Assembly (NCBI GenBank): GCA_017405805.1
Contig: JAFQZU010000011.1
Coordinates: forward strand, 1 to 62,108
From: Lachnospiraceae bacterium
GTDB taxonomy: Bacteria; Bacillota; Clostridia; Lachnospirales; Lachnospiraceae
DNA: 62,108 bases
Direction: 5' to 3'
Below the pieces are notes generated by a model that saw only the letters and a program-made list of their open reading frames with translations, was not told where the DNA came from and ran no database searches. Position numbers and translations under genes: made by a program. Below are positions 1-62,108 of the stretch, piece by piece (within the stretch, counting starts at the first letter, position 1; every line of letters begins with the position of its first letter).

Positions 1-404
1 CACCACTCCCTCACATAGCAAAACGTGGTCACAGTTGCAGCTTTCCTGGTCATTGTGACCACGAAGGTCAATTCTATGACCACCACTTCCTCACATAGCA
101 AGACGTGGTCACAGTTGCAGCTTTCCTGGTCACTATGACCAGGAAGCTCAATTCTATGACCATCACACCTCAACATAGCAAGACGTGGTCACAGTTGCAC
201 CTTCCCTGGTCACCATGACCACGAAAAAGCATTCTATGACCACCACACCCTCACATAGCAAGCCGCGGTCACAGATACGCCTTTCCTGGTCACCATGCCC
301 GCGAAGAAGCATTCCCTGACCACTGACCACTGACCACCACACCACTGACCACCACACCACTGACCACTGACCACCACACCACCACACCACCGACCACCCC
401 CAAA
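1..404. repeat. 80-bp tandem repeat array (locus 1) and heptamer tail
   Basis: About four 80-bp units fill the left edge; the anchor GTGGTCACAG recurs at 25, 105 and 185, and a CGGTCACAG variant at 267. Each unit carries one GTGGTCAC box and two opposed TGACCAC-type boxes. From about 318 to 400 the array decays into a simple repeat of TGACCAC and CACCAC words. 80 is not a multiple of three, so the frame rotates and the array is not a repeat protein. The same family occurs at 30243-31010. The array lies just beyond the terminator of the minus-strand ilvC gene and may continue left of the window. Confidence 0.9.
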
Positions 405-440
405 ACCAAAAAGCCCCGCCGGCAAAACGCCGACGGGGCC
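405..440 (-). terminator. Rho-independent terminator of ilvC
   Basis: On the minus strand an 11-bp GC-rich stem (GCCCCGTCGGC with GCCGGCGGGGC, one G-U) closes a GTTTT-type loop and is followed by CTTTTTGG. It starts 28 bases after the ilvC stop codon. Confidence 0.85.
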
Positions 441-467
441 TTCTCCTCTCATTTTATTTGAAACTAA

Positions 468-1511
<1,044 letters not shown>

Positions 1512-1583
1512 TTATAAATGTTTTTATTGAAATCCCGTCCTGCATAAAGATGCGCGGAGCAGGCACAATGAACCTCTTGTGAC

Positions 1584-1637
1584 GTCTGTCGATTTAGATG
1601 CGTCTGTCGATTTAGATGCGTCAGTCGATATAGATGA
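1584..1637. repeat. Three 18-bp tandem copies across the ilvN stop
   Basis: Units 1584-1601 and 1602-1619 are identical; 1620-1637 differs at three bases. The ilvN stop codon (1621-1623) lies in the third unit, which encodes the last residues (VIYID), so the two extra copies form the start of the 3' untranslated region. This looks like local tandem duplication of the gene end. Confidence 0.9.
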
Positions 1638-2127
1638 CGTTCTTGGTTCCTCTTCCCAGTCCCGCGACGCCCGTGCGCGCGAGCTCCAGGATCTCATAGC
1701 CGCTCAGGAGCTTGATGAAGGCGTCGATTTTGCCGGAGTTGCCGGTGACCTCGATCATGAGGGACTCGCTGGAGACGTCGATGATATTGCCGCGGAAGAT
1801 TCCCGCCAGCGCGATCACGTTTTCTCTCTGGCTTGCAGTCGCTCTGACCTTGATCATGGCCAGCTCGCGGAAGACACTCTCCTCCGGTTTCAGCTCGTGA
1901 ATGTCGCGGACGTCGAGGAGCTTGCCGACCTGCTTCTCGATCTGCTCCATGATGTCGTCGTCGCCGCTGGTCTTGATGGTGATCCGGGTGATGCGGGGAT
2001 CGGCCGTGACGCCTGCGCTGATGCTCTCAATGTTGTATCCTCTTCGCGTGAAAAGACCGGAAATGCGGCTCAGGACGCCCGACGTGTTGTCTACGAGGAT
2101 CTGAAACACTTTTATATTTTCTTTCAT
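1621..2127 (-). CDS. ilvN: Acetolactate synthase small (regulatory) subunit, IlvN/IlvH type
   Basis: Regulatory subunit that binds the acetolactate synthase catalytic chain and gives valine feedback control. The 168-aa form starting MKENIKVFQ is chosen because GGAAGGA lies directly upstream of this ATG; the frame is open 21 codons further up without a good site. An N-terminal ACT domain (residues about 4-75, with NTSGVLSRISGLFTRRGYNIES) is followed by the C-terminal ALS-small domain (FRELAMIKV, then IIDVSSESLMIEVTGN). It is paralogous to the ilvH gene next upstream, yet has its own near-consensus promoter, so the window carries two regulatory subunits for one catalytic subunit. Confidence 0.93.
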   Translation of the reverse strand: MKENIKVFQILVDNTSGVLSRISGLFTRRGYNIESISAGVTADPRITRITIKTSGDDDIMEQIEKQVGKLLDVRDIHELKPEESVFRELAMIKVRATASQRENVIALAGIFRGNIIDVSSESLMIEVTGNSGKIDAFIKLLSGYEILELARTGVAGLGRGTKNVIYID

Positions 2128-2199
2128 GAGTTCCTTCCTATCCCTGTTAAAATGCATATTCATGCACTTTTTGAGGGAACAGCGGCACAAATTAGGGTT

Positions 2200-2228
2200 A
2201 TTATACCGCTGTGTCGTACTAAAGTCAA
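2200..2228 (-). promoter_or_regulatory. SigA-type promoter for ilvN-ilvC
   Basis: Minus-strand -35 TTGACT (2223-2228), 17-bp spacer, -10 TATAAT (2200-2205). The predicted transcript starts about 65 bases upstream of the ilvN ATG. This internal promoter separates ilvN-ilvC from ilvB-ilvH. No T-box or leader-peptide attenuator was recognised in the leader. Confidence 0.8.
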
Positions 2229-2234
2229 ATACCT

Positions 2235-2278
2235 AAGCCCTACTTGTTGTCCGAGCAAGCCCTACTTGTTGTCCGAGC
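2235..2278. repeat. 22-bp tandem duplication across the ilvH stop
   Basis: Two perfect 22-bp copies (2235-2256 and 2257-2278). The ilvH stop codon (2262-2264) lies in the second; the first lies just past the gene end. It is the same kind of event as at the ilvN stop, about 640 bp away, but with a different sequence and length. Confidence 0.9.
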
Positions 2279-2747
2279 ACTTCATCATGGCCAGCGTCCC
2301 CGTGCGGGAGATCTCCACAATGCTGATCCCCTTAAGGGAATTGAGAAAGATCTGCACGCGCTCCGGCGTGTCGCACATCTGGATCATCATGGTCGTGCTC
2401 GACATATCGACGATCTGTGCGCCCATAATGTCGCAGTTTTCCATGATATCCCGGCGCGTGGTCCGGTTGTATTTGACCTTGAGGAGCAGAAGCTCCCGGT
2501 TGATGCTCTCCGTCTCGTCAAAAGTCTTGACCTTGATGACGTCCAGCTTCTTATTGAGCTGCTTCTCGATCTGCTCCAGCGTCCTTTTGTCGCCCGCGGA
2601 GACGATGATCATGTTGGAGACTTTCCTGTCGTCCGTCTCGCCGACCGCGAGGGAATCGATGTTGAAGCAGCGCCGCCAGAAGAGGCCGGCGACCTTACAC
2701 AGAACACCTGCTCTGTTTTCCACCAGTACTGAATAAATCCGCTTCAT
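2262..2747 (-). CDS. ilvH: Acetolactate synthase small (regulatory) subunit, second paralogue
   Basis: 161 aa beginning MKRIYSVLVENRAGVLCKVAG, the typical ACT-domain start of acetolactate synthase regulatory subunits. The C-terminal half keeps ESINRELLLLKV and the MGAQIVDMSSTTMMIQM segment of the ALS-small domain. The start is 11 bases after the ilvB stop with a purine-rich GGAGGGAGCGGG upstream, so it should be translated with ilvB as the catalytic/regulatory pair. It is clearly diverged from ilvN (for example TRRDIMENCDIMGAQ against SQRENVIALAGIFRG), suggesting an old duplication rather than a recent one. Confidence 0.93.
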   Translation of the reverse strand: MKRIYSVLVENRAGVLCKVAGLFWRRCFNIDSLAVGETDDRKVSNMIIVSAGDKRTLEQIEKQLNKKLDVIKVKTFDETESINRELLLLKVKYNRTTRRDIMENCDIMGAQIVDMSSTTMMIQMCDTPERVQIFLNSLKGISIVEISRTGTLAMMKCSDNK

Positions 2748-2758
2748 CCCGCTCCCTC

Positions 2759-4399
2759 CTATGCCAGCGAATTCGGATCGACCATGACCTCTAAGAGCAT
2801 GGTCTCGTCCGTCGCAAGAAATGCGTCGATCTTATCGAGCATGTCCGCCTCGTCGCTGATCCGCAGATACGGTATGCCGTATGCGGCGGAGAGCTTCTCC
2901 AGATCGGGGCTGCCGTCCAGATTAATGACCGAGAAGCGGTCCTTGTAAGTGAAATGCTGATACTGGCGGACCAGGCCCAGAACGCCGTTGTGCAGGACGA
3001 CGATCTTGACATGGACGTCATACTGCTTGAGGGTGGCCAGCTCCATCATGGTCATCTGGAAGCCGCCGTCGCCGCACACTGCCACGACCTGCTTGTCGGG
3101 CGCGCCGATTTTGGCGCCAAGCGCAGCGGGCACGGCATATCCCATGGTCCCCATTCCGCCGCTGGTCAGGAACCTGCCTTCGCGGATCCTGACGTTGGCG
3201 CAGGACCACATCTGGTTCTGCCCCACGTCCGCCACGTAGACGGCGTCTTTTTTCATGGCGCGGGAGAGCTCCCGGATGAAAAAAGAGGGTGCCACGGTAT
3301 CGGGATTTCCGTCGTCCTCGTCGCCGTAGACGGTCCGCGTGCGGGCGTTCATGCCGTCGTCCTTGTAGCCGTCCAGGCGGTCGATCCAGTCCGTATAGTC
3401 CGCTTCGATAACCTTCTGGTTAAAGTGCTCGAAGATATTCTTGATATCGCCCACCAGGGGGATCGTGGGACCGGCGTTTTTGCCGATCTCGGCGGGATCC
3501 ACGTCTATGTGGACGAGGACCTTGTTTTCCGTGATCAGGTCGGGCTGCGTGATCGAGCGGTCCGCCACGCGGGCGCCCACCATCAGGACCACGTCCGCGT
3601 CGTTCATGGCGCGGTTGCCGTAGACCTGCCCGTTGTTGCCGACCATGCCGTAAAAGAGCGGATGATCCGTGGGAAGGGTCCCCAGGCCCATCATGGTGCA
3701 GACCAGCGGGATCTCGTTCTCCTCGACAAAACGGCGGACCTCCTCCTTGGCCCCGCTCAGGTGTACGCCGCCGCCCGCGCAAATGATGGGGCGCCTGGCG
3801 TTCTTAAGGGCGCGCAGGACCTTGCGGATCTGCACGGCGTGCCCTTCCACCGTGGGCTTGTAGGTGCGGATATTGGCTTCTTCCGGATAGGAGAATTTCC
3901 TGATCTCCGCCATCTGGACGTCGATCGGCAGGTCAATGAGGACAGGCCCCTTTCTGCCGGACGTCGCGATGTAGAAGGCCTCTTTGATGATGCGCGGGAT
4001 CTCGTTCGGATCGCGCACGATGTAGCTGTATTTTACAAAACTCTCGCAGGCACCGGAGATATCCGCCTCCTGGAAGACATCGCTTCCCATGAGCTCCGAG
4101 TTGACCTGCCCGGTGATGCAGACCAGCGGAATGCTGTCCGCAAAAGCCGTGGCAATACCGGTGATCAGGTTGGTGGCGCCGGGGCCGCTCGTGACCACGG
4201 CCACGCCGGCCTTGCCCGTGACGCGGGCGTAGCCGCTGGCCTCGTGGGCGGCGTTCTGCTCCTGCCGCACCAGGATCGTTTTGATGGATGAATTCAGAAT
4301 ACTGTCATAAAACGGGCAGATCGCCACCCCGGGATACCCGAACACATGGGTGACGCCCTCCATCTCCAGACATTTTATGAGCGCATCTGTCGCTGTCAT
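2759..4399 (-). CDS. ilvB: Acetolactate synthase large (catalytic) subunit
   Basis: Thiamine-diphosphate enzyme joining two pyruvates, or pyruvate and 2-oxobutyrate, in the first common step of branched-chain amino acid synthesis. The 546-aa protein has the three expected domains. The N-terminal pyrimidine-binding domain carries the catalytic Glu (RQEQNAAHEA, about E47). The central FAD/transhydrogenase-like domain contains CAGGGVHLSGA. The C-terminal diphosphate-binding domain contains the GDGGFQMT...HNG metal-binding motif. It starts 50 bases after the tyrS stop codon with GGAAATAGGG upstream. The threonine dehydratase at 19253 can supply 2-oxobutyrate for the isoleucine branch. Confidence 0.96.
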   Translation of the reverse strand: MTATDALIKCLEMEGVTHVFGYPGVAICPFYDSILNSSIKTILVRQEQNAAHEASGYARVTGKAGVAVVTSGPGATNLITGIATAFADSIPLVCITGQVNSELMGSDVFQEADISGACESFVKYSYIVRDPNEIPRIIKEAFYIATSGRKGPVLIDLPIDVQMAEIRKFSYPEEANIRTYKPTVEGHAVQIRKVLRALKNARRPIICAGGGVHLSGAKEEVRRFVEENEIPLVCTMMGLGTLPTDHPLFYGMVGNNGQVYGNRAMNDADVVLMVGARVADRSITQPDLITENKVLVHIDVDPAEIGKNAGPTIPLVGDIKNIFEHFNQKVIEADYTDWIDRLDGYKDDGMNARTRTVYGDEDDGNPDTVAPSFFIRELSRAMKKDAVYVADVGQNQMWSCANVRIREGRFLTSGGMGTMGYAVPAALGAKIGAPDKQVVAVCGDGGFQMTMMELATLKQYDVHVKIVVLHNGVLGLVRQYQHFTYKDRFSVINLDGSPDLEKLSAAYGIPYLRISDEADMLDKIDAFLATDETMLLEVMVDPNSLA

Positions 4400-4449
4400 A
4401 TCGTTACCCTATTTCCTTCGTGATCTGTTCTGCTGTCAGGGACCGCCCG

Positions 4450-5694
4450 TCAGTCGCAGCGGACCTGCTTGTAGTTCTTCTTGCCTCTGCGGACCAGGAG
4501 CCCCTCCTTGAGCGCTGCCTTGTCGTATGTGACGCGGAAATCCATGACCTTCTCACCGGCCACAGTCACGCCGCCCTGCTGTACGGCTCTCCTGGCGTCG
4601 CTTCTGGAGGCGTTGAGTCCGCTCTTTACGAGGATGGTGAGGATATCGACCGTCCCATTCTCGTCAAAATCTTCCTCCTCAAGCACAGCCTGCGGCACAT
4701 TTTCCATGCTTCCCGCGCCGGCTGCGGAGAACAGCGCCTGTGCGCCTGCCTCAGCCTTCTTCGCCTCATCCTCTCCGTGTACGAGCGTGGTGAGCTCCCA
4801 GGCGAGGATCTTCTTGGCCTCGTTGAGCTGCGCGCCCTCCCACTTGTCCATCTCGTCGATCTGCTCGAGGGGCAGGAAGGTCATCATGCGCAGGCACTTG
4901 AGGACGTCGGCGTCGCCGATGTTGCGCCAGTACTGATAGAACTCGTAAGGGGTTGTTTTGTCGGGATCGAGCCAGACCGCGCCCTTCTGGGTCTTACCCA
5001 TCTTCTTTCCCTCCGAATTGAGCAGGAGGGTGATGGTCATGGCGTAAGCGTCCTTCTGGAGCTTCTTGCGGATCAGCTCGGTACCGGCGAGCATGTTGCT
5101 CCACTGGTCGTCGCCGCCGAACTGCATATTGCAGCCGTAGGTCTTGTAGAGGTTATAGAAATCGTAGGCCTGCATGATCATGTAGTTGAATTCCAGAAAG
5201 CTCAAGCCCTTTTCCATTCTCTGCTCGTAGCAGCGCGCCCGCAGCATCTCGTTGACGGAGAAATGCGCGCCGATGTCGCGGATGAACTCGATGTAGTTGA
5301 GGTCACGCAGCCAGTCGGCGTTGTTGACCATCATGGCCTTGCCCTCGCCGAACTCGATGAAGCGGCTCATCTGCTTCTTGAAGCACTCGCAGTTGTGGTC
5401 GATGGTCTCGACCGTCATCATATTGCGCATGTCCGTGCGGCCGGAGGGGTCGCCGATCATGCCTGTGCCGCCGCCCACCAGGGCGACTGGCTTGTTGCCG
5501 GCCTCCTGCAGGCGCTTCATCAGAAGAAGTGCCATGAAGTGTCCTACGTGCAGGGAATCTGCAGTGGGGTCGAACCCGATATAAAAAGTGGCCTTGCCCG
5601 CGTTGATCAGCTCCGCGATCTCTTTCTCGTCGGTCAGCTGGGCAAGCAGCCCTCTGGCTTTCAGTTCGTCATAAATAGTCATGCCTTTTTCCAT
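4450..5694 (-). CDS. tyrS: Tyrosyl-tRNA synthetase
   Basis: Class I aminoacyl-tRNA synthetase charging tRNA-Tyr. At 414 aa it has the HIGH-type motif HVGH (residues 49-52) in the Rossmann fold, the KMSKS-type loop as KMGKT, and a C-terminal S4-like RNA-binding domain (RRAVQQGGVTVAGEKV). The ATG at 5694 has AGGAG about 12 bases upstream. A second in-frame ATG at 5682 overlaps the gpsA stop as ATGA and could be the coupled start; either way the gene overlaps the end of gpsA. No T-box leader was seen, as expected for an internal operon gene. Confidence 0.96.
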   Translation of the reverse strand: MEKGMTIYDELKARGLLAQLTDEKEIAELINAGKATFYIGFDPTADSLHVGHFMALLLMKRLQEAGNKPVALVGGGTGMIGDPSGRTDMRNMMTVETIDHNCECFKKQMSRFIEFGEGKAMMVNNADWLRDLNYIEFIRDIGAHFSVNEMLRARCYEQRMEKGLSFLEFNYMIMQAYDFYNLYKTYGCNMQFGGDDQWSNMLAGTELIRKKLQKDAYAMTITLLLNSEGKKMGKTQKGAVWLDPDKTTPYEFYQYWRNIGDADVLKCLRMMTFLPLEQIDEMDKWEGAQLNEAKKILAWELTTLVHGEDEAKKAEAGAQALFSAAGAGSMENVPQAVLEEEDFDENGTVDILTILVKSGLNASRSDARRAVQQGGVTVAGEKVMDFRVTYDKAALKEGLLVRRGKKNYKQVRCD

Positions 5695-6692
5695 AGATCT
5701 ACACTCTCCTCTTTTCCTTCTCTTGTCATAAGCTCCCGCATGACTTTGGCGGGAGGCATATTATCGAACAGAACTTCATTGACGGCGTCAATGATCGGCG
5801 TCTCGATGCCGTATTTTTGCGCGAGCTGTCTGGCTGCTTTTGCGCTGTAGACGCCCTCTACTACCTGCTTGACTTCCTTCATGGCTTCGTCAGCCGACTT
5901 GCCCTGGCCGATGAGGATCCCCGCTCTCCTGTTGCGGGAATGCATGGAAGCACAGGTGACGATCAGATCGCCGATGCCGGTCAGCCCGGAAAAGGTCTCC
6001 GGCCAGCCGCCCATGGCGGTCCCGATCCTGGAGATCTCCGCGATCCCCCTCGTGATCAGCGCCGCTTTCGTATTGTCACCGCAGCCAAGGCCGTCCGAGC
6101 AGCCCGCCGCGAGCGCGATCACGTTCTTGAGCGCCGCGCCGACCTGGATCCCCAGCACGTCGGGGCTTGTGTATACCCGCAGCACGTCGTCCATAAAGAC
6201 GGACTGAATGTACTGCGCCACCTCCAGTCTCCCCGCACCCGCCACGATGGCGGTGGGGATGCGCCGTCCCACTTCCTCGGCGTGCGTAGGTCCGCTCAGG
6301 ACCGCACACTCCGCATAGGGGATCTCCTGTTTTAAGACCTCCGTCAGAGTCAGGAGCGTATCCTCCTCGATCCCTTTCGCGACGGATACGATCAGCTGCC
6401 CGTAGCGGCAGTACTGCTTCATCATGCGCGCCGTATTCCGGTAGAAAGGCGACGGCACGGCCAGGACCAGGATGTCCTTGTCCCGCATGACCTTCTCCAG
6501 GTCCGTATCCGCCGATACGTTATCCGGCAGAATGACCCCGGGCAGTTTTTCCTTCTGCTCGTGATCCCGGTTCAGCATGTCCACTTCCTCTTTGGAAATG
6601 GACCAGATTTCCACTTTGTGGCCGCAGCATGCCAGGTGGCTGCTCAGTGCGGTCCCCCAGCTTCCGGCTCCAATCATTCCTATTTTCGTCAT
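5679..6692 (-). CDS. gpsA: Glycerol-3-phosphate dehydrogenase [NAD(P)+]
   Basis: Reduces dihydroxyacetone phosphate to sn-glycerol 3-phosphate, the backbone precursor of phospholipids. The 337-aa form starting MTKIGMIGAGSWGTALS places the dinucleotide-binding GxGxxG at residues 7-12; the frame stays open upstream but would run into plsY. Family motifs include SVAKGIE, LSGPTHAEEV and the NVIALAAGCSDGLGCGDNTKAALITRG catalytic-lysine region. It lies 41 bases after plsY, whose enzyme uses its product, so the two act consecutively. Its end overlaps tyrS. Confidence 0.96.
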   Translation of the reverse strand: MTKIGMIGAGSWGTALSSHLACCGHKVEIWSISKEEVDMLNRDHEQKEKLPGVILPDNVSADTDLEKVMRDKDILVLAVPSPFYRNTARMMKQYCRYGQLIVSVAKGIEEDTLLTLTEVLKQEIPYAECAVLSGPTHAEEVGRRIPTAIVAGAGRLEVAQYIQSVFMDDVLRVYTSPDVLGIQVGAALKNVIALAAGCSDGLGCGDNTKAALITRGIAEISRIGTAMGGWPETFSGLTGIGDLIVTCASMHSRNRRAGILIGQGKSADEAMKEVKQVVEGVYSAKAARQLAQKYGIETPIIDAVNEVLFDNMPPAKVMRELMTREGKEESVDLWKKA

Positions 6693-6733
6693 GATCCGTC
6701 CGTTCCGGGCAGTCAGGACCGGCGGGGTTCCCG

Positions 6734-7399
6734 TCACAGATCCAGCTGCTCCTTGTTTTTCTTAAAAATATACGTCTTGCGTTCCGTGCCCGAAAGGAGT
6801 CTTTCAATGTTGGCGCGGTGCCGGTAGAAGGCCATAAAGGTCATGATCCCCTGGATCACGTACATCTCTATGAGACCGGCCTGGCTCGTCTCTTTGAAGA
6901 CGCCCATCTGCCCCTCGATGATCATCTGCAGGAAGGTTCCTCCGTAGAGCATGAGGGACCCCAGCGACACATACGACGTCAGCGCGTAGGGCACGGCAAA
7001 AAGCAGCAGCGCCGCCGGAAGAAAGGTCCAGTGATAGCCCAGGGCGAAGCCGCCCATGACCGCTACGCCCTTACCTCCTTTGAAACCCATAAAAAAGGGA
7101 AAATCGTGTCCCAGGACACAGCCCATGAAAGCCCATGATTTGAGCACATAGACCAGGTCCGGGCGGCTCTTTCCGAAAAGCGCGCTCACCAGGAGCAGCG
7201 CGAAAAAGCACTTGAAACAGTCCCCCAGAAAGACGATCAGGCCCGCCTTCGTGCCCAGGACGCGCATGGCGTTGGTGGTGCCTGCGTTGCCGCTCCCGAA
7301 GTCACGGATGTCGATGCCCTTGATCTTTCCCAGTATATAGGCAGTCTGGAAATTTCCGAATAAATATCCGATTGCCAGACAAATGATCCTGTAAAGCAT
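6734..7399 (-). CDS. plsY: Acyl-phosphate:glycerol-3-phosphate acyltransferase
   Basis: Integral membrane enzyme that transfers an acyl group from acyl phosphate (made by PlsX, encoded at 26021) to glycerol 3-phosphate, the first step of phospholipid synthesis in Gram-positive bacteria. 221 aa with about five hydrophobic segments and the signature loops FGSGNAGTTNAMRVLG and GGKGVAVMGG. It begins 17 bases after the der stop codon and precedes gpsA, forming a substrate-product pair. Confidence 0.95.
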   Translation of the reverse strand: MLYRIICLAIGYLFGNFQTAYILGKIKGIDIRDFGSGNAGTTNAMRVLGTKAGLIVFLGDCFKCFFALLLVSALFGKSRPDLVYVLKSWAFMGCVLGHDFPFFMGFKGGKGVAVMGGFALGYHWTFLPAALLLFAVPYALTSYVSLGSLMLYGGTFLQMIIEGQMGVFKETSQAGLIEMYVIQGIMTFMAFYRHRANIERLLSGTERKTYIFKKNKEQLDL

Positions 7400-7416
7400 G
7401 GTGAAACCTCTCTCCT

Positions 7417-8757
7417 CTACTTTTTGTCCTGTGAGCGCTCCCTGATAATGAAGCGCAGAGGCGTTCCCTTGAAGCCGAACGTATCGCGGATCCGGTTCTC
7501 CAGATACCGCTGATAGGAAAAATGCATCAGCTCTTTATCATTGACAAACAGCACGAAGGTCGGCGGCTTTACGCCCACCTGCGTGGAATACAGGATCCGG
7601 AGCATGCGACCCTTGTCGGAGGGCGGCTGCTGCATGACGCAGGCCTCGTTGATGATCTCGTTGAGGACGCCGGTCTGGATCCGCATATTCTGGTTTGCGC
7701 TGACCAGGTCGATCTCGTCGTAGAGCTTGGGCAGGCGCTGCCCTGTTTTGGCGGAAATAAAGATGATCTCCGCGTAGGACAGGAAAGAGAGTACGCTCCG
7801 GATCTTGTCGGTGAATTTCTTTACCGTCTGATTGTCCTTCTCCGGCAGGTCCCACTTGTTGACGGCCACGATGACCGCCTTGCCCTTTTCGTGGGCGATG
7901 CCCGCGATCTTGGCGTCCTGCTCGGTGATACCCTCCTGCGCGTCGATGACGAGGACGGTGATGTCGGACCGCTCCACCGCGCCCACGGTGCGCAGGATCA
8001 TATAGCGCTCCAGAGAGCCCTTGATCTTGTTCTTTCTTCTGAGTCCCGCGGTGTCGATCAGGACGTATTCCTTCCCGTCGTGACGGACCCGCGTGTCGAT
8101 GGCGTCCCGGGTCGTGCCCGCGATGTCGGATACGATCACGCGGTTCTCCCCGATCAGCCGGTTGATGATGGAGGATTTTCCCACGTTGGGCTTGCCTACG
8201 ATGGCCACATGGATCGCATCGTCTTCCTCCTCGGTGCCGGCGGCCGCGTCAAAATTCCGCACGACCTCATCCAAAAGGTCTCCCAGCCCCGTCTTATTGG
8301 CCGAAGATACCGGCCAGGGGTCTCCGATCCCGAGATTGTAGAATTCATAGACGTCCGCCATCTGTTTGGTCGGATTGTCCACCTTGTTGACCACCAGAAG
8401 GACCGGCTTTCCCGACTTGCGGAGCATGGTGGCGACCTTGGTATCCGAGTCGACGGGCCCGGTTTTGAGGTCAACCATGAACAGGATCACGTCCGCCATC
8501 TCGATGGCGATCTCGGCCTGCTCCCGCATCTGCGACAGGATGACGTCCTTGGTATCCGGCTCGATGCCGCCCGTGTCGATCAGCGTAAATTCATAATTCA
8601 GCCAGGTACAGTCCGCGTAGATCCTGTCACGCGTCACGCCGGGCGTATCCTCTATGATTGAAATCTTCCTTCCCGCCAGCGCGTTGAAAAGGGTGGATTT
8701 ACCCACGTTGGGGCGCCCCACGACCGCTACGACGGGCTTGTTCTTTCTCTTGCTCAT
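7417..8757 (-). CDS. der: Ribosome-associated GTPase Der (EngA)
   Basis: Double-GTPase needed for 50S subunit maturation. The 446-aa form starting MSKRKNKPVVAVVG is chosen because AAGGA sits about 5 bases before this ATG; the frame is open 47 codons further up through promoter DNA. Two tandem G domains are visible, each with its own P-loop (GRPNVGKS, then GKPNVGKS), DTxG and NKxD elements (NKVD, NKWD), followed by a C-terminal KH-like domain (PPTFVLFVND...RYLENRIRDTFGFKGTPLRF). It is the first gene of the der-plsY-gpsA-tyrS-ilvB-ilvH run. Confidence 0.96.
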   Translation of the reverse strand: MSKRKNKPVVAVVGRPNVGKSTLFNALAGRKISIIEDTPGVTRDRIYADCTWLNYEFTLIDTGGIEPDTKDVILSQMREQAEIAIEMADVILFMVDLKTGPVDSDTKVATMLRKSGKPVLLVVNKVDNPTKQMADVYEFYNLGIGDPWPVSSANKTGLGDLLDEVVRNFDAAAGTEEEDDAIHVAIVGKPNVGKSSIINRLIGENRVIVSDIAGTTRDAIDTRVRHDGKEYVLIDTAGLRRKNKIKGSLERYMILRTVGAVERSDITVLVIDAQEGITEQDAKIAGIAHEKGKAVIVAVNKWDLPEKDNQTVKKFTDKIRSVLSFLSYAEIIFISAKTGQRLPKLYDEIDLVSANQNMRIQTGVLNEIINEACVMQQPPSDKGRMLRILYSTQVGVKPPTFVLFVNDKELMHFSYQRYLENRIRDTFGFKGTPLRFIIRERSQDKK

Positions 8758-8801
8758 TCTCTTCCTTTTTAGAAAAATGCCTGATAAACCTAATTCTCTA
8801 T

Positions 8802-8830
8802 ATTTTATCCAATCTTCCGTCCCATGTAAA
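8802..8830 (-). promoter_or_regulatory. SigA-type promoter for der
   Basis: Minus-strand TTTACA (8825-8830), 17-bp spacer, TAAAAT (8802-8807), about 45 bases upstream of the der ATG. It is divergent from the prs promoter at 8849-8877. Confidence 0.65.
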
Positions 8831-8848
8831 GGAAGAACTATGATATGC

Positions 8849-8877
8849 TTGTAATTGAAACCTTCAACCGCTAAAAT
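8849..8877 (+). promoter_or_regulatory. SigA-type promoter for the PRPP synthetase gene
   Basis: TTGTAA (8849-8854), 17-bp spacer, TAAAAT (8872-8877), about 55 bases upstream of the ATG at 8933. No PurR box was recognised here. Confidence 0.6.
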
Positions 8878-8932
8878 AAGTTCATACACTTGGTACATCT
8901 ATTGTCTATGGCCACTGCAAGGAGAATTACGT

Positions 8933-10168
8933 ATGCCATCCAATCTTGATATTCAGCAGCACCTTGAGAACGAAAGTATCCCCGTAGCGCCGCTGGGACT
9001 GATCGTCCTCCCCTCCGCAAAGGATCTGGGCGAGAAGATCAACCAGCGCCTGGTCCGTCTTCGCAGCAACAGCCGCCACAAAAATTCGGACACACCTGAG
9101 TACATGGACTATTATAAGGAAGATTACCGCATGGATTTTTCCATCCCCCGCTTTTTTAACGGGGAGGGACGCGCCCAGCTCAATGAGTCCGCCCGCGGCC
9201 GCGATATCTACATTCTCACGGATATCACCAATCACTCCCTTACCTACGAGATGAACGGGTTTACCAACCACATGTCTCCGGACGACCACTTCCAGGACCT
9301 CAAGAGAGTGATCGCCGCCATTAACGGACGCGCTCACAGGATCACCGTGATCATGCCCTTCCTCTACGAGGGACGCCAGCACGGACGCTCCGGCCGCGAG
9401 TCGCTGGACGCCGCGCAGATGCTGAAGGAGCTCACCGATCTGGGAATCGACAACTTCATCACTTTTGACGCGCACGATCCCCGGATCCAGAATGTATCCC
9501 CTCTCCTTGAGTTCGACAACTTTACGACGCCCTATCAGTTCCTGCGCTCTCTCCGCCACTCCGTCGACGATCTGATCGTGGACAAGGACCACATCGTGGT
9601 CATCAGTCCCGACGAGGGCGCGCTGGACCGCACCGTCTATTTTGCCAACGTCATCGGCGCAGACACCGGCATGTTCTACAAGAGAAGGGATTACTCCCGG
9701 ATCGAGGGCGGCAAGAACCCTATCGTGGCGCACGAGTTCCTGGGCACGGACCTCAACGGCAAGGACGCCATCATCATCGACGACATGATCTCCTCCGGCG
9801 GCAGTATCCTGGACACCTCCAGGCAGCTGAAGCAGAATATGCACGCTAAGCGCGTGTTCCTGTGCACCACCTTCGGCCTCTTTACCGACGGCCTCGAGCC
9901 CTTCGACGAAGCTTATGAAAAGGGCTATTTTGACATGATGGTGACCACCAACCTGACCTACCAGCCCCCGGAGCTGATGGACAAGCCCTATTTCGCCCTG
10001 GCTGACATGAGCCAGTACACCGCCATGATCATTGACTTCATGAATCATGACGCGCCGCTCTCCCACATCGTCACGCCTACGGACAAGTTCCACGAGGTGC
10101 TCGAGAAGTTCAACCGGAACGAGACCACCGAAATGGAGGACCGGACCCTGGAAGAGACTGAGATCTGA
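8933..10168 (+). CDS. prs: Ribose-phosphate pyrophosphokinase (PRPP synthetase), long clostridial form
   Basis: Makes phosphoribosyl pyrophosphate from ribose 5-phosphate and ATP for nucleotide, His and Trp synthesis. 411 aa starting MPSNLDIQQ; AAGGAG lies 8 bases upstream. The C-terminal half holds the PRPP-binding loop IIIDDMISSGGSILDTS; the N-terminal half has FLYEGRQHGRSGRESLDAAQ and ITFDAHDPRIQN, equivalents of the ATP/ribose-phosphate elements. It is some 90 residues longer and quite divergent from canonical PrsA, as in many Clostridia, so activity is inferred from motifs. Monocistronic, divergent from der, and followed by a terminator. Confidence 0.88.
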   Translation: MPSNLDIQQHLENESIPVAPLGLIVLPSAKDLGEKINQRLVRLRSNSRHKNSDTPEYMDYYKEDYRMDFSIPRFFNGEGRAQLNESARGRDIYILTDITNHSLTYEMNGFTNHMSPDDHFQDLKRVIAAINGRAHRITVIMPFLYEGRQHGRSGRESLDAAQMLKELTDLGIDNFITFDAHDPRIQNVSPLLEFDNFTTPYQFLRSLRHSVDDLIVDKDHIVVISPDEGALDRTVYFANVIGADTGMFYKRRDYSRIEGGKNPIVAHEFLGTDLNGKDAIIIDDMISSGGSILDTSRQLKQNMHAKRVFLCTTFGLFTDGLEPFDEAYEKGYFDMMVTTNLTYQPPELMDKPYFALADMSQYTAMIIDFMNHDAPLSHIVTPTDKFHEVLEKFNRNETTEMEDRTLEETEI

Positions 10169-10186
10169 CCTGCATAAAAAACAATT

Positions 10187-10235
10187 GGGGCTGTCGCACT
10201 AAGAAATGGTTCTTAGGGCGGCAGTTCTTTTTATT
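10187..10235 (+). terminator. Rho-independent terminator of prs
   Basis: GGGGCTGTCGCACTAAGAA pairs, with one bulge, with TTCTTAGGGCGGCAGTTC and is followed by TTTTTATT. The stem start GGGGCTGTCGCA recurs in the terminators near 11290 and at 34562. Confidence 0.8.
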
Positions 10236-10267
10236 ACTGGAAAGGGAAGGATAGGCCTTATTAAAAA

Positions 10268-10500
10268 GGGAAGGATAGGCCCGGGGAGAGAAATTGAATT
10301 CGCGGAGTTTTACTCAGATCTTTCCGTCGTTCGAGAGAGGGACCGCTCCGAACTCGGCGTCCGCTCTGATGACCGGACGCCTCAGACATTTCGGGCTCTC
10401 GGGCGGCAGGAGCTGCCGCCCTCGCCCTCTCTCTCACTCCCGAAAGATCCGGTAAAACTTGCCGCTCATTCAAATAATTCTCCCCGGGCCTATCCTTCCC
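10268..10500 (-). ncRNA. Structured palindromic element, copy A (candidate RNA)
   Basis: A 22-bp perfect inverted repeat (10268-10289 with 10479-10500) encloses a 180-nt core (10294-10473) read best on the minus strand. The core starts TTGAATGAGC and ends GAATTCAA. It folds as nested stems: CGG.AGTTTTAC with GTAAAACT.CCG, GATCTTTC with GAAAGATC, and GAGAGAGGG with CCCTCTCTC, enclosing two hairpins, GGGCGGCAG/CTGCCGCCC and GGCGTCC/GGACGCC with a 10-base loop GTCATCAGAG. Copy B shares the core and loop but changes many stem pairs compensatorily. No plausible protein is encoded. The transcribed strand and function are unknown. Confidence 0.6.
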
Positions 10501-11024
10501 TATGTAAAAGTCCGAGCTGCCACGTGTAACCACATTTCTCAGTGCTTCAATCAAGAACACATTATAGTTTTTTATACGCGCTGCGACATGGGATCGAGGT
10601 TTATACCTACGCAATAGGCTTGATTATAGTTATCGTCGGTCAGTTTTCTTAAAAATCCACATCCTGAACGAAGTCAATGAGGCATGGGATCGGCCAATAT
10701 ACCTACGATTAGAGCCAATACCTAGATTATCATCGGTACACCAAAGCTAATATAACATCCCACTTCTGCCCCACATTTCAAATTACGTTGTAAGCAGACG
10801 AAGAAGAGCCGACGCACTCATATCTTCTAACCATAATCATCAGTATAAACTGAAATCCCATATTAAATTGAATGTATCACATGGACCTTATAATACGATA
10901 CTGTACCGACGCAAATGAACTAAAAAGAGAAATGCGTCGGTATAAATGGCTGTACCATCAAAATGAGAATAGAATACTGATTTGAAAAAAGCTGCAGATA
11001 CGGCGGCAGGGATCTGCCTTAGCG
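10501..11024. other. Gene-free AT-rich spacer with diverged direct repeats and a hairpin
   Basis: No credible coding frame on either strand. Two diverged copies of a roughly 60-bp motif begin CATGGGATCG at 10587 and 10683 (96-bp spacing), each followed by TATACCTACG and ending in TATCGTCGGT or TATCATCGGT. A perfect 10-bp inverted repeat TACCGACGCA/TGCGTCGGTA spans 10904-10942. The base composition is much more AT-rich than its neighbours. It separates the divergent structured elements A and B and could hold their promoters or be the decayed centre of a mobile element. Confidence 0.5.
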
Positions 11025-11260
11025 AGTGCGTCATGCCCCTTTTATACTGCTTTTGAATGAGCAGATGTTGAACCGGATCCTTCCCGAGCGAAGGAGGGAA
11101 TGAGGGCTGCAGCTCCTGCAGCCCGAAAGCCCATTTGTTTGAGCCGTCCGGTCATCAGAGCGGACGGCAAGTTTGGAAAAGCGGTTCCCTCCGCAGCGAG
11201 AGGAAGGATCCGAGTGAAACACTGTGAATTCAATGCAGTTTAAAAGGGGCATGTCGCACT
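11025..11260 (+). ncRNA. Structured palindromic element, copy B (candidate RNA)
   Basis: Outer arms AGTGCG-CATGCCCCTTTTA and AAAAGGGGCATG-CGCACT enclose a 181-nt core (11053-11233) homologous to the minus strand of copy A: same TTGAATGAGC start, GAATTCAA end, and the loop GTCATCAGAG between CGTCCG and CGGACG. Stems differ in sequence but keep pairing: GGATCCTTCC with GGAAGGATCC, GGAGGGAA with TTCCCTCC, GGGCTGCAG with CTGCAGCCC, GCCGTCC with GGACGGC. This covariation argues for selection on RNA or cruciform structure. Transcribed rightwards it would end at the hairpin and T run at 11246-11300. Confidence 0.6.
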
Positions 11261-11300
11261 CACGTAAGATGATCCCTTTCCGCCTAGTACGACAGCCCCT
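11246..11300. terminator. Bidirectional hairpin terminator at the end of yraN / element B
   Basis: GGGGC-TGTCG near 11246-11256 pairs with CGACA-GCCCC at 11283-11293, followed by TTTTTT on the plus strand and by CCCCTTTTAAA on the minus strand. It can serve both element B (rightward) and yraN (leftward). Confidence 0.55.
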
Positions 11301-11303
11301 TTT

Positions 11304-11687
11304 TTACCATACTCTGCTGTTTCTTCCGCTGAAGGTGAAGGGAAACGCGTCCTTGATCCAGCGAATGCCTTCCTTCCGCATACTGATCACGTCAAAACGC
11401 ACCGCCTGATCCGTCCCAAGCCCCTTCTCGTACAGATAGCGCAGCGCGCACCCGCAGATCCGTTTCTGCTTGGCCGGCGTGACGGCGCTCTCGGGCGACC
11501 CGCTTACGCCGCTGCGCCGGTACTTGACCTCAAAGAAAATGATCGTGCCGTCCTTTTCCCCGATCAGGTCCACTTCCGCGCGTCGGCTGCGGTAATTCTG
11601 CTCCCGGATGCGCACCCCCTGCGCCTCGAGGTACAGCCTTGCTGCCTGCTCCGTCTCACTCCCCGTTATCCTTTTGTTATACTGCGT
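11304..11687 (-). CDS. yraN: YraN/UPF0102 family nuclease-like protein, apparent ACG start
   Basis: Small nuclease-fold protein, often found beside rnhB; its cellular role is poorly defined. Homology to the family start (QYNKRITGSETEQAARLYLEAQG) extends upstream of the only canonical start, a GTG at 11615, which would cut off the first conserved helix. The full-length 127-aa frame begins at an ACG exactly 7 bases after a perfect AAGGAGG; an in-frame TGA (the rnhB stop) lies just above. The restriction-endonuclease-like core NYRSRRAEVDLIGEKDG...FFEVKYRR is intact. Either ACG initiates, or an ATG has been lost by one transition or a sequencing error. Confidence 0.8.
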   Translation of the reverse strand, partial: TQYNKRITGSETEQAARLYLEAQGVRIREQNYRSRRAEVDLIGEKDGTIIFFEVKYRRSGVSGSPESAVTPAKQKRICGCALRYLYEKGLGTDQAVRFDVISMRKEGIRWIKDAFPFTFSGRNSRVW

Positions 11688-11702
11688 GAATACCCCTCCT
11701 TA

Positions 11703-12359
11703 TCAAATAAAATGCCCTATAAAGCTGCGCCGGTGGATCGGGCAGGGCCCGTACTCCTTCAGCGCCTCGATATGCTGCTTCGTCCCGTAGCCCTTGTGCC
11801 GGGCAAAGCCATATTCCGGATACAGCCGGTCCATCTCCGCCATATACCGGTCCCTGGTGACTTTGGCCAGTATACTGGCTGCCGCGATGCACAGGCACTT
11901 GGCGTCCCCCTTGATCACCGGGATCTGCGGAATATCCACTTCGGGGATGGTGACGGCGTCATTGAGCAGGACATCCGGCCGCACCGAGGAAGCGACTTCG
12001 CGCACGGCGCTCCGCATCGCCTCGTACGTGGCCTGCAGGATATTGATCTCATCGATCCTCTCCGGCTGGGCAAAGCATACGGCCCAGGCGATGGCGTGCT
12101 CCCGGATCTCGTCGTACAGGACGTCTCTGCGCTTTTCCGTCACCTTTTTGGAGTCGTTGAGATATAAAAAGTCCCTGTCCCGCGGCAGGATCACCGCCCC
12201 CGCCGCCACGGGGCCCGCCAGAGGCCCTCTGCCGGCCTCGTCGATCCCGCACAGGAGCATTGTCCCTGCCGTATCCCCGGCCAGCTCCTGTTCAAAAAGG
12301 CGCATCCCCCGGATGCGCTCTTTTTCCTGTTCCAGTTTGATCTTCTGCTTTTCTGTCAT
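11703..12359 (-). CDS. rnhB: Ribonuclease HII
   Basis: Endonuclease that cuts RNA in RNA-DNA hybrids and at misincorporated ribonucleotides. 218 aa; the catalytic core begins GIDEAGRGPLAGPV with the first Asp/Glu ligands, continues with LNDSKKVTEKRRD, and has the last acidic residues in the KGDAKCLCIAAASILAKVTRDRYM region. A 30-residue Lys/Glu-rich helix precedes the core. GGGGAGAGG lies upstream of the ATG. It lies between lepB and yraN, the common Firmicutes order rbgA-lepB-rnhB-yraN. Confidence 0.95.
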   Translation of the reverse strand: MTEKQKIKLEQEKERIRGMRLFEQELAGDTAGTMLLCGIDEAGRGPLAGPVAAGAVILPRDRDFLYLNDSKKVTEKRRDVLYDEIREHAIAWAVCFAQPERIDEINILQATYEAMRSAVREVASSVRPDVLLNDAVTIPEVDIPQIPVIKGDAKCLCIAAASILAKVTRDRYMAEMDRLYPEYGFARHKGYGTKQHIEALKEYGPCPIHRRSFIGHFI

Positions 12360-12383
12360 GCTGCCCTCTCCCCGGATCTGTGC

Positions 12384-12932
12384 TTATTGGTGCTGCAGGA
12401 TGCCGAATTGGGAGAAGGGATAGATCCGCAGCCAGGCTCTTCCTATGATATCCTTCCGGTTGATATTTCCCACTTCGGGATACCGGCTGTCCCGGCTGAT
12501 CGGCCGGTTGTCCCCCAGCACGAAATACTCGTCGTCAGCCAGTTTGATCTCCTCCTGCGCCGTCCCGGCAAAAGTGATCGTCTCAATGCCGTAATGCTCG
12601 TCCAGGGGCTCTCCATTGATATAGATCACGCCGTCCTCATCGATCCGTACCGTCTCGCCGGGCATGCCGATGATCCGCTTGATGAAGTAAGCCTTTCCCT
12701 CGTAATCGTCCCCCTCGAAGGGGAAGACGATGATGTCAAACCGCTCCGGATCCCGGAACCGGTAGCTGATCTTGTCGGTGATCAGCTGGTCCCCGCTCTC
12801 CAGGGTCGGCACCATGGAGCTGCCGATGACCTCGGTCCTCTGTCCCAGGTAACGGACGATCAGAAGCGTGATCACAAAAATAAACGCCAGGTACAGGATC
12901 GTCTGGAATAAACCCTTCAGAAAGTTCTTCAT
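12384..12932 (-). CDS. lepB: Signal peptidase I
   Basis: Membrane serine protease that removes Sec/Tat signal peptides. 182 aa with one N-terminal transmembrane helix (about residues 8-28). The Ser/Lys dyad is visible as GSSMVPTL (Ser39) and FIKRIIGMPGE (Lys85), followed by the box E motif LGDNRPISRDSRYPEVG. It begins 8 bases after the rbgA stop codon, so it is in the same operon. Confidence 0.96.
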   Translation of the reverse strand: MKNFLKGLFQTILYLAFIFVITLLIVRYLGQRTEVIGSSMVPTLESGDQLITDKISYRFRDPERFDIIVFPFEGDDYEGKAYFIKRIIGMPGETVRIDEDGVIYINGEPLDEHYGIETITFAGTAQEEIKLADDEYFVLGDNRPISRDSRYPEVGNINRKDIIGRAWLRIYPFSQFGILQHQ

Positions 12933-12940
12933 ACTGCCCC

Positions 12941-13804
12941 CTATTCCAGTGTGATGCGGCCGATCCGGCCGCTCCGCAGCTCATCCAGAAGAAGCACCGC
13001 CGCGCGCATCTGATCCGGCTCCCCGCCGGCGCGCACAAGGTTTCTGGACTGCGCTACCATCTCCAGCAGCATCTCCGGCTTCAGGGGAAATGTCCAGCGC
13101 TCCTCTTCTCCCTCCGGCATGTATCTGCCGCGAAGCAGGTCCGGATAGTTCTCCTGCAGATAATCCAGAAGGCGCATGGCCAGCTCCTGCTCCTCCAGAA
13201 GCTCCTGCCGGATGGCTCCCGTGAGCGCCAGGCGCATGCCGACCGCCGGATCCTCGAACTTGGGCCACAGTATACCGGGCGTGTCCAGAAGCTCCAGTTC
13301 CTTGCTGACGCGGATCCACTGCTTGCCGCGGGTCACGCCGGGCTTGTTGCCCGTCTTGGCGCTGGCTTTTCCGGCAAAAGAGTTGATGAAGGTAGACTTC
13401 CCCACATTGGGAATGCCGACGACCATGGCTCTCACGGGTCTGCCGATGATCCCGCGCTTTCTGTCGCGCTCTCTCTTTGCGGCACAGGCCTTGTCGATCT
13501 CTCTCCGGATCTGATCGATCCCTTTTCTCGTTCTTGCGTCCACCGGGATCGCGGTGATGCCCGATTCCGCAAACTGTTTTACAAACCGGTCCGTCCTCAC
13601 GGGATCCGCCAGATCCGCCTTGGTGAGGACCAGGATCCTGGCTTTATTCCCAAACATGGTATCGATATCCGGATTGCGGCTGCTGAGGGGGATCCTGGCA
13701 TCCGTCAGCTCGATGATGAGGTCCACAAGTTTGCTGTTTTCCTGCATCATCCTGCGGGCCTTCGTCATGTGCCCCGGATACCACTGGTATTGTGTCTCTG
13801 ACAT
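12941..13804 (-). CDS. ylqF: Ribosome biogenesis GTPase YlqF/RbgA
   Basis: Circularly permuted GTPase that promotes late 50S subunit assembly. The 287-aa form starts MSETQYQWYPGHM, with GGAGG 4 bases upstream of the ATG; the frame is open 56 codons further up through the terminator, which is not credible. Motifs occur in the permuted order: DARIPLSSRNP, G4 as LTKAD, then the P-loop GIPNVGKS and DTPG, then the C-terminal helical domain with the DLLRGRY segment. It follows rplS across a terminator hairpin, suggesting reduced read-through from the ribosomal genes. Confidence 0.95.
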   Translation of the reverse strand: MSETQYQWYPGHMTKARRMMQENSKLVDLIIELTDARIPLSSRNPDIDTMFGNKARILVLTKADLADPVRTDRFVKQFAESGITAIPVDARTRKGIDQIRREIDKACAAKRERDRKRGIIGRPVRAMVVGIPNVGKSTFINSFAGKASAKTGNKPGVTRGKQWIRVSKELELLDTPGILWPKFEDPAVGMRLALTGAIRQELLEEQELAMRLLDYLQENYPDLLRGRYMPEGEEERWTFPLKPEMLLEMVAQSRNLVRAGGEPDQMRAAVLLLDELRSGRIGRITLE

Positions 13805-13822
13805 GCTGCCTCCAAAATAAAC

Positions 13823-13852
13823 CACGCCGCACTGCAAAAACAGTGCGGCGTG
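13823..13852 (-). terminator. Terminator/attenuator between rplS and ylqF
   Basis: A perfect 12-bp stem (CACGCCGCACTG/CAGTGCGGCGTG) around a T-rich loop, followed on the minus strand by GTTTATTTT. It lies 10 bases after the rplS stop codon and 18 bases before ylqF. Confidence 0.85.
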
Positions 13853-13862
13853 AAGTGAGCTC

Positions 13863-14216
13863 TTATCTGTCGATTCTGGCTTTGACCTTAGCCTTCTTAC
13901 CGCTGAGCTTGCGGAGGTAGTTGAGCTTGGCCCTTCTGACCTTACCTCTTCTGACCACATCGACCTTGACAACGTTGGGGGAGTGGATCGGCCATGTCTT
14001 CTCGACGCCGATACCGCTGGACTCCTTGCGGACCGTGAAGGTGGTCCTTGCGCCGCCGCCCTGGATCTTGAGGACTGTTCCCTCGAAGACCTGGATTCTC
14101 TCGCGGTTGCCTTCCTTGATGCGGTTGGAAACTCTTACGGTGTCACCGATCTCAAACTGCGGCACCTCTGCCTTGAGCTGTTCCTTTTCCAGTTCCTTGA
14201 TGATTTCCTGATTCAT
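13863..14216 (-). CDS. rplS: 50S ribosomal protein L19
   Basis: Ribosomal protein at the 30S-50S interface. 117 aa, the family length, with [29 protein letters not shown] and the conserved C-terminal [21 protein letters not shown]. It is preceded by AAGGAG and a 110-base structured leader with its own promoter (14337-14366), so it can be expressed separately from trmD despite lying directly after it. Confidence 0.97.
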
Positions 14217-14330
14217 TGTATTCTCCTTTGCGATCGGACTTTCATGCCTTCCGCTGTGGCCGCCCCGCGGCCGGAGGGCAGAGGACTGTCTCCTTTATTC
14301 GTGTATGGCTGTGCATACACATACTGCAAC
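14217..14330 (-). promoter_or_regulatory. Probable L19 (rplS) leader RNA
   Basis: The untranslated region before rplS can form a GTGTATG/CATACAC hairpin and a GC-rich hairpin around CGGCCGCGGGGCGGCC, ending with a conserved-looking AAAGTCCGATCGC segment before the AAGGAG site. Position and length match the autoregulatory L19 leader known in Firmicutes; no covariance search was possible. Confidence 0.45.
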
Positions 14331-14336
14331 TCTCAT

Positions 14337-14366
14337 AATTTACCACACAGGCTTTGGCTGTGTCAA
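14337..14366 (-). promoter_or_regulatory. Promoter for rplS
   Basis: Minus-strand TTGACA (14361-14366), 18-bp spacer, TAAATT (14337-14342), lying just beyond the 3' end of trmD. Confidence 0.7.
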
Positions 14367-14383
14367 TATATTTTGCCGCGATA

Positions 14384-15103
14384 TCACTGCAGGAATTTCT
14401 CCGCTTCCGGATGTTCCTTTATATACGCCTCGTAGAGATCGGGCCTGCGCTCCCTGGTCCGCAGAAGCGACTGCTTTCTCCGCCATTTGTCCACTTCGGC
14501 GTGGTTGCCGCTCAGGAGCACGTCCGGGACCTTTTTGTCCCGCCACACTTCCGGCCTCGAGTACTGGGGGTACTCCAGAAGGCCGTCCATGAAGGAATCC
14601 GTGTCCGAGGAGACGCGGTTGCCCAGAACGCCCGGGATCAGCCTGGATACAGCGTCCACCACGACCATGGCGGGAAGCTCCCCGCCTGTCAGCACGTAGT
14701 CGCCGATGGAGATCTCGTCCGTGACGATCTCTTCGAGCACTCTCTCGTCGATCCCCTCGTAGTGGCCGCAGAGGATGACGAGTTCCTCCTCCTGCGACAG
14801 CTCCATGGCCAGCTCCTGGTCAAACGTCTTCCCCTGCGGGGACATATAGATCACTCTCGCGGGACCGCTCATTCTCTCCTTTACGGACATGTAGGCGTCG
14901 TAGACCGGCTGTGCCTGCATGAGCATGCCGGCGCCGCCGCCGTAGGTGTAGTCATCCACCTTCTTATGTTTGCTGAGGGTATAATCCCGGATATTGACGG
15001 CTTCCAGCGTGATAAGCCCCTTGTCCATGGCGCGCGCGAGAATGCTGGTGTGAAGGCCGTCCATGATCATTTCCGGAAACAGCGTAAGGATATGTACATT
15101 CAT
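14384..15103 (-). CDS. trmD: tRNA (guanine(37)-N1)-methyltransferase
   Basis: Methylates G37 next to the anticodon to prevent +1 frameshifting. 239 aa with the SPOUT-type trefoil-knot region: [29 protein letters not shown] and [22 protein letters not shown], followed by the C-terminal [16 protein letters not shown] tRNA-binding part. It starts one base after the rimM stop codon, the standard rpsP-rimM-trmD-rplS order. Confidence 0.97.
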
Positions 15104-15104
15104 G

Positions 15105-15617
15105 CTACAGGTCCTCCAGACCGGGCATGATCCAGACTGTCATGCAGTTTTCCTCCAGGTCCACCTTCAGGACGCACTGGCTGATGGCGGGAAGGAGCAG
15201 ATCCTTCTCCCCCTGCCTCGAGATGACATATACGTCATTGGCCCCCGTCTGCAGGACTTCTCTGAGCGTACCGACTTCGCTCCCGTCCTCCGTGACCACC
15301 TTCATGCCGATGAGGTCGGGGATAAAATATTCCTGCTCCAGGAGTTCGACCGCGTCTTTCCTGTCGATCATGAGACTGGCGCCGCGGAGCCTCTCCACAT
15401 CCTCGATCCGGTCCATTCCCTCGAAATGCAGGATCACCATCTTTTTAAAGAAGCGCACCCCGCTGATCTTCACGCGGCGCTCCTCCCTGCCCGTGTCCAG
15501 GATCACTTCCTTCAGATCCAGAAAACGGGAGGGATCGTCCGTCGTCGGATAGACCTTTACGTCGCCCTTAAGCCCGTGCGTGGAGCTGACCACGCCTACC
15601 TGCAGTTTACTGACCAT
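15105..15617 (-). CDS. rimM: 16S rRNA processing protein RimM
   Basis: 30S maturation factor that binds ribosomal protein S19. 170 aa: an N-terminal RimM domain ([23 protein letters not shown]) and a C-terminal PRC barrel ([36 protein letters not shown]). It lies between khpA and trmD in the ffh-rpsP operon. Confidence 0.95.
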
Positions 15618-15677
15618 TCCTGCCTCGTCCCTTCATCACAAAGATGGCGGCAGCGCTTAGCGCCCCCGCCGTCCGGT

Positions 15678-15905
15678 TCACTCAATATCCACATCCACAC
15701 GAAGATCGTCTCTGGAAGCTGCCGCTTTCACAACAGACCGGATCGCCTTGGCGATCCTTCCCCGTTTTCCGATAACTTTACCCATATCAGAAGGTGCGAC
15801 ATGCAAAGTGATCCTAATCGTCTTGCCTTCCTGCGTCTCATTAACGACGACTTCGTCAGGGTGATCGACAAGCGCTTTCGCGATCAATTCAACTAATGCT
15901 TTCAT
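15678..15905 (-). CDS. khpA: KH-domain RNA-binding protein KhpA (YlqC)
   Basis: 75-aa single KH domain with the GxxG RNA-contact loop in GKVIGKRGRIAKAIRSVVKAA. In Firmicutes KhpA pairs with KhpB to bind RNAs and affects division; that role is known from the family, not seen here. It has the usual position between rpsP and rimM. Confidence 0.93.
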   Translation of the reverse strand: MKALVELIAKALVDHPDEVVVNETQEGKTIRITLHVAPSDMGKVIGKRGRIAKAIRSVVKAAASRDDLRVDVDIE

Positions 15906-15958
15906 AGGATTTCCTTCCGATTCCTTATATCCGGCTGCCCGGGTCAGTGCGCCGTTTC

Positions 15959-16201
15959 TTATTTAACGCCTGCCATCTTGAACAGCTTCTTGACGACTGT
16001 AGTGGGCTGGGCACCGTTGGAGATCCACTTCTTAGCCTTCTCCTCGTCTACCTTGACCGTGCCGGGATCCGTGTTGGGGTTGTAGTAGCCGATCTCGTCG
16101 ATCGCTCTGCCATTCCTGGGGGTGGACGCATCTGCTACCACGATTCTGTACATAGGAACCTTCTTCTCACCGATCCTCTTGAGTCTGATCTTAACAGCCA
16201 T
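15959..16201 (-). CDS. rpsP: 30S ribosomal protein S16
   Basis: 80 aa, [25 protein letters not shown], then the family's [21 protein letters not shown] lies 8 bases upstream of the ATG. A 113-base leader separates it from ffh. Confidence 0.97.
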
Positions 16202-16314
16202 TTTTCATTTCCTCCGTTTATTCTGCTTACATTTGCTTCTATCTGAAAACAAAAAATATGTGCGGATTCACTGTCCGGATATTTTCTGATTCATAACGTT
16301 TTACCGCGCTCCGC

Positions 16315-17733
16315 TCAGAAGGGGAACCCTCCTCCGAAACCGCCCATGCCGCCGGGTCCGCCAAGGCCGCCGAAACCGCCCATACCGCCAAAAGGATTGC
16401 CTCTCCGGCGCTTTCCCTTCTTCGACCTTCCCATGGTCTGCTTCATCATCTTCTGCATCTGCGTGAACTGCTTGATGAAGCGGTTGACGGAAGCGATGTC
16501 GTTGCCGGATCCCTTCGCGATCCGGAACTTTCTCTGGGGCGTCAGGAGCTTCGGGTTGGCCCGCTCCTCCGGCGTCATGCTCAGGACCATGGCCTCCAGA
16601 TGCTTGAGCTGCTTGTCGTCGATCGCGTCCTCGATCTGGGACTTGTCGATGCCCATGCCGGGCATCATGCCGAGGATACTGGAAAGTCCGCCCATCTTAC
16701 GCATCTGCTGCATGCTGTTCAGATAATCGTTGAAGTCGAACTTGCCCTTCCTGAGATGGGAAGCCATCTCGCGGGACTGTTCCTCGTCCTCCTTGTCCAG
16801 CGCCTCCTGCGCCTTGTCGATCAGCGTCAGCACGTCTCCCATGCCCAGGATCCTTCCTGCCATCCGGTCGGGGTGGAACTGTTCCAGGTCGGAGAGCTTT
16901 TCACCCATACCCACGTACAGGATCAGCTTTCCCGTGACCGCCTTGACAGAGAGCGCCGCACCGCCTCGGGTATCGCCGTCCATCTTGGTGAGGATCACGC
17001 CGTCGACGCCGACCTTCTCGTCAAAAGTCTTCGCCACGTTGACCGCTTCCTGACCGGTCATGGCGTCCACCACGAGCAGCGTCTGGTGCACGGTGACAGC
17101 CTTCTTGATGTCCTCCAGCTCGTCCATCATCTTCTCATCGATCTGCAGACGGCCCGCCGTGTCCAGAAAGACGAGGTTCTCGCCGTTCTTCTCGGCGTGT
17201 TCGATGGCGGCTCTGGCGATCTGCGCCGGCTTGTATTTGTCTCCCATGGAGAAGACCTCTACGCCCTGCTTCTCGCCGTTGACCTGGAGCTGCTTGATGG
17301 CGGCCGGACGATAGATGTCCAGTGCCACAAGAAGCGGCTTCTTGCCCTTTTGCTTGAACTTGCCGGCCAGCTTCGCCGCGGTGGTCGTCTTACCTGCGCC
17401 CTGGAGACCTGCCATCATGACGACCGTCATCTGTTTGCCCGGCTGAAGCTCGAGCTCCGTCGTCTCCGATCCCATGAGACTGATCATCTCCTCGTTGACG
17501 ATCTTGATGACCATCTGGGCCGGATTGAGGCCGTTCATGACCTCTTCGCCGATGGCGCGCGCCTCGATGGACCGGACGAACTGCCGCACCACCTTGAAGT
17601 TGACGTCCGCCTCTAAAAGCGCCATCTTGACTTCCTTCATGGCCGCTTTGACGTCACTCTCCGTAAGCCTGCCTTTGCCGCGAAGCTTTTCAAATATATT
17701 ATTCAGTTTGTCTGTAAGCGAGTCAAAAGCCAT
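16315..17733 (-). CDS. ffh: Signal recognition particle protein Ffh (SRP54)
   Basis: GTPase of the signal recognition particle that delivers nascent membrane proteins to FtsY. 472 aa: N domain (about 1-90), G domain with GLQGAGKTT, DTAGRL and TKMDGDTRGG, and the methionine-rich M domain (MQQMRKMGGLSSILGMMPGMG, then GSGNDIASVNRFIKQFTQMQKMMKQ). The tail is a Gly/Phe/Met low-complexity stretch of about 25 residues (GGMGGFGGLGGPGG). It starts right after ylxM; the ylxM stop and ffh start are directly adjacent. Confidence 0.97.
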   Translation of the reverse strand: MAFDSLTDKLNNIFEKLRGKGRLTESDVKAAMKEVKMALLEADVNFKVVRQFVRSIEARAIGEEVMNGLNPAQMVIKIVNEEMISLMGSETTELELQPGKQMTVVMMAGLQGAGKTTTAAKLAGKFKQKGKKPLLVALDIYRPAAIKQLQVNGEKQGVEVFSMGDKYKPAQIARAAIEHAEKNGENLVFLDTAGRLQIDEKMMDELEDIKKAVTVHQTLLVVDAMTGQEAVNVAKTFDEKVGVDGVILTKMDGDTRGGAALSVKAVTGKLILYVGMGEKLSDLEQFHPDRMAGRILGMGDVLTLIDKAQEALDKEDEEQSREMASHLRKGKFDFNDYLNSMQQMRKMGGLSSILGMMPGMGIDKSQIEDAIDDKQLKHLEAMVLSMTPEERANPKLLTPQRKFRIAKGSGNDIASVNRFIKQFTQMQKMMKQTMGRSKKGKRRRGNPFGGMGGFGGLGGPGGMGGFGGGFPF

Positions 17734-18072
17734 TTAGCGCAAATCCCTCCGGATCCTTTCTGCCAGTTTCCCGGCTTCCTCTGCCACCTCCGGATCCCTG
17801 ATCCGGCCGCCCAGCTCCTCCAGCGCCTCCGCGTCTGCCTCCAGCCTCTGAAAGCGGGCGATCAGTCCCAGCTTGCTGTCATATTTCTGCAGGATCGAAG
17901 TGCAGCGCCGGAGCAGGTCGTGCACCGCCTGCCTGCTGATCCCGTCCTCCTCCGCGATCTCGATCAGGGAGAGGTTCTCGTAGACAGCTTTCTCATATAT
18001 GTGCTGCTGATGGCTGGTCAGGAGCGACCCGTAGAAATCGTACAGAAGACCCTGTTCCACGATTTTTTCCAT
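17734..18072 (-). CDS. ylxM: SRP-associated helix-turn-helix protein YlxM (UPF0122)
   Basis: 112-aa sigma-factor-like HTH protein usually encoded before ffh; in streptococci it modulates SRP. Conserved residues include LYDFYGSLLTSHQQ and LSLIEIAEEDGISRQAVHDLLRRC. Unusually, no Shine-Dalgarno is present: the -10 hexamer of the promoter at 18083-18111 ends only about 10 bases before the ATG, so the mRNA should be leaderless or nearly so. It heads the ylxM-ffh-rpsP-khpA-rimM-trmD operon. Confidence 0.93.
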   Translation of the reverse strand: MEKIVEQGLLYDFYGSLLTSHQQHIYEKAVYENLSLIEIAEEDGISRQAVHDLLRRCTSILQKYDSKLGLIARFQRLEADAEALEELGGRIRDPEVAEEAGKLAERIRRDLR

Positions 18073-18082
18073 AGCATTGACT

Positions 18083-18111
18083 ATTCTACAGTCCGCCCGC
18101 CGCTATGTCAA
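18083..18111 (-). promoter_or_regulatory. SigA promoter for the ylxM-ffh operon
   Basis: Minus-strand TTGACA (18106-18111), 17-bp spacer, TAGAAT (18083-18088). The expected start is 3-7 bases before the ylxM ATG. Confidence 0.8.
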
Positions 18112-18135
18112 GTAAATTTTCTTTACAAATATTTT

Positions 18136-19212
18136 TTACTCTTCCCCACGCTGCATTTCGAGAAGCATCCGCGCCTCTCCGTCGATGCCGGATACATTTC
18201 CCGACACACTGTATTCCCACCACTTGAAGGCGTAGGGATAGACCGAAGGGTCTGTCGTCCCCGTCAGCCACTTGTCCACATCCTCGAACTCCGACAGATC
18301 GAGCATGATATTGAGTGAGGCAGCGCTTCCGCACAGGACCGGCGTGTGTCCCGCTTCCCTGATCTTCCCGCAGAAGACCTTCGCGCAGGTCGTCCAGCTG
18401 CCGGCGCTCATGCCCGCCAGCGGATCGTCGGCGTCCGGCACTTCCAGACAGGCCGCCACTACACAGGGCTCGGTGAGGCCGGAGGGAATGAGCGACAGCG
18501 CCATCTCGGCTTCCCGATCCGCTTCCTCGGCCGTCATGGCGTCCAGATCCGCATAAAACCCGATCCGGATGCCGGCCTGCATCGCCTGCGCGGCGTAGTC
18601 GCGCGCGCGCTCGTCCTCCTCATAAGACACGGCGCCGCTCTCGTCCCGCTCTGCCGAAAGGGCGCGCAGCATGGCGAAGCTCACCTGGTCCTCGACGGCG
18701 CTCTCCCAGTCTATATTCCCGCTCTCCTGTGAGACGGCGACACCGCAGAGCGCGCGGATCCGCGAATCGTCACCGGCATACACCATCCTTCCGCTCTCAT
18801 CCTCCGCAAAGGACCCCCTCGGATAGGGATTGGCGGCGAGATTGCCCTGCAGCGGATAGAAGAAATATCTGCCGTCGTGGACGACGACCACTGTCTCGGG
18901 AAAGATCTCGCGCAGCATGGACAGCATGCTGTTGCCCGATTCGAGCGAGGACTGGATCTGCAGCATGACGTTCCTTCTCTCCGTCGCGCGTGCCTGCAGC
19001 ACGGCGCGGTCCATATCGGTCTGGGTGTAAAGGACCTCGTCGCCGTCCGATCCGGACTCCTCCATGCGCGCTTCCAGTCTCTGCACGCGCAGGAACAGGA
19101 TCAGGCAGACGATCAGCGAGATCAGGATCATGCTGCACAAAAAGATGATATTCAGAAAGTATCCTGTCCGGTTATTATTGTGCTCCCGGGATGTCTCAGG
19201 ATGATTGGCCAT
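18136..19212 (-). CDS. Membrane-anchored GH25-like (lysozyme-fold) protein lacking catalytic Asp residues
   Basis: 358 aa. Residues 19-42 form one transmembrane helix after a short polar N-terminus, followed by a charged, probably coiled-coil segment (44-100) and a domain resembling GH25 muramidase from about 155 onward. GVAVSQESGNIDWESA matches the family's GIDVSxxxGxIDW start, AGIRIGFYADLDAMTAEEA the second strand-helix, and YPYAFKWWEYSVSGNVSGIDG the family end. The expected first Asp is Ala159 and the DxE pair is Cys255-Leu-Glu257, so two of three acidic catalytic residues are missing. It probably binds rather than cleaves cell-wall glycan (inference). It stands between ylxM and the dehydratase gene. 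Confidence 0.75.
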   Translation of the reverse strand: MANHPETSREHNNNRTGYFLNIIFLCSMILISLIVCLILFLRVQRLEARMEESGSDGDEVLYTQTDMDRAVLQARATERRNVMLQIQSSLESGNSMLSMLREIFPETVVVVHDGRYFFYPLQGNLAANPYPRGSFAEDESGRMVYAGDDSRIRALCGVAVSQESGNIDWESAVEDQVSFAMLRALSAERDESGAVSYEEDERARDYAAQAMQAGIRIGFYADLDAMTAEEADREAEMALSLIPSGLTEPCVVAACLEVPDADDPLAGMSAGSWTTCAKVFCGKIREAGHTPVLCGSAASLNIMLDLSEFEDVDKWLTGTTDPSVYPYAFKWWEYSVSGNVSGIDGEARMLLEMQRGEE

Positions 19213-19252
19213 TTTCCTTCGACCTCTCTCTCATTTTTCGTGCGCCCGCACC

Positions 19253-20476
19253 TCAGATACTGGTCACGCTGACCTGTCTGGGGCGGTACCCGTTCTCCTC
19301 AAGCGACGCGATAATGGCGTTCTTGTGTTCCGTGCCGAAGGCCTCCAGCGTGATCCGCAGCTCCACGGCGGCGCTTCGGTTGATGGAGACGAACTGGTTG
19401 TGCTCGAGTTTGATGACGTTTCCGTTCGCCTCGGCGATGATGCCGGATACCCGGCACAGTTCGCCCGGCTTGTCGGGCAGAAGGACGGACACCGTGAAGA
19501 TCCTGTCCCGCATGATCAGTCCCTGCTGCACCACGCTGGACATGGTGATGACATCCATGTTGCCGCCGCTGAGGACGGCGACGACTTTTTTGTCGCGGCA
19601 GTCGATGTACTTGAGGGCCGCGACCGTCAGAAGGCCGGAGTTTTCCACCACCATCTTGTGATTCTCGACGACATCCAGGAAGGAGACCACCAGGTCCTCG
19701 TCCGGCACCGTGATCACCTCGTCCAGGTTCTGCTGCAGATACGGAAAAACATGACTTCCCGGCGTCTTTACGGCCGTGCCGTCCGCTATGGTGTTCACGC
19801 TGGGAAGTGTCACCACGTGTCCCTCCCTGAGGGAGGCCTGCAGGCAGGCCGCGCCCTGCGGCTCCACGCCGATCACCTTGATGTTGGGCTTGAGGAGCTT
19901 GGCCAGGGTCGATACGCCCGTGGCGAGACCGCCGCCGCCCACCGGGACCAGGATGATATCCGTGAGCGGAAGATCCTTTATGATCTCCATGGCGATGGTG
20001 CCCTGACCGGCCGCCACGTCGGGATCGTCAAAAGGATGGATAAAGGTATATCCGTATTCCTCCGCCAGCGCGTGCGCGTGCTCGCTGGATTCGTCGTACA
20101 CGTCCCCGTAAAGGACGACGTCCGCGCCCAGCGCCTTGGTCCGGTTCACTTTAATAAGGGGCGTCGTCGTCGGCATTACGATCGTGGCCGAAGCCCCGAA
20201 TTCCCGCGCCGCGTAGGCTACGCCCTGCGCGTGGTTGCCCGCGGAAGCCGTGATCAGCCCTCTCTCCCGCTCCTCGGGGGAAAGCGTGCTGATCTTGTAA
20301 TAGGCGCCGCGCACCTTATAGGCGCCGGTCCGCTGCATGTTTTCCGGCTTCAGATATATTTTTCCGCCCGTGATCTCACTCAGGTAATCGGAATAGATCA
20401 GCTCCGTATCCAGCGTCACTCTCCCGACGACCTCGCAGGCCTCCTCGAATTTCTTCAGTGTCAGTGCATTGTCCAT
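19253..20476 (-). CDS. ilvA: Threonine ammonia-lyase (threonine dehydratase) with C-terminal ACT domain
   Basis: PLP enzyme deaminating threonine to 2-oxobutyrate, the isoleucine precursor or a catabolic intermediate. 407 aa starting MDNALTLKKF; AGGAGG lies 8 bases upstream, and an earlier in-frame ATG has no site. The PLP lysine is in RTGAYKVRGA, with SAGNHAQGVA and the glycine loop VPVGGGGLATG. Residues about 330-407 form one ACT domain (FTVSVLLPDKPGELCRVSGIIAE). The single ACT domain resembles TdcB-like short enzymes rather than E. coli IlvA. It lies 6 bases after ftsY. Confidence 0.93.
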   Translation of the reverse strand: MDNALTLKKFEEACEVVGRVTLDTELIYSDYLSEITGGKIYLKPENMQRTGAYKVRGAYYKISTLSPEERERGLITASAGNHAQGVAYAAREFGASATIVMPTTTPLIKVNRTKALGADVVLYGDVYDESSEHAHALAEEYGYTFIHPFDDPDVAAGQGTIAMEIIKDLPLTDIILVPVGGGGLATGVSTLAKLLKPNIKVIGVEPQGAACLQASLREGHVVTLPSVNTIADGTAVKTPGSHVFPYLQQNLDEVITVPDEDLVVSFLDVVENHKMVVENSGLLTVAALKYIDCRDKKVVAVLSGGNMDVITMSSVVQQGLIMRDRIFTVSVLLPDKPGELCRVSGIIAEANGNVIKLEHNQFVSINRSAAVELRITLEAFGTEHKNAIIASLEENGYRPRQVSVTSI

Positions 20477-20506
20477 GACGATCCCTCCTGCCGCATCCAT
20501 TGTCCC

Positions 20507-21433
20507 TTACTTGGAATCCCTGTAGAACAGCGCGTCCACGAACTCATCCGGGTTGAAGCGCTGCAGATCCTCTATTTTCTCGCCCACGCCGATATACTTG
20601 ACCGGCACGTCCAGCTCCGCGTGCACCGCGATGGCGATTCCGCCCTTGGCTGTGCCGTCCATCTTGGTCAGGACGATCCCGGTCAGCTTTGTCACCGAGG
20701 CAAATTCCCTCGCCTGGAAGATGGCGTTCTGGCCCGTCGTGCCGTCCAGGACGACCCAGTTCTCGCGGAAGCACCCGGGATACTCCCTGGTGATGATCCG
20801 GTCGATCTTGGAGAGCTCCGCCATCAGGTTTTTCTTGTTGTGAAGGCGGCCCGCCGTATCCACGAGAAGGATATCCGTCCCTCTTGCCTTGGCGGCCTGT
20901 ACCGCATCGTAGACGACGCTGGCGGGGTCGGACCCCTCGTTTGCGCTGATGATATCGACGCCGGCCCTCCTGGCCCACGCCGTCAGCTGCTCATTCGCCG
21001 CCGCGCGGAAGGTATCCGCGGACGCGATCAGGACCTTTTTTCCTTCCTTTTTGTAGTTGGCAGCCAGCTTGCCGACCGAGGTCGTCTTGCCTACGCCGTT
21101 TACCCCGATCACCAGGATAACCGCGGGGCCGTTCTCGAAGTCGTAGGCAGCCTTGCCCACGCGCATCTTGTTGCGGATGGCCAGGATCAGCTCCTGCCGG
21201 CAGTCCGGGCAGTATTTGATCCGCTCGTCCCTCACCTTCTCGCGCAGATCGTCCAGAAGCTCCTCCGTGGTCTGCACGCCGATGTCCCCCATGATCATGG
21301 TCTCTTCCAGTTCCTCCAGGAAATCCTCGCTCACCTTCTCGTAGCCGTAGGTATTGAAGATCTGGTCCATGCTTTCCGTGAAGTTGGCGCGCGTCTTGGA
21401 AAGTCCCGCCTTCAGGCGCTCAAAAAATCCCAT
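20507..21433 (-). CDS. ftsY: SRP receptor GTPase FtsY
   Basis: Membrane-associated partner of Ffh. 308 aa with a short N region (no long acidic A domain), then the NG domain: GVNGVGKTTSVGKLA, DTAGRLHNKKNL, TKMDGTAKGGIAI and the terminal YIGVGEKIEDLQRFNPDEFVDALF. It follows smc after 47 bases in the rnc-smc-ftsY order typical of Firmicutes. Confidence 0.97.
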   Translation of the reverse strand: MGFFERLKAGLSKTRANFTESMDQIFNTYGYEKVSEDFLEELEETMIMGDIGVQTTEELLDDLREKVRDERIKYCPDCRQELILAIRNKMRVGKAAYDFENGPAVILVIGVNGVGKTTSVGKLAANYKKEGKKVLIASADTFRAAANEQLTAWARRAGVDIISANEGSDPASVVYDAVQAAKARGTDILLVDTAGRLHNKKNLMAELSKIDRIITREYPGCFRENWVVLDGTTGQNAIFQAREFASVTKLTGIVLTKMDGTAKGGIAIAVHAELDVPVKYIGVGEKIEDLQRFNPDEFVDALFYRDSK

Positions 21434-21480
21434 TCATTCCTCCGTTTCACAGCCGGCCGCGGCACCCCGCCGGAGTGTCC

Positions 21481-24400
21481 TCAGTCAGCCAGCTCCTCGT
21501 CGTTGATAAGATCCACGCTCACAAGCGTAGAGATTCCCTTTTCCTGCATCGTGATGCCGTACAGCCTGTCCGCCTCGTTCATGGTCCCCCTCCTGTGGGT
21601 GATCACGATAAACTGCGTATTCTCCGTCAATTTGTGCAGATAGCCGGCAAAACGGGTCACATTGCTCTCATCCAGCGCCGCCTCGATCTCGTCCAGAAGA
21701 CAGAAGGGCGACGGCTTCAGGTTCTGTATGGCAAAGAGTAAGGCGATGGCCGTCAGCGCCTTCTCCCCGCCGGAGAGCTGCATCATATTCTGCAGCTTTT
21801 TGCCCGGCGGCTGCGCGATGACGCGCACGCCGGCCTCCAGTATATCCGCGTCCTCCATGAGCTCCAGGCGCCCTTTTCCGCCTCCGAACATGACGCGGAA
21901 CACGCTGTCGAATTCCACCTGGATCCTGGAGAACTGCTCCAGGAACTGCCGGCGCATGGCCGTGTCCAGCTCCTCTATGATCCCGGACAGGTTCTCGGCC
22001 GCCTGCGTCAGGTCGTCGTACTGGCCCTTGAGGAAGGTGTAGCGCTCCATGAGCGTGCGGTATTCCTCGATGGCGTCGACGTTGACGCTTCCCAGGGCCT
22101 TGATCCTCGCCCGGCCCTCGGAGATCTCCTTCCTAAGCTGCTCGAGATCCGTCAGCGTCTCGTCCCGCAGCGCTGCGGCGTCGGACCGCGTGATCTCGTA
22201 CTCCTCCCACATGTAGGAGGCGCGGGAATCCAGCTGCTCCTGCAGTCTCTCCCTGCGGCTCTGCAGACGCAGGCACTCCTTTTCCAGGACATTTACGTCG
22301 CGGGAGATCTCTTCCCTGTGCCGGATCAGCTTGTTCAGCCTGACGCTCAGGCCGTCCCGCTCCTCATTTTTTTCCTTGAGCAGACGTTCGCCTTCGCCCC
22401 GGTCGGTGTCGGAACCCTCCAGCTGCCCCTGCAGCTCTGCGATCTCCTGCTCTCTGCGGACAATGATGCCGCTGCCCTGCGAAAGGGAGCGCTCCAGTTC
22501 CTCCAGCTCCGATTGAAAGCGCTGCAGTTCCTCCCCGGCGCGCGCCAGGTTCTGCTGCTCGAAATCCTGTTTCTGCAGGATCACTTCCCGCTCCGTCTCT
22601 CTCCTTGAATACTCCTGTGTGCGGCGGCTCTCTTCCTCCCGCAAAAGAGTAAGTTCCGTAGTAAGCTTTTCGCTCTCCGCGGACAGGGCCTGTTCCTGCT
22701 CCCCGGATCTCTCCAGGGCTTTTCCGGCTTCCTCTCTGCGTGCCTCCAGGTCCTGTTTTTTCGCCCGAAGCTCCTCCAGGCTCCTGCGGAGCGCCTGTTC
22801 GTCCGTGGCGGTCTCCTCCTGCCTGGCCTGTTCCTGAGCGATGCGCATGCGCACGGTATTCTGATGAAGCACCAGCTCCTGCTGGCGCCTGCTGTTCTCC
22901 TCAAGCTTCGCGCGGACCTCGGTCCTGCGCTCCTTGATCTGTGAAATGGCCTTCTCGTGTCCGTCGGCTTCCTCCAGCAAAGAGGCCACCTGCACCCTGA
23001 GCTCCGCCATCTCGCGCCGTCTGCCGAGGAGATTGCTGCTGTTGCGGAAGGTGCCGCCGCTGATGGCGCCGCCCGGCGTAAAGAGTTCGCCTTCGAGCGT
23101 GACCATCCGCAGGCTCCGGTTATATTTTCTCGAGACCGCGGCCGCGTGCTCGAAGTTATCCACGATCAGGATCCTTCCGAGCAGGAAAGAGGCGACGGGC
23201 CGATACTTATCCTCCGTCATGACCAGGGTGTCGGCAAGACCGATCACGCCGGGCTCGGAGAGGGCTTTTTTCTCGCGGAAGGGCTGCGGCTTCGAGATGC
23301 CGGACAGAGGAAGAAAAGTCGCTCTGCCCGCCTTCTCCCGCTTGAGCAGATCGATCATCCTGCGGGCGGTCTCCGTATCCTCCACGACGATATTCTGGAT
23401 GCTCCCGCCGAGGGCAGTCTCCACGGCGGTCTCGTACTGTCTCTGCGTCTTGATCAGGTCCGCCACGACGCCTATGACGCGGGGCTCCTGCTTTTTCTGC
23501 TGCATGATCCGGCGGACGCTCCCGCCGTATCCCTCATACCGCTCTGTCAGGTTGATGAGGGCGTCCAGTCTGGACCGCTCCCTGTGATATGCCTGGCGGG
23601 CTTTCTGCAGGGCCTCGTCCTCGTTTCCGAGTTTTACCTTGAATCCGGCCACTTCTTCTTCCAGCGCGGCCGCGAGGTCCCTCGCCTCCTTCATCTGTCC
23701 GGAATCCCGCTCAAACTCTTCCCGCAGGGTCTTCAGTACGTCGACCTGGGCCGCCTGATCGGTGCGGGCCTTCGCCAGATTCTGTTCCGCCTCCGCAATG
23801 CTCTGCTCGCACTGGGCCTGCATGGTCTCAATGCTTGCCGTCCTGGAGCGGAGGGTCGCCCGCTCATCCAGAAGTTCCAGATTCTTTGTGCGGATTTCCT
23901 GTTCCCTGTCTGACGCGGCGCGGATCCTGTCGGAGAGCGCTTCGAGGGTCTCTTTCGCCTTCTCGTTCTCCTGCGACAGTGTCTGCACCTGCTCGTCTAT
24001 GGCAGCTTTGCGGCTTTTTATCTCATCCCGCTGTACTTCCCGCTGCCGGATCTCCTCCCGGACCAGGGCCTGCCTCGTCTGGAAATGATCTGCTTCCGAC
24101 TGCGCAGCGCGGATCTGCTCCTGATAGACCTTGATGTCGCCCTCGATCCGGCTTCGGAGGATCCCCGCGTCCGTCACGCGGTTTCTCTGCGTCTCGATCT
24201 CCTTCTCCAGCACGTCGATGCGGGCGCGCACGGTCTCGTACTCCTCCCCGCTCTTATCGTATTCCGTGCGTGAAGCGTCCAGGTTATCCTGCGCGATCGT
24301 CTCCTTTTCGGAGATCTGTTCCAGTTCCTCCAGATTGCGGCTGTTCTCCATGAGGAAAACATTCACTTCAAGCTTTTTGAGGCTCTCCTTCTCCCGCAGA

Positions 24401-25044
24401 TAGATCTTGGCCTTCTCGGACTGTTTCTCGAGGGAGGGCACCTGTTTTTCCAGTTCTGAGAGAATGTCGCTGACGCGGACCATGTTCTCTTCCTCGCTGG
24501 CCAGCTTTTTGAGCGTGAGATCTTTTCTCCGCTTGAACTTGACGATTCCCACTGCCTCGTCAAAAAGCTCTCTCCGGTCCTCGGGCTTGTCGCTGAGGAT
24601 TTTGTCGATCTGCCCCTGCCCGATGATGGAATACCCTTCCTTTCCTATACCTGTGTCATAGAAGAGTTCATTTATATCGCGCAGACGGCAGGCAGTCCCG
24701 TTCAGGAGATATTCGCTCTCGCCGCTCCGGTAAAGCCTGCGCGCCACCGTCACCTCGGTGTAGTCCGTGGGCAGTTTGTGGTCGGAGTTGTCCAGCGTGA
24801 TCGCGACATAGGCAAAGCCCAGCGGTTTTCGGGACTCCGTCCCGGCAAAAATCACATCCTGCATGGATGCGCCGCGGAGCTGTTTGATCCTCTGTTCTCC
24901 CAGCACCCAGCGCACCGCGTCCGCGACGTTGCTCTTGCCGCTGCCGTTGGGGCCCACTATGCCGGTGATCCCGTTATGAAAGTCAAATCTGATCTTATTG
25001 GCAAAGGATTTGAAACCCTGGATCTCAATGCTCTTTAAATACAT
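21481..25044 (-). CDS. smc: Chromosome segregation protein SMC
   Basis: Condensin ATPase that organises and segregates chromosomes. 1187 aa, the full family length. N-terminal head with Walker [14 protein letters not shown] (residues about 32-44); long coiled coils flank a hinge near 510-660 ([12 protein letters not shown]...[13 protein letters not shown]). The C-terminal head has the signature [18 protein letters not shown] and Walker [17 protein letters not shown]. It starts 3 bases after rnc. No scpA/scpB in the window. Confidence 0.98.
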
Positions 25045-25047
25045 ATA

Positions 25048-25734
25048 TTACAGTTCCTGTCCGCGCAGCGCCTTGTAGGCCGCCTGCTGCTCTGCCGCTT
25101 TTTTGGAGCGGCCCGTTCCTCTGGCCGCAAGCTTTCCGCCCAGCATGACGCCGGCTACATACCGCTTGTCATGCTCGGGGCCTTTTTCATCCAGGATCTC
25201 ATATCTGATCCGGATCCCCTTCGCCTGCATCTTTTCCTGGAGCGCGGTCTTCGCGTCGTAAAACAGCACGCGGTTCTCATGGTCGCTGAGAATAAAGCGC
25301 ATGATAAAAGCCCGCGCGGGAGCAAGCTCCCCGCAGTCCAGATAAATGGCTCCTATGATTGCCTCCACCACGTCGGCCAGGATCGATTCCTTGTGCCTGC
25401 CGCCGCAGGCCTCTTCCCCCTTGCCGAGCCGGATGAACTCCGAGAGGCCGATCTGGGAAGCGCTGGCGTCCAGCGCCTGTTCGCAGACGAGAGAGGCGCG
25501 CATGCGGGTCAGTTCCCCTTCCCGCTTGTCAGGATATTGTCCGTACAGAAAAGCGCTGGAGACCATCTCAAGGATCGAATCCCCGAGAAACTCCAGCCTT
25601 TCATAATCCGTATAATCGTGCAGTTTCTGTTCATTGGCAAAGGACGTATGGGTCAGCGCGCTCTGCAGCAAATTCCGGTTCCGGAAGCGATAACCGATAC
25701 GTCCCTCCAATTCTGTCAGGTCCAGACGATGCAT
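25048..25734 (-). CDS. rnc: Ribonuclease III
   Basis: Double-stranded RNA endonuclease for rRNA and mRNA processing. 228 aa: RNase III domain with the signature YERLEFLGDSILEMV and the second acidic cluster ADVVEAIIGAIYLD, then a dsRNA-binding domain (about 155-228; DAKTALQEKMQAKGI...RGTGRSKKAAEQQAAYKAL). Its ATG overlaps the acpP stop codon by one base. Confidence 0.97.
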   Translation of the reverse strand: MHRLDLTELEGRIGYRFRNRNLLQSALTHTSFANEQKLHDYTDYERLEFLGDSILEMVSSAFLYGQYPDKREGELTRMRASLVCEQALDASASQIGLSEFIRLGKGEEACGGRHKESILADVVEAIIGAIYLDCGELAPARAFIMRFILSDHENRVLFYDAKTALQEKMQAKGIRIRYEILDEKGPEHDKRYVAGVMLGGKLAARGTGRSKKAAEQQAAYKALRGQEL

Positions 25735-25976
25735 TACGCCTCCCCGGTCGCGTTCTTGATCAGTTCCAGTGCCTCCCCTACGGTCGTCACCTTGGAAGCC
25801 ACGTCAAAATCGACCCTGACATCATACTCCTCTTCAATGCCCATGATAATGGACGCCACGTCCAGCGAATCCGCTCCCAGGTCATTGTCAAAGGTGGATT
25901 CCTCTTTGATTTCAGATGGATCAATTCCCAGTACGTCTGCGATGATTGCTCTGAGCTTTTCAAAATCCTGATCCAT
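25734..25976 (-). CDS. acpP: Acyl carrier protein
   Basis: 80-aa acidic carrier. The phosphopantetheine serine is Ser37 in GADSLDVAS. Position between plsX and rnc identifies it as the primary fatty-acid ACP; PlsX, next upstream, takes acyl groups from it. Confidence 0.95.
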   Translation of the reverse strand: MDQDFEKLRAIIADVLGIDPSEIKEESTFDNDLGADSLDVASIIMGIEEEYDVRVDFDVASKVTTVGEALELIKNATGEA

Positions 25977-26020
25977 GTTGATCTCCTTTCAATAATGAAG
26001 ACTTTCCACATGAGGCCATG

Positions 26021-27025
26021 TTAAAGATTCATCTCTTTCTTTATATTATCATTGATCTTCTTCTCTTTGAAGACCACACACTGCGCAAGCGCATTGGCGA
26101 TCTCGGCGGAAGTCGAATTGCCGTGGGCCTTGACCACAAGGCCTTTCAGGCCCAGCATGGGAGCGCCGCCGTACTGTGACGCATCGAATTTACTCATCAG
26201 GCCCTTGAGGGCAGGCTTGATGAGCAGCGCGCCGATCTTGGTCAGGAAGCCGGCCATCAGCGCGTCCTTGATCATGTGCATGAGTGTGGACGCGGTCCCT
26301 TCCAGCATTTTGAGCACCGCGTTGCCCGTAAAGGCGTCGGTCACTACGATATCGACATTTCCCTCGATGATCTCTCTCGCCTCGATATTCCCGACAAAAT
26401 TGATCCCCTCACACTCCTTCAGGAGCGCATGGGCCTCCTTTGCCAGCGCGTTGCCCTTCTCCTCCTCGGTCCCGACGTTTAAAAGGCCCACTCTGGGCGA
26501 TTCGAGGCCGGTCATGCCGCGCATATATACAGTCCCCATCTGGGCAAACTGACGGAGCATGGTGGGGCGCGGATCCATATTGGCGCCGCAGTCTATGAGC
26601 AGGACCGGACCTTTCGCGGAGGGGATCAGGGGAGCTAGGGGCGGTCTTTCGATTCCGCGGATCCTGCCCACCAGGAGCTGGCCTCCGGCCAGCGCCGCAC
26701 CGGTACTTCCTGCCGTCACAAACGCGTCGCATTCGCCGCTCTTAACGAGCTGCAGCCCCTTGACCATGGACGAATTTCTCTTGGTCCGGATCGCTTCCAC
26801 CGGCGGCTCGCCCATCTCGATGATCTCGGGTGCGTCGCAGACAGCGATCCTGTCCTCGGGGTACTGATACTTCTTTAATTCTTCGCGCAGGACCTGCTCG
26901 GGGCCGGTCAGCGTCACCTTCAGGCCGGGATTGGCCTTTACGGCCTTTACGGCTCCCTTGATGATCTCCTTCGGGGCGTTGTCACCGCCCATCGCGTCCA
27001 GCGCTGCATGAATTATTTCACTCAT
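26021..27025 (-). CDS. plsX: Phosphate acyltransferase PlsX
   Basis: Makes acyl phosphate from acyl-ACP for PlsY. 334 aa starting MSEIIHAALDAMGGDNAP; GGAAGG lies about 10 bases upstream, and the frame is open 22 codons further up without a site. Motifs: DAMGGDNAP, TAGSTGAALAGGQLL, LIDCGANMDPRPTMLRQFAQMG, VGNIEAREIIEGNVDIVVTDAFTGNAVLK. It belongs to the rpmF-plsX-acpP-rnc-smc-ftsY run. Confidence 0.96.
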   Translation of the reverse strand: MSEIIHAALDAMGGDNAPKEIIKGAVKAVKANPGLKVTLTGPEQVLREELKKYQYPEDRIAVCDAPEIIEMGEPPVEAIRTKRNSSMVKGLQLVKSGECDAFVTAGSTGAALAGGQLLVGRIRGIERPPLAPLIPSAKGPVLLIDCGANMDPRPTMLRQFAQMGTVYMRGMTGLESPRVGLLNVGTEEEKGNALAKEAHALLKECEGINFVGNIEAREIIEGNVDIVVTDAFTGNAVLKMLEGTASTLMHMIKDALMAGFLTKIGALLIKPALKGLMSKFDASQYGGAPMLGLKGLVVKAHGNSTSAEIANALAQCVVFKEKKINDNIKKEMNL

Positions 27026-27117
27026 TTGCACTCTGCCTTCCGTTTTCCTTTTCTTACATTGTATCATACTAAATGAAATATGCATTTTCAACCAGTTCCT
27101 TTTTTCAGAAACGGAAA

Positions 27118-27144
27118 GGACTGCCGCGTCATACGCGGCAGTCC
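27118..27144 (-). terminator. Terminator between rpmF and plsX
   Basis: A perfect 11-bp stem GGACTGCCGCG/CGCGGCAGTCC with a 5-base loop, followed on the minus strand by TTTCCGTTT. It likely lowers plsX expression relative to rpmF. Confidence 0.75.
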
Positions 27145-27201
27145 CTGCAATTCCATTTTCAATTCATTTACATCCCGAAAAAGCCGGTCCGTGATACGAC
27201 A

Positions 27202-27384
27202 TCAGTCTTCCACTTCAACGACAGTCTTCTGGTTGTAAGATCCGCACTTCCTGCACATCATGTGAGGTCTGCACAGTGCGCCGCACTTGCTGCACTTCAC
27301 GAGTGTGGGAGCAGTCATTTTCCAGTTTGCTCTCCTCTTATCTCTGTGACTTCTGGAAGATTTATTTTTAGGGCAGATAGACAT
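27202..27384 (-). CDS. rpmF: 50S ribosomal protein L32, zinc-ribbon form
   Basis: 60 aa, MSICPKNKSSRSHRDKRRANWKM, with a four-cysteine zinc ribbon (CSKCGALCRPHMMCRKCG; outer pairs CxxC). AAGGAGG precedes the ATG. A strong promoter lies at 27423-27451. The usual upstream yceD/DUF177 gene is missing; ackA is upstream instead. Confidence 0.96.
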   Translation of the reverse strand: MSICPKNKSSRSHRDKRRANWKMTAPTLVKCSKCGALCRPHMMCRKCGSYNQKTVVEVED

Positions 27385-27422
27385 CGTAACACCTCCTTAC
27401 TTCATGTAATCAAACATTAAAC

Positions 27423-27451
27423 ATTATACGAACCTATTTGCCCTTTGTCAA
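27423..27451 (-). promoter_or_regulatory. Consensus SigA promoter for rpmF
   Basis: Minus-strand TTGACA (27446-27451), 17-bp spacer, TATAAT (27423-27428), a perfect consensus, about 40 bases upstream of rpmF. Confidence 0.9.
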
Positions 27452-27496
27452 ACCTTTTTTTGGCTCGTCTGCCGTCAATATTTGTCAGCGTTTTTC

Positions 27497-28696
27497 TTAT
27501 TTGGTCAGCGCGTAAGTCTCTCTCGCGATCGCAAGCTCCTCGTTGGTGGCGATGGAGTAAACCTGAACCTTGCTGTCGTCGGTGGAGATCTTCAGGACGT
27601 CGTCCCTCTTGCCGTTCTCTTCCGCATTGATCTTGATGCCGAGATAGCCGAGGTACTCCATGATCTTGCCGCGGACAAAACCGCTGTTCTCGCCGATGCC
27701 GGCCGTGAAGGCGATCACGTCCACGCCGTTCATGGCTGCGGTGTAGGAGCCGATATACTTCGCTACGCGATAGCAGAATGCATCGATGGCAAGCTTTGCG
27801 TAGTGGTTGTTCTCATAGCCTTCCTCGAGGTCGCGGAAGTCGGAGGACAGCTCGTCGGAAAGAGCGAAGACGCCGGACTTCTTGTTCAGAACGCTGACCA
27901 CCTCAGCTGCGGTCTTGTTCTCTTTGCCCGCGATGAACTCGATGATGGCGGGATCCAGATCGCCGCTGCGGGTGCCCATGATCAGGCCTTCCAGAGGAGT
28001 CAGGCCCATGGAAGTATCCACGCACTTGCCGCAGCAGACAGCGGAGACGCTGGCGCCGTTGCCCAGGTGGCAGACGATGGTCTTGAGGCTGTCATAGGGC
28101 TTGCCGACGATCTCGGCTGCCTTCTTGGAGACGTAGGAGTGGCTGGTGCCGTGGAAGCCATAGCGGCGGACCTTGTAATCTCTGTAATAGGAAAGGGGAA
28201 GAGCATACATATATGCCTTCTCGGGCATGGTCTGATGGAAAGCCGTATCAAAGACAGCGACCATGGGTGTTCCGGGCATCAGGGCCTTGCAGGCGTCGAT
28301 ACCGATCAGGTTCGCGGGGTTGTGAAGCGGAGCCAGATCGGAAACTTCCTTGATGGCCTCAACCACTTCGTCCGTGATCACTGCGGAGGAGGTGAACTTC
28401 TCGCCGCCGTGGACGATACGATGGCCAACTGCGCCGATCTCGTCAAGGGACTTGAGGACGCCGGTCTTCTCGTTCGTAAGGGCGTTCAGCACAAGGCTGA
28501 CTGCCTGCTTGTGATCGGGCATGGGAGTCTCGTTGACTTCCTTGCCGGTATTCTCAACCTTGTTCTCATAAGTGATGGAAGCGCCGTCCATGCCGATCCT
28601 TTCGCAGAGACCCTTTGCGAGAAGCTTCTCGGTCTCAGCATCGATGACCTGGAATTTCAGGGAGGAACTGCCGCAGTTGATGACCAGAATATTCAT
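27497..28696 (-). CDS. ackA: Acetate kinase
   Basis: Interconverts acetate + ATP and acetyl phosphate + ADP; in a fermentative anaerobe it is mainly an ATP-yielding step. 399 aa with MNILVINCGSSSLKFQV, HRIVHGGEKF, VAVFDTAFHQTMP, HLGNGASVSAV and DVIAFTAGIGENSG. AAAGGAG precedes the ATG. Monocistronic, with its own promoter; no pta gene is adjacent. Confidence 0.97.
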   Translation of the reverse strand: MNILVINCGSSSLKFQVIDAETEKLLAKGLCERIGMDGASITYENKVENTGKEVNETPMPDHKQAVSLVLNALTNEKTGVLKSLDEIGAVGHRIVHGGEKFTSSAVITDEVVEAIKEVSDLAPLHNPANLIGIDACKALMPGTPMVAVFDTAFHQTMPEKAYMYALPLSYYRDYKVRRYGFHGTSHSYVSKKAAEIVGKPYDSLKTIVCHLGNGASVSAVCCGKCVDTSMGLTPLEGLIMGTRSGDLDPAIIEFIAGKENKTAAEVVSVLNKKSGVFALSDELSSDFRDLEEGYENNHYAKLAIDAFCYRVAKYIGSYTAAMNGVDVIAFTAGIGENSGFVRGKIMEYLGYLGIKINAEENGKRDDVLKISTDDSKVQVYSIATNEELAIARETYALTK

Positions 28697-28758
28697 TACA
28701 TTTCTCCTTTTCTATATAGTTTTCAACACGCAAAATAAATGTATTCCATGCTTATTAT

Positions 28759-28786
28759 ATTATACACGAGATATTTTATCGGGCAA
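28759..28786 (-). promoter_or_regulatory. Promoter for ackA
   Basis: Minus-strand TTGCCC (28781-28786), 16-bp spacer, TATAAT (28759-28764), with a TG pair directly before the -10. Confidence 0.6.
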
Positions 28787-28905
28787 GGATTGGCTTTTAA
28801 TTAACAGGAGTGTTCCACATTGCGTACACACTCATTTCTTCCCGCTTCAGCGCGCCGCCAATATAGTGTATTATAGGAAATGAGAAATCTGATGAGAGAT
28901 CTGAT

Positions 28906-28955
28906 ATGGAGATCCGATATGAAGATCCGATATGGAGATCCGATATGGAGATACT
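28906..28955 (+). repeat. 13-bp tandem repeats forming the tmcAL ribosome-binding region
   Basis: ATGGAGATCCGAT-type units start at 28906, 28919, 28932 and 28945 (the last partial), preceded by two related 12-bp units. Each unit carries a GGAG or GAAG Shine-Dalgarno-like core and an ATG. 13 bp changes the reading phase, so of the upstream ATGs only 28932 is in frame with the gene start at 28956. Confidence 0.85.
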
Positions 28956-30242
28956 ATGAAAGCTGTCGGAATCATCGCGGAGTGCAATCCCTTCCACGAG
29001 GGGCACGCCCACATCATCGCAAAGGCCCGTGAACTGACGGGCGCAGACTATGTCATCGCCGCCCTCAGCGGCGACTACGTCCAACGCGGCGCGCCTGCCA
29101 TCCTTCCCTGGGAGACGCGGGTCCGCAGCGTCCTCGAAGGCGGCGCCGACCTGGTCGTCGCCCTTCCGCTCTACACCAGCTGCGCGGGCGCGGACTATTT
29201 TGCCAGGGGCGGGATCTCTCTCCTGTCCCGCATGGGCGTCGTAACAGACCTCTGCTTCGGCTCGGAGAGCGGCGATCTTGACGCTCTGCAAAAGGAGGCC
29301 GCTTTCTTGTACGATGCTTCGATCTCAGGTTCCCTCGCAGGAGACCGCGCAGGTGGCCGTGCAGGTGACCTCGCAGGTGGCCACGCAGGTGGCCGCACAG
29401 GTGGCCGCGCAGGTGGCCGTGCAGGAGACCGTGCAGGAGACCGCGCAGGTGGCCGCGCAGGTGGCCGCACAGGTGACCGCGCTTATGACGAGGCCCTCAA
29501 AACTGCACTCCGGGAGGGGCTTTCTTATCCTGCCGCCAGGGAGGAAGCGATAGCCCGGACAGCCGGAGGTGCCGTCTTTGCTTCGCGCTCATCCAACGAT
29601 ATTCTGGCGGTCGAATACCTGAAAGCGCTGCGCATTTATGACAGTCCGCTGACGCCCCACGCCGTATCCATGATCGATTGCCCCAGCGCTTCTCAGATCC
29701 GGGAGCAGCTTCTCTCGAAGAGTGACGGCGATCCGCATTACCGGAGCCGCAATGATCTCTCGCAGGCACTGCTCCGGGCACTGGTGATCGGCGGAGCACC
29801 GCTCTCTTCCTACTGTGACGTGAGCGGGGATCTGGCAGACCGGATCCTACGCCTCCTTCCCCGCTACAAGGACTATTCCTCCTTCTGCGCCCTGCTCAAA
29901 AACCGCTCTCTCACCTACACCCGGATCTCCCGCGCCCTTCTCCACATCCTGCTCGGTATGACCGACGCCTCCATGGAGGTCCTGCAAAAGGAAAATCTGT
30001 GCGGCTGGATCCGCCCGCTCGGCTTCCGCCGCGCCGCGGCGCCTCTTCTGACACAGATTCAGGCTCATGCGTCCGTGCCCTTCCTGCTCAGGCCTGCCCG
30101 CGCGATGCAGGACCTCTCCCCGGCGCTCCGCGCACTCTTAAAGCAGGAATATGACGCGGAGTTTCTCTATGACCTGACCGCGGGCGGCGCACAGGACACG
30201 CCTGTCCGCTATGGTCCCGCGAAGCCGCTGGTCTACCTGTGA
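28956..30242 (+). CDS. tmcAL: tRNA(Met) cytidine acetate ligase TmcAL (YlbM) with an internal repeat expansion
   Basis: Nucleotidyltransferase-like enzyme that activates acetate with ATP to make N4-acetylcytidine at the tRNA-Met wobble base. 428 aa from ATG 28956 (GGAG 5 bases upstream). MKAVGIIAECNPFHEGHAHIIAKARE carries the HxGH nucleotide motif; SGDYVQRGAPAILPWETR follows. Residues 128-175 are a 48-aa low-complexity insert of twelve 4-residue units (AGGR/AGDR), encoded by 12-bp tandem repeats at 29337-29480 between two otherwise normal segments. The frame stays open, so the gene is probably functional with a variable linker. The 80-bp array begins right at its stop codon. Confidence 0.93.
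   Translation: MKAVGIIAECNPFHEGHAHIIAKARELTGADYVIAALSGDYVQRGAPAILPWETRVRSVLEGGADLVVALPLYTSCAGADYFARGGISLLSRMGVVTDLCFGSESGDLDALQKEAAFLYDASISGSLAGDRAGGRAGDLAGGHAGGRTGGRAGGRAGDRAGDRAGGRAGGRTGDRAYDEALKTALREGLSYPAAREEAIARTAGGAVFASRSSNDILAVEYLKALRIYDSPLTPHAVSMIDCPSASQIREQLLSKSDGDPHYRSRNDLSQALLRALVIGGAPLSSYCDVSGDLADRILRLLPRYKDYSSFCALLKNRSLTYTRISRALLHILLGMTDASMEVLQKENLCGWIRPLGFRRAAAPLLTQIQAHASVPFLLRPARAMQDLSPALRALLKQEYDAEFLYDLTAGGAQDTPVRYGPAKPLVYL
29337..29480 (+). repeat. Twelve 12-bp in-frame tandem repeats inside tmcAL
   Basis: Units alternate GCAGGTGGCCGC-like and GCAGGAGACCGC-like sequences and encode AGGR/AGDR with a few AGDL, AGGH, TGGR and TGDR variants. Because 12 is a multiple of three, copy-number change keeps the frame. 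Confidence 0.95.
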
Positions 30243-31010
30243 CCTGCTTTTATGGCTTCTGTGACATCGGCTTGCTTTGTGGGCTTGCTGTGGTCATAGC
30301 TTGTTACTTCGCGGGCACTGTGACCACTTTTGCAGCTCCTGTGACCGCGGCTTGCTTTGTGGGCTTGACGTGGTCACAGTTTGTTACTTCGCGGGCACTG
30401 TGACCACCTTTATGGCTTCTGTGACCGCGGCTTGCTTCATCAGCTTGACGTGGTCACAGCTTGTTACTTCGCGGGCACTGTGACCACCTTTATGGCTTCT
30501 GTGACCGCGGCTTGCTTTGTGGGCTTGCTGTGGTCACAGTTTGTTACTTCGCGGGCACTGTGACCACTTTTATGGTTTCTGTGACCGCGGCTTGCCCATG
30601 GACTTTCCGTGGTCACAGCTTGTCCTTCCCCGGTCACTATGACCACGTTTACAACTTCTCTGACCACAAACTTCATCAGCTTCACGTGGTCACAACTTAC
30701 CCCTTCCCCGGGCACCATGACCACATTCATAGCTTCTCTGACCACAACTTGCTTCATCAGCTTCACGTGGTCACAGCTTCCCCCTCCCCGGGCACCATGA
30801 CCACATTCATAGCTTCTCTGACCACAACTTGCTTCATCAGCTTTCCGTGGTCACAACTTACCCCCTCCCCGGGCACCATGACCACATTCATAGCTTCTGT
30901 GACCACAAGTTTGCCCATGGACTTGACGTGGTCACAGTATGCTCCTTCGCGGGCACTGTGACCACCTTTACAACTTCTGTGACCGCGACCTGCCCCCAAC
31001 AACTTCACGC
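30243..31010. repeat. 80-bp tandem repeat array (locus 2), about 9.5 units
   Basis: Unit starts (GTGACCGCGG or CTGACCACAA) recur near 30261, 30341, 30420, 30500, 30580, 30660, 30740, 30820, 30899 and 30979, an 80-bp period. Each unit holds GTGGTCACAG, an 18-base spacer, CTGTGACCAC (a 10-bp inverted repeat in the early units) and a third TGACC box. Early and late units form two subtypes: CTTCGCGGGCAC and CTTCCCCGGGCAC. The array begins at the tmcAL stop (its TGA sits in GTGACC) and ends at the hairpin at 31022. No unique spacers, so it is not CRISPR. No gene is seen in this 0.8 kb. Confidence 0.95.
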
Positions 31011-31021
31011 ATGCAAAGTAT

Positions 31022-31092
31022 GCTAAATATAAGGGATCCGCCGAATCTTTTTGCACGCTCTGTGTGCTGTTCGGCGGATCCCTATATTTAGC
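31022..31092. terminator. Long hairpin between the 80-bp array and the ADP-ribose hydrolase gene
   Basis: A 23-bp inverted repeat with one bulged base (GCTAAATATAAGGGATCC... with ...GGATCCCTATATTTAGC) around a 24-base loop that itself has GCAC/GTGC. It lies 11 bases beyond the minus-strand gene's stop codon and at the end of the plus-strand array; probably a bidirectional terminator or palindromic element. Confidence 0.65.
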
Positions 31093-31103
31093 AATATTAT
31101 CTA

Positions 31104-33011
31104 TTACTTCATTCCATCCAACTTCTCTTTATACAGCCTGTAATTCTCCTCATCAAAACACGCAAACGTCACCTGCATAGCATACTTCCCGTGCGCCTTC
31201 ATCCAGTCCAGTACCGCCTTCATCGCCACATCGCACGCCTCTTTCTTGGGATAGCCGTAGACCCCCGTCGAGATGTTGGGGAACGCAATACTGTGCAGGT
31301 CTCTCTGCTGCGCCTGGTCCAGCGCCCTGGTATAGCAGCTGGCAAGCAGCGTCGCGTCGTCTCCCGTCGTGCCGTAGATGGGCCCCACGGCGTGCATGAT
31401 AAAGCGCGCCTTGAGGCGGTAGCCCCCCGTCACTTTGACATCGCCGGTCTCGCATCCGCCCAGCCCCCGGCACTCCTCGAGAAGGCCGGGACCTGCTGCC
31501 CGGTGGATGGCGCCGTCGACGCCTCCGCCGCCCAAAAGGGTGCGGTTCGCAGCATTCACGATGCAGTCCGTATCCAGTGTCGTGATGTCGTTTCTGGTCA
31601 CGGTGATCGTATTGTGGGTCATGGCCTTGGCAGCCAGATCGTTCACCCGGTAGATCTCCGCGATCATGGGTCGGTTGAGGAAGAAGGTGTGATCCACGGA
31701 CCGCAGCATGATGCCCTCGATCTCGGCGGGCACCGCTGTCTTTCCGTCCTTTCCGGCCCGGAACTGCCCCAGGACCGCCTTGACGGGCAGCGCGATCATG
31801 GGAGCGGCAGGATTTCCTCCCTTTTTCATGGCCGCTTGGGCGCTGCCGGGATCGGTGAAGACGAGCTGCCAGATCTTGCCGTCCTTTGTTTTGACGGCCT
31901 GGATCTGTACCTTGAGCCCCTTATTCGCCCCCTGTCCGCTGTCCGGCTGCGGTTTCCCCCGCAGCGGCACGACCAGGGAACCGCCGGCCCCCATGGCCTG
32001 CCGGATGGATTCCAGCGTATTGATGACCGCCTCTTTGCTGCGGATTTTTTCGAGATTTGCCATGGCCTTCGCGATGGCCTCGCTCCTGTCAAATCTGGGA
32101 GGGACGGCCTTTTTTCCCTCTCCCTTTGCGGTCTGCGCCGCGGCCGGTGCAAAGGCGTTCTCCCACTTTTTCTGCAGCGCCGGGTCATTCCTGCGCGCCG
32201 CCCGGTCCTCTTCCAGCCGCCTGTCGAAACGGTCCAGCACCTCCAGAAGATCCTCCGTAAGACGCGCGCGCGCCTCCATGCGAAGGGCCTGCGGCACGCC
32301 GTAAAAAGCCTCCGCCATACTGCCCGCAATGGCTGCCAGCGTATCCGAATCGCCGCCCAGAGAGACGGCTGTGCGGATCACGTCCTCAAAGTCCTTGCCC
32401 TCCAGGAAAGCGGTGATCGCCTCCGGGACGGTCTCCTGGCAGGATTCCACGTGATGATAGGTCGGCCGGATCTGGTCGCAGGTCCTGGAGAGGTCATAGC
32501 CAAATCCCTTTTCGACAGCCGCGCGGATCTGGTCCTTGTTCATGCCGTGCAGGCCCATCAGAATAATGGCCGCCGTCGCCTGCGCACCCTTGATGCCCTC
32601 CGGGTGGTTATGCGTCACCTGTGCCGTGAGCGCCGCCACATGCATGGCCCTCTCATAGTCGTCCTGATACAGGAGCGCGGCCGGCGAGACGCGCATGGCG
32701 CTGCCGTTTCCGAAGCTGTTGTAGGGCTTAGGATCGTCATTTGCGAGCCACATGGAGAAGTTGACGCCGTATCCGGCAAAAGGATACGCCTTCCCGAACT
32801 TTCTCATGGAATCGACCAGCGCCCTGGTGATCGTATCGTCGTCCGCGTCCTTTTCGCAGGAAAGCAGCGCGTCCGCGACGGCGATGGTCATGATGGAGTC
32901 GTCCGTGAACTCCGACCGCTCGGAGAACAGCGGAAAGTCCTTTGTCTTTATGTTATTGACGTCGAATTCGTAGGGGCAGCCGATGATGTCGCCCAGTATT
33001 GCACCATACAT
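31104..33011 (-). CDS. ADP-ribosylglycohydrolase / SseB-like / macro-domain fusion protein
   Basis: 635-aa cytoplasmic protein joining two unrelated ADP-ribose hydrolase folds. Residues 1-265 are DraG/ARH-like: MYGAILGDIIG, metal ligands TDDS (36-39) and DSDT (221-224). Residues about 305-455 resemble an SseB N-terminal domain (WQLVFTDPGSAQAA, IEGIMLRSVDHTFFLNRPMI). Residues 468-635 are a macro domain with NDITTLDTDCIVNAANRTLLGGGGVDGAIHRAAG and the phosphate loop FPNISTGVYGYPKKEA. It should remove ADP-ribose from proteins or metabolites; the substrate is unknown. No ADP-ribosyltransferase is nearby. AGGAG lies 11 bases upstream of the ATG. Divergent from the FtsK-like gene. Confidence 0.88.
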   Translation of the reverse strand: MYGAILGDIIGCPYEFDVNNIKTKDFPLFSERSEFTDDSIMTIAVADALLSCEKDADDDTITRALVDSMRKFGKAYPFAGYGVNFSMWLANDDPKPYNSFGNGSAMRVSPAALLYQDDYERAMHVAALTAQVTHNHPEGIKGAQATAAIILMGLHGMNKDQIRAAVEKGFGYDLSRTCDQIRPTYHHVESCQETVPEAITAFLEGKDFEDVIRTAVSLGGDSDTLAAIAGSMAEAFYGVPQALRMEARARLTEDLLEVLDRFDRRLEEDRAARRNDPALQKKWENAFAPAAAQTAKGEGKKAVPPRFDRSEAIAKAMANLEKIRSKEAVINTLESIRQAMGAGGSLVVPLRGKPQPDSGQGANKGLKVQIQAVKTKDGKIWQLVFTDPGSAQAAMKKGGNPAAPMIALPVKAVLGQFRAGKDGKTAVPAEIEGIMLRSVDHTFFLNRPMIAEIYRVNDLAAKAMTHNTITVTRNDITTLDTDCIVNAANRTLLGGGGVDGAIHRAAGPGLLEECRGLGGCETGDVKVTGGYRLKARFIMHAVGPIYGTTGDDATLLASCYTRALDQAQQRDLHSIAFPNISTGVYGYPKKEACDVAMKAVLDWMKAHGKYAMQVTFACFDEENYRLYKEKLDGMK

Positions 33012-33165
33012 ATGTGTTCACGCTCCTCTTGTTTTGCCGGATTAACGGGTGTCCCGGTTTTCGCAAAAATTATAACACGTTCCGCACAAACATGATACAA
33101 TGGTTGTGCATTCCAACGACGGCGCAGGCCGATCATCACTATAAAAACAGCGGGACAGATGGATC

Positions 33166-34401
33166 ATGGCAGGTTTTGAACTTCCCAGGCCGGGAGATAT
33201 TCTCAAGTATCATATACGATGGAATGAACGTTCCCTTCAGCCCTATGAGGAGGAGCTTACTGAGCTCTGGGCCCAGAACGGGGCGGAGGCCTCGATCGAT
33301 TTCAGCGTCCTGGGGCCCATGATGGTGCGTTTTGCCGTCCAGCCGGCAGATGCGGGGAGCGCCAGCGTGATCGCCAAGCTGGCTCCCACCTACAAGGCGA
33401 TCTTCCGCAAGCGGGATCTCAAGGTATACCGCTCGGAAGGCAGGATCCTGATCGATATTCCCTGGCAGCACGACGCAGTCTTTCTCGGCGATCTGCTCAG
33501 CTCGGAGGAGTACCTCTCGAGCCCCGGGCTCCCCGTGGGCATCGGCATGAATATCTACCGCGAGAGCATCCTGGATGATCTCACGGATATCCCGCACCTG
33601 CTTGTGACCGGCAACAACGGGAGCGGTCTGGGAGAATATCTGGAGAGCCTGCTCGTCAGCGCCCTGATGAAGGTAACCCCCGACGAGCTTGACTTTGCGC
33701 TCTTTAGTTCTCCCTCGGTCAGTTTCTCCCGCTTTCATTCACTCCCCTACTGCAAGGTAGTCAGCAGTCAGCGGCAGATGCTCACCATGCTGACTGACCT
33801 GGAGGACGAGATCGACGAGCGGTACGCCCGCTTCATAGAGAGAGGCTGCCACAACATATACGACTTCAACGAGGCCGGCGGCATCATGCGGCACCGCCTC
33901 TTTATCATCTCCGAATACAACATGCTCTCCGGCGCAGGCCGCCGGAGCGCGGAGCGGATCATCCACAAGGCCGCGGAACTGGGCGGCAGCTGCGGGATCC
34001 ATCTGATCGTCGCGTCGGTGACGCCGCAGTCCCTGAAAAATATCGTCGACCTGTTTCCGGCGCGGGTATGTCTGCGCGTGGACACCGCCGCCGATTCCGT
34101 CCTGATGATAGGGCACAAGGACGCAGCGCAGCTCACGAAACGCGGCGCCCTGTATTATCTGGACGGACACGGAAATCAGCCCGCTTTTCTGCAGGGCGGC
34201 GCCATCAGCGGCAGGGAGATCCGCGGGGTTCTGGACGCTCTGGGACGCAATTATGCGGATCAGAAGGGGCCGACGATCTTTGACGAGATCGACGACAGTG
34301 ACACGGAAGAGGATGCGGAAGACAGGGAAGACCGGGAAGACCGGGAAAACAGGGAAGAAAAGAAGGAACACAAGAGTTTCTGGCAGCGCCTTTTTTCGTG
34401 A
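33166..34401 (+). CDS. FtsK/SpoIIIE-like protein with degenerate ATPase motifs
   Basis: 411 aa, no transmembrane segment and no C-terminal gamma domain. Residues 25-135 match the FtsK beta region (SVLGPMMVRFAVQP, then RILIDIPW, VFLGDLLSSEEY, LPVGIGMNI), and 140-370 match the RecA-like core (DIPHLLVTGNNGSG, DELDFALFSSP, AGGIMRHRLFIISEYNML, GIHLIVASVTPQS, GALYYLDG). The P-loop reads GNNGSGLG (Leu155-Gly156 instead of Lys-Ser/Thr) and Walker B IISE (Ser249 for Asp), so ATP hydrolysis is unlikely. The C-terminus is a repetitive acidic EDREDRE segment ending KSFWQRLFS. A weak ribosome binding site. Possibly a structural pseudo-motor; function unknown. Confidence 0.8.
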   Translation: MAGFELPRPGDILKYHIRWNERSLQPYEEELTELWAQNGAEASIDFSVLGPMMVRFAVQPADAGSASVIAKLAPTYKAIFRKRDLKVYRSEGRILIDIPWQHDAVFLGDLLSSEEYLSSPGLPVGIGMNIYRESILDDLTDIPHLLVTGNNGSGLGEYLESLLVSALMKVTPDELDFALFSSPSVSFSRFHSLPYCKVVSSQRQMLTMLTDLEDEIDERYARFIERGCHNIYDFNEAGGIMRHRLFIISEYNMLSGAGRRSAERIIHKAAELGGSCGIHLIVASVTPQSLKNIVDLFPARVCLRVDTAADSVLMIGHKDAAQLTKRGALYYLDGHGNQPAFLQGGAISGREIRGVLDALGRNYADQKGPTIFDEIDDSDTEEDAEDREDREDRENREEKKEHKSFWQRLFS

Positions 34402-34417
34402 GCACGCACCAAACAGA

Positions 34418-34530
34418 TGTGCATAAAAAAGTGTGAATAATCGCACAATGTGGATAAGCCTGTGGAATTTGTGTAAAAAATCTTACAATTTTATTATTTC
34501 CACCCGTGTGATGTAACATTTTTGTCCACA
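34418..34530. promoter_or_regulatory. DnaA-box cluster
   Basis: Three perfect TTATNCACA boxes on the minus strand, read on the plus strand as TGTGCATAA (34418-34426), TGTGAATAA (34432-34440) and TGTGGATAA (34449-34457), followed by near matches TGTGGAATT (34461-34469), TGTGTAAAA (34470-34478) and, opposite, TTGTCCACA (34522-34530). An AT-rich stretch (about 34465-34520) follows. The arrangement resembles an origin or a DnaA-titration cluster, but no dnaA/dnaN genes are present. Confidence 0.7.
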
Positions 34531-34561
34531 GCACGCACGCATAGCACGCAAAGACAAAAAT

Positions 34562-34594
34562 GGGGCTGTCGCATTTGATCAATGCGACAGCCCC
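34562..34594 (-). terminator. Terminator of tRNA-Ala
   Basis: A 14-bp stem GGGGCTGTCGCATT/AATGCGACAGCCCC with a 5-base loop, followed on the minus strand by ATTTTTGTC, 11 bases after the tRNA. Confidence 0.85.
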
Positions 34595-34605
34595 ATCTTC
34601 TCTCG

Positions 34606-34678
34606 TGGAGACAACGGGATTCGAACCCGCGACCTCTGCGTTGCGAACGCAGCGCTCTCCCAGCTGAGCTATGTCCCC
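34606..34678 (-). tRNA. tRNA-Ala (anticodon CGC)
   Basis: 73-nt cloverleaf on the minus strand. Acceptor stem GGGGACA/TGTCTCC with the G3-U70 pair that is the alanine identity element, D arm GCTCAGCTGGGAGAGC, anticodon stem CTGCG/CGCAG with loop TTCGCAA (CGC anticodon), T arm GCGGG-TTCGAAT-CCCGT, discriminator A. No CCA is encoded. Confidence 0.95.
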
Positions 34679-34696
34679 TCGCGAACTGCATCACTT

Positions 34697-34725
34697 ATTA
34701 TATGCAAGGAACACATAAATGTCAA
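34697..34725 (-). promoter_or_regulatory. Consensus promoter of tRNA-Ala
   Basis: Minus-strand TTGACA (34720-34725), 17-bp spacer, TATAAT (34697-34702), about 19 bases before the mature tRNA start. Confidence 0.9.
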
Positions 34726-34742
34726 ATACTTTAAAAGAGAAA

Positions 34743-34770
34743 ATCCGTGAGACCTGACGGCCTCACGGAT
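34743..34770 (-). terminator. Terminator of ftsZ
   Basis: ATCCGTGAG/CTCACGGAT stem (with a GCC-containing loop), followed on the minus strand by TTTCTCTTTT, 18 bases beyond the ftsZ stop codon. Confidence 0.8.
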
Positions 34771-34788
34771 CTGTTACCATAATCTCGG

Positions 34789-35892
34789 TTATCTCTTCAT
34801 AAATGTAGGGATGACCAGGCTCTGCTCCTTGACGCTGCCCCTTGCCGGCTTTGCGTCAAAAGCGGGTCTCTGCAGTCTCTCCTGGGAAGAAGCAGTGTTC
34901 TTCTTTGCCCCGGAATAGACGTAATTGTTGGTGACCTTGTCGCTGGTCCCGATTCCTGTCGCGATCACAGTGACGTCGCAAGCGTCCGTATTGCTGTCGT
35001 CGTACATGGCGCCGAAGATGATGTTTACATCCTCTCCTGCCTGCTCCTGCACGTAGCTTGCTGCATCGGATGCGTCTGCCAGCGTGATGTCACCGGAAAT
35101 ATTGATGATGACATCGGTCGCGCCGTTGACGGTCGTCTCAAGGAGCGGGCTCTCCACAGCCATTCTGACTGCGTCGGTAGCCTTCGTCTCGCCCTTGCCG
35201 TAGCCGATGCCGATATGTGCGACGCCCTTGTTGCGCATAACGGTCTGCACATCCGCAAAGTCGAGGTTGATGATGGAGGGAACATTGATCAGATCCGTGA
35301 TTCCCTGTACGGACTGCTGCAGCACTTCGTCCGCCTTCTTGAGTGCCTCGGGGAAGGTGGTCCTGCGGTCCATGATCTCCAGAAGCTTATCGTTGGGAAT
35401 CACGATCATGGTGTCCACATTTTCTCTGAGATTTTCGATCCCGGTGAGTGCTCTCTGCAGACGGCTCTTTGCCTCAAAACGGAAAGGCTTCGTCACGACG
35501 CCCACCGTGAGGATACCCATATCCTTCGCAATTCTGGCTACCACGGGTGCCGCACCGGTTCCGGTTCCGCCGCCCATGCCGCAGGTCACGAAGACCATGT
35601 CCGCTCCGCGGATTGCCTCGGCGATCTCGTCGGCACTCTCTTCCGCCGCCTTTTTCCCTACCTCGGGATCCGCGCCGGCGCCCAGGCCCTTGGTGATCTT
35701 CTCGCCTATCTGAAGAAGTCTGGGTGCCCTGCACAGCTGCAGTGCCTGCACATCCGTGTTCACACCGATGAATTCCACACCCACGACATCGACGTCCACC
35801 ATGCGGTTTACCGCATTATTTCCTGCACCGCCTACGCCGACAACTATTATTTTGCAAGCCGCTTCCGTATCATTTGTTTTGATCTCAAGCAA
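34789..35892 (-). CDS. ftsZ: Cell division protein FtsZ
   Basis: Tubulin-like GTPase forming the division ring. 367 aa with the nucleotide motifs [18 protein letters not shown], the tubulin signature [13 protein letters not shown] and [11 protein letters not shown] (T7 loop). The C-terminal conserved peptide ends [10 protein letters not shown]. Starts at TTG (35892) after AAGGAGG with optimal spacing. ftsA does not precede it here; the upstream gene is ftsQ/divIB, and it has its own promoter. Confidence 0.98.
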
Positions 35893-35933
35893 CGTTGGCC
35901 CCTCCTTATTAAAAAAATCTTCTGACGATATTA

Positions 35934-35962
35934 ATAATACAATCGAACAGCGAAATAATCAA
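35934..35962 (-). promoter_or_regulatory. Promoter for ftsZ
   Basis: Minus-strand TTGATT (35957-35962), 17-bp spacer, TATTAT (35934-35939), in the 99-bp gap between ftsQ and ftsZ. Confidence 0.75.
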
Positions 35963-35991
35963 TCGCTATTTCTAAATAATTTGTTTCGAAA

Positions 35992-37155
35992 TTATTGCAG
36001 AACAATATTTTCGTCCGCGGCCGTAAACGATGTCAGATCGATCAGTCCGCCCCTTTCCGGTATGTGCGGAAGGATCAGGGACAGCCTTGAAATTTTCAGG
36101 TCGTAGTCCTGCCGGCCCAGCTTGATCTGTACGTTTCCGATGAAAATATCGATGGTCCCGCTCTCCGTCACCAGGATGCTGTCGGCATGTATGGCGTACT
36201 TGTCCAGCGACGCCAGCGCCTCCAGAAGAAGACGCATGTCGTTGTCCGTCTCCGTCTTCACCTTGCCGCCCGGCTCGGCGCTCTTTACCTTGAGTCCTCC
36301 CACATAGGTGACCCCCTGCACCGTGAGCGGTGAGATATCCGTGACCGCCCCATTCATGTCAAAATAGAGATTTCTTCCGGAGTACTGTACGTACCCTGCC
36401 GGGATCCTCTCCTCCACCGTCACGCGGATGGTCTCCGGGCTCTCCACGGCAAAATGGAGCTTTTCCACAAAGGGGATCGGCTCATTTCCCGGCAGCGCCC
36501 TGCGAACGAGCAGAAAGATCGTGTTGTGGGTAATGACCGGATGATCCGAGGACAGGATGATATTGGCGATCTCCCCGCTGCTGTACAGCTGGCATCCCTC
36601 CACATACATGGTCTTGAGGGGACAGGTAAAAAAGATCACCGCGAGCAGGGCGAGCACCGCTGAGGCGGCAATGAGTATTTTGCCGAGCGCCCGCAGAACA
36701 GGGCTTGGCTTCCGGCGCTTCCTTTTCTTTCCGGCCGGCCGGTCCCCGTCTTCGGCATCTTCTTCGTCGTAATCGTCGTCGTAATCGTCGTCTATATCAT
36801 CGTCTTCGTCGTAGGCGTCATCTATGTCATCGTCTTCGCCGTCTATGTCGTCTTCGTCTTCCGCATAGTCGGCTTCGCCTTCGCCGCCTGCAGGTTCTTC
36901 GTCATCTACGACGTCATCTGCGTCAGCTTCGACCGCACCGGCGTCGTCTTCGCCCACAGAACCGACATCTTCGACCGCATCGCCCTCGTCTTCGACCGCA
37001 GCATCGTCAGCTTCCGCCGTATCAGCATCAGCCTCATCCTTGTCCGGAGCTTCGTCCGCTTCTGAAGCGTCGGCTGCGGCTTCCTGCGTATATTCTTCTT
37101 TCAGTTTTTCCGCACTCCCGGCCGCACCGGGCTCCAACTCGTCATGAAGGCCCAT
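35992..37155 (-). CDS. ftsQ: Cell division protein FtsQ/DivIB with long acidic N-terminal region
   Basis: 387 aa from ATG 37155 (AGGAG 11 bases upstream); a GTG at 37200 overlapping the ftsW stop as GTGA is the alternative (402 aa). About 140 N-terminal residues are almost entirely Asp/Glu/Ala with repeats such as DDDYDDDYDEE, ending in a basic GKKRKRRKP block before one transmembrane helix. The extracellular part has the POTRA domain (CPLKTMYVEGCQLYSSGEIANII) and the FtsQ/DivIB beta domain (GRNLYFDMNGAVTDISPLTVQGVTYVGGLKV). Such a long acidic cytoplasmic tail is much longer than in the usual 260-aa proteins. It scaffolds FtsL and FtsB/DivIC at the septum. Confidence 0.9.
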   Translation of the reverse strand: MGLHDELEPGAAGSAEKLKEEYTQEAAADASEADEAPDKDEADADTAEADDAAVEDEGDAVEDVGSVGEDDAGAVEADADDVVDDEEPAGGEGEADYAEDEDDIDGEDDDIDDAYDEDDDIDDDYDDDYDEEDAEDGDRPAGKKRKRRKPSPVLRALGKILIAASAVLALLAVIFFTCPLKTMYVEGCQLYSSGEIANIILSSDHPVITHNTIFLLVRRALPGNEPIPFVEKLHFAVESPETIRVTVEERIPAGYVQYSGRNLYFDMNGAVTDISPLTVQGVTYVGGLKVKSAEPGGKVKTETDNDMRLLLEALASLDKYAIHADSILVTESGTIDIFIGNVQIKLGRQDYDLKISRLSLILPHIPERGGLIDLTSFTAADENIVLQ

Positions 37156-37196
37156 AGCTTCTTCCACTCCTGTCACTTGCTGCCCGCAGGCAGTTG

Positions 37197-38456
37197 TCAC
37201 GGCTCATGAACCGGCGTCTCCATTTCCCTGCGCAGCCTCTCGTTCCTGTGCGCGGACGTCTCCGTCCTTCGGTGCCTTGCCACATTCAGGACGATGCCGA
37301 TCTCCATGAGCAGGAACAGGGCGGAGGATCCTCCGTAACTGAAAAACGGAAGCGTCACGCCGGTGTTGGGGATCGTGTTGGTCACGACGGCGATGTTCAG
37401 GATGACCTGCACGGCGATGTGCGAGATCACGCCGACTACAAGGAGCCCGCCGTACAGATCGGCCGCGTTGTTGGCCACGATCATGAAGCGCCATATGAGG
37501 AGGATGAACATCAGCATAATGCTGATCGCGCCAAAAAGGCCCAGCTCCTCACAGATGATCGAAAAGATCATATCATTCTGGGCCTCGGGAATAAAGCCCA
37601 TTTTCTGCATGCTCTGTCCCAGCCCTTTTCCGAAGATCCCGCCGGAACCGATCGCGTAGAGCGCCTGGATGGTCTGGTACCCCTTTCCGCCCGCATACGC
37701 CTGGGGGTCGAGCCAGGCGAGGATTCTCTCGCCGCGGAAGTCCAGGGAATTCTGGTCCGCCGAGTTGACGATGTACCACACGCCGAAGACCGCGACGACC
37801 AGGACTACCGCCGCCATGCCTATAAACCGGCTGTAGTCCGGACAGGCGACAAAAAGCATTCCCATGACGATCGCGAACGTGATGATGGCAGAACTCAGGT
37901 TATCGGTGATCTGCCACAAGAGGACCGCGGCAATGCCGGCAGGTACCATGGGAATGATCAGGCCCCTCCAGGTCGTCAGCTTCTCCCTTCCCAATTTTTC
38001 TATAATATAGGCGCAGAAGAGAATGACCGCGATCTTCGCGATCTCGGCAGGCTGGATGTTGAAAGGCATCCCCGGAACGTGAAGCCATCTTTTGGCGCCG
38101 TTCGCCTCCACACCTAAGGGAATGATCATGAGGATCAGCACGACGGCCAGCACATACAGGAGACCGCTGAACCGCTTGAGAACATAGTACGGGATCCTTG
38201 AGACAAAGATCATCAGACCCAATCCCACAACGGTAAACAGCATCTGCTTTTTCAGATAATAGGCCGGATCACTGAATTCCACCGCCGCCTCGTAGGAGCT
38301 GGAGGAAAACAGCGTGACCAGACCGAAGCCCAGAAGGAAGATCACGATAAAGATCAGACTGTAGTCGGTCAGCGCTTCCTCGGCCATCAGCATTGCGCCG
38401 GGTGCGGCGCCGCTCTCCGTATTTTCTCTCTTTCTCCCGAAAAAAGGTATTCTCAT
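37197..38456 (-). CDS. ftsW: SEDS peptidoglycan glycosyltransferase FtsW (SpoVE/RodA family)
   Basis: Polymerises lipid II at the septum together with the class B PBP. 419 aa with about ten transmembrane helices; family elements include GLMIFVSRIPYYVLKRFSG, MPFNIQPAEIAKIAVILFCAYII and the C-terminal TNTIPNTGVTLPFFSYGGSSALFLLMEIGIVL. It lies 5 bases after murD. The clostridial order could equally mark it as SpoVE, so the name is tentative while the family is clear. Confidence 0.92.
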   Translation of the reverse strand: MRIPFFGRKRENTESGAAPGAMLMAEEALTDYSLIFIVIFLLGFGLVTLFSSSSYEAAVEFSDPAYYLKKQMLFTVVGLGLMIFVSRIPYYVLKRFSGLLYVLAVVLILMIIPLGVEANGAKRWLHVPGMPFNIQPAEIAKIAVILFCAYIIEKLGREKLTTWRGLIIPMVPAGIAAVLLWQITDNLSSAIITFAIVMGMLFVACPDYSRFIGMAAVVLVVAVFGVWYIVNSADQNSLDFRGERILAWLDPQAYAGGKGYQTIQALYAIGSGGIFGKGLGQSMQKMGFIPEAQNDMIFSIICEELGLFGAISIMLMFILLIWRFMIVANNAADLYGGLLVVGVISHIAVQVILNIAVVTNTIPNTGVTLPFFSYGGSSALFLLMEIGIVLNVARHRRTETSAHRNERLRREMETPVHEP

Positions 38457-38461
38457 AGATC

Positions 38462-39826
38462 TCAGAGTCCTTTTACATAATCCCTGAACATGTCTCCGCG
38501 CACCTCATAGTTGGGGAACATGCCCCAGCTGGCGCAGGCCGGCGAAAGCAGGACCGCGTCGCCCTTGTCCGCGACCGAAGTACAGTACTGCAGGCACTCC
38601 TCAAAGGTATCGCACATGTGGATCGAAGTAAAGCCCCGCTCCCTGCAGGCCGCAGCGATGGCTTCCCGGGTCTGGCCGATCAGGACCAGCTCCTTGACCT
38701 TTCCGCCAAAAGCGTCGATCCACTCCCCGTACTCGTTGTGCTTGTCGTAGCCGCCGCCGATGAGGACAGTCGGACGGTCCATGGCCTTGATCCCCTGGAT
38801 GGCCGCGTCCGGATTGGTGGCCTTCGAGTCATTGTAATAGCGGACGCCGCCCTTTTCGCCGACGAACTCGATGCGGTCCTTTACAGGCGGGAATTTCCGG
38901 ATCACGTCCAGAATGGTCTCCATGGGCACGCCGTAAGCTTCGGCGATGGCCATAGCCGCCATGACGTTCTCGGCGTTGCAGACGCCCACCAGCTGCATTT
39001 CGGACACATACAAAAGCGTCTGAGAAACGCCGTTCCTGGCGCGGTAGATCACGCCGTCGCGCAGGTAAAAGCCGTCCCGCAGTACGGTTCCGGAGGAGAA
39101 CCAGACCGCTTTTGCCGGGCACAGGCACTCCCCGAAGGGACGCAGCCACACGTCGTCATAGTTGAGCACGCAGACTTCGTCCTGCGTCTGCCTTCTGGCG
39201 ATCTTCTCCTTGACCGCCGCATAATTCTGCATGGTGTAATGCCGATCCAGATGATCGGGCGTGATATTTAAGATGGCGCTGACGCGGGGATGGAATTCGT
39301 CTGCCCACTCCAGCTGGAAGCTGCTGACCTCCGCCACGCTGACGGAGCGCTCCGTCGTGGCGTCAGCCGCACCCGCGTAGGAATACCCGATGTTGCCCAC
39401 CACATAAACCTCGTCCTTATAGGCCTTCATGATCTCGCCCGTCAGTGTGGTCGTGGTGGTTTTGCCGTTGGTACCCGTGATCGCGATGACGTCGCCCCTG
39501 TCAAAACGATAGGCGAGCTCAAGCTCCGACAGGACCGGGACGCCTGCCTTTACCAGCGTTTTTGCCACCGGGGAGTCCATGGGCACGGCCGGGCTGAGCA
39601 CGGCGAAGTCCAGTGTTTTTTCGGCCCCGTCCGGAAGATCGCCGATCACCAGCTCCACGAAGTCACTCTCGCCCTCGCGCAGCCGCGTCATGACCGCTTC
39701 CGCGGATGTTTTCGTATTCTGGTCAAGGAGCAGTATGCGAGCGCCATGTCCCGAGAGGAGCGTGACGGCTCCAAGGCCGCTCCGGCCGGTTCCCACTACC
39801 AGTACTTTCTTATCTTTCAGTTCCAT
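38462..39826 (-). CDS. murD: UDP-N-acetylmuramoyl-L-alanine--D-glutamate ligase
   Basis: Adds D-glutamate to the peptidoglycan precursor. 454 aa starting MELKDKKVLVVGTGRSG; the frame is open further up but would overlap mraY. The N-terminal Rossmann domain is followed by the ATP loop ITGTNGKTTTTTLTGEI and NITPDHLDRHYTMQNYAAVKEKI, then the C-terminal domain with VRYYNDSKATNPDAAIQGI and LSPACASWGMFPNYEVRGDMF. The adjacent murG, murC and murF genes found in many dcw clusters are absent from this window. Confidence 0.96.
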   Translation of the reverse strand: MELKDKKVLVVGTGRSGLGAVTLLSGHGARILLLDQNTKTSAEAVMTRLREGESDFVELVIGDLPDGAEKTLDFAVLSPAVPMDSPVAKTLVKAGVPVLSELELAYRFDRGDVIAITGTNGKTTTTTLTGEIMKAYKDEVYVVGNIGYSYAGAADATTERSVSVAEVSSFQLEWADEFHPRVSAILNITPDHLDRHYTMQNYAAVKEKIARRQTQDEVCVLNYDDVWLRPFGECLCPAKAVWFSSGTVLRDGFYLRDGVIYRARNGVSQTLLYVSEMQLVGVCNAENVMAAMAIAEAYGVPMETILDVIRKFPPVKDRIEFVGEKGGVRYYNDSKATNPDAAIQGIKAMDRPTVLIGGGYDKHNEYGEWIDAFGGKVKELVLIGQTREAIAAACRERGFTSIHMCDTFEECLQYCTSVADKGDAVLLSPACASWGMFPNYEVRGDMFRDYVKGL

Positions 39827-39849
39827 TTTCCATGCCTCTCTTACCTGTC

Positions 39850-40842
39850 TCAGATCCAAAGTCCCAAAAGCGCGACTGCGCAGAGGATGACCGTCGTGAT
39901 GGTAAAGACCGCCACCACGCGCACCTCCGACCATCCCCCCTTCTCAAAGTGGTGATGGATGGGCGCCATGCGGAAGATCCTCTTTCCTCCGGTCTTTTTG
40001 AAATACGTCACCTGCAGGATGACCGAGATGACTTCGATCATGTAAATAAACCCGACGATCGGGATAAAAAGCGGGAGCTGCAGCATGTAAGCCATTCCGG
40101 TCACGAAGCCTCCCAGCGCCAGAGAACCCGTGTCGCCCATGAAGACTTTGGCCGGGTAGGCGTTGTAGAGAAGAAATCCCAAAAGGGCGCCGATCATGCC
40201 CGCGCCCGCGCAGGCCGCGCCGGAGCCCGACATCAGGGCGGCGATCACGAAAAACAGAGATACCGCCACCGTCACGCAGCTGGCCAGCCCGTCGACGCCG
40301 TCGGTAAAATTGGTCCCGTTGACGGTCGCGACGCTGATAAAGAGAAGGGCCGGAATATTCAGAATCCCCAGATCCAGCACCGCGCCGTGTACAAAGGGCA
40401 CCTTCATGGAAAGCGGCACGAAGTGGAATTCGTGCACCAAAAAGGCGAACAGCAGCGCGATCACGATCTGCAGGAGCATCTTCTGCTTCGCGCTCAGACC
40501 GTCCGACCGCTTTTTCACGACCTTCAGATAGTCATCCGCAAAACCGACCGCGCCAAAACCCACGGTCAGCACCAGCACCGGAAACACCTCCGGGTGCCGG
40601 AAGCCCATGACGATGCAGGAGACGGCAAAGCCGAGGATGATCATGATCCCGCCCATATTGGGCGTCCCTGTCTTGCTCAGATGGCTCTCCAGGCCCTCCG
40701 TCCTCTCCGTCTGTCCCGCCTTCACTCTGCGAAGGAAGGGAATGAGATAATGTCCGCATACCGCGCTGCACACAAAGGCGCACAGAAACGGGATGACCAG
40801 AAACGGGATGACCAGAAACGATAACTGCAGTCCACTCTTCAC
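39850..40842 (-). CDS. mraY: Phospho-N-acetylmuramoyl-pentapeptide-transferase
   Basis: Membrane enzyme making lipid I from UDP-MurNAc-pentapeptide and undecaprenyl phosphate. 330 aa, ten transmembrane helices, with TGTPNMGGIMIILG, FADDYLKV, NGTNFTDGVDGLASC and the active-site histidine loop FRMAPIHHHFEKGGW. The first helix contains a 5-residue duplication (FLVIP twice) from a 15-bp tandem repeat at 40786-40815. It begins 2 bases after the PBP gene stop codon. Confidence 0.97.
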   Translation of the reverse strand: MKSGLQLSFLVIPFLVIPFLCAFVCSAVCGHYLIPFLRRVKAGQTERTEGLESHLSKTGTPNMGGIMIILGFAVSCIVMGFRHPEVFPVLVLTVGFGAVGFADDYLKVVKKRSDGLSAKQKMLLQIVIALLFAFLVHEFHFVPLSMKVPFVHGAVLDLGILNIPALLFISVATVNGTNFTDGVDGLASCVTVAVSLFFVIAALMSGSGAACAGAGMIGALLGFLLYNAYPAKVFMGDTGSLALGGFVTGMAYMLQLPLFIPIVGFIYMIEVISVILQVTYFKKTGGKRIFRMAPIHHHFEKGGWSEVRVVAVFTITTVILCAVALLGLWI

Positions 40843-40844
40843 GA

Positions 40845-42929
40845 TTATTCCTCCCCCTCGGATCCTTCTTCGGAGGTCTCCTCCTCCTCGCCCGAATCCT
40901 CAGTGCTCTCCTCTTCTCCCTGATCCTCTCCGCCGTAGGTCACGACAAGGCCCAGCGCGTCGAGTTCACGGCGCTCCTCGTCCGTCACCGGGACGGTCAT
41001 ATAAATATCCATGTACGGCAGCACTTCCGTCAGGATCTGCCGCACCAGCTGTGTCGCGTATCTGGCGTCCGCCTGATACTCCACGTTGGGCCTGTCCACC
41101 ACTACGTAGATCGCGATCTTCGGATCCTCGTAGGGCGCGTATCCCATAAAGGAGACGATATATTCGTCGTTGCCGCGGGGAAGGGTCTCCGCCGTGCCGG
41201 TCTTTCCGCCGATCCGGTAGCCGGCCGGTCTGGCCGTCGATCCGGTCCCCTCTTTTCCTTCCACCACCTGCAGCGTGAACTCCCGGATCAGTTCGCTCGT
41301 ATCCTCCGAGATCGTCTTCTTAAGCAGGCGGGGCTCCGTGGTGGATATGGTGACGCCGCCCGGACTCGTGATCCTGCTCACCACATGCGGCTCGTAATAA
41401 TTTCCGCCGTTGATCAGAGAGCAGAAGCCCGTGATCATCTGGATCATGGTCGCGTTGAAATTCTGTCCGAACGCGTTGGTGGCAAGCGTGGCATCCGTCA
41501 TGGTCTTTGGATCGTGCAGGAACTGGTCCGTCCTGGCCTCATCCGCCAGATCGATCCCAGTCCTCAGGCTGAAATTGAAGATCCTCTGAAACTTTCCGAA
41601 GATCTCCTTTCCCTCCGCCATGGCCATCTCCATCAGGGCGACGTTGCAGGAGCGCTCTACGGCGCCGCTCACGTCGACGACCCCGTCGCCGTATGTATTG
41701 TGGCACTTGATCTGGAATCCGTCTATGTTCAATGAGCCGTTGCACGTAAAGGTGTCGTGTTCATGGACGGTCCCCGTCTCCAGTCCCGCCGCGACCGTAA
41801 AAGGCTTGACCGTGGATCCCGGTTCAAAATAGTCGCTGATGCAGAAATTCTTCCACAGCGCATTCAAATAGCGGGGCTTCTCGTCCTCCGACATCGTGAT
41901 CAGGTCGCCGTAGGTCAGATAGGTATCCGTGTTCTCGTCGTCGGCGTCCAGCTTGGGCATGCCCGCCAGCGCCGCGATATCATAGGGATTGTCCGCGTCA
42001 AAAGAGGGCGCCGACGCCATGGCCAGGACATTTCCTGTGTCCACCTCCATGATGATGCAGCCGACGTTGTTGGCGCCGTTTCCGTAGTGATATTCGTCCC
42101 TGTGCTCCTCGATGAAGGCCTGCAGGTACTTCTCACAGATGCTCTGGATGTTGGCGTCGATGGTCAGGATCAGGTTGTTGCCGTCCGTCGCGTCGATGGT
42201 GGTCCGCTCCATGCTCAGGGACTCGTCCAGATAGCCGTACTGCCGGCCCTCCACGCCGCGCAGCGTCTCGTCGTAGTACTTCTCCAGGCCCGCGTATCCC
42301 GTTCCTGAGGAAGAGGAAAAGCCCAGCACGTCGCTGGCCAGCGCCCCGTGGGGATAGGACCGCAGATATCCTGGTTCAAACCAGATTCCCATGATCTTGG
42401 AGAATTTCCGGTCCTCTGACTTGACCCTGGCGTCCTCTTCGGCCTTTTTGCCCTCTTCCACCCAGTCGAGATAGTCGCGCCGCTTGGAATAGGGGATATT
42501 CTTGAGCGCTATATAGTATTGGGATCCCGGATTGCTGGTGATGAAGGAGCGGATCTGCCCCCTGTCGATCCCCAGGTACTCGAGGGCGTCGAGCGTGGGC
42601 TCGAGATAGGCGTCTTTTTCCAGGATCTGCATGGAATCCACGATCACGTTGTAGACCAGCTGGCTGTCCGCGAGCACGGTCCCCTTGCTGTCCAGGATCT
42701 TTCCTCTCTTATAAGGAAGGAGCGTATTGTCATAGGCCTGCTGGGACAGCACTTGCATGGAATAGGCTGCGCCGTTGTCGCGGTTGATCAAAAAAAGCCT
42801 GATTCCCAGTCCGACAAAAGCCAGCAGCACCAAAACAAACAGCACTGCCAGCTTTCTCTGCATACTTATGGTAAATCGCCTGACGGCGCGTCGACCGCGC
42901 CGTCCCTTTTCATCGTCTTTTCTGCTCAT
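40845..42929 (-). CDS. Class B penicillin-binding protein (FtsI/SpoVD-like transpeptidase)
   Basis: Septal peptidoglycan transpeptidase. 694 aa: basic cytoplasmic tail, one transmembrane helix (about 27-47), dimerisation domain (50-220), and transpeptidase domain with SxxK at Ser372-Lys375 (GSTVKP), SxN at Ser427-Asn429 (RSCNVA) and KTG at 576-578 (GGKTGTAE). No PASTA domain, unlike SpoVD or PBP2x; the C-terminus is a roughly 35-residue Glu/Ser-rich acidic tail. It lies between ftsL and mraY, pointing to the division PBP (ftsI/pbpB role). Confidence 0.93.
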   Translation of the reverse strand: MSRKDDEKGRRGRRAVRRFTISMQRKLAVLFVLVLLAFVGLGIRLFLINRDNGAAYSMQVLSQQAYDNTLLPYKRGKILDSKGTVLADSQLVYNVIVDSMQILEKDAYLEPTLDALEYLGIDRGQIRSFITSNPGSQYYIALKNIPYSKRRDYLDWVEEGKKAEEDARVKSEDRKFSKIMGIWFEPGYLRSYPHGALASDVLGFSSSSGTGYAGLEKYYDETLRGVEGRQYGYLDESLSMERTTIDATDGNNLILTIDANIQSICEKYLQAFIEEHRDEYHYGNGANNVGCIIMEVDTGNVLAMASAPSFDADNPYDIAALAGMPKLDADDENTDTYLTYGDLITMSEDEKPRYLNALWKNFCISDYFEPGSTVKPFTVAAGLETGTVHEHDTFTCNGSLNIDGFQIKCHNTYGDGVVDVSGAVERSCNVALMEMAMAEGKEIFGKFQRIFNFSLRTGIDLADEARTDQFLHDPKTMTDATLATNAFGQNFNATMIQMITGFCSLINGGNYYEPHVVSRITSPGGVTISTTEPRLLKKTISEDTSELIREFTLQVVEGKEGTGSTARPAGYRIGGKTGTAETLPRGNDEYIVSFMGYAPYEDPKIAIYVVVDRPNVEYQADARYATQLVRQILTEVLPYMDIYMTVPVTDEERRELDALGLVVTYGGEDQGEEESTEDSGEEEETSEEGSEGEE

Positions 42930-42964
42930 CTTTTCCCATCTGCCGCCCGAAGGATCCCTTCGGT

Positions 42965-43480
42965 CTACCTTCCCAGATCCTGCACCTGCCGGACCATGTC
43001 CTCCTTTTTATCGGAGTAGATGATGATCTGGTCCTTCTCCGCGTTCTTCATTCCCAGCTCCTGCGTGGCGATCCGCCGGATCTCCTCCAGGTCCACGCCG
43101 GCGTTGATCGACGCGTAGTTTTCATTGTTGGCGGCACGCATCTCCGTGAGCTGCGTCTCGAGCGCGGCCACCTCTCTGGATGTTCTGGTCAGATCCGCCT
43201 GCAGTTTGATGTAGCCGATCAGAATGAGGGTCACGGCCGCGACCAGAAGGCCCATAAACGCCGCATTCCGCAGATTCATGCGGAAGGCCCGCTCCCTCCT
43301 TCGCGCGATCTTGTTCTCGATGTCGCCCTTTCGGATCGGGATCGGCGCCGCCTCCTGCCAGAAATCGCCGGGCGCTTCGCTGCCGTACATATAGGGGGAC
43401 GTCTGCCGCTGCGGGCGGCGGACATTTCTTCTTCCCGCCGATGCGTATGTAGTTTTTCTCGCTCCTGAAGCCCTGATCAT
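42965..43480 (-). CDS. ftsL: FtsL/DivIC-like septum protein
   Basis: 171 aa: basic cytoplasmic region of about 70 residues, one transmembrane helix ([22 protein letters not shown]), then a leucine-zipper-like coiled coil ([45 protein letters not shown]). Topology and position between rsmH and the PBP identify it as the FtsL component of the divisome. Its start overlaps the rsmH stop codon by 4 bases. Confidence 0.88.
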
Positions 43481-44427
43481 AGCTGTTCTGTCCTCTTTTC
43501 AAAAACACGCAGACCCGCGCTCGCGCTGCGTCTGTTCCGCTCCAGTTCCTCTTCCGACGGCTTTACCGCTTTTCTCGTCAGCACCTTTCCCTTCGAGACT
43601 CTCCCGCACGTGCATACGGGAAAAGAAGGAGGGCAGATGCAGGGATTCTCCGCATTCCGGAAGGCATTCTTCACGATGCGGTCCTCCAGGGAATGAAAAG
43701 TGATCACACAGAGTCTTCCGCCCGGTGCCAGAAGATCGATCATGGTGTCCAGCGAATCCCGCAGGACGTCCAGTTCACGGTTGCAGGCAATGCGGAGGGC
43801 TTGAAAAGTCCTCTTGGAGGGATGACCGCCCTTCTCTCTCATCTTGCGGGGAATGGCGTCCCGGATCACGGCGTTCAGCTGTCCCGCCCTGACGACGGGC
43901 TCCTCCTGCCGCATCTTCACGATCCCTGCGGCGATCCTGGCCGCGAAACGCTCCTCGCCGTACTCCCGCAGGATCCGGGTCAGTTCCTTTTCAGACCATG
44001 TGTTGACGATGGTCTCGGCCGTCAGCGACCCGTCCTGATCCATACGCATGTCCAGCGGCGCATCGTCCTCCCTGTAGGTAAAGCCTCTCTCGGGATTGTC
44101 CAGCTGGAAGGAGGAGACGCCCAGATCCAGAAGGATCCCGTCGACGGCTGCGATGCCGCAGTCCGCAAGGACTGCCGCCATATTTTCATAGTTGTCGTGT
44201 ACCAGCTTCACGCGGTCGGCAAAAGGCGCAAGCCGCTGTCCCGCCGCCGCCAGCGCGTCCGTGTCCTGGTCGATCCCGATCAGCCGGCCGCCCTGCGTCA
44301 GCTGCGACGCCGTCTCATACGCGTGGCCGCCGCCGCCCAGGGTGCCGTCCACATAGATCCCGTCGGGCTTCACCCGCAGATATTCTCTGACTTCCCGCGC
44401 CAGAACCGGTACATGCTCAAATTTCAA
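43477..44427 (-). CDS. rsmH: 16S rRNA (cytosine(1402)-N4)-methyltransferase
   Basis: Methylates C1402 in the ribosomal P site. 316 aa if started at TTG 44427 ([13 protein letters not shown]), which lies inside the end of mraZ and has GGGGAACGGA just upstream; the in-frame ATG 54 bases earlier is deep in mraZ and unlikely. Motifs: [14 protein letters not shown] (SAM loop), [34 protein letters not shown], and [17 protein letters not shown]. The start choice is inferred from homology. Confidence 0.94.
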
Positions 44428-44857
44428 ATCCGTTCCCCAGCATCTCTTCGGCGATCTCGTTGATCTCGCCAAGCTCTTCATCCGTCATGGCCTGATCCCA
44501 GAGCGCCTTGCTCCAGACCTCGATCCGCGAGCCGACTCCCACCAGTACCACATCTTTATCAATTTCCGCCGCCTCCCGCAGATTGGCGGGGATCAGGATC
44601 CTGCCCTGCCTGTCCAGTTCCGCCTCGTTGGCGCCGGACAGAAAATAGCGGACCAGCTGGCGCTGCTTCTTTACGTTGTAAGGAATATCCGTGAGGCGCG
44701 CAACGAACTTCTCCCAGTCCTCCATGGCATAAATGCACAGACACCGGTCCAGACTGCGCGCGATCACGCACCGGTCTCCCAGGGCCTCTCTGAATTTAGC
44801 CGGAACGATCATTCTTCCCTTCGCATCCAGGGAATGACCGTATTCTCCCATGAACAT
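44417..44857 (-). CDS. mraZ: Transcriptional regulator MraZ
   Basis: DNA-binding protein that represses its own division/cell-wall operon. 146 aa starting [27 protein letters not shown]; two AbrB-like swapped-hairpin domains, the second with [18 protein letters not shown] (the DxxGR signature in both). GGAGG precedes the ATG. Its promoter and three 10-bp-spaced target repeats lie directly upstream. Confidence 0.97.
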
Positions 44858-44861
44858 GTTG

Positions 44862-44887
44862 CACTTTCCTCCACTTCACACCACTTT
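44862..44887 (-). promoter_or_regulatory. MraZ operator: three 10-bp-spaced boxes
   Basis: Minus-strand AAAGTGG, GAAGTGG and AAAGTG occur at exact 10-bp intervals (44862, 44872 and 44882 on the plus strand as CACTTT/CACTTC/CACTTT), between the -10 and the ribosome binding site of mraZ. This matches the direct-repeat MraZ boxes known in other bacteria. Confidence 0.8.
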
Positions 44888-44894
44888 CCACCCC

Positions 44895-44923
44895 ATAATA
44901 CCAATTCGGGCGTTTCTTTTCAA
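44895..44923 (-). promoter_or_regulatory. SigA promoter of the mraZ division cluster
   Basis: Minus-strand TTGAAA (44918-44923), 17-bp spacer, TATTAT (44895-44900); MraZ boxes lie immediately downstream. Confidence 0.8.
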
Positions 44924-44968
44924 GCCTCTGTTGGCCTGCAGCAGTGTGGAAATGGACGGACCGGCCGG

Positions 44969-45841
44969 TCAGGCCCTCTCTTTTTTCCTGCGGCTCATGA
45001 TCACGATCTCCACTACGATGCAGACCGCCGCAACGGCAAGTCCCAGCGCCATGGATACCGGGATCCTGGTCCCCGTGATGTAAAGCTGGTCGGTCCGGAT
45101 CAGTTCGATCCAGGCGCGCCCGATGCCGTACCCGGCAAAATACAAAAGCGCCATCTCCCCGTCAAAATGCTTTTTCTTAAGAAGGAACAGCATCAGCAGG
45201 AGCAGGCCGAGGTTCCAGAGCCCCTCGTACAAAAAGGTGGGATGGACCTGGATATAATTGGTCCCCTCCGTCATATGCGCGCGGATCAGTTCGGAGATGT
45301 CCCTCTCCCGGACCATGGAGACCGGAAGCCGCATGGCCAGAAGCGAATCCGTATACTCTCCGAACACTTCCCTGTTAAAGAAATTCCCCCAGCGCCCGAT
45401 GATCTGTCCAAGGACCAGGCCGTAGGAGCAGGTATCCATCATGAGCGGGACCGACAGCTTCTTCCTTCGCGCATAGATCGCGACCGTCAGAACGCCCGCG
45501 ATGACACCGCCGTAGATGGCGAGCCCGCCGCCCCTGAGATTGAAGATCTGCAGCAGATCGTCCTTGTAGTAGTCCCAGCTGAAGATCACGTAATAGATCC
45601 TCGCCCCGACGATCGTGAAAATGATGAGCCAGATACCCAGATCCCAGTAGTGATCCGGATTCTGCCCCGTTCTTTTCGCGATCCAGGCCGCCATGGACAG
45701 GCCGGCCAGCATGGCGCAGGCGATGATGATGCCGTACAGGGCGATGCTGAAGTTTCCGATCACGAAGGACTTGGGAACATCGCGCAGGTATATGCCCAGA
45801 TGCGGGAAGGCGATGTCCATATCTCCCATTATTTCAACCAT
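44969..45841 (-). CDS. lgt: Prolipoprotein diacylglyceryl transferase
   Basis: Attaches diacylglycerol to the lipobox cysteine of prolipoproteins, such as the BMP lipoprotein encoded at 51452. 290 aa from ATG 45841 (an AGGAG lies 14 bases upstream; the frame is open 22 codons further). About seven transmembrane helices; the signature GQIIGRWGNFFNREVFGEYTDS and VHPTFLYEGLWNLGL are present. It stands alone, upstream of the mraZ cluster. Confidence 0.94.
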   Translation of the reverse strand: MVEIMGDMDIAFPHLGIYLRDVPKSFVIGNFSIALYGIIIACAMLAGLSMAAWIAKRTGQNPDHYWDLGIWLIIFTIVGARIYYVIFSWDYYKDDLLQIFNLRGGGLAIYGGVIAGVLTVAIYARRKKLSVPLMMDTCSYGLVLGQIIGRWGNFFNREVFGEYTDSLLAMRLPVSMVRERDISELIRAHMTEGTNYIQVHPTFLYEGLWNLGLLLLMLFLLKKKHFDGEMALLYFAGYGIGRAWIELIRTDQLYITGTRIPVSMALGLAVAAVCIVVEIVIMSRRKKERA

Positions 45842-45907
45842 ATATAGACAGTTATCTCCTTGCTCTTTACTATATCTTGTATCATAATAGCATAACAATT
45901 GTGTCAT

Positions 45908-46157
45908 GTGTCGGATTTACAATATTTAAAAATGACGAAATTCGTAACTGAAAATTAATGATTTTTGTACACCCGAAATAAAAATTTCACTTGACAAGAT
46001 CACAATATCTTGTATTTGTTACAGAAATACGCACCCACATGTGCATAACCCTCCTGTTTTCGGAAATATCCGACGCTTGCGCCCCTGATTTCCGACAATT
46101 TTGCGCACAAAAAAGAGACAGTCGCCTGTCTCCTCCTGAATTCATCCTTAATTATAT
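45908..46157. other. Gene-free AT-rich upstream region of lgt
   Basis: No coding frame is supported. One perfect DnaA-box consensus (TGTGCATAA, 46040-46048) is present in isolation. A candidate lgt -10 (TATTAT on the minus strand near 45886) lacks a clear -35. Confidence 0.4.
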
Positions 46158-46261
46158 GTCGTATATATGCGCCACAGAATTATAAATGGTCACGGCTCGC
46201 CATGTCGTATATATGCGCCGCAGAGCTTTAGTGGTCACGGCTCAAGGCGCATATATACGAC
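46158..46261. repeat. Palindromic element with three arms downstream of ychF
   Basis: GTCGTATATATGCGCC occurs at 46158-46173 and 46204-46219, and its reverse complement at 46246-46261. Between the arms lie two related cassettes containing TGGTCACGGCTC. The last two arms make a perfect 16-bp inverted repeat with a 26-base loop. It starts right after the minus-strand ychF stop codon, so in RNA it forms a strong 3' hairpin. A second copy is at 47616-47673. Confidence 0.9.
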
Positions 46262-46269
46262 AATTATTT

Positions 46270-47367
46270 TTATACATTGAAGCGGAACAGGATCACATCC
46301 CCATCCTTAACGACATAATCCTTCCCTTCCATCCCGACAAGACCCTTCTCTCTCGCCGCCGCAAGGGATCCCTCCCGAAGCAGCACTTCGTAGTTGACGA
46401 CCTCCGCCTTGATAAAGCCTCTCTCAAAATCACTGTGGATCTTGCCGGCCGCCTGGGGCGCCTTCGTCCCGATCTTGATGGTCCAGGCCCTGCACTCGTC
46501 CTCTCCCGCCGTGAGGAAGCTCATCAGGCCGAGTGTCCGGTAACTGGCGCGGACCAGCTTCTCCAGGCCCGACTCCTTGAGGCCGAGGTCCTCTAGGAAC
46601 ATCGCTTTCTCCTCATCGTCGAGCTCCGCGATCTCCGACTCGATGCTGGCGCAGATCACGAAGACTTCCGAGCCGTGCGCGGCGGCGTACTCCCGCACCT
46701 TCTGCACACCTTCGTTGCTGGCGGCGTCGTCCGCCAGCTCATCCTCGGATACATTGGCTGCATAGATCACGGGCTTGGAGGTCAGGAGATTGTATTCCGA
46801 AAACCACTTCGCCTCCTCGTCGCTCTCCGTCTCGAGGGAAGAGGCGGGCTCCCCGCTCTCCAGGTGGGCTTTGATCCTCTGCAGAAGGGCCATTTCGCGG
46901 CCGGCTTCCTTATCCATTTTGGCGGTCCTTGCCACCTTGGAGATCCTGCGCTCCAGCACTTCCAGATCCGCGAAGATCAGTTCCAGCTCGATCGTTTCGA
47001 TATCCCGCAGGGGATCAATGCTGCCGTCCACATGCACGACATTGGGATCCTCAAAGCACCGCACCACATGCACGATCGCGTCCACTTCGCGGATGTTTGC
47101 AAGGAACTGGTTTCCGAGGCCCTCGCCCTTGGAGGCGCCCTTCACGAGTCCTGCGATGTCCACGAACTCAATGACAGCTGGCGTCACCTTCTTCGTGTGG
47201 TACAGTTCTCCCAGCTGCTTGATCCTCTCGTCCGGCACGGGGACGACGCCCACGTTGGGGTCAATGGTGCAGAAGGGATAGTTGGCCGCTTCCGCGCCGG
47301 CTTTGGTCAAAGAATTAAAAAGTGTGCTCTTGCCCACGTTGGGAAGGCCTACGATACCTAATTTCAT
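46270..47367 (-). CDS. ychF: Redox-regulated ATPase/GTPase YchF (OLA1 family)
   Basis: P-loop protein of the Obg-related family that binds ATP and ribosomes. 365 aa: GLPNVGKSTLFNSLTKAGAEAANYPFCTIDPNVG (G1 and switch I), DIAGLVKGASKGEGLGNQFL, a coiled-coil insert (about 130-200), and a C-terminal TGS domain (ECRAWTIKIGTKAPQAAGKIHSDFERGFIKAEVV). It follows a truncated aldo/keto reductase frame by 34 bases and may be translated with it. Confidence 0.96.
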   Translation of the reverse strand: MKLGIVGLPNVGKSTLFNSLTKAGAEAANYPFCTIDPNVGVVPVPDERIKQLGELYHTKKVTPAVIEFVDIAGLVKGASKGEGLGNQFLANIREVDAIVHVVRCFEDPNVVHVDGSIDPLRDIETIELELIFADLEVLERRISKVARTAKMDKEAGREMALLQRIKAHLESGEPASSLETESDEEAKWFSEYNLLTSKPVIYAANVSEDELADDAASNEGVQKVREYAAAHGSEVFVICASIESEIAELDDEEKAMFLEDLGLKESGLEKLVRASYRTLGLMSFLTAGEDECRAWTIKIGTKAPQAAGKIHSDFERGFIKAEVVNYEVLLREGSLAAAREKGLVGMEGKDYVVKDGDVILFRFNV

Positions 47368-47401
47368 CTGTCTGTATTCCTCCGAAACAATTTCTGTTTA
47401 T

Positions 47402-47542
47402 TCAAACATCTCCGCCGCCCGCTTCCATGAACAGATCCACCATTTTTTTGGTCTGTTCGATATCGGTAAGAGGGCCCTTTCTGGGCAGGCGCATCAGACC
47501 AAATCCAAGCTTTCCGGTTTCCCTGACAATTCTCTCTTCCAT
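47402..47542 (-). pseudogene. Truncated aldo/keto reductase N-terminus (46 codons)
   Basis: The frame reads MEERIVRETGKLGFGLMRLP, then PLTDIEQTKKMVDLFMEAG, then GGDV and stops. This is the N-terminal strand-helix of the clostridial aldo/keto reductase family, cut off where the catalytic YFDTA segment should begin. It has a perfect AAGGAGG 5-6 bases before the ATG, so it may still be translated. Most of the gene (about 300 codons) is missing and ychF follows at once. It is either a deletion remnant or a leader ORF. Confidence 0.75.
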
Positions 47543-47615
47543 CTGTCCCTCCTTCGGATGGCATGCTCCTATTAAAAACTACCTGTCAGCACAATCTATG
47601 AATCTATCTTTTGCA

Positions 47616-47673
47616 GTCGTATATATGCGCCGCAGAGCTTTAGTGGTCACGGCGCAAGGCGCATATATACGAC
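47616..47673. repeat. Palindromic element, second copy
   Basis: 16-bp perfect inverted repeat (GTCGTATATATGCGCC at 47616-47631, complement at 47658-47673) with the loop GCAGAGCTTTAGTGGTCACGGC-type cassette, identical but for one base to 46204-46261. It lies 4 bases beyond the stop codon of the minus-strand permease gene. Confidence 0.9.
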
Positions 47674-47676
47674 GTA

Positions 47677-48693
47677 TCATCTTTCCTCGCGGAAATACGG
47701 TATTCCAAGTCCCTCCGGCGGCTGATTCTCCCTCTTCTTCTTCATACTGGAGATGATCAGGACCACCAGCGTGACGACATAGGGGAGCATCTTATAGAGC
47801 TCCTTCAGCGCCAGCCGCGTCCCGGTCGGGATGTACAGGTAAAGGATATAAAGCCCTCCGAAGAGGATGGACGCGAAAACGCTCAGGTCCGGACGCCACA
47901 CCGTAAAGATGACCAGTGCGATGGCAAGCCATCCGCGGTCGCCGAAGGCGTCGTTGGACCAGACGCCGCAGGCGTAGTCCATGACATAATACAGGCCGCC
48001 GAGCCCCGCGATCATGCTGCCCAGGCAGGTCGCCACGTACTTATAGCGGCCGACGGGGATGCCCGCCGCATCCGCCGTGGCAGGGTTCTCACCCACCGCC
48101 CGCAGGTTCAGGCCGATGCGGGTCCTGCGGATCACATAGGCTGTGACAAAGGCGATAATGATCGCCGCGTAAGCGAGAAAACTGTAGGAAAGGAAGATCT
48201 TTCCAAACCAGGACAGATTGTCCGCAAAGGGCAGCTTTTTGCTGAAATACTGGCTCGTCGTGGTGAGCGCGATGGAGGGCACCTCCGAGCCGGTCAGCTT
48301 GATCAGGGATCCGCCAAAAAAGTTGCCGAACCCGATACCGAACGTGGTGAGCGACAGACCTGCCACGTTCTGGTTGGCCCGCAGACTGATGGTGAGAAAG
48401 CTGTAGATCAGTCCCATCATCAAAGAGCCCAGAAGGGAGCATACCAGCGGGATCATGATGATCAAAAAGGCATTGACGGGCGCGCCGGCGTTCAGTCTCT
48501 GCTCATAGAGGAAGGCGCCGATGACGCCGCTGATGCCGCCCACATACATGATGCCGGGAATACCCAGGTTCAGATTGCCCGCCTTCTCGGTGATGGTCTC
48601 GCCGGTCGAACCGTAAAGGAGCGGAATCCCCTGCGCCACCGCGCGGGGCAGGAAAGATACGAGAAACGCTCCGAGTGATGCAAGGGCGCCCAT
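47677..48693 (-). CDS. BMP-type nucleoside ABC transporter permease (NupQ/YufQ family)
   Basis: Inner-membrane subunit of a sugar/nucleoside-type importer. 338 aa, about nine transmembrane helices; family text GIPLLYGSTGETITEKAGNLNLGIPGIMYVGG and VGENPATADAAGIPVGRYKYVATCLGSMIAGLGG (cytoplasmic loop for the ATPase). Starts 3 bases after the other permease gene; last gene of the transporter unit. Confidence 0.92.
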   Translation of the reverse strand: MGALASLGAFLVSFLPRAVAQGIPLLYGSTGETITEKAGNLNLGIPGIMYVGGISGVIGAFLYEQRLNAGAPVNAFLIIMIPLVCSLLGSLMMGLIYSFLTISLRANQNVAGLSLTTFGIGFGNFFGGSLIKLTGSEVPSIALTTTSQYFSKKLPFADNLSWFGKIFLSYSFLAYAAIIIAFVTAYVIRRTRIGLNLRAVGENPATADAAGIPVGRYKYVATCLGSMIAGLGGLYYVMDYACGVWSNDAFGDRGWLAIALVIFTVWRPDLSVFASILFGGLYILYLYIPTGTRLALKELYKMLPYVVTLVVLIISSMKKKRENQPPEGLGIPYFREER

Positions 48694-48696
48694 GAC

Positions 48697-49794
48697 TCAG
48701 TCCTCCTTCCTTTCCTTCTTGCGGAATATAAGCTGATAATTGACGAAGAATTCACTGGCGATGATGCAGAACAGGATGACGCCCGTCAGGATGTCCGCAT
48801 AGGAGGCGTTCAGACCGAAATCGGAGGAGATGGCGCTCGCGCCGCGCTCCATGAACACGATCAGGAAACTCGTCAGGATCATCGCAAAGGGATTGAACTG
48901 CGCAAGCCACGCCACCATGACGGCGGTAAAACCGCGCCCGCCCGAGATGGACGTCGTCACGGTGTGGTTGGTGCCCGCCACCAGCAGGAGGCCTGCAATG
49001 CCGCAGAGCGCGCCAGAAAGCGCCATGGTCCGCATGATGACCTTTTCCACCTTGATCCCGATGTAGCGGGCCGTCTTCTCGGAGCCGCCCACGACGGAGA
49101 TCTCATAGCCGTGCTTGCTGTAGCGAAGGTAAAAATACACGAAGACGGTCAGCGCCGCCACGACCAGGATATTGATCAGATATTTGTTGTTCCCGATCGA
49201 GGGAAACCATCCATTCTGGGTGGACTGGTTGATGATGCCGATCTGGCCCGCTCCCTTGGGGACCTCCCAGACGATGACGAAGAAGGCGACCAGCTGCGTG
49301 GCCACATAGTTCATCATCAGCGTGAACAGCGTCTCGTTGGTATTCCAGTAAGCTTTGAAGAAAGCCGGGATCACGCCCCACAGCGCGCCGGCCGCGATGC
49401 TGGCCACGATCATGATCGGAAGAAGGGCCGCTGTAGGGAGATCGCCCAGAAGGATCATGCAGGCCGCCGTCGCCAGCGCTCCCACCAGGATCTGTCCCTC
49501 GCCGCCGACGTTCCAGAACTTCATCTTAAAGGCCGGCGTCACGGCGATGGAGACGCACAGAAGGATGGCGATATTCTGCATCAGCACCCAGAACTTGCGC
49601 GCCGTGCCGAAGGACCCCTTGAAGATGGCGCCGTAGACGCCGACGGGATTGAGTCCCGTCACCATGGTCGTGATCAGGGCGTCCAGCGCAAAGGCGATCA
49701 GGATCGCCAGGATCCGGATCCCCCAGGCGCGGTACCAGTTCAGGGATTTTCTTTTGACGATATGAAAAAGAGGTTCGTGTACCTTTTCTCTCAT
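48697..49794 (-). CDS. BMP-type nucleoside ABC transporter permease (NupP/YufP family)
   Basis: Second membrane subunit. 365 aa with about nine transmembrane helices after a cytoplasmic start; contains FKMKFWNVGGEGQILVGALA and VVGGSEKTARYIGIKVEKVIMRTMALSGALCGIAGLLLVAG, typical of this permease family. It lies 9 bases after the ATPase gene. Confidence 0.92.
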   Translation of the reverse strand: MREKVHEPLFHIVKRKSLNWYRAWGIRILAILIAFALDALITTMVTGLNPVGVYGAIFKGSFGTARKFWVLMQNIAILLCVSIAVTPAFKMKFWNVGGEGQILVGALATAACMILLGDLPTAALLPIMIVASIAAGALWGVIPAFFKAYWNTNETLFTLMMNYVATQLVAFFVIVWEVPKGAGQIGIINQSTQNGWFPSIGNNKYLINILVVAALTVFVYFYLRYSKHGYEISVVGGSEKTARYIGIKVEKVIMRTMALSGALCGIAGLLLVAGTNHTVTTSISGGRGFTAVMVAWLAQFNPFAMILTSFLIVFMERGASAISSDFGLNASYADILTGVILFCIIASEFFVNYQLIFRKKERKED

Positions 49795-49803
49795 GCCTCT
49801 TTG

Positions 49804-51342
49804 TCACGCCTCCTTTTCTTTTTTGCTCAGGCGGGTCATCATCATGCCCACTTCATACTTATCGGTCTCTCTCGCATCTACGATGCCGCTCACCTGTCCG
49901 TCGCAGAGAACGAGGATCCTGTCAGCCAGTGCCAGGAGGACGTCCAGGTCCTCTCCCACGTAAATGACGGCGACGCCCTGTTTTTTCTGCTCGTTGATCA
50001 GGTCGTAGATGGTGTAGGAGGAGTTGATGTCCAGTCCGCGGACCGCGTAGGCCGTCAGCAGTACTTTGGGCGCGGAAGCGATCTCGCGGCCGACCAGGAC
50101 CTTCTGCACATTGCCGCCGGAGAGCCTTCTGACGGGGGTCTCCAGATTGGGCGTGTTGACCGAGAGGTCGTGGACGACGTCCTCCGCCACGGAGTGGGGC
50201 TTTTTCTGGTCCAGCAGGAAGGTATGCCCTCTCCTGTAGGAGCGCAGCATCATGTTCTCGGTGATGTCCATGCTGCCGACAAGACCCATGCCCAGTCTGT
50301 CCTCGGGCACAAAGGAGAGCGAAACGCCCATCCTCTGGATGTCGTAGGGGTCCCGTCCGACCAGCTCGTCGCTCCCGCCGTCGTCCCTGATATAGCGGAT
50401 GGAGCCCGATTCCACGGGCTGGAGCCCCGCGATGGCCTCCAGCAGCTCCTTCTGGCCGTTGCCGGAGACGCCGGCGATGCCGAGGATCTCACCGCTTTTG
50501 GCGGTAAAACTGATATTCTTGAGTTTCAGGATCCCCTCCTCGCTTCTCACGACGAGGTCCTTCACTTCGATCCGGGGTTTGGGGTTGACAGGCTCGGGGC
50601 GGACGATCTCCAGTGTGACCTTATGCCCCACCAGCATGTTCGTCATCTCCTCCGCGTTGGTATCCTTGGTGAGCACGTCGCCGACGTACGCGCCCTTGCG
50701 AAGGACCACTACCCTGTCGGATAATTCCTCCACCTCGCTCATCTTGTGCGTGATGATGACGACCGCTTTGCCGGCGTCACGCATATTGCGGAGCACGCGG
50801 AAGAGCTTCTCCGTCTCCTGGGGCGTGAGCACCGCCGTGGGCTCGTCGAGGATGAGGATGTCAGCGCCGCGGTACAGGACCTTGATGATCTCGACCGTCT
50901 GCTTCTGGGAGACCGACATGTTGTAGATCTTCTCCTCCGGGTCCAGCTCAAAGCCGTACTGATCGCACAGCTCCCTGATGCGCGCGGCGACCTTCTTTAT
51001 GTTAAACCGTCCCTTTTCCTTCAGTCCCAGCGCCACGTTCTCCGCGGCGGACAGGACGTTGACCAGCTTGAAGTGCTGGTGGATCATGCCGATCCCGTAG
51101 GAAAATGCGTCGCCGGGCGACGCGATGACGATTTCTTTTCCGTCGTAATAGATCTGCCCGGAATCGGGATAATAAATTCCGGCCAGCATGTTCATGAGCG
51201 TAGTTTTCCCGCTCCCGTTTTCTCCAAGGATCGCCAGGATCTCGCCGCGGTAGATGTCGAGCTGCGCGTTCTCGTTGGCCACGGTCGATCCGAACGTCTT
51301 GGTGATGTTCCGCATTTTGATGACAGGTTCTCTTTTTTCCAA
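49804..51342 (-). CDS. BMP-type nucleoside ABC transporter ATP-binding protein (NupO/YufO family)
   Basis: Duplicated ABC ATPase energising nucleoside uptake. 512 aa if started at TTG 51342 (MEKREPVIKMRNITKTFG), which has AAGGAAG 6 bases upstream; the frame opens 13 codons earlier at an ATG without a site. The first half has Walker A GENGSGKTT and Walker B ILILDEPTAVL; the second has a degenerate P-loop (GVSGNGQKEL), a good signature (LSGGNVQKVLVGRE) and an altered Walker B (VLLTAYAVRGLDI), as is normal for this family. Confidence 0.92.
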   Translation of the reverse strand: MEKREPVIKMRNITKTFGSTVANENAQLDIYRGEILAILGENGSGKTTLMNMLAGIYYPDSGQIYYDGKEIVIASPGDAFSYGIGMIHQHFKLVNVLSAAENVALGLKEKGRFNIKKVAARIRELCDQYGFELDPEEKIYNMSVSQKQTVEIIKVLYRGADILILDEPTAVLTPQETEKLFRVLRNMRDAGKAVVIITHKMSEVEELSDRVVVLRKGAYVGDVLTKDTNAEEMTNMLVGHKVTLEIVRPEPVNPKPRIEVKDLVVRSEEGILKLKNISFTAKSGEILGIAGVSGNGQKELLEAIAGLQPVESGSIRYIRDDGGSDELVGRDPYDIQRMGVSLSFVPEDRLGMGLVGSMDITENMMLRSYRRGHTFLLDQKKPHSVAEDVVHDLSVNTPNLETPVRRLSGGNVQKVLVGREIASAPKVLLTAYAVRGLDINSSYTIYDLINEQKKQGVAVIYVGEDLDVLLALADRILVLCDGQVSGIVDARETDKYEVGMMMTRLSKKEKEA

Positions 51343-51380
51343 AATAGCTTCCTTAATGCAGCACCCCGAAAACAGCGTCA

Positions 51381-51414
51381 AGGGTCACAGCATGTGCTGC
51401 CATGCTGTGGCCCT
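51381..51414 (-). promoter_or_regulatory. Intergenic hairpin between lipoprotein and ATPase genes
   Basis: A 12-13 bp stem GGGCCACAGCATG/CATGCTGTGACCC with a 6-base loop, without a T run. It probably stabilises the binding-protein mRNA or limits read-through, a common way of expressing more binding protein than transporter. Confidence 0.6.
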
Positions 51415-51451
51415 CAATGGTATCACTTCTTACGTGTGTTTAACGATATGA

Positions 51452-52735
51452 TCAGAAAGCGGTATCCAGAAGCGTGATGCCGTCGATCTGCAGGTCAAAA
51501 TAGGGAGCGGAACGGAACTCGGACTCGTGGAACGCGCCGTCCTTGATGACCTCGGTATCCTTCTCATAGGCGGGATCCGTGTCGACGTCAGCCATGAAGG
51601 AATCCAGGGTCGCGCCTTCCACGGTGAAGGTGGAGGTGTCAAATACCTGGAGGCTGCCGTCCTCGATCTGTGCCTTGATCTCGTCGATCTTCTCCTGCGT
51701 GCCCTCTGCAGCGACGTTCGCGTTGACGTCGGTCAGCTTGACGGAACCGGTGGCAAGGGTGCCTGTCCAGTCGGTCTCGATGGCGGCGCCGTCACGCACG
51801 CACTCGAGGCAGTGGGTCAGGTAAGGCGTCCAGTCGATGCGGGAAGATACGATAAAGGTGTTGGGAGCGACGGACTCGGTAGAGCCGTTGTAGGAGACGT
51901 TCGGAACGCCTGCGGTCTCGCATGCGGTGGGAGCGCCCATGGAGTCAGCGTGCTGGCTGATCAGTTTGCAGCCGTTGCTGATGAGCTTGTTGGCGCCTTC
52001 CTTCTCGGCGGTCTCGTCGTACCAGGATCCGGTAAAGGTCACTTCCATGGTAGCCGTAGGGCAGATGGAACGGGCGCCCAGGAAGAAGGAAGTGTAACCG
52101 GAGATAACTTCGGCGTAGGTGAAAGCGCCGACGTAGCCGATCTTGGCCTCTTCAGCGGTGATCTCGCCCTTTTCGATCATCTCGTTGAGCTTCATGCCTG
52201 CAGCGACGCCTGCCAGGTAACGGCCCTGGAAGATGTCGGCAAAAGCGTTGTGGTAGTTGTCAAGGCCCTCGGTGTGCGCCTTGGTGCCGGTCGCGTGCGC
52301 GAACTGCACTTCCGGGATCTCCTTGGCGGCCTGGATCATGAAGTCCTCGTGGCCGAAGGAATCGGCGAAGATGAAGTTGCAGCCCTCGTCTGCCAGCTCA
52401 AGCGCCGCATCGTAGCACTCCTGGCCCTCGGGGATGTTTGTCTTGATGATGTACTCAACACCCATGGACTCGCAGGCCTCTTTGGCTGCGTTCATGAAGT
52501 TGAGGTCATACGTGGAGTTCTCGTCGTGAAGGAAAATAAAACCGGCCTTCACGGTCTGACCTTCGGCGGTCTCCTCTTTTGCATCCTCTGCGGGAGCAGC
52601 TTCCTCTTCTGCAGCGGTCTCTTCGGTCTCCTCCGCCGCATCGGAAGATGTGCTCGCGGCCGAACCGGATCCGCCGCATGCCGCAAGAGAGAGGGCCATG
52701 GTTGCTGTCAGCAGCCAAGCGACTAATTTTTTCAT
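51452..52735 (-). CDS. BMP family nucleoside-binding lipoprotein
   Basis: Extracellular substrate-binding lipoprotein of the importer. 427 aa from ATG 52735 with GAGGAGG upstream. Signal peptide MKKLVAWLLTATMALSLAAC with lipobox cysteine Cys20, a Ser/Glu/Ala-rich linker (20-65), then the Bmp domain: VKAGFIFLHDENSTYDLNFMNAAKEACE, NFIFADSFGHEDFMIQAAKEIPEVQFAHATG, IGYVGAFTYAEVISGYTSFFLGA. Next to xpt, a purine nucleoside is the likely ligand (inference). Confidence 0.93.
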   Translation of the reverse strand: MKKLVAWLLTATMALSLAACGGSGSAASTSSDAAEETEETAAEEEAAPAEDAKEETAEGQTVKAGFIFLHDENSTYDLNFMNAAKEACESMGVEYIIKTNIPEGQECYDAALELADEGCNFIFADSFGHEDFMIQAAKEIPEVQFAHATGTKAHTEGLDNYHNAFADIFQGRYLAGVAAGMKLNEMIEKGEITAEEAKIGYVGAFTYAEVISGYTSFFLGARSICPTATMEVTFTGSWYDETAEKEGANKLISNGCKLISQHADSMGAPTACETAGVPNVSYNGSTESVAPNTFIVSSRIDWTPYLTHCLECVRDGAAIETDWTGTLATGSVKLTDVNANVAAEGTQEKIDEIKAQIEDGSLQVFDTSTFTVEGATLDSFMADVDTDPAYEKDTEVIKDGAFHESEFRSAPYFDLQIDGITLLDTAF

Positions 52736-52798
52736 ACCTGTCCTCCTCAAAATAGTATAGATAAAAATAGTGTGTATATATTCCAATCTCTCCCTTGC

Positions 52799-52835
52799 GG
52801 CGTATCGTATATGCGCCCGCAGGAAAGAGAATTGA
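52799..52835. repeat. Imperfect hairpin resembling one arm of the ychF palindromic element
   Basis: GCGGCGTATCGTATATGCGCCCGC (52799-52822) resembles GTCGTATATATGCGCC with a 2-bp deletion, and lies 6 bases past the xpt stop. The wider sequence forms an imperfect stem (CAATCTCT...AGAGAATTG). It may be a diverged third copy used as an xpt 3' hairpin. Confidence 0.45.
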
Positions 52836-52841
52836 AAACGA

Positions 52842-53414
52842 TCAGCAGAACTTCACGCCGTAAGCGGGATCCATGGATTCGATCCTGGCAAGGGACTCGA
52901 CCCTGACGCCTTTACTGCGGATCATCTCCCCGCCGGGCTGGAAGGCCTTCTCGATGGCGATCCCTGCGCCTGCCAGCTCCGCGCCGGAGTCGTGCACCAG
53001 CTGGATCAGGCCGTTGAGCGCGGATCCCATGGCGAGGAAATCGTCGATGATCAGCACCTTGTCCCCTTTCTTCAGATAATCCTTGGAGACAATGATGTCG
53101 TACACCTTGCCGTGGGTGAAGGACTCCACTCTGGATGTCCAGACGTCGCCCGCTATGTTCTTTGTCTTGTTTTTCTTCGCAAAAACAACAGGGCATCCGA
53201 ATTCCTGCGCAGTAATACACGCAATCCCAATTCCGGATGCCTCGATCGTCAATATTTTGTTAACGCCGCAGTCCTTGTAGAGCCTGGCGAACTCGCGGCC
53301 CATCTCCCTGAAAAGGGCAATGTCCATTTGATGGTTAAGAAAACTGTCTACCTTAAGAACACCGCCCTCGCGGACGATGCCGTCTCTCACAATGCGCTCC
53401 TCAAGAAGTTTCAT
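52842..53414 (-). CDS. xpt: Xanthine phosphoribosyltransferase
   Basis: Salvages xanthine (or guanine) to the nucleotide with PRPP. 190 aa starting MKLLEERIVRDGIVREGGVLKVDSFLNHQ, with GGGAGG 9 bases upstream; the frame is open 44 codons above through promoter DNA. The PRPP loop is VLIIDDFLAMGSA, and FAKKNKTKNIAGDVWTSRVESFT is typical of Xpt. First gene of the xpt/nucleoside importer set. Confidence 0.95.
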   Translation of the reverse strand: MKLLEERIVRDGIVREGGVLKVDSFLNHQMDIALFREMGREFARLYKDCGVNKILTIEASGIGIACITAQEFGCPVVFAKKNKTKNIAGDVWTSRVESFTHGKVYDIIVSKDYLKKGDKVLIIDDFLAMGSALNGLIQLVHDSGAELAGAGIAIEKAFQPGGEMIRSKGVRVESLARIESMDPAYGVKFC

Positions 53415-53443
53415 ACTGTGGTGCCTCCCAAAATGGAACAGAT

Positions 53444-53489
53444 AAAACCGAACACCTCTATAATACTCGATATCCGCTTCGTTTTGCAA
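53444..53489 (-). promoter_or_regulatory. xpt promoter with a possible PurR box
   Basis: Minus-strand TTGCAA (53484-53489), 18-bp spacer, TATTAT (53460-53465). Just downstream, plus-strand AAAACCGAACACC (53444-53456) resembles the PurBox core CCGAAC with 11 of 13 positions; a weaker match lies near 53512. No purine riboswitch fold (no aptamer-like core) was recognised. Confidence 0.35.
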
Positions 53490-53543
53490 CTTGACAAATG
53501 GCACAATACTTGGAAAAACCGGACTCATTTTTGAGTTATGATT

Positions 53544-53579
53544 CACAATATTGACAACATTATTTATATTGTGTTTAAT
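53544..53579 (+). promoter_or_regulatory. Promoter with overlapping inverted repeat for the acyl reductase/ligase operon
   Basis: TTGACA (53551-53556), 17-bp spacer, TTTAAT (53574-53579). A perfect 8-bp inverted repeat CACAATAT (53544-53551) / ATATTGTG (53566-53573) with a 14-base gap straddles the -35 and spacer, the expected position of a repressor operator. Confidence 0.7.
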
Positions 53580-53653
53580 TGAATTGTGTATGATGGTTTA
53601 GGTGCCCTGCGCAGTTTACGTGCCCTGCACAGCCGGGGTGGAAAGGACGCATT

Positions 53654-56374
53654 TTGGAAAAGTCAGTATTCTTGACAGGAGGAACCGGATTTCTCGGAAC
53701 GGAGCTCGCCGGCCGCATGGTACGCAGAGGCGGCCTGAAGATCTACGCGCTCGTGCGTGCACAGAGTGAAGAAGCTGCCGCCGGCAGGCTCAGGGCCTCC
53801 TGGGACCGCGACAGGGTGCTTCAGGACGCGGTCGGGTCCGCCGTCATTCCCGTGTGCGGAGATTTCACGGTCCCCGGTCTTAGCCTTGACGAAAAGACAC
53901 TGGAGCGTCTTCGGGACGACGTCTCACTGGTCATTCACGCCGGCGCGGAGATCGGCTTCCAGAAGGATGCGGCGGAGCTCGATTCAGTCAACCGCGAGGG
54001 TACTTCCAACGTGCTCTCCCTGGCCGCGCAGCTCCCCGGACTGAAGCGCTTCGTCCACATTTCCACCGCCTACGTCGCCGGTCAGAAGAAGGGACTGGTC
54101 ACGGAGGAGGAGCCCGCAGGCACTGTCTTCTCCAGTCTGTACGAAAAGAGCAAGGCGGAGGCGGAGACCCTGGTCCGGGAATCGGGGCTTCCCTTCTCGA
54201 TCTGCCGGCCCGGCATGATCGTGGGCAGCACCGCGGACGGTCACGTAAAGAATTTCAATACCATCTACTATGTCCTGCGGATGATGCTCCTTAAAAAACT
54301 GCCGGTGATCCCCACAGACGAAGGGACAAGGCTCAATCTGGTGCCGGTCGACTACGTGGCGGACGCCGTCCTGCGGATCGCGCTCTCGCCCGATGCGGAC
54401 GGCCGGACTTTCCACCTGACCTGCCCGACTGCCCTGCAGCCCGGGGTCGGCCAGCTTGCAAAACACGTACGGGCGTGGGCAAAAAGGCATCTCGACGTCG
54501 ATCTCCCGGCCCCGGTCTGCCTGCCGCTGGATCCCCTCGGAAAGGCGGGCCTTGCCTATAACCGCGTCGCGCAGGGCCGCAGGAAGAGTGCGGTCACCAA
54601 TTTTCTCACCCTGCTTCCTTATTTTTACGGGGCGCAGGATTTTGACCGGTCGAATACGGACGCCGTCGCGGGGCCCTTCGATCTGCAGTGGCAGGAATAT
54701 ATCAATAAGCTTCTGGACTATGCCTGCCGAAAGAATTTCATGCGGCAGACCGGGCATAGCGTCTTCGAGCAGGCCATGGTGCGGCGCGCGAGCACCCGGT
54801 ACCCGGTGTGGTATTACGACGTGCGCCGGGACGGGATCCGCATGGTCACCGGGCAGACCGTCAATGAGCGGATCATGAAGACGGTACTCGCCATGCATGC
54901 GCACGGGATCCGCCCCGGAGACCGCGTGGCGCTCACCGGCATCAATTCGGTGCACTACATGATCCTGGACCAGGCCATAGGGCTTCTCGGGGCGGTCAGC
55001 GTGCCCATCTACTACACGACGCCCGTGGATGAGATCGGTCTGCTTCTGGACAGGAGCGGGGCCGGGTGGTTTTTTGTCGGCGATTCGAGGATCATGCAGG
55101 GACTTTGCGATGGAGGGCGGCTCCCGGAAGGCGTGAAGACCGTCGCTTTTTCCCGGGGACAGGACGTTTCCGCCCTTCCCTCTTACGTGATGCCCTGGAA
55201 GACTTTCCTGCGGGTCAGGTCCGCTCCGCCCGCGCTCATGACGCCGGATCCGGACGCGCTGGCCACCATCCGCTACACCTCTGGCACGACCGGTGAACCC
55301 AAGGGCGTCACGTTCACCTACCGCCAGCTGGCCTGGATGGGGGAAGTGATGACGAATATCCTCCCCTGGGAGGACCGGAACCGCACCATGCGCTATCTCT
55401 CCTTCCTGCCGCTGAGCCACGTGGTGGAGGGCATCCTGGCCGCCTATGCGCCGTATTACCTGCTGGCGAAGGTGGATTATTATTACCTGAATGATTTTGA
55501 CGCGCTCGCAGAGACCCTACCCAAAGTGAGGCCCAATGTGTTTTTCTCGGTGCCCCGCTTCTATGAAAAGCTCTGGGAGACTTTCTCCGGCACGGGCGCC
55601 GGGAGCCGCTGGTGCGTCATGCCGGAGGGCCCGGCCAAAAAGGCCGCAGCTGCAGCCCTGCGGCGGGTCCTGCTGCGCAGAGCCGGGCTGGACGCCTGCC
55701 GGCAGCTGATCGTGGGATCGGCCCCGGTCCGGGAATCGCTCCTTTTAAACTTCCGTGCACTCGGGATCGAGATCCACAACGCCTACGGGGAGACCGAAGC
55801 GCCTCTCATCACCATCAATCGTCTGGGCGACAACATTTTTCCCTCTGTCGGCACGCCTTTGCCGGAGACAGAGGTCACGGTCCTTGCGGACGGGGAACTC
55901 CTCGTGCGCGGCCCGCAGGTGACGCCCGGCTACTACGGTCTCGAATCGGACAGCATCCGTGACGGGGCGCTCTATACGGGCGACCTGGGCAGCATCCTGG
56001 AGGACGGCCACGTGCTCCTGCACGGGCGCAAGAAGGAAATGATCGTGACGGCCTACGGCAAAAATATCAGCATCCCCAAGCTCGAATCCCGTCTGCGAGA
56101 CCTCCCGGGCGTGCAGGAGGCGGTCCTCATCGGAGAGAACCGGCCCTACTGCACCGCACTTCTGTGGCTTGGCGAAGATGCGGATGAAGGCGTTCTGGAC
56201 CAGGCGGTCGGAACGATGAACGCCGGACTCTCCCACCCCGAACAGATCCGCAGATACTGCGCTGTCTCCCGCCCCCTCAGCATACAGGCCGGCGAGCTGA
56301 CGCCCAATCTCAAGATCCGGCGCGGCGTCGTACAGGAACACTTCCGGGATGAGATCGAGGGGATGTATCGATGA
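53654..56374 (+). CDS. Fused extended-SDR (thioester-reductase-like) and AMP-binding acyl-CoA synthetase
   Basis: 906 aa, TTG start with AAAGGA 7 bases upstream. Residues 1 to about 365 are an extended SDR related to thioester reductase/male-sterility enzymes: TGGTGFLG (8-15), VIHAGAEIGF, active YxxxK at Tyr163-Lys167, RPGMIVGS. Residues 375-906 are an ANL adenylating enzyme: YTSGTTGEPKG (541-551), NAYGETEAP (709-717), YTGDLG (774-779), GRKKEM and the catalytic-lysine motif LTPNLKIRR. No carrier-protein domain lies between or after them. This is carboxylic-acid-reductase logic with reversed domain order: activate a carboxylate, perhaps then reduce it. The substrate (fatty or other lipophilic acid) is unknown. 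Confidence 0.85.
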   Translation: MEKSVFLTGGTGFLGTELAGRMVRRGGLKIYALVRAQSEEAAAGRLRASWDRDRVLQDAVGSAVIPVCGDFTVPGLSLDEKTLERLRDDVSLVIHAGAEIGFQKDAAELDSVNREGTSNVLSLAAQLPGLKRFVHISTAYVAGQKKGLVTEEEPAGTVFSSLYEKSKAEAETLVRESGLPFSICRPGMIVGSTADGHVKNFNTIYYVLRMMLLKKLPVIPTDEGTRLNLVPVDYVADAVLRIALSPDADGRTFHLTCPTALQPGVGQLAKHVRAWAKRHLDVDLPAPVCLPLDPLGKAGLAYNRVAQGRRKSAVTNFLTLLPYFYGAQDFDRSNTDAVAGPFDLQWQEYINKLLDYACRKNFMRQTGHSVFEQAMVRRASTRYPVWYYDVRRDGIRMVTGQTVNERIMKTVLAMHAHGIRPGDRVALTGINSVHYMILDQAIGLLGAVSVPIYYTTPVDEIGLLLDRSGAGWFFVGDSRIMQGLCDGGRLPEGVKTVAFSRGQDVSALPSYVMPWKTFLRVRSAPPALMTPDPDALATIRYTSGTTGEPKGVTFTYRQLAWMGEVMTNILPWEDRNRTMRYLSFLPLSHVVEGILAAYAPYYLLAKVDYYYLNDFDALAETLPKVRPNVFFSVPRFYEKLWETFSGTGAGSRWCVMPEGPAKKAAAAALRRVLLRRAGLDACRQLIVGSAPVRESLLLNFRALGIEIHNAYGETEAPLITINRLGDNIFPSVGTPLPETEVTVLADGELLVRGPQVTPGYYGLESDSIRDGALYTGDLGSILEDGHVLLHGRKKEMIVTAYGKNISIPKLESRLRDLPGVQEAVLIGENRPYCTALLWLGEDADEGVLDQAVGTMNAGLSHPEQIRRYCAVSRPLSIQAGELTPNLKIRRGVVQEHFRDEIEGMYR

Positions 56375-56922
56375 AAAAAGAGAGGGCCCGCTGTACAAGG
56401 GCAAACCTTACGCGCGCTTTTCTGCGCCGCATGGAGACGCACACGCCGGATGTCGTGCGGCGCATGGAGATCCAGATCCTCATGAACACGACGGCTGACG
56501 CTTTTGGCGAAAAGAGTGAGAGCGTCATGGCACTTCCCGCGGACGGGGCGCTGCGCAAATACACCTCCTGCACGGAAAAATGGTCCCGGAAGAAGGGAAT
56601 CCGGCCGGACATCCTGTATCGGAAAGCACAGGCGCTCGGAAGCCGGGTCCGCCATATGACGGGATTTACGGACCCCGAAGACCTGCGGCGCCTGCTCTTT
56701 TGGATGTACAGAAATATCGGGATCACCATGGAGGGTTCGCTCCCGGGTGAGATCCTGATCCCGCACTGCTATTTCAGCGCTTTCTACACGCCCGTCCGGT
56801 GCCGCCTGATGTCCGCGATGGACGCCGGCGTGATCACCGGTCTGTGCGGCCGCGGAAAGCTTCGTTTTACAGAGAGGATCACGGAGGGCTGCGCCCGGTG
56901 CGCCGCCCGGTATACCATGTAA
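56371..56922 (+). CDS. Small Cys/His protein of the acyl reductase operon, function unknown
   Basis: 183 aa; the ATG overlaps the preceding stop as ATGA, indicating translational coupling. No signal peptide or membrane helix. The C-terminal third is conserved-looking: IPHCYFSAFYTPVRCRLMSAMD, then GLCGRGKLRFTERITEGCARCAARY, with spaced Cys/His residues. That pattern faintly recalls the C-terminal part of the L-2-amino-thiazoline-4-carboxylate hydrolase-like family, but the match is too weak for a name. It may supply a cofactor or substrate site to its operon partners. Confidence 0.7.
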   Translation: MKKERARCTRANLTRAFLRRMETHTPDVVRRMEIQILMNTTADAFGEKSESVMALPADGALRKYTSCTEKWSRKKGIRPDILYRKAQALGSRVRHMTGFTDPEDLRRLLFWMYRNIGITMEGSLPGEILIPHCYFSAFYTPVRCRLMSAMDAGVITGLCGRGKLRFTERITEGCARCAARYTM

Positions 56923-56932
56923 GGAGAATGCC

Positions 56933-58213
56933 ATGTCGGACAAAAAGACCGCGATCGTAATCGGCACGGGCGCCGGCGGCGCCATGATGGCCAGAGAACT
57001 GCAGGGCCGATACCAAGTGACCATCCTCGAAGCCGGGGGATCATTCCACCCTTTTTCCATGCCCCTTAAGCCCTTCGCTGGCCTGCGCGGGACCAACCTG
57101 TTCTTTGATCCCAGAATGATCAGCATGCTGCTGCCCAATATGAAGATCGACCTGACAAGGGACATGGTCCTGGTGCGGGGGATCGGCACGGGCGGCACCA
57201 CGACCCTCGCCACCGGCAATGCGGTGCGGTATGACGGCGCTTTTAAAAAACTGGGCATTGACCTGGACGAACAGTTTGAGGCGCTGTACAAAGAGCTCCC
57301 GATCTCTACGGAGCACGAAAAGAAATGGACTGAAACGACCCGCAGGATGTACCGGGTGTTTGAGGAGATGGGGCTCAACCCGGTCGTCACGCCCAAGTTT
57401 ATGGATCCGGGCAGGTGCGTCGGCTGCGGCCGCTGCGCCATCGGCTGCCCGACCGGGGCTAAGTGGGACACGAGGGCACTGGTCGACGAGGCCCTCCAAA
57501 AAGGAGCGCATCTTCTGAACGGCTGCAAGGTAAAGGAACTGGAGATCCGGGACGGCGCCGTCACATCGGTGCGCGGCTGGTACCGCGGGAGATATTACCG
57601 CTTCCGCGCGGATCTTATCGTGCTCGCGGCGGGAGGCCTCGGTACGCCCGTGATCCTGGAGCGGTCCGGCATTTCCTGTCAGGAAAGACTCTTCGTGGAT
57701 CCCGTCCTCTGTGTCGCGGGGCCCCTCCCCGGGATCGGGCAGGACAGACAGGTCCTGATGCCCTTTATCAGCCAGCAGGACGGCTATATCCTTTCTCCCT
57801 ACATGGACTGCCTCAGCTTCTTTTTCGACCGCCGCTGGCGCCTTCCCATGGACGGGATCGTCAGCATGATGATCAAGCTCGCGGACGAGGAGAAAGGTGC
57901 CGTTCACGGGCGCAGGATCGACAAAACCATGACCATCCGGGACCACGCCGGCATGGAGCGCGGCGTTCTGCAGTGCCGCGAGATCCTGGAGCGGCTGGGC
58001 GTCCCCGAAGAGAAACAGTTCCTTGGCATGCTCAACGCGGGACACCCCGGCGGCATGCTGCCCCTGACCGCCGCTGAGAAGGATACGCTGCACGCCCCCT
58101 CTCTGCCGGAAAACCTGTATGTGGCGGACGCGACCCTCTTCCCCGAATCCATGGGCAATCCGCCGATCCTGACCATCATGGCTCTTGCCAAAAAGATAGC
58201 CTCGCTCCTGTAG
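56933..58213 (+). CDS. GMC-type FAD oxidoreductase with a 4Fe-4S motif
   Basis: 426 aa; AAGGAG 7 bases upstream of the ATG. FAD-binding start AIVIGTGAGGAMMARELQGRYQVTILEAG; a CxxCxxCxxxC cluster at Cys162, 165, 168 and 172 (RCVGCGRCAIGCPTGAKWDT); C-terminal GMC element GHPGGMLPL...NLYVADATLFPESMGNPPILTIMALA. Related proteins oxidise alcohol groups of choline, sterols or long-chain alcohols; the Fe-S insert suggests electron transfer to a ferredoxin-like partner in an anaerobe. With the acyl reductase/ligase it may interconvert lipophilic alcohols and acids. Confidence 0.85.
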   Translation: MSDKKTAIVIGTGAGGAMMARELQGRYQVTILEAGGSFHPFSMPLKPFAGLRGTNLFFDPRMISMLLPNMKIDLTRDMVLVRGIGTGGTTTLATGNAVRYDGAFKKLGIDLDEQFEALYKELPISTEHEKKWTETTRRMYRVFEEMGLNPVVTPKFMDPGRCVGCGRCAIGCPTGAKWDTRALVDEALQKGAHLLNGCKVKELEIRDGAVTSVRGWYRGRYYRFRADLIVLAAGGLGTPVILERSGISCQERLFVDPVLCVAGPLPGIGQDRQVLMPFISQQDGYILSPYMDCLSFFFDRRWRLPMDGIVSMMIKLADEEKGAVHGRRIDKTMTIRDHAGMERGVLQCREILERLGVPEEKQFLGMLNAGHPGGMLPLTAAEKDTLHAPSLPENLYVADATLFPESMGNPPILTIMALAKKIASLL

Positions 58214-58326
58214 CGGGGCTATTGTTACTCCAAGAATTAACGAAATCGTTTATGCATTTTCCGATGACAGTTGTATAATAGTTACAGGAAACCCATTGGA
58301 ATCATATTATTCATAGGAGGTTTTTT

Positions 58327-58914
58327 ATGGACTTTGAAGAAAGATTTGCACAGGCACAGGCGAAACTTGACGAGCTGAAGGCAAAGATCAACGCTTCCCT
58401 TGACTCCACGAAAGCGGCATATCAGAAAGAAGCATCGGACAAACTGGTCGAGATCGACACTGCGATTGAAAAATTCGCCGAGGAGATCGAGGCAGAGCTG
58501 GGGGAAAACTTCAGCTATATGAAAGAGCAGGCCAGGAAGGATGCCGCCTCGATCGGCGAGTCCTTTGATAAGCTCGACGAGAGGGTACAGGACAAGATCG
58601 ACGATGATGTCGATGCGGTAGAAGGCGATATCAGCGCGGCCGAAGAGAATCTCCGCATCGTCAAGGACCGCGCAGACGGCAAGCTGAATGCCGCCCGCCT
58701 CAAAGTCCAGATGCACCAGGAGCAGATCCGCGACAAGATCGAAGCTAAGAAGACTTCCTTCGATAAGGCTGCGCAGGAAGCGCTGATCACGGATCTTCTT
58801 GACTATGCGGACGACTGCCAGAAGATCGCATACGCATACGCCATGGAAGCTGAGCTCGCCATTATGGATGCGTGTGACGAGATCAAGGATTACAAAGAGA
58901 AATACGGCGAATAA
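58327..58914 (+). CDS. Acidic coiled-coil protein (phasin/apolipoprotein-like)
   Basis: 195 aa, almost wholly alpha-helical: charged heptads from MDFEERFAQAQAKLDELKAKI to about residue 160, then a helical end (DLLDYADDCQKIAYAYAMEAELAIMDACDEIKDY). No membrane helix, signal peptide or enzyme motif. AGGAGG lies 6 bases upstream; a -10 TATAAT (58274-58279) is present without a good -35, and a strong terminator follows. The amphipathic helices could coat a lipid or envelope surface, but the function is not known. Confidence 0.85.
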   Translation: MDFEERFAQAQAKLDELKAKINASLDSTKAAYQKEASDKLVEIDTAIEKFAEEIEAELGENFSYMKEQARKDAASIGESFDKLDERVQDKIDDDVDAVEGDISAAEENLRIVKDRADGKLNAARLKVQMHQEQIRDKIEAKKTSFDKAAQEALITDLLDYADDCQKIAYAYAMEAELAIMDACDEIKDYKEKYGE

Positions 58915-58933
58915 TACATAGCCGGACGAATGA

Positions 58934-58974
58934 AACTGCCGCACCGGGAAATACTTCCCGGTGCGGCAGTTTTT
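58934..58974. terminator. Bidirectional terminator
   Basis: AACTGCCGCACCGGGAA/TTCCCGGTGCGGCAGTT, a 17-bp perfect stem with a 4-base loop and T runs on both sides, between the convergent coiled-coil gene and the MscS gene. Confidence 0.92.
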
Positions 58975-58983
58975 ACGCTTTCA

Positions 58984-61911
58984 TCATTCCGTTTTAGCGC
59001 AGATCTTTATCTCCCCGCGCTCTGCCATGGACTGCAGTGTCTCATTCAGATCCTTACGGATGCTTTCGATCCACTCTTCGGAACCCCCGGCAGAAACGCC
59101 GACAGTCATGACGCCGTCGGCAAGATCGACGATACCGTCGAATTTCGGCCCGCTGATGATATGGGGATTCTTCTGTTTTACCTTCAGAAGCTCCTGTTCG
59201 AACAGGTTCTTCAGATCCTCCAGGGACGTGGTGATGGGTACATTGAATCTGATCCGGCAGACGGATGTCTGTTTGCTGTAATTGACTACGCTTCCGATCT
59301 CGTGATTGCTGATGATCTTGACATCATTGTTTCCATTGATCAGTTTGGTCGATCTTACGCCGATCTCGTCCACTTTCCCCTTAAAGTTCTCGATCTCGAC
59401 GATATCGCCGACGTAATATGTCCTCTCGAAGACAATACTCAGGCCTGCCAGGATATCCGATACGATATCCTTGGCACCCAGCGATACCGCAAAGGACATA
59501 ATACCGACCGAGGCGAGGAGCGTCGTGGTATCGACGCCCAGAAAGCGCAGTGAGACGCAGACTGCTCCTATGAACATGGCGTAATTGATAAAGCTGCGGA
59601 TGAGCTTAATCACCGTCTCTCCCTTGGCGTCCGTCAGACCCGTCAGGATGTTCGTGACCGCTTTTATGACCAGATAAGCCAGATACTCAATACAGAAGGT
59701 CACGATCACGGCGATGAAGGAGAAAAGGTTGACGCCTCTTGTCCAGTCTCCCCGCATCACAAAGGTCAGGACAGAATGCCTGGATAAAGAAGTGTTTCCG
59801 AAGGCGATCAGGATCATGACCACGATCAGGATACCGATGAGGATCTGCATGACCGTTTTCGTCTTCATTTCCGGCAGCATGTCACTCCAGCTCTCGGCGG
59901 CCGATTTCACGGCTTCCGGTCTGTTCTCCATTTTCTGCCTGTACCCGTCCAGCACCTTAGACATCTCGGCAATGCATCGCTCGTAATTCTCATCTGTATA
60001 CTCTTTGAGCGCATACCGGGCCGTGACTGTATAGCCGGCCAGAAACAGGCCGCCGGAGATCAGCGCCAGCAGAAGGGCGATGATCAGCATATCGGTACTG
60101 TCTTTCATGTAAAAATACAGACTGTCTCCCAATGCACCGACGATGCCGTAATACCATTTTCCGTTGATGCAGTAAAAGTTCATGTACCGGTCTTTCAGTT
60201 CCCTGACATCCATCCCGAGTTTTTGGGCATCCATCCCTTCGTATGCCTTCGTACTGCAGGACAGCACCATGTGCGTATCCGGGTCGATCTCCATGAGCAT
60301 CCTTTTGCCCGTCCGCATCTTATCGTAGACCTGTTCCTCTGTCTCCTCCTCCGCTTTGTCTTCCGCCGCCGCAGTATCGGAAGGCGGCATTGCCATCACA
60401 AGGGCGCCAAAAGCCCCTTCCTCTCCGGGAATAGTATAGCGCACCCCGATAAAAGAATATGTCTCTCCGGTGATCATATCCTTTTCGGATTCATGTGCTA
60501 TGACCGGCACGCCTTTGAGAAGCCGTCTGAAATCATAAAAAGAATCGCTCCGGTCCACCGGCAGGACAAATCCCGTATAATCCCTGCTGCAGGCCGTTTC
60601 TTTACCGTTTTGATCATAGACGATGATATAGTCTGCGGATACGGCTTTCGCGATCTGCTCCAGTTTATTTCTTTCCATGAGCGAAGGATCCGCGGTGAGC
60701 ATGGAGGAGACCATTGTCCCAAGGTTTTTATTTCTTTCCTCCCCCATCACCCGGAGTGACTGCTCAGTACTTTGCTCATCCTCCATCCGTGCCTCGAGCA
60801 TATCCAGCACATTGCTCCCGATGCGGTTTTCCTGATACATATACTGTACCATCACTGTCAGAAAAGCGAACAAAGTGACCAGGAGCACAGACAGCGCAGC
60901 CAGTCTTGCCGTGCGTCTCTTCACGACCGCCGGACTGTATTTTATTCTCTGTTTCTCATCCAGGCTTTCTCTTTCCACCATCCACTGCACGGAGAAGCAC
61001 CAGGTGATCAGACCCGTCAGCATGACGGCGACAAAAATGACCTGTGCAGCGATGTCCGCTATAATGGCCAGCCTCTCTCCTTCGACACTGCTGCAGCACA
61101 CTGACGTAAAGCCGAGATTCTCTAATTCTATCGGAAAACAGATGTACTCCTTGCCCTGATCCGTGCGGAGGGAGAATGATTCTTTTTTCAGATCTTCTGC
61201 GGAGATCCCCAGATCCTGCAGCGTATCATACGCGGAAAAGCCGCTCGTCTTCTGCAGTAAAGCCGTGCCGTCCCCCTGCGCGGAAGCCTGGTCGGAAGAA
61301 GACGCGGAAGGAACCATAAAGACCTCAACGTCCTTAAACGATTCGACCGCTTCCGTCAGACTCTCCGTAAACATATGCGACGCGATATATTCCTCATACT
61401 TCCTGACGGGCGTCCATCTGAGATAATACCACTCCCCGGCGATCTGCCCGCTGGTCAGAAGTACCTGGACCGTTTCCGCTCCGGATGCGGCCTTCATCTC
61501 TGTCCTGGTCTGTTTGTACTCATCGGTGATGATTTCCGGCAGGAGCGCAGGAAACAGCCCTTCCGCTTCCGGCGGGAGCTCTGCTGTCCCGTTATGGATG
61601 CGGACCACCATGCTGTTTTCATTCATGCGCGTCCCCGTAAAGACGCCTTCACTGATCTGGGCCGCAAGCCGGATGGCAGCCAGCCGGACGCGGATATTTT
61701 CGCCTTCACGGAAGTCCTGCCCGATCGTCTCCGTCGTTCTGCTGTATTCCTCCGCCATGCTGCGGATCGCCTCTGTCTTGTACATGCTGTCTGTCTCGAT
61801 CAGTTTGCCGAAATGACGCTGGTCGATCGCAAGCATGACAGTCAGATAGACGAGCAGGAATACGACCGCCAACGCTATAGTTTTTCCCAGTCTCTTAACC
61901 GGATCCTTCAT
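58984..61911 (-). CDS. Multidomain mechanosensitive (MscS-family) channel with extracytoplasmic sensor regions
   Basis: 975 aa. An N-terminal transmembrane helix (about 10-29) is followed by a long extracytoplasmic domain with Cache-like features (to about 285), a helix (VIFVAVMLTGLITWCFSVQW), another helix (LAALSVLLVTLFAFLTVMVQYMY) and a second extracytoplasmic sensor region (about 355-630) with PAS/Cache-like strands (ADYIIVYDQNGKETACS). Further helices lead to the MscS core (about 770-965): LGVDTTTLLASVGIMSFAVSLGAKDIVSDILAGLSIVFERTYYVGDIVEI, then the beta domain. The sensor parts suggest ligand-gated rather than purely tension-gated opening (inference). Confidence 0.85.
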   Translation of the reverse strand: MKDPVKRLGKTIALAVVFLLVYLTVMLAIDQRHFGKLIETDSMYKTEAIRSMAEEYSRTTETIGQDFREGENIRVRLAAIRLAAQISEGVFTGTRMNENSMVVRIHNGTAELPPEAEGLFPALLPEIITDEYKQTRTEMKAASGAETVQVLLTSGQIAGEWYYLRWTPVRKYEEYIASHMFTESLTEAVESFKDVEVFMVPSASSSDQASAQGDGTALLQKTSGFSAYDTLQDLGISAEDLKKESFSLRTDQGKEYICFPIELENLGFTSVCCSSVEGERLAIIADIAAQVIFVAVMLTGLITWCFSVQWMVERESLDEKQRIKYSPAVVKRRTARLAALSVLLVTLFAFLTVMVQYMYQENRIGSNVLDMLEARMEDEQSTEQSLRVMGEERNKNLGTMVSSMLTADPSLMERNKLEQIAKAVSADYIIVYDQNGKETACSRDYTGFVLPVDRSDSFYDFRRLLKGVPVIAHESEKDMITGETYSFIGVRYTIPGEEGAFGALVMAMPPSDTAAAEDKAEEETEEQVYDKMRTGKRMLMEIDPDTHMVLSCSTKAYEGMDAQKLGMDVRELKDRYMNFYCINGKWYYGIVGALGDSLYFYMKDSTDMLIIALLLALISGGLFLAGYTVTARYALKEYTDENYERCIAEMSKVLDGYRQKMENRPEAVKSAAESWSDMLPEMKTKTVMQILIGILIVVMILIAFGNTSLSRHSVLTFVMRGDWTRGVNLFSFIAVIVTFCIEYLAYLVIKAVTNILTGLTDAKGETVIKLIRSFINYAMFIGAVCVSLRFLGVDTTTLLASVGIMSFAVSLGAKDIVSDILAGLSIVFERTYYVGDIVEIENFKGKVDEIGVRSTKLINGNNDVKIISNHEIGSVVNYSKQTSVCRIRFNVPITTSLEDLKNLFEQELLKVKQKNPHIISGPKFDGIVDLADGVMTVGVSAGGSEEWIESIRKDLNETLQSMAERGEIKICAKTE

Positions 61912-61936
61912 AGTGCTTCCACTTTCTCATCAGGCT

Positions 61937-62108
61937 TTATTTGCCGACACGCTCCATCAGAACTATGGTCTCGACATTCGCAGTCCAGGGAAACTGATCC
62001 ACGCACACGCCTCTTACCGGCCGGTAGCCCGCCTTCACGAAGGACGGCAGGTCTCTCGCCAGACTCGTGGGCTTACAGGAGATATAGAGGATATACTCTA
62101 CGCCGTAC
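61937..62108 (-). CDS. 23S rRNA (uracil-5-)-methyltransferase, RlmD/RlmCD type (C-terminal part)
   Basis: Only the last 56 or so residues are in the window; the gene runs off the right edge. The visible end VEYILYISCKPTSLARDL, then GYRPVRGVCVDQFPWTANVETIVLMERVGK, matches the C-terminus of the TrmA/RumA family, including the SCxPxxLARDL strand and the HVETVVL-type ending (here NVETIVL). TAA stop at 61937-61939. Which uracil is methylated cannot be told from this fragment. Confidence 0.85.
   Translation of the reverse strand, partial: YGVEYILYISCKPTSLARDLPSFVKAGYRPVRGVCVDQFPWTANVETIVLMERVGK

Follow-up and report, generated by a model that had tools for sequence, protein, structure and literature searches.

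Two non-coding stretches beside prs in an uncultured gut bacterium of the Lachnospiraceae are members of a scattered structured repeat. The repeat has a covarying fold with a favoured strand, is dispersed through one genome and its genus, is polymorphic in presence at the sites of two of its pairs, and occurs inside an intact IS1182-family insertion sequence. A branched fold of about 200 nt that is kept while its stems are rewritten, in one genome and across a genus, looks as if it is recognised by its shape. We hold with moderate confidence that this is a non-autonomous mobile repeat whose folded strand is under selection, most likely as the substrate of a recombinase, and we place this reading ahead of a functional RNA, a structured end of IS1182-family insertion sequences and a process without selection.

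The window, which is the whole stretch of DNA that was analysed, comprises 62,108 nt of contig JAFQZU010000011.1 (GCA_017405805.1), and its genome is referred to here as G000. The names prs and yraN are those we take the two flanking genes to have, going by their sequences. The features of the unit and its surroundings are:

8855..10168, plus strand: flanking gene prs, convergent towards the unit (open reading frame)
10187..11299, no strand: whole unit with both structured elements and outer inverted ends GGGGCTGTCGCACTA / TAGTACGACAGCCCC (inverted repeat I13; same end in IS1182-family left ends of related genomes)
10187..10203, plus strand: left outer terminal inverted repeat (GGGGCTGTCGCACTAAG), also within the hairpin downstream of prs (inverted-repeat search)
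10261..10507, minus strand: copy 1 with its basal stem, type 1 arms (GGCCCGGGG; arms I4; fold; model match 10282-10485, 212.7 bits)
10294..10473, minus strand: conserved core of copy 1, with bounds from the preliminary description (sequence and alignment)
10508..11007, no strand: spacer between the copies, without a long open reading frame of its own (GC 0.40; whole window 0.57)
11008..11277, plus strand: copy 2 with its basal stem, type 2 arms (CATGCCCC; arms I3; fold; model match 11041-11245, 196.8 bits)
11053..11233, plus strand: conserved core of copy 2 (sequence and alignment)
11283..11299, minus strand: right outer terminal inverted repeat (GGGGCTGTCGTACTAGG on the minus strand; inverted-repeat search)
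11304..11615, minus strand: flanking gene yraN, convergent towards the unit (open reading frame)

The unit of 1113 bp is without a transposase, is bounded on the left by GGGGCTGTCGCACTA at 10187 and on the right by the complementary sequence, which ends at 11299, and sits between the prs stop (plus strand) and the yraN stop (minus strand). The prs orthologues in two related genomes (G003 and G013) adjoin a short intergene without the element, and no target duplication was seen by eye at the flanks of the window unit. A preliminary description of this DNA had reported two divergent copies with cores at 10294-10473 (minus, 180 nt) and 11053-11233 (plus, 181 nt); we confirmed both cores, which align over their full length with a mean column identity of 77% (end-to-end alignment; repeats I1, I2 and I5). 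The hairpin loop that it quoted, GTCATCAGAG, is common to both copies, and the four paired stem differences that it listed are present in the sequence (its text speaks of five stems). When each fragment was folded alone, copy 1 gave a z score of −12.9 and copy 2 a z score of −14.3, with none of 200 dinucleotide shuffles equalling either. Outer arms also pair (10261-10289 with 10479-10507 in copy 1; 11008-11053 with 11232-11277 in copy 2) and prolong the hairpin, which means that the elements extend beyond the cores first described. The count of two copies was likewise too low, as a covariance model search found 16 in the window's genome. Three open reading frames of 73 to 117 codons overlap the window copies in the ORF list; we take these to be chance readings. 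Two direct repeats lie within the unit as well, one of 24 nt in tandem (10234-10281, 88%) in which a portion of copy 1's outer arm is duplicated, and one of 30 nt (10582-10707, 77%) in the A+T-rich spacer.

The conserved structure is about 205 nt long, plus arms, around a core of about 180 nt. At the base, a long stem with interruptions and with conserved tandem G.A pairs leads to a junction, which bears one plain hairpin and one longer arm, and in the longer arm a near-invariant internal loop (TGTNTGA / GAGTT) lies beneath an apical hairpin. Of 90 near-complete copies, 77 have the TGTNTGA ... GAGTT loop, and 89 have it when a relaxed form is allowed. Tandem G.A opposite G.A occurs in the basal stem of 28 of 37 aligned copies, and a second site in that stem is GA/GA in 14 of the 37 and TT/AA in 14. 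Across the 37 aligned copies, 89.2% of cells are paired, 53 of 61 pairs have double-sided changes (shuffled mean 30.8, sd 2.5) and 367 cells are double changes (shuffled mean 127.2, sd 10.1), a comparison with shuffles that is inflated by related sequences according to the tool's own warning. Sliding the structure by 1 to 3 columns gave at most 35 such pairs and 151 such cells, and the changes are spread over subfamilies with little common sequence, which argues that the covariation signal is real. The preliminary description had named a lack of homologues beyond the pair and a lack of covariation in a larger alignment as findings that would speak against it; neither occurred, and with 95 copies found the larger data set supports both the selection for structure that it had proposed from two copies and the description of the element as an undescribed structured one, RNA or DNA hairpin.

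To define the extent of the family, we searched 61 relatives. Copies were found by blastn in 12 of them and, with a covariance model built from the 37 copies, in 20, all 20 from the same genus. Genus-wide, 30 of 62 genomes carry at least one copy (E ≤ 1e-4), with 1 to 37 copies per carrier and the highest numbers listed in G062 (37), G065 (24) and G001 (17). Among other genomes of the order, 2 of 391 gave a match (70 and 37 bits) in a less sensitive search that scored 6 candidates per genome (6 of the 16 copies in G000 were listed), so that rarity, not absence, is shown; both matches outside the genus retain the loop motif and the architecture. A motif scan of named genomes returned 54 stretches, of which 50 are titled Lachnospiraceae, 1 Clostridia and 3 Burkholderiales; the last are likely chance matches (21.9 and 21.5 bits with the model, and no match for the third). 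The named carriers are Lachnospiraceae MAGs, a ruminant is named in 10 of 51 titles, and wherever a title gives a source it is a ruminant. The family had not been recognised from sequence, and Rfam likewise gave no match at gathering and relaxed thresholds (best score below threshold 19.2 bits against a cut-off of 38). No match was found in phage or plasmid records by distant blastn with copy 1 only, or in viral contigs by an exact-motif scan, and among the papers listed in literature searches, no title or abstract opening described this element. A diverged single copy in a one-contig genome of another genus (L402 1490-1720, G330) lies just upstream of a gene whose start, we presume, resembles DUF4317; one copy in G000 (L136) comes after a DUF4317 gene, a parallel that may be chance.

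Pairs of copies are arranged minus then plus, with their 5' ends facing, and empty orthologous sites were seen for two pairs and for none of the single copies. A 742-nt pair in G003 is missing in three of the four other genomes searched: at the site, a terminator-like hairpin lies within 45 nt in G013 (flank identities 99% and 93%) and in G033, a similar hairpin lies within 103 nt in G024, and the search in G025 gave no right flank. A second pair, in G013, is missing in G033, where the empty site is 105 nt with a terminator-like hairpin. No target duplication was seen. The replaced hairpin at the G003 site fits insertion into a hairpin with deletion, and could also reflect later loss. Where similar copies occupy different loci, their likeness ends a few tens of bases past the arms, and a pair common to G027 and G011 (94.6% over 723 nt) shows likeness that does not reach the flanks. 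A 3.1-kb filler of an orthologous site (G003 C17), considered as a candidate autonomous version, holds other genes, judging from its open reading frames.

Some copies appear to be nested in hairpins of their surroundings. We fetched 21 of the 24 copies in G065 and used 20 for a nesting test. The inner arm is conserved in these copies, and farther out the bases vary among copies but remain complementary inside any one copy. At positions 12-19 beyond the ends of the model, pairing occurs in 12 to 18 of the 20 copies, against means of 5.5-9.6 in a control with exchanged arms and rechosen register, and 7 of the 8 positions beat all 300 shuffles. The simplest reading of these outer stems is insertion into hairpins already present. 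By eye, several G065 copies lie between the halves of other palindromes, of the GGGGACGGTTC and GGGGACGCATCC types. In G000, arm complementarity ends about 13 positions outside the model, so that the evidence for nesting comes from G065 and from individual cases, L297 among them. Palindromic repeats of the same two types flank several copies among L133-L143 (G001) and L408-L426 (G065), some of them on both sides, as though the element lay within these repeats.

To compare the two strands, we used 95 copies, which remained from 114 model matches after removal of 15 on the opposite strand, 3 cut or weak partial matches and 1 with a large insert; their strand is that of the model, set by likeness to the window copies and not by energy. 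In an arm alignment that is neutral to wobble pairs, G.A mismatches outnumber C.T by 518 to 97 and are the more frequent in 91 of 95 copies, and the favoured strand has the lower folding energy in 90 of 95 copies with RNA parameters and in 91 of 95 with DNA parameters. Together, the mismatch bias and the energies suggest that a single strand of one polarity is what is selected.

The same bias would be expected of an RNA, which tempers the mobile-repeat reading. That the element is a functional RNA, with the favoured strand transcribed and structured, at message 3' ends or free, and copied around the genome, is the strongest of the alternatives, although we consider it a good deal less probable. 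Beyond the strand-specific structure, it would account for the near-invariant internal loop next to tandem G.A, a feature of protein-binding RNA motifs, and for the excess of G-U over A-C on the favoured strand in the consensus folds of four sets (70:22, 35:6, 24:5 and 25:8). The antisense folds of these sets gave 21:37, 4:9, 15:11 and 29:14, however, and the two sets in which G-U also leads on the antisense do not discriminate. G-U pairs are also rare, at about 2-7% of pairs, and in the neutral arm alignment G-U (174; ahead in 48 copies) and A-C (111; ahead in 24) are close to other mismatches such as T.T (125) and C.T. Calibration of this measure on RNase P was uninformative, since 22 of 30 sequences gave a poor consensus fold, which scored below its antisense. 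Promoter and terminator patterns in the window unit did not exceed shuffled expectation, which for promoter-like sites also counts against an RNA.

Genomic context bears on the same question. Copies are intergenic or overlap doubtful frames only, by rough ORF calls. For 35 copies (14 in G000 besides the window pair, and 21 in G065) we assigned flanking genes with Pfam; both flanks were assigned for 17, which lie in 9 convergent, 8 tandem and no divergent gaps, and the other 18 had at least one side unresolved or not tried (the gene 3' of L410 fell below the Pfam cut-off). At first, a sense bias, which would favour an RNA, seemed to be present in G000, since among the 10 single copies resolved there, 9 had on their 5' side a gene running in the same direction. 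This impression dissolved, because most gaps resolved on both sides are convergent and hold no orientation information, and the tandem gaps contain 5 antisense and 3 sense elements. The pattern is that of repeats at gene 3' ends and does not support a set function in any one message. Apart from element translations, shared orthologous loci and one candidate cluster of 9 loci, no protein neighbour was seen to recur. A role of the copies as terminators was set aside since T-runs are rare: in 5 of 76 copies, 5 or more of the 8 nt that follow the stem are T.

We next consider the link to the IS1182 family. The end of the window unit, GGGGCTGTCGCACTAAG, resembles GGGGCTGTCGCATTAAG, the terminal repeat in the left ends of L315 and G003 C48. 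L315 (RGIG8306) has this end repeat, the element, a 542-aa frame without a stop and a plain hairpin as its right end; its protein scores 360.9 bits against the NCBIfam IS1182 model (cut-off 270), and it is an intact IS1182-family insertion sequence whose left end hosts a copy of the element. Type 2 copies with a shared 5' flank lie between GGGGCTGTCGCATTAAG and the start of the transposase frame in L064, L069, L079 and L162 (the core being partly deleted in L162). The same 5' flank is found in L086, where the contig ends before the transposase frame, and the left part of L285 is as in L315, without the outer repeat and the frame end. One possibility is therefore that the element is simply a structured left end, found in an IS1182-family insertion sequence and in deletion derivatives of it (MITEs), with single copies as relics, and the IS1182-like ends of the window pair agree with this. 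So does a report on IS1272, a member of this family, which is described as inserting into hairpins, terminators being several of these, with a blunt deletion and without duplicating the target (Furi et al. 2016, PMC4923244); this matches the replaced hairpin at the G003 site.

We nevertheless regard this origin as unlikely. In G041, which belongs to another family, a left end that looks similar by eye has the end hairpin and the transposase start and lacks the element, and the right ends of L315, G003 C48 and G017 C5 are plain hairpins. By eye, an IS1182-like outer end is absent from the 14 other G000 copies and the 21 G065 copies seen, yet every fold inspected (13 of those 14 G000 copies and 3 in G065) is intact; relics should decay, so the intact folds speak against them. 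The 205-nt covarying body is not mentioned in the portion of the IS1272/TnSha1 report used here (PMC4923244). Finally, G000 has 16 copies and gave no match to the IS1182 transposase (NF033551) or to the Y1 transposase (PF01797, present in 35 of 61 genomes), an absence that for a genome about 84% complete is not proven. The missing transposase matches and outer ends, the restriction of empty sites to two pairs, the lack of a visible target duplication and the early end of complementarity in G000 weigh against the mobile-repeat reading too. The preliminary description had held that a clear match to a MITE family would speak against a new element; the layout of the window pair is indeed that of a transposase-less IS1182-related unit, and no described MITE or Rfam family was found to match the body.

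Two other partners were considered and rejected. A Y1/RAYT transposase as the general partner has no match in the window's genome, and no Y1 gene was found between element ends in the manner of IS200/IS605. The C-terminal part of a Y1 (IS200-like) transposase does lie beside one copy only (L064 3573-3780), apparently inserted after the IS1182 transposase start. An IS66 frame near a copy-like end proved to lie inside an IS1182-family transposase frame (L280, G003:C48, about 600-2600), at a locus where the structured hairpin is gone and the stem base is left. At another locus (L278, G003:C81, 1501-1556), a pair of IS1182-like end repeats has fused into a single palindrome (GGGGCTGTCGCATTAAGCG...), which is the end in a minimal form.

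An origin without selection, in which the arms of a quasi-palindrome are copied onto each other in replication (template switching), would explain why most changes are double-sided Watson-Crick with few G-U intermediates, but it is highly improbable, as arm copying would erase mismatches and here the tandem G.A pairs are kept at one place and the internal loop is kept, as are two separate side hairpins in their order and a strand bias.

Returning to the mobile repeat with a selected folded strand, we propose that these are small non-autonomous mobile elements of about 205 nt of conserved structure plus arms, which as single strands of one polarity fold into a fixed architecture. Copies lie in intergenic regions at gene 3' ends, and some are inside host hairpins, whose stems then extend the stem of the element; the hosts include terminator-like stems, other palindromic repeats and, in an IS1182-family insertion sequence, the hairpin of the left end. 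Single copies may have entered existing hairpins in this way, and in the window two copies make up both ends of the transposase-less unit with IS1182-like ends. The folded single strand may be recognised by a transposase or other recombinase acting in trans, and this would be why the structure is kept. More speculatively, and with clearly less confidence, we suggest a class of mobile hairpins in which a strand-specific fold of about 200 nt inserts into host hairpins via its folded strand (DNA or RNA), independently of the IS1182 element on which it sometimes rides, with an enzyme that reads TGTNTGA/GAGTT.

Several known systems share parts of this picture. Group IIC introns and integron attC sites involve insertion next to or in stem-loops and a strand-specific folded single strand, as proposed here; unlike a group IIC intron, the element has no Rfam match to an intron. 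Hairpin-recognised mobility is known from the small REP, IS608 and attC hairpins, and if the folded strand is a transposition substrate, such mobility would extend to a large RNA-like architecture. ERIC sequences are small, intergenic, foldable and dispersed, like this element. Classic MITEs decay without compensatory changes; in contrast, sequence turnover here is compensatory and the internal loop is fixed. RUP, BOX and other bacterial MITEs, in the parts of the reports used here, are likewise small, intergenic, foldable and dispersed (PMC2229807, PMC3049150). REPINs and REPs with RAYT (Y1), to the same extent, are alike in being intergenic palindromic repeats with a strand-specific hairpin, inverted pairs and no autonomy, and differ in size, as REPs are 20-40 bp and the core here is about 180 nt and branched (PMC3116915, PMC3733652). 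If the element is instead an RNA, some gut Lachnospiraceae would possess a structured RNA that is absent from the catalogues, in as many as 37 copies per genome. In both cases the alignment supplies a model for others to use in finding and testing the element.

Some individual loci were also recorded. Two copies in G065 lie between genes with MnmE and GidA domains (L413) and between genes with SMC and SRP54 domains (L414), which are presumably mnmE/mnmG and smc/ftsY. A type 2 copy in a Reindeer MAG (L297, reverse strand 2610-2814) comes after a relative of a PHP-domain gene, namely the one that in G000 precedes a copy of another subfamily (L129). The genes on the far side differ, and this locus is either a hot spot or a fast-diverging orthologue.
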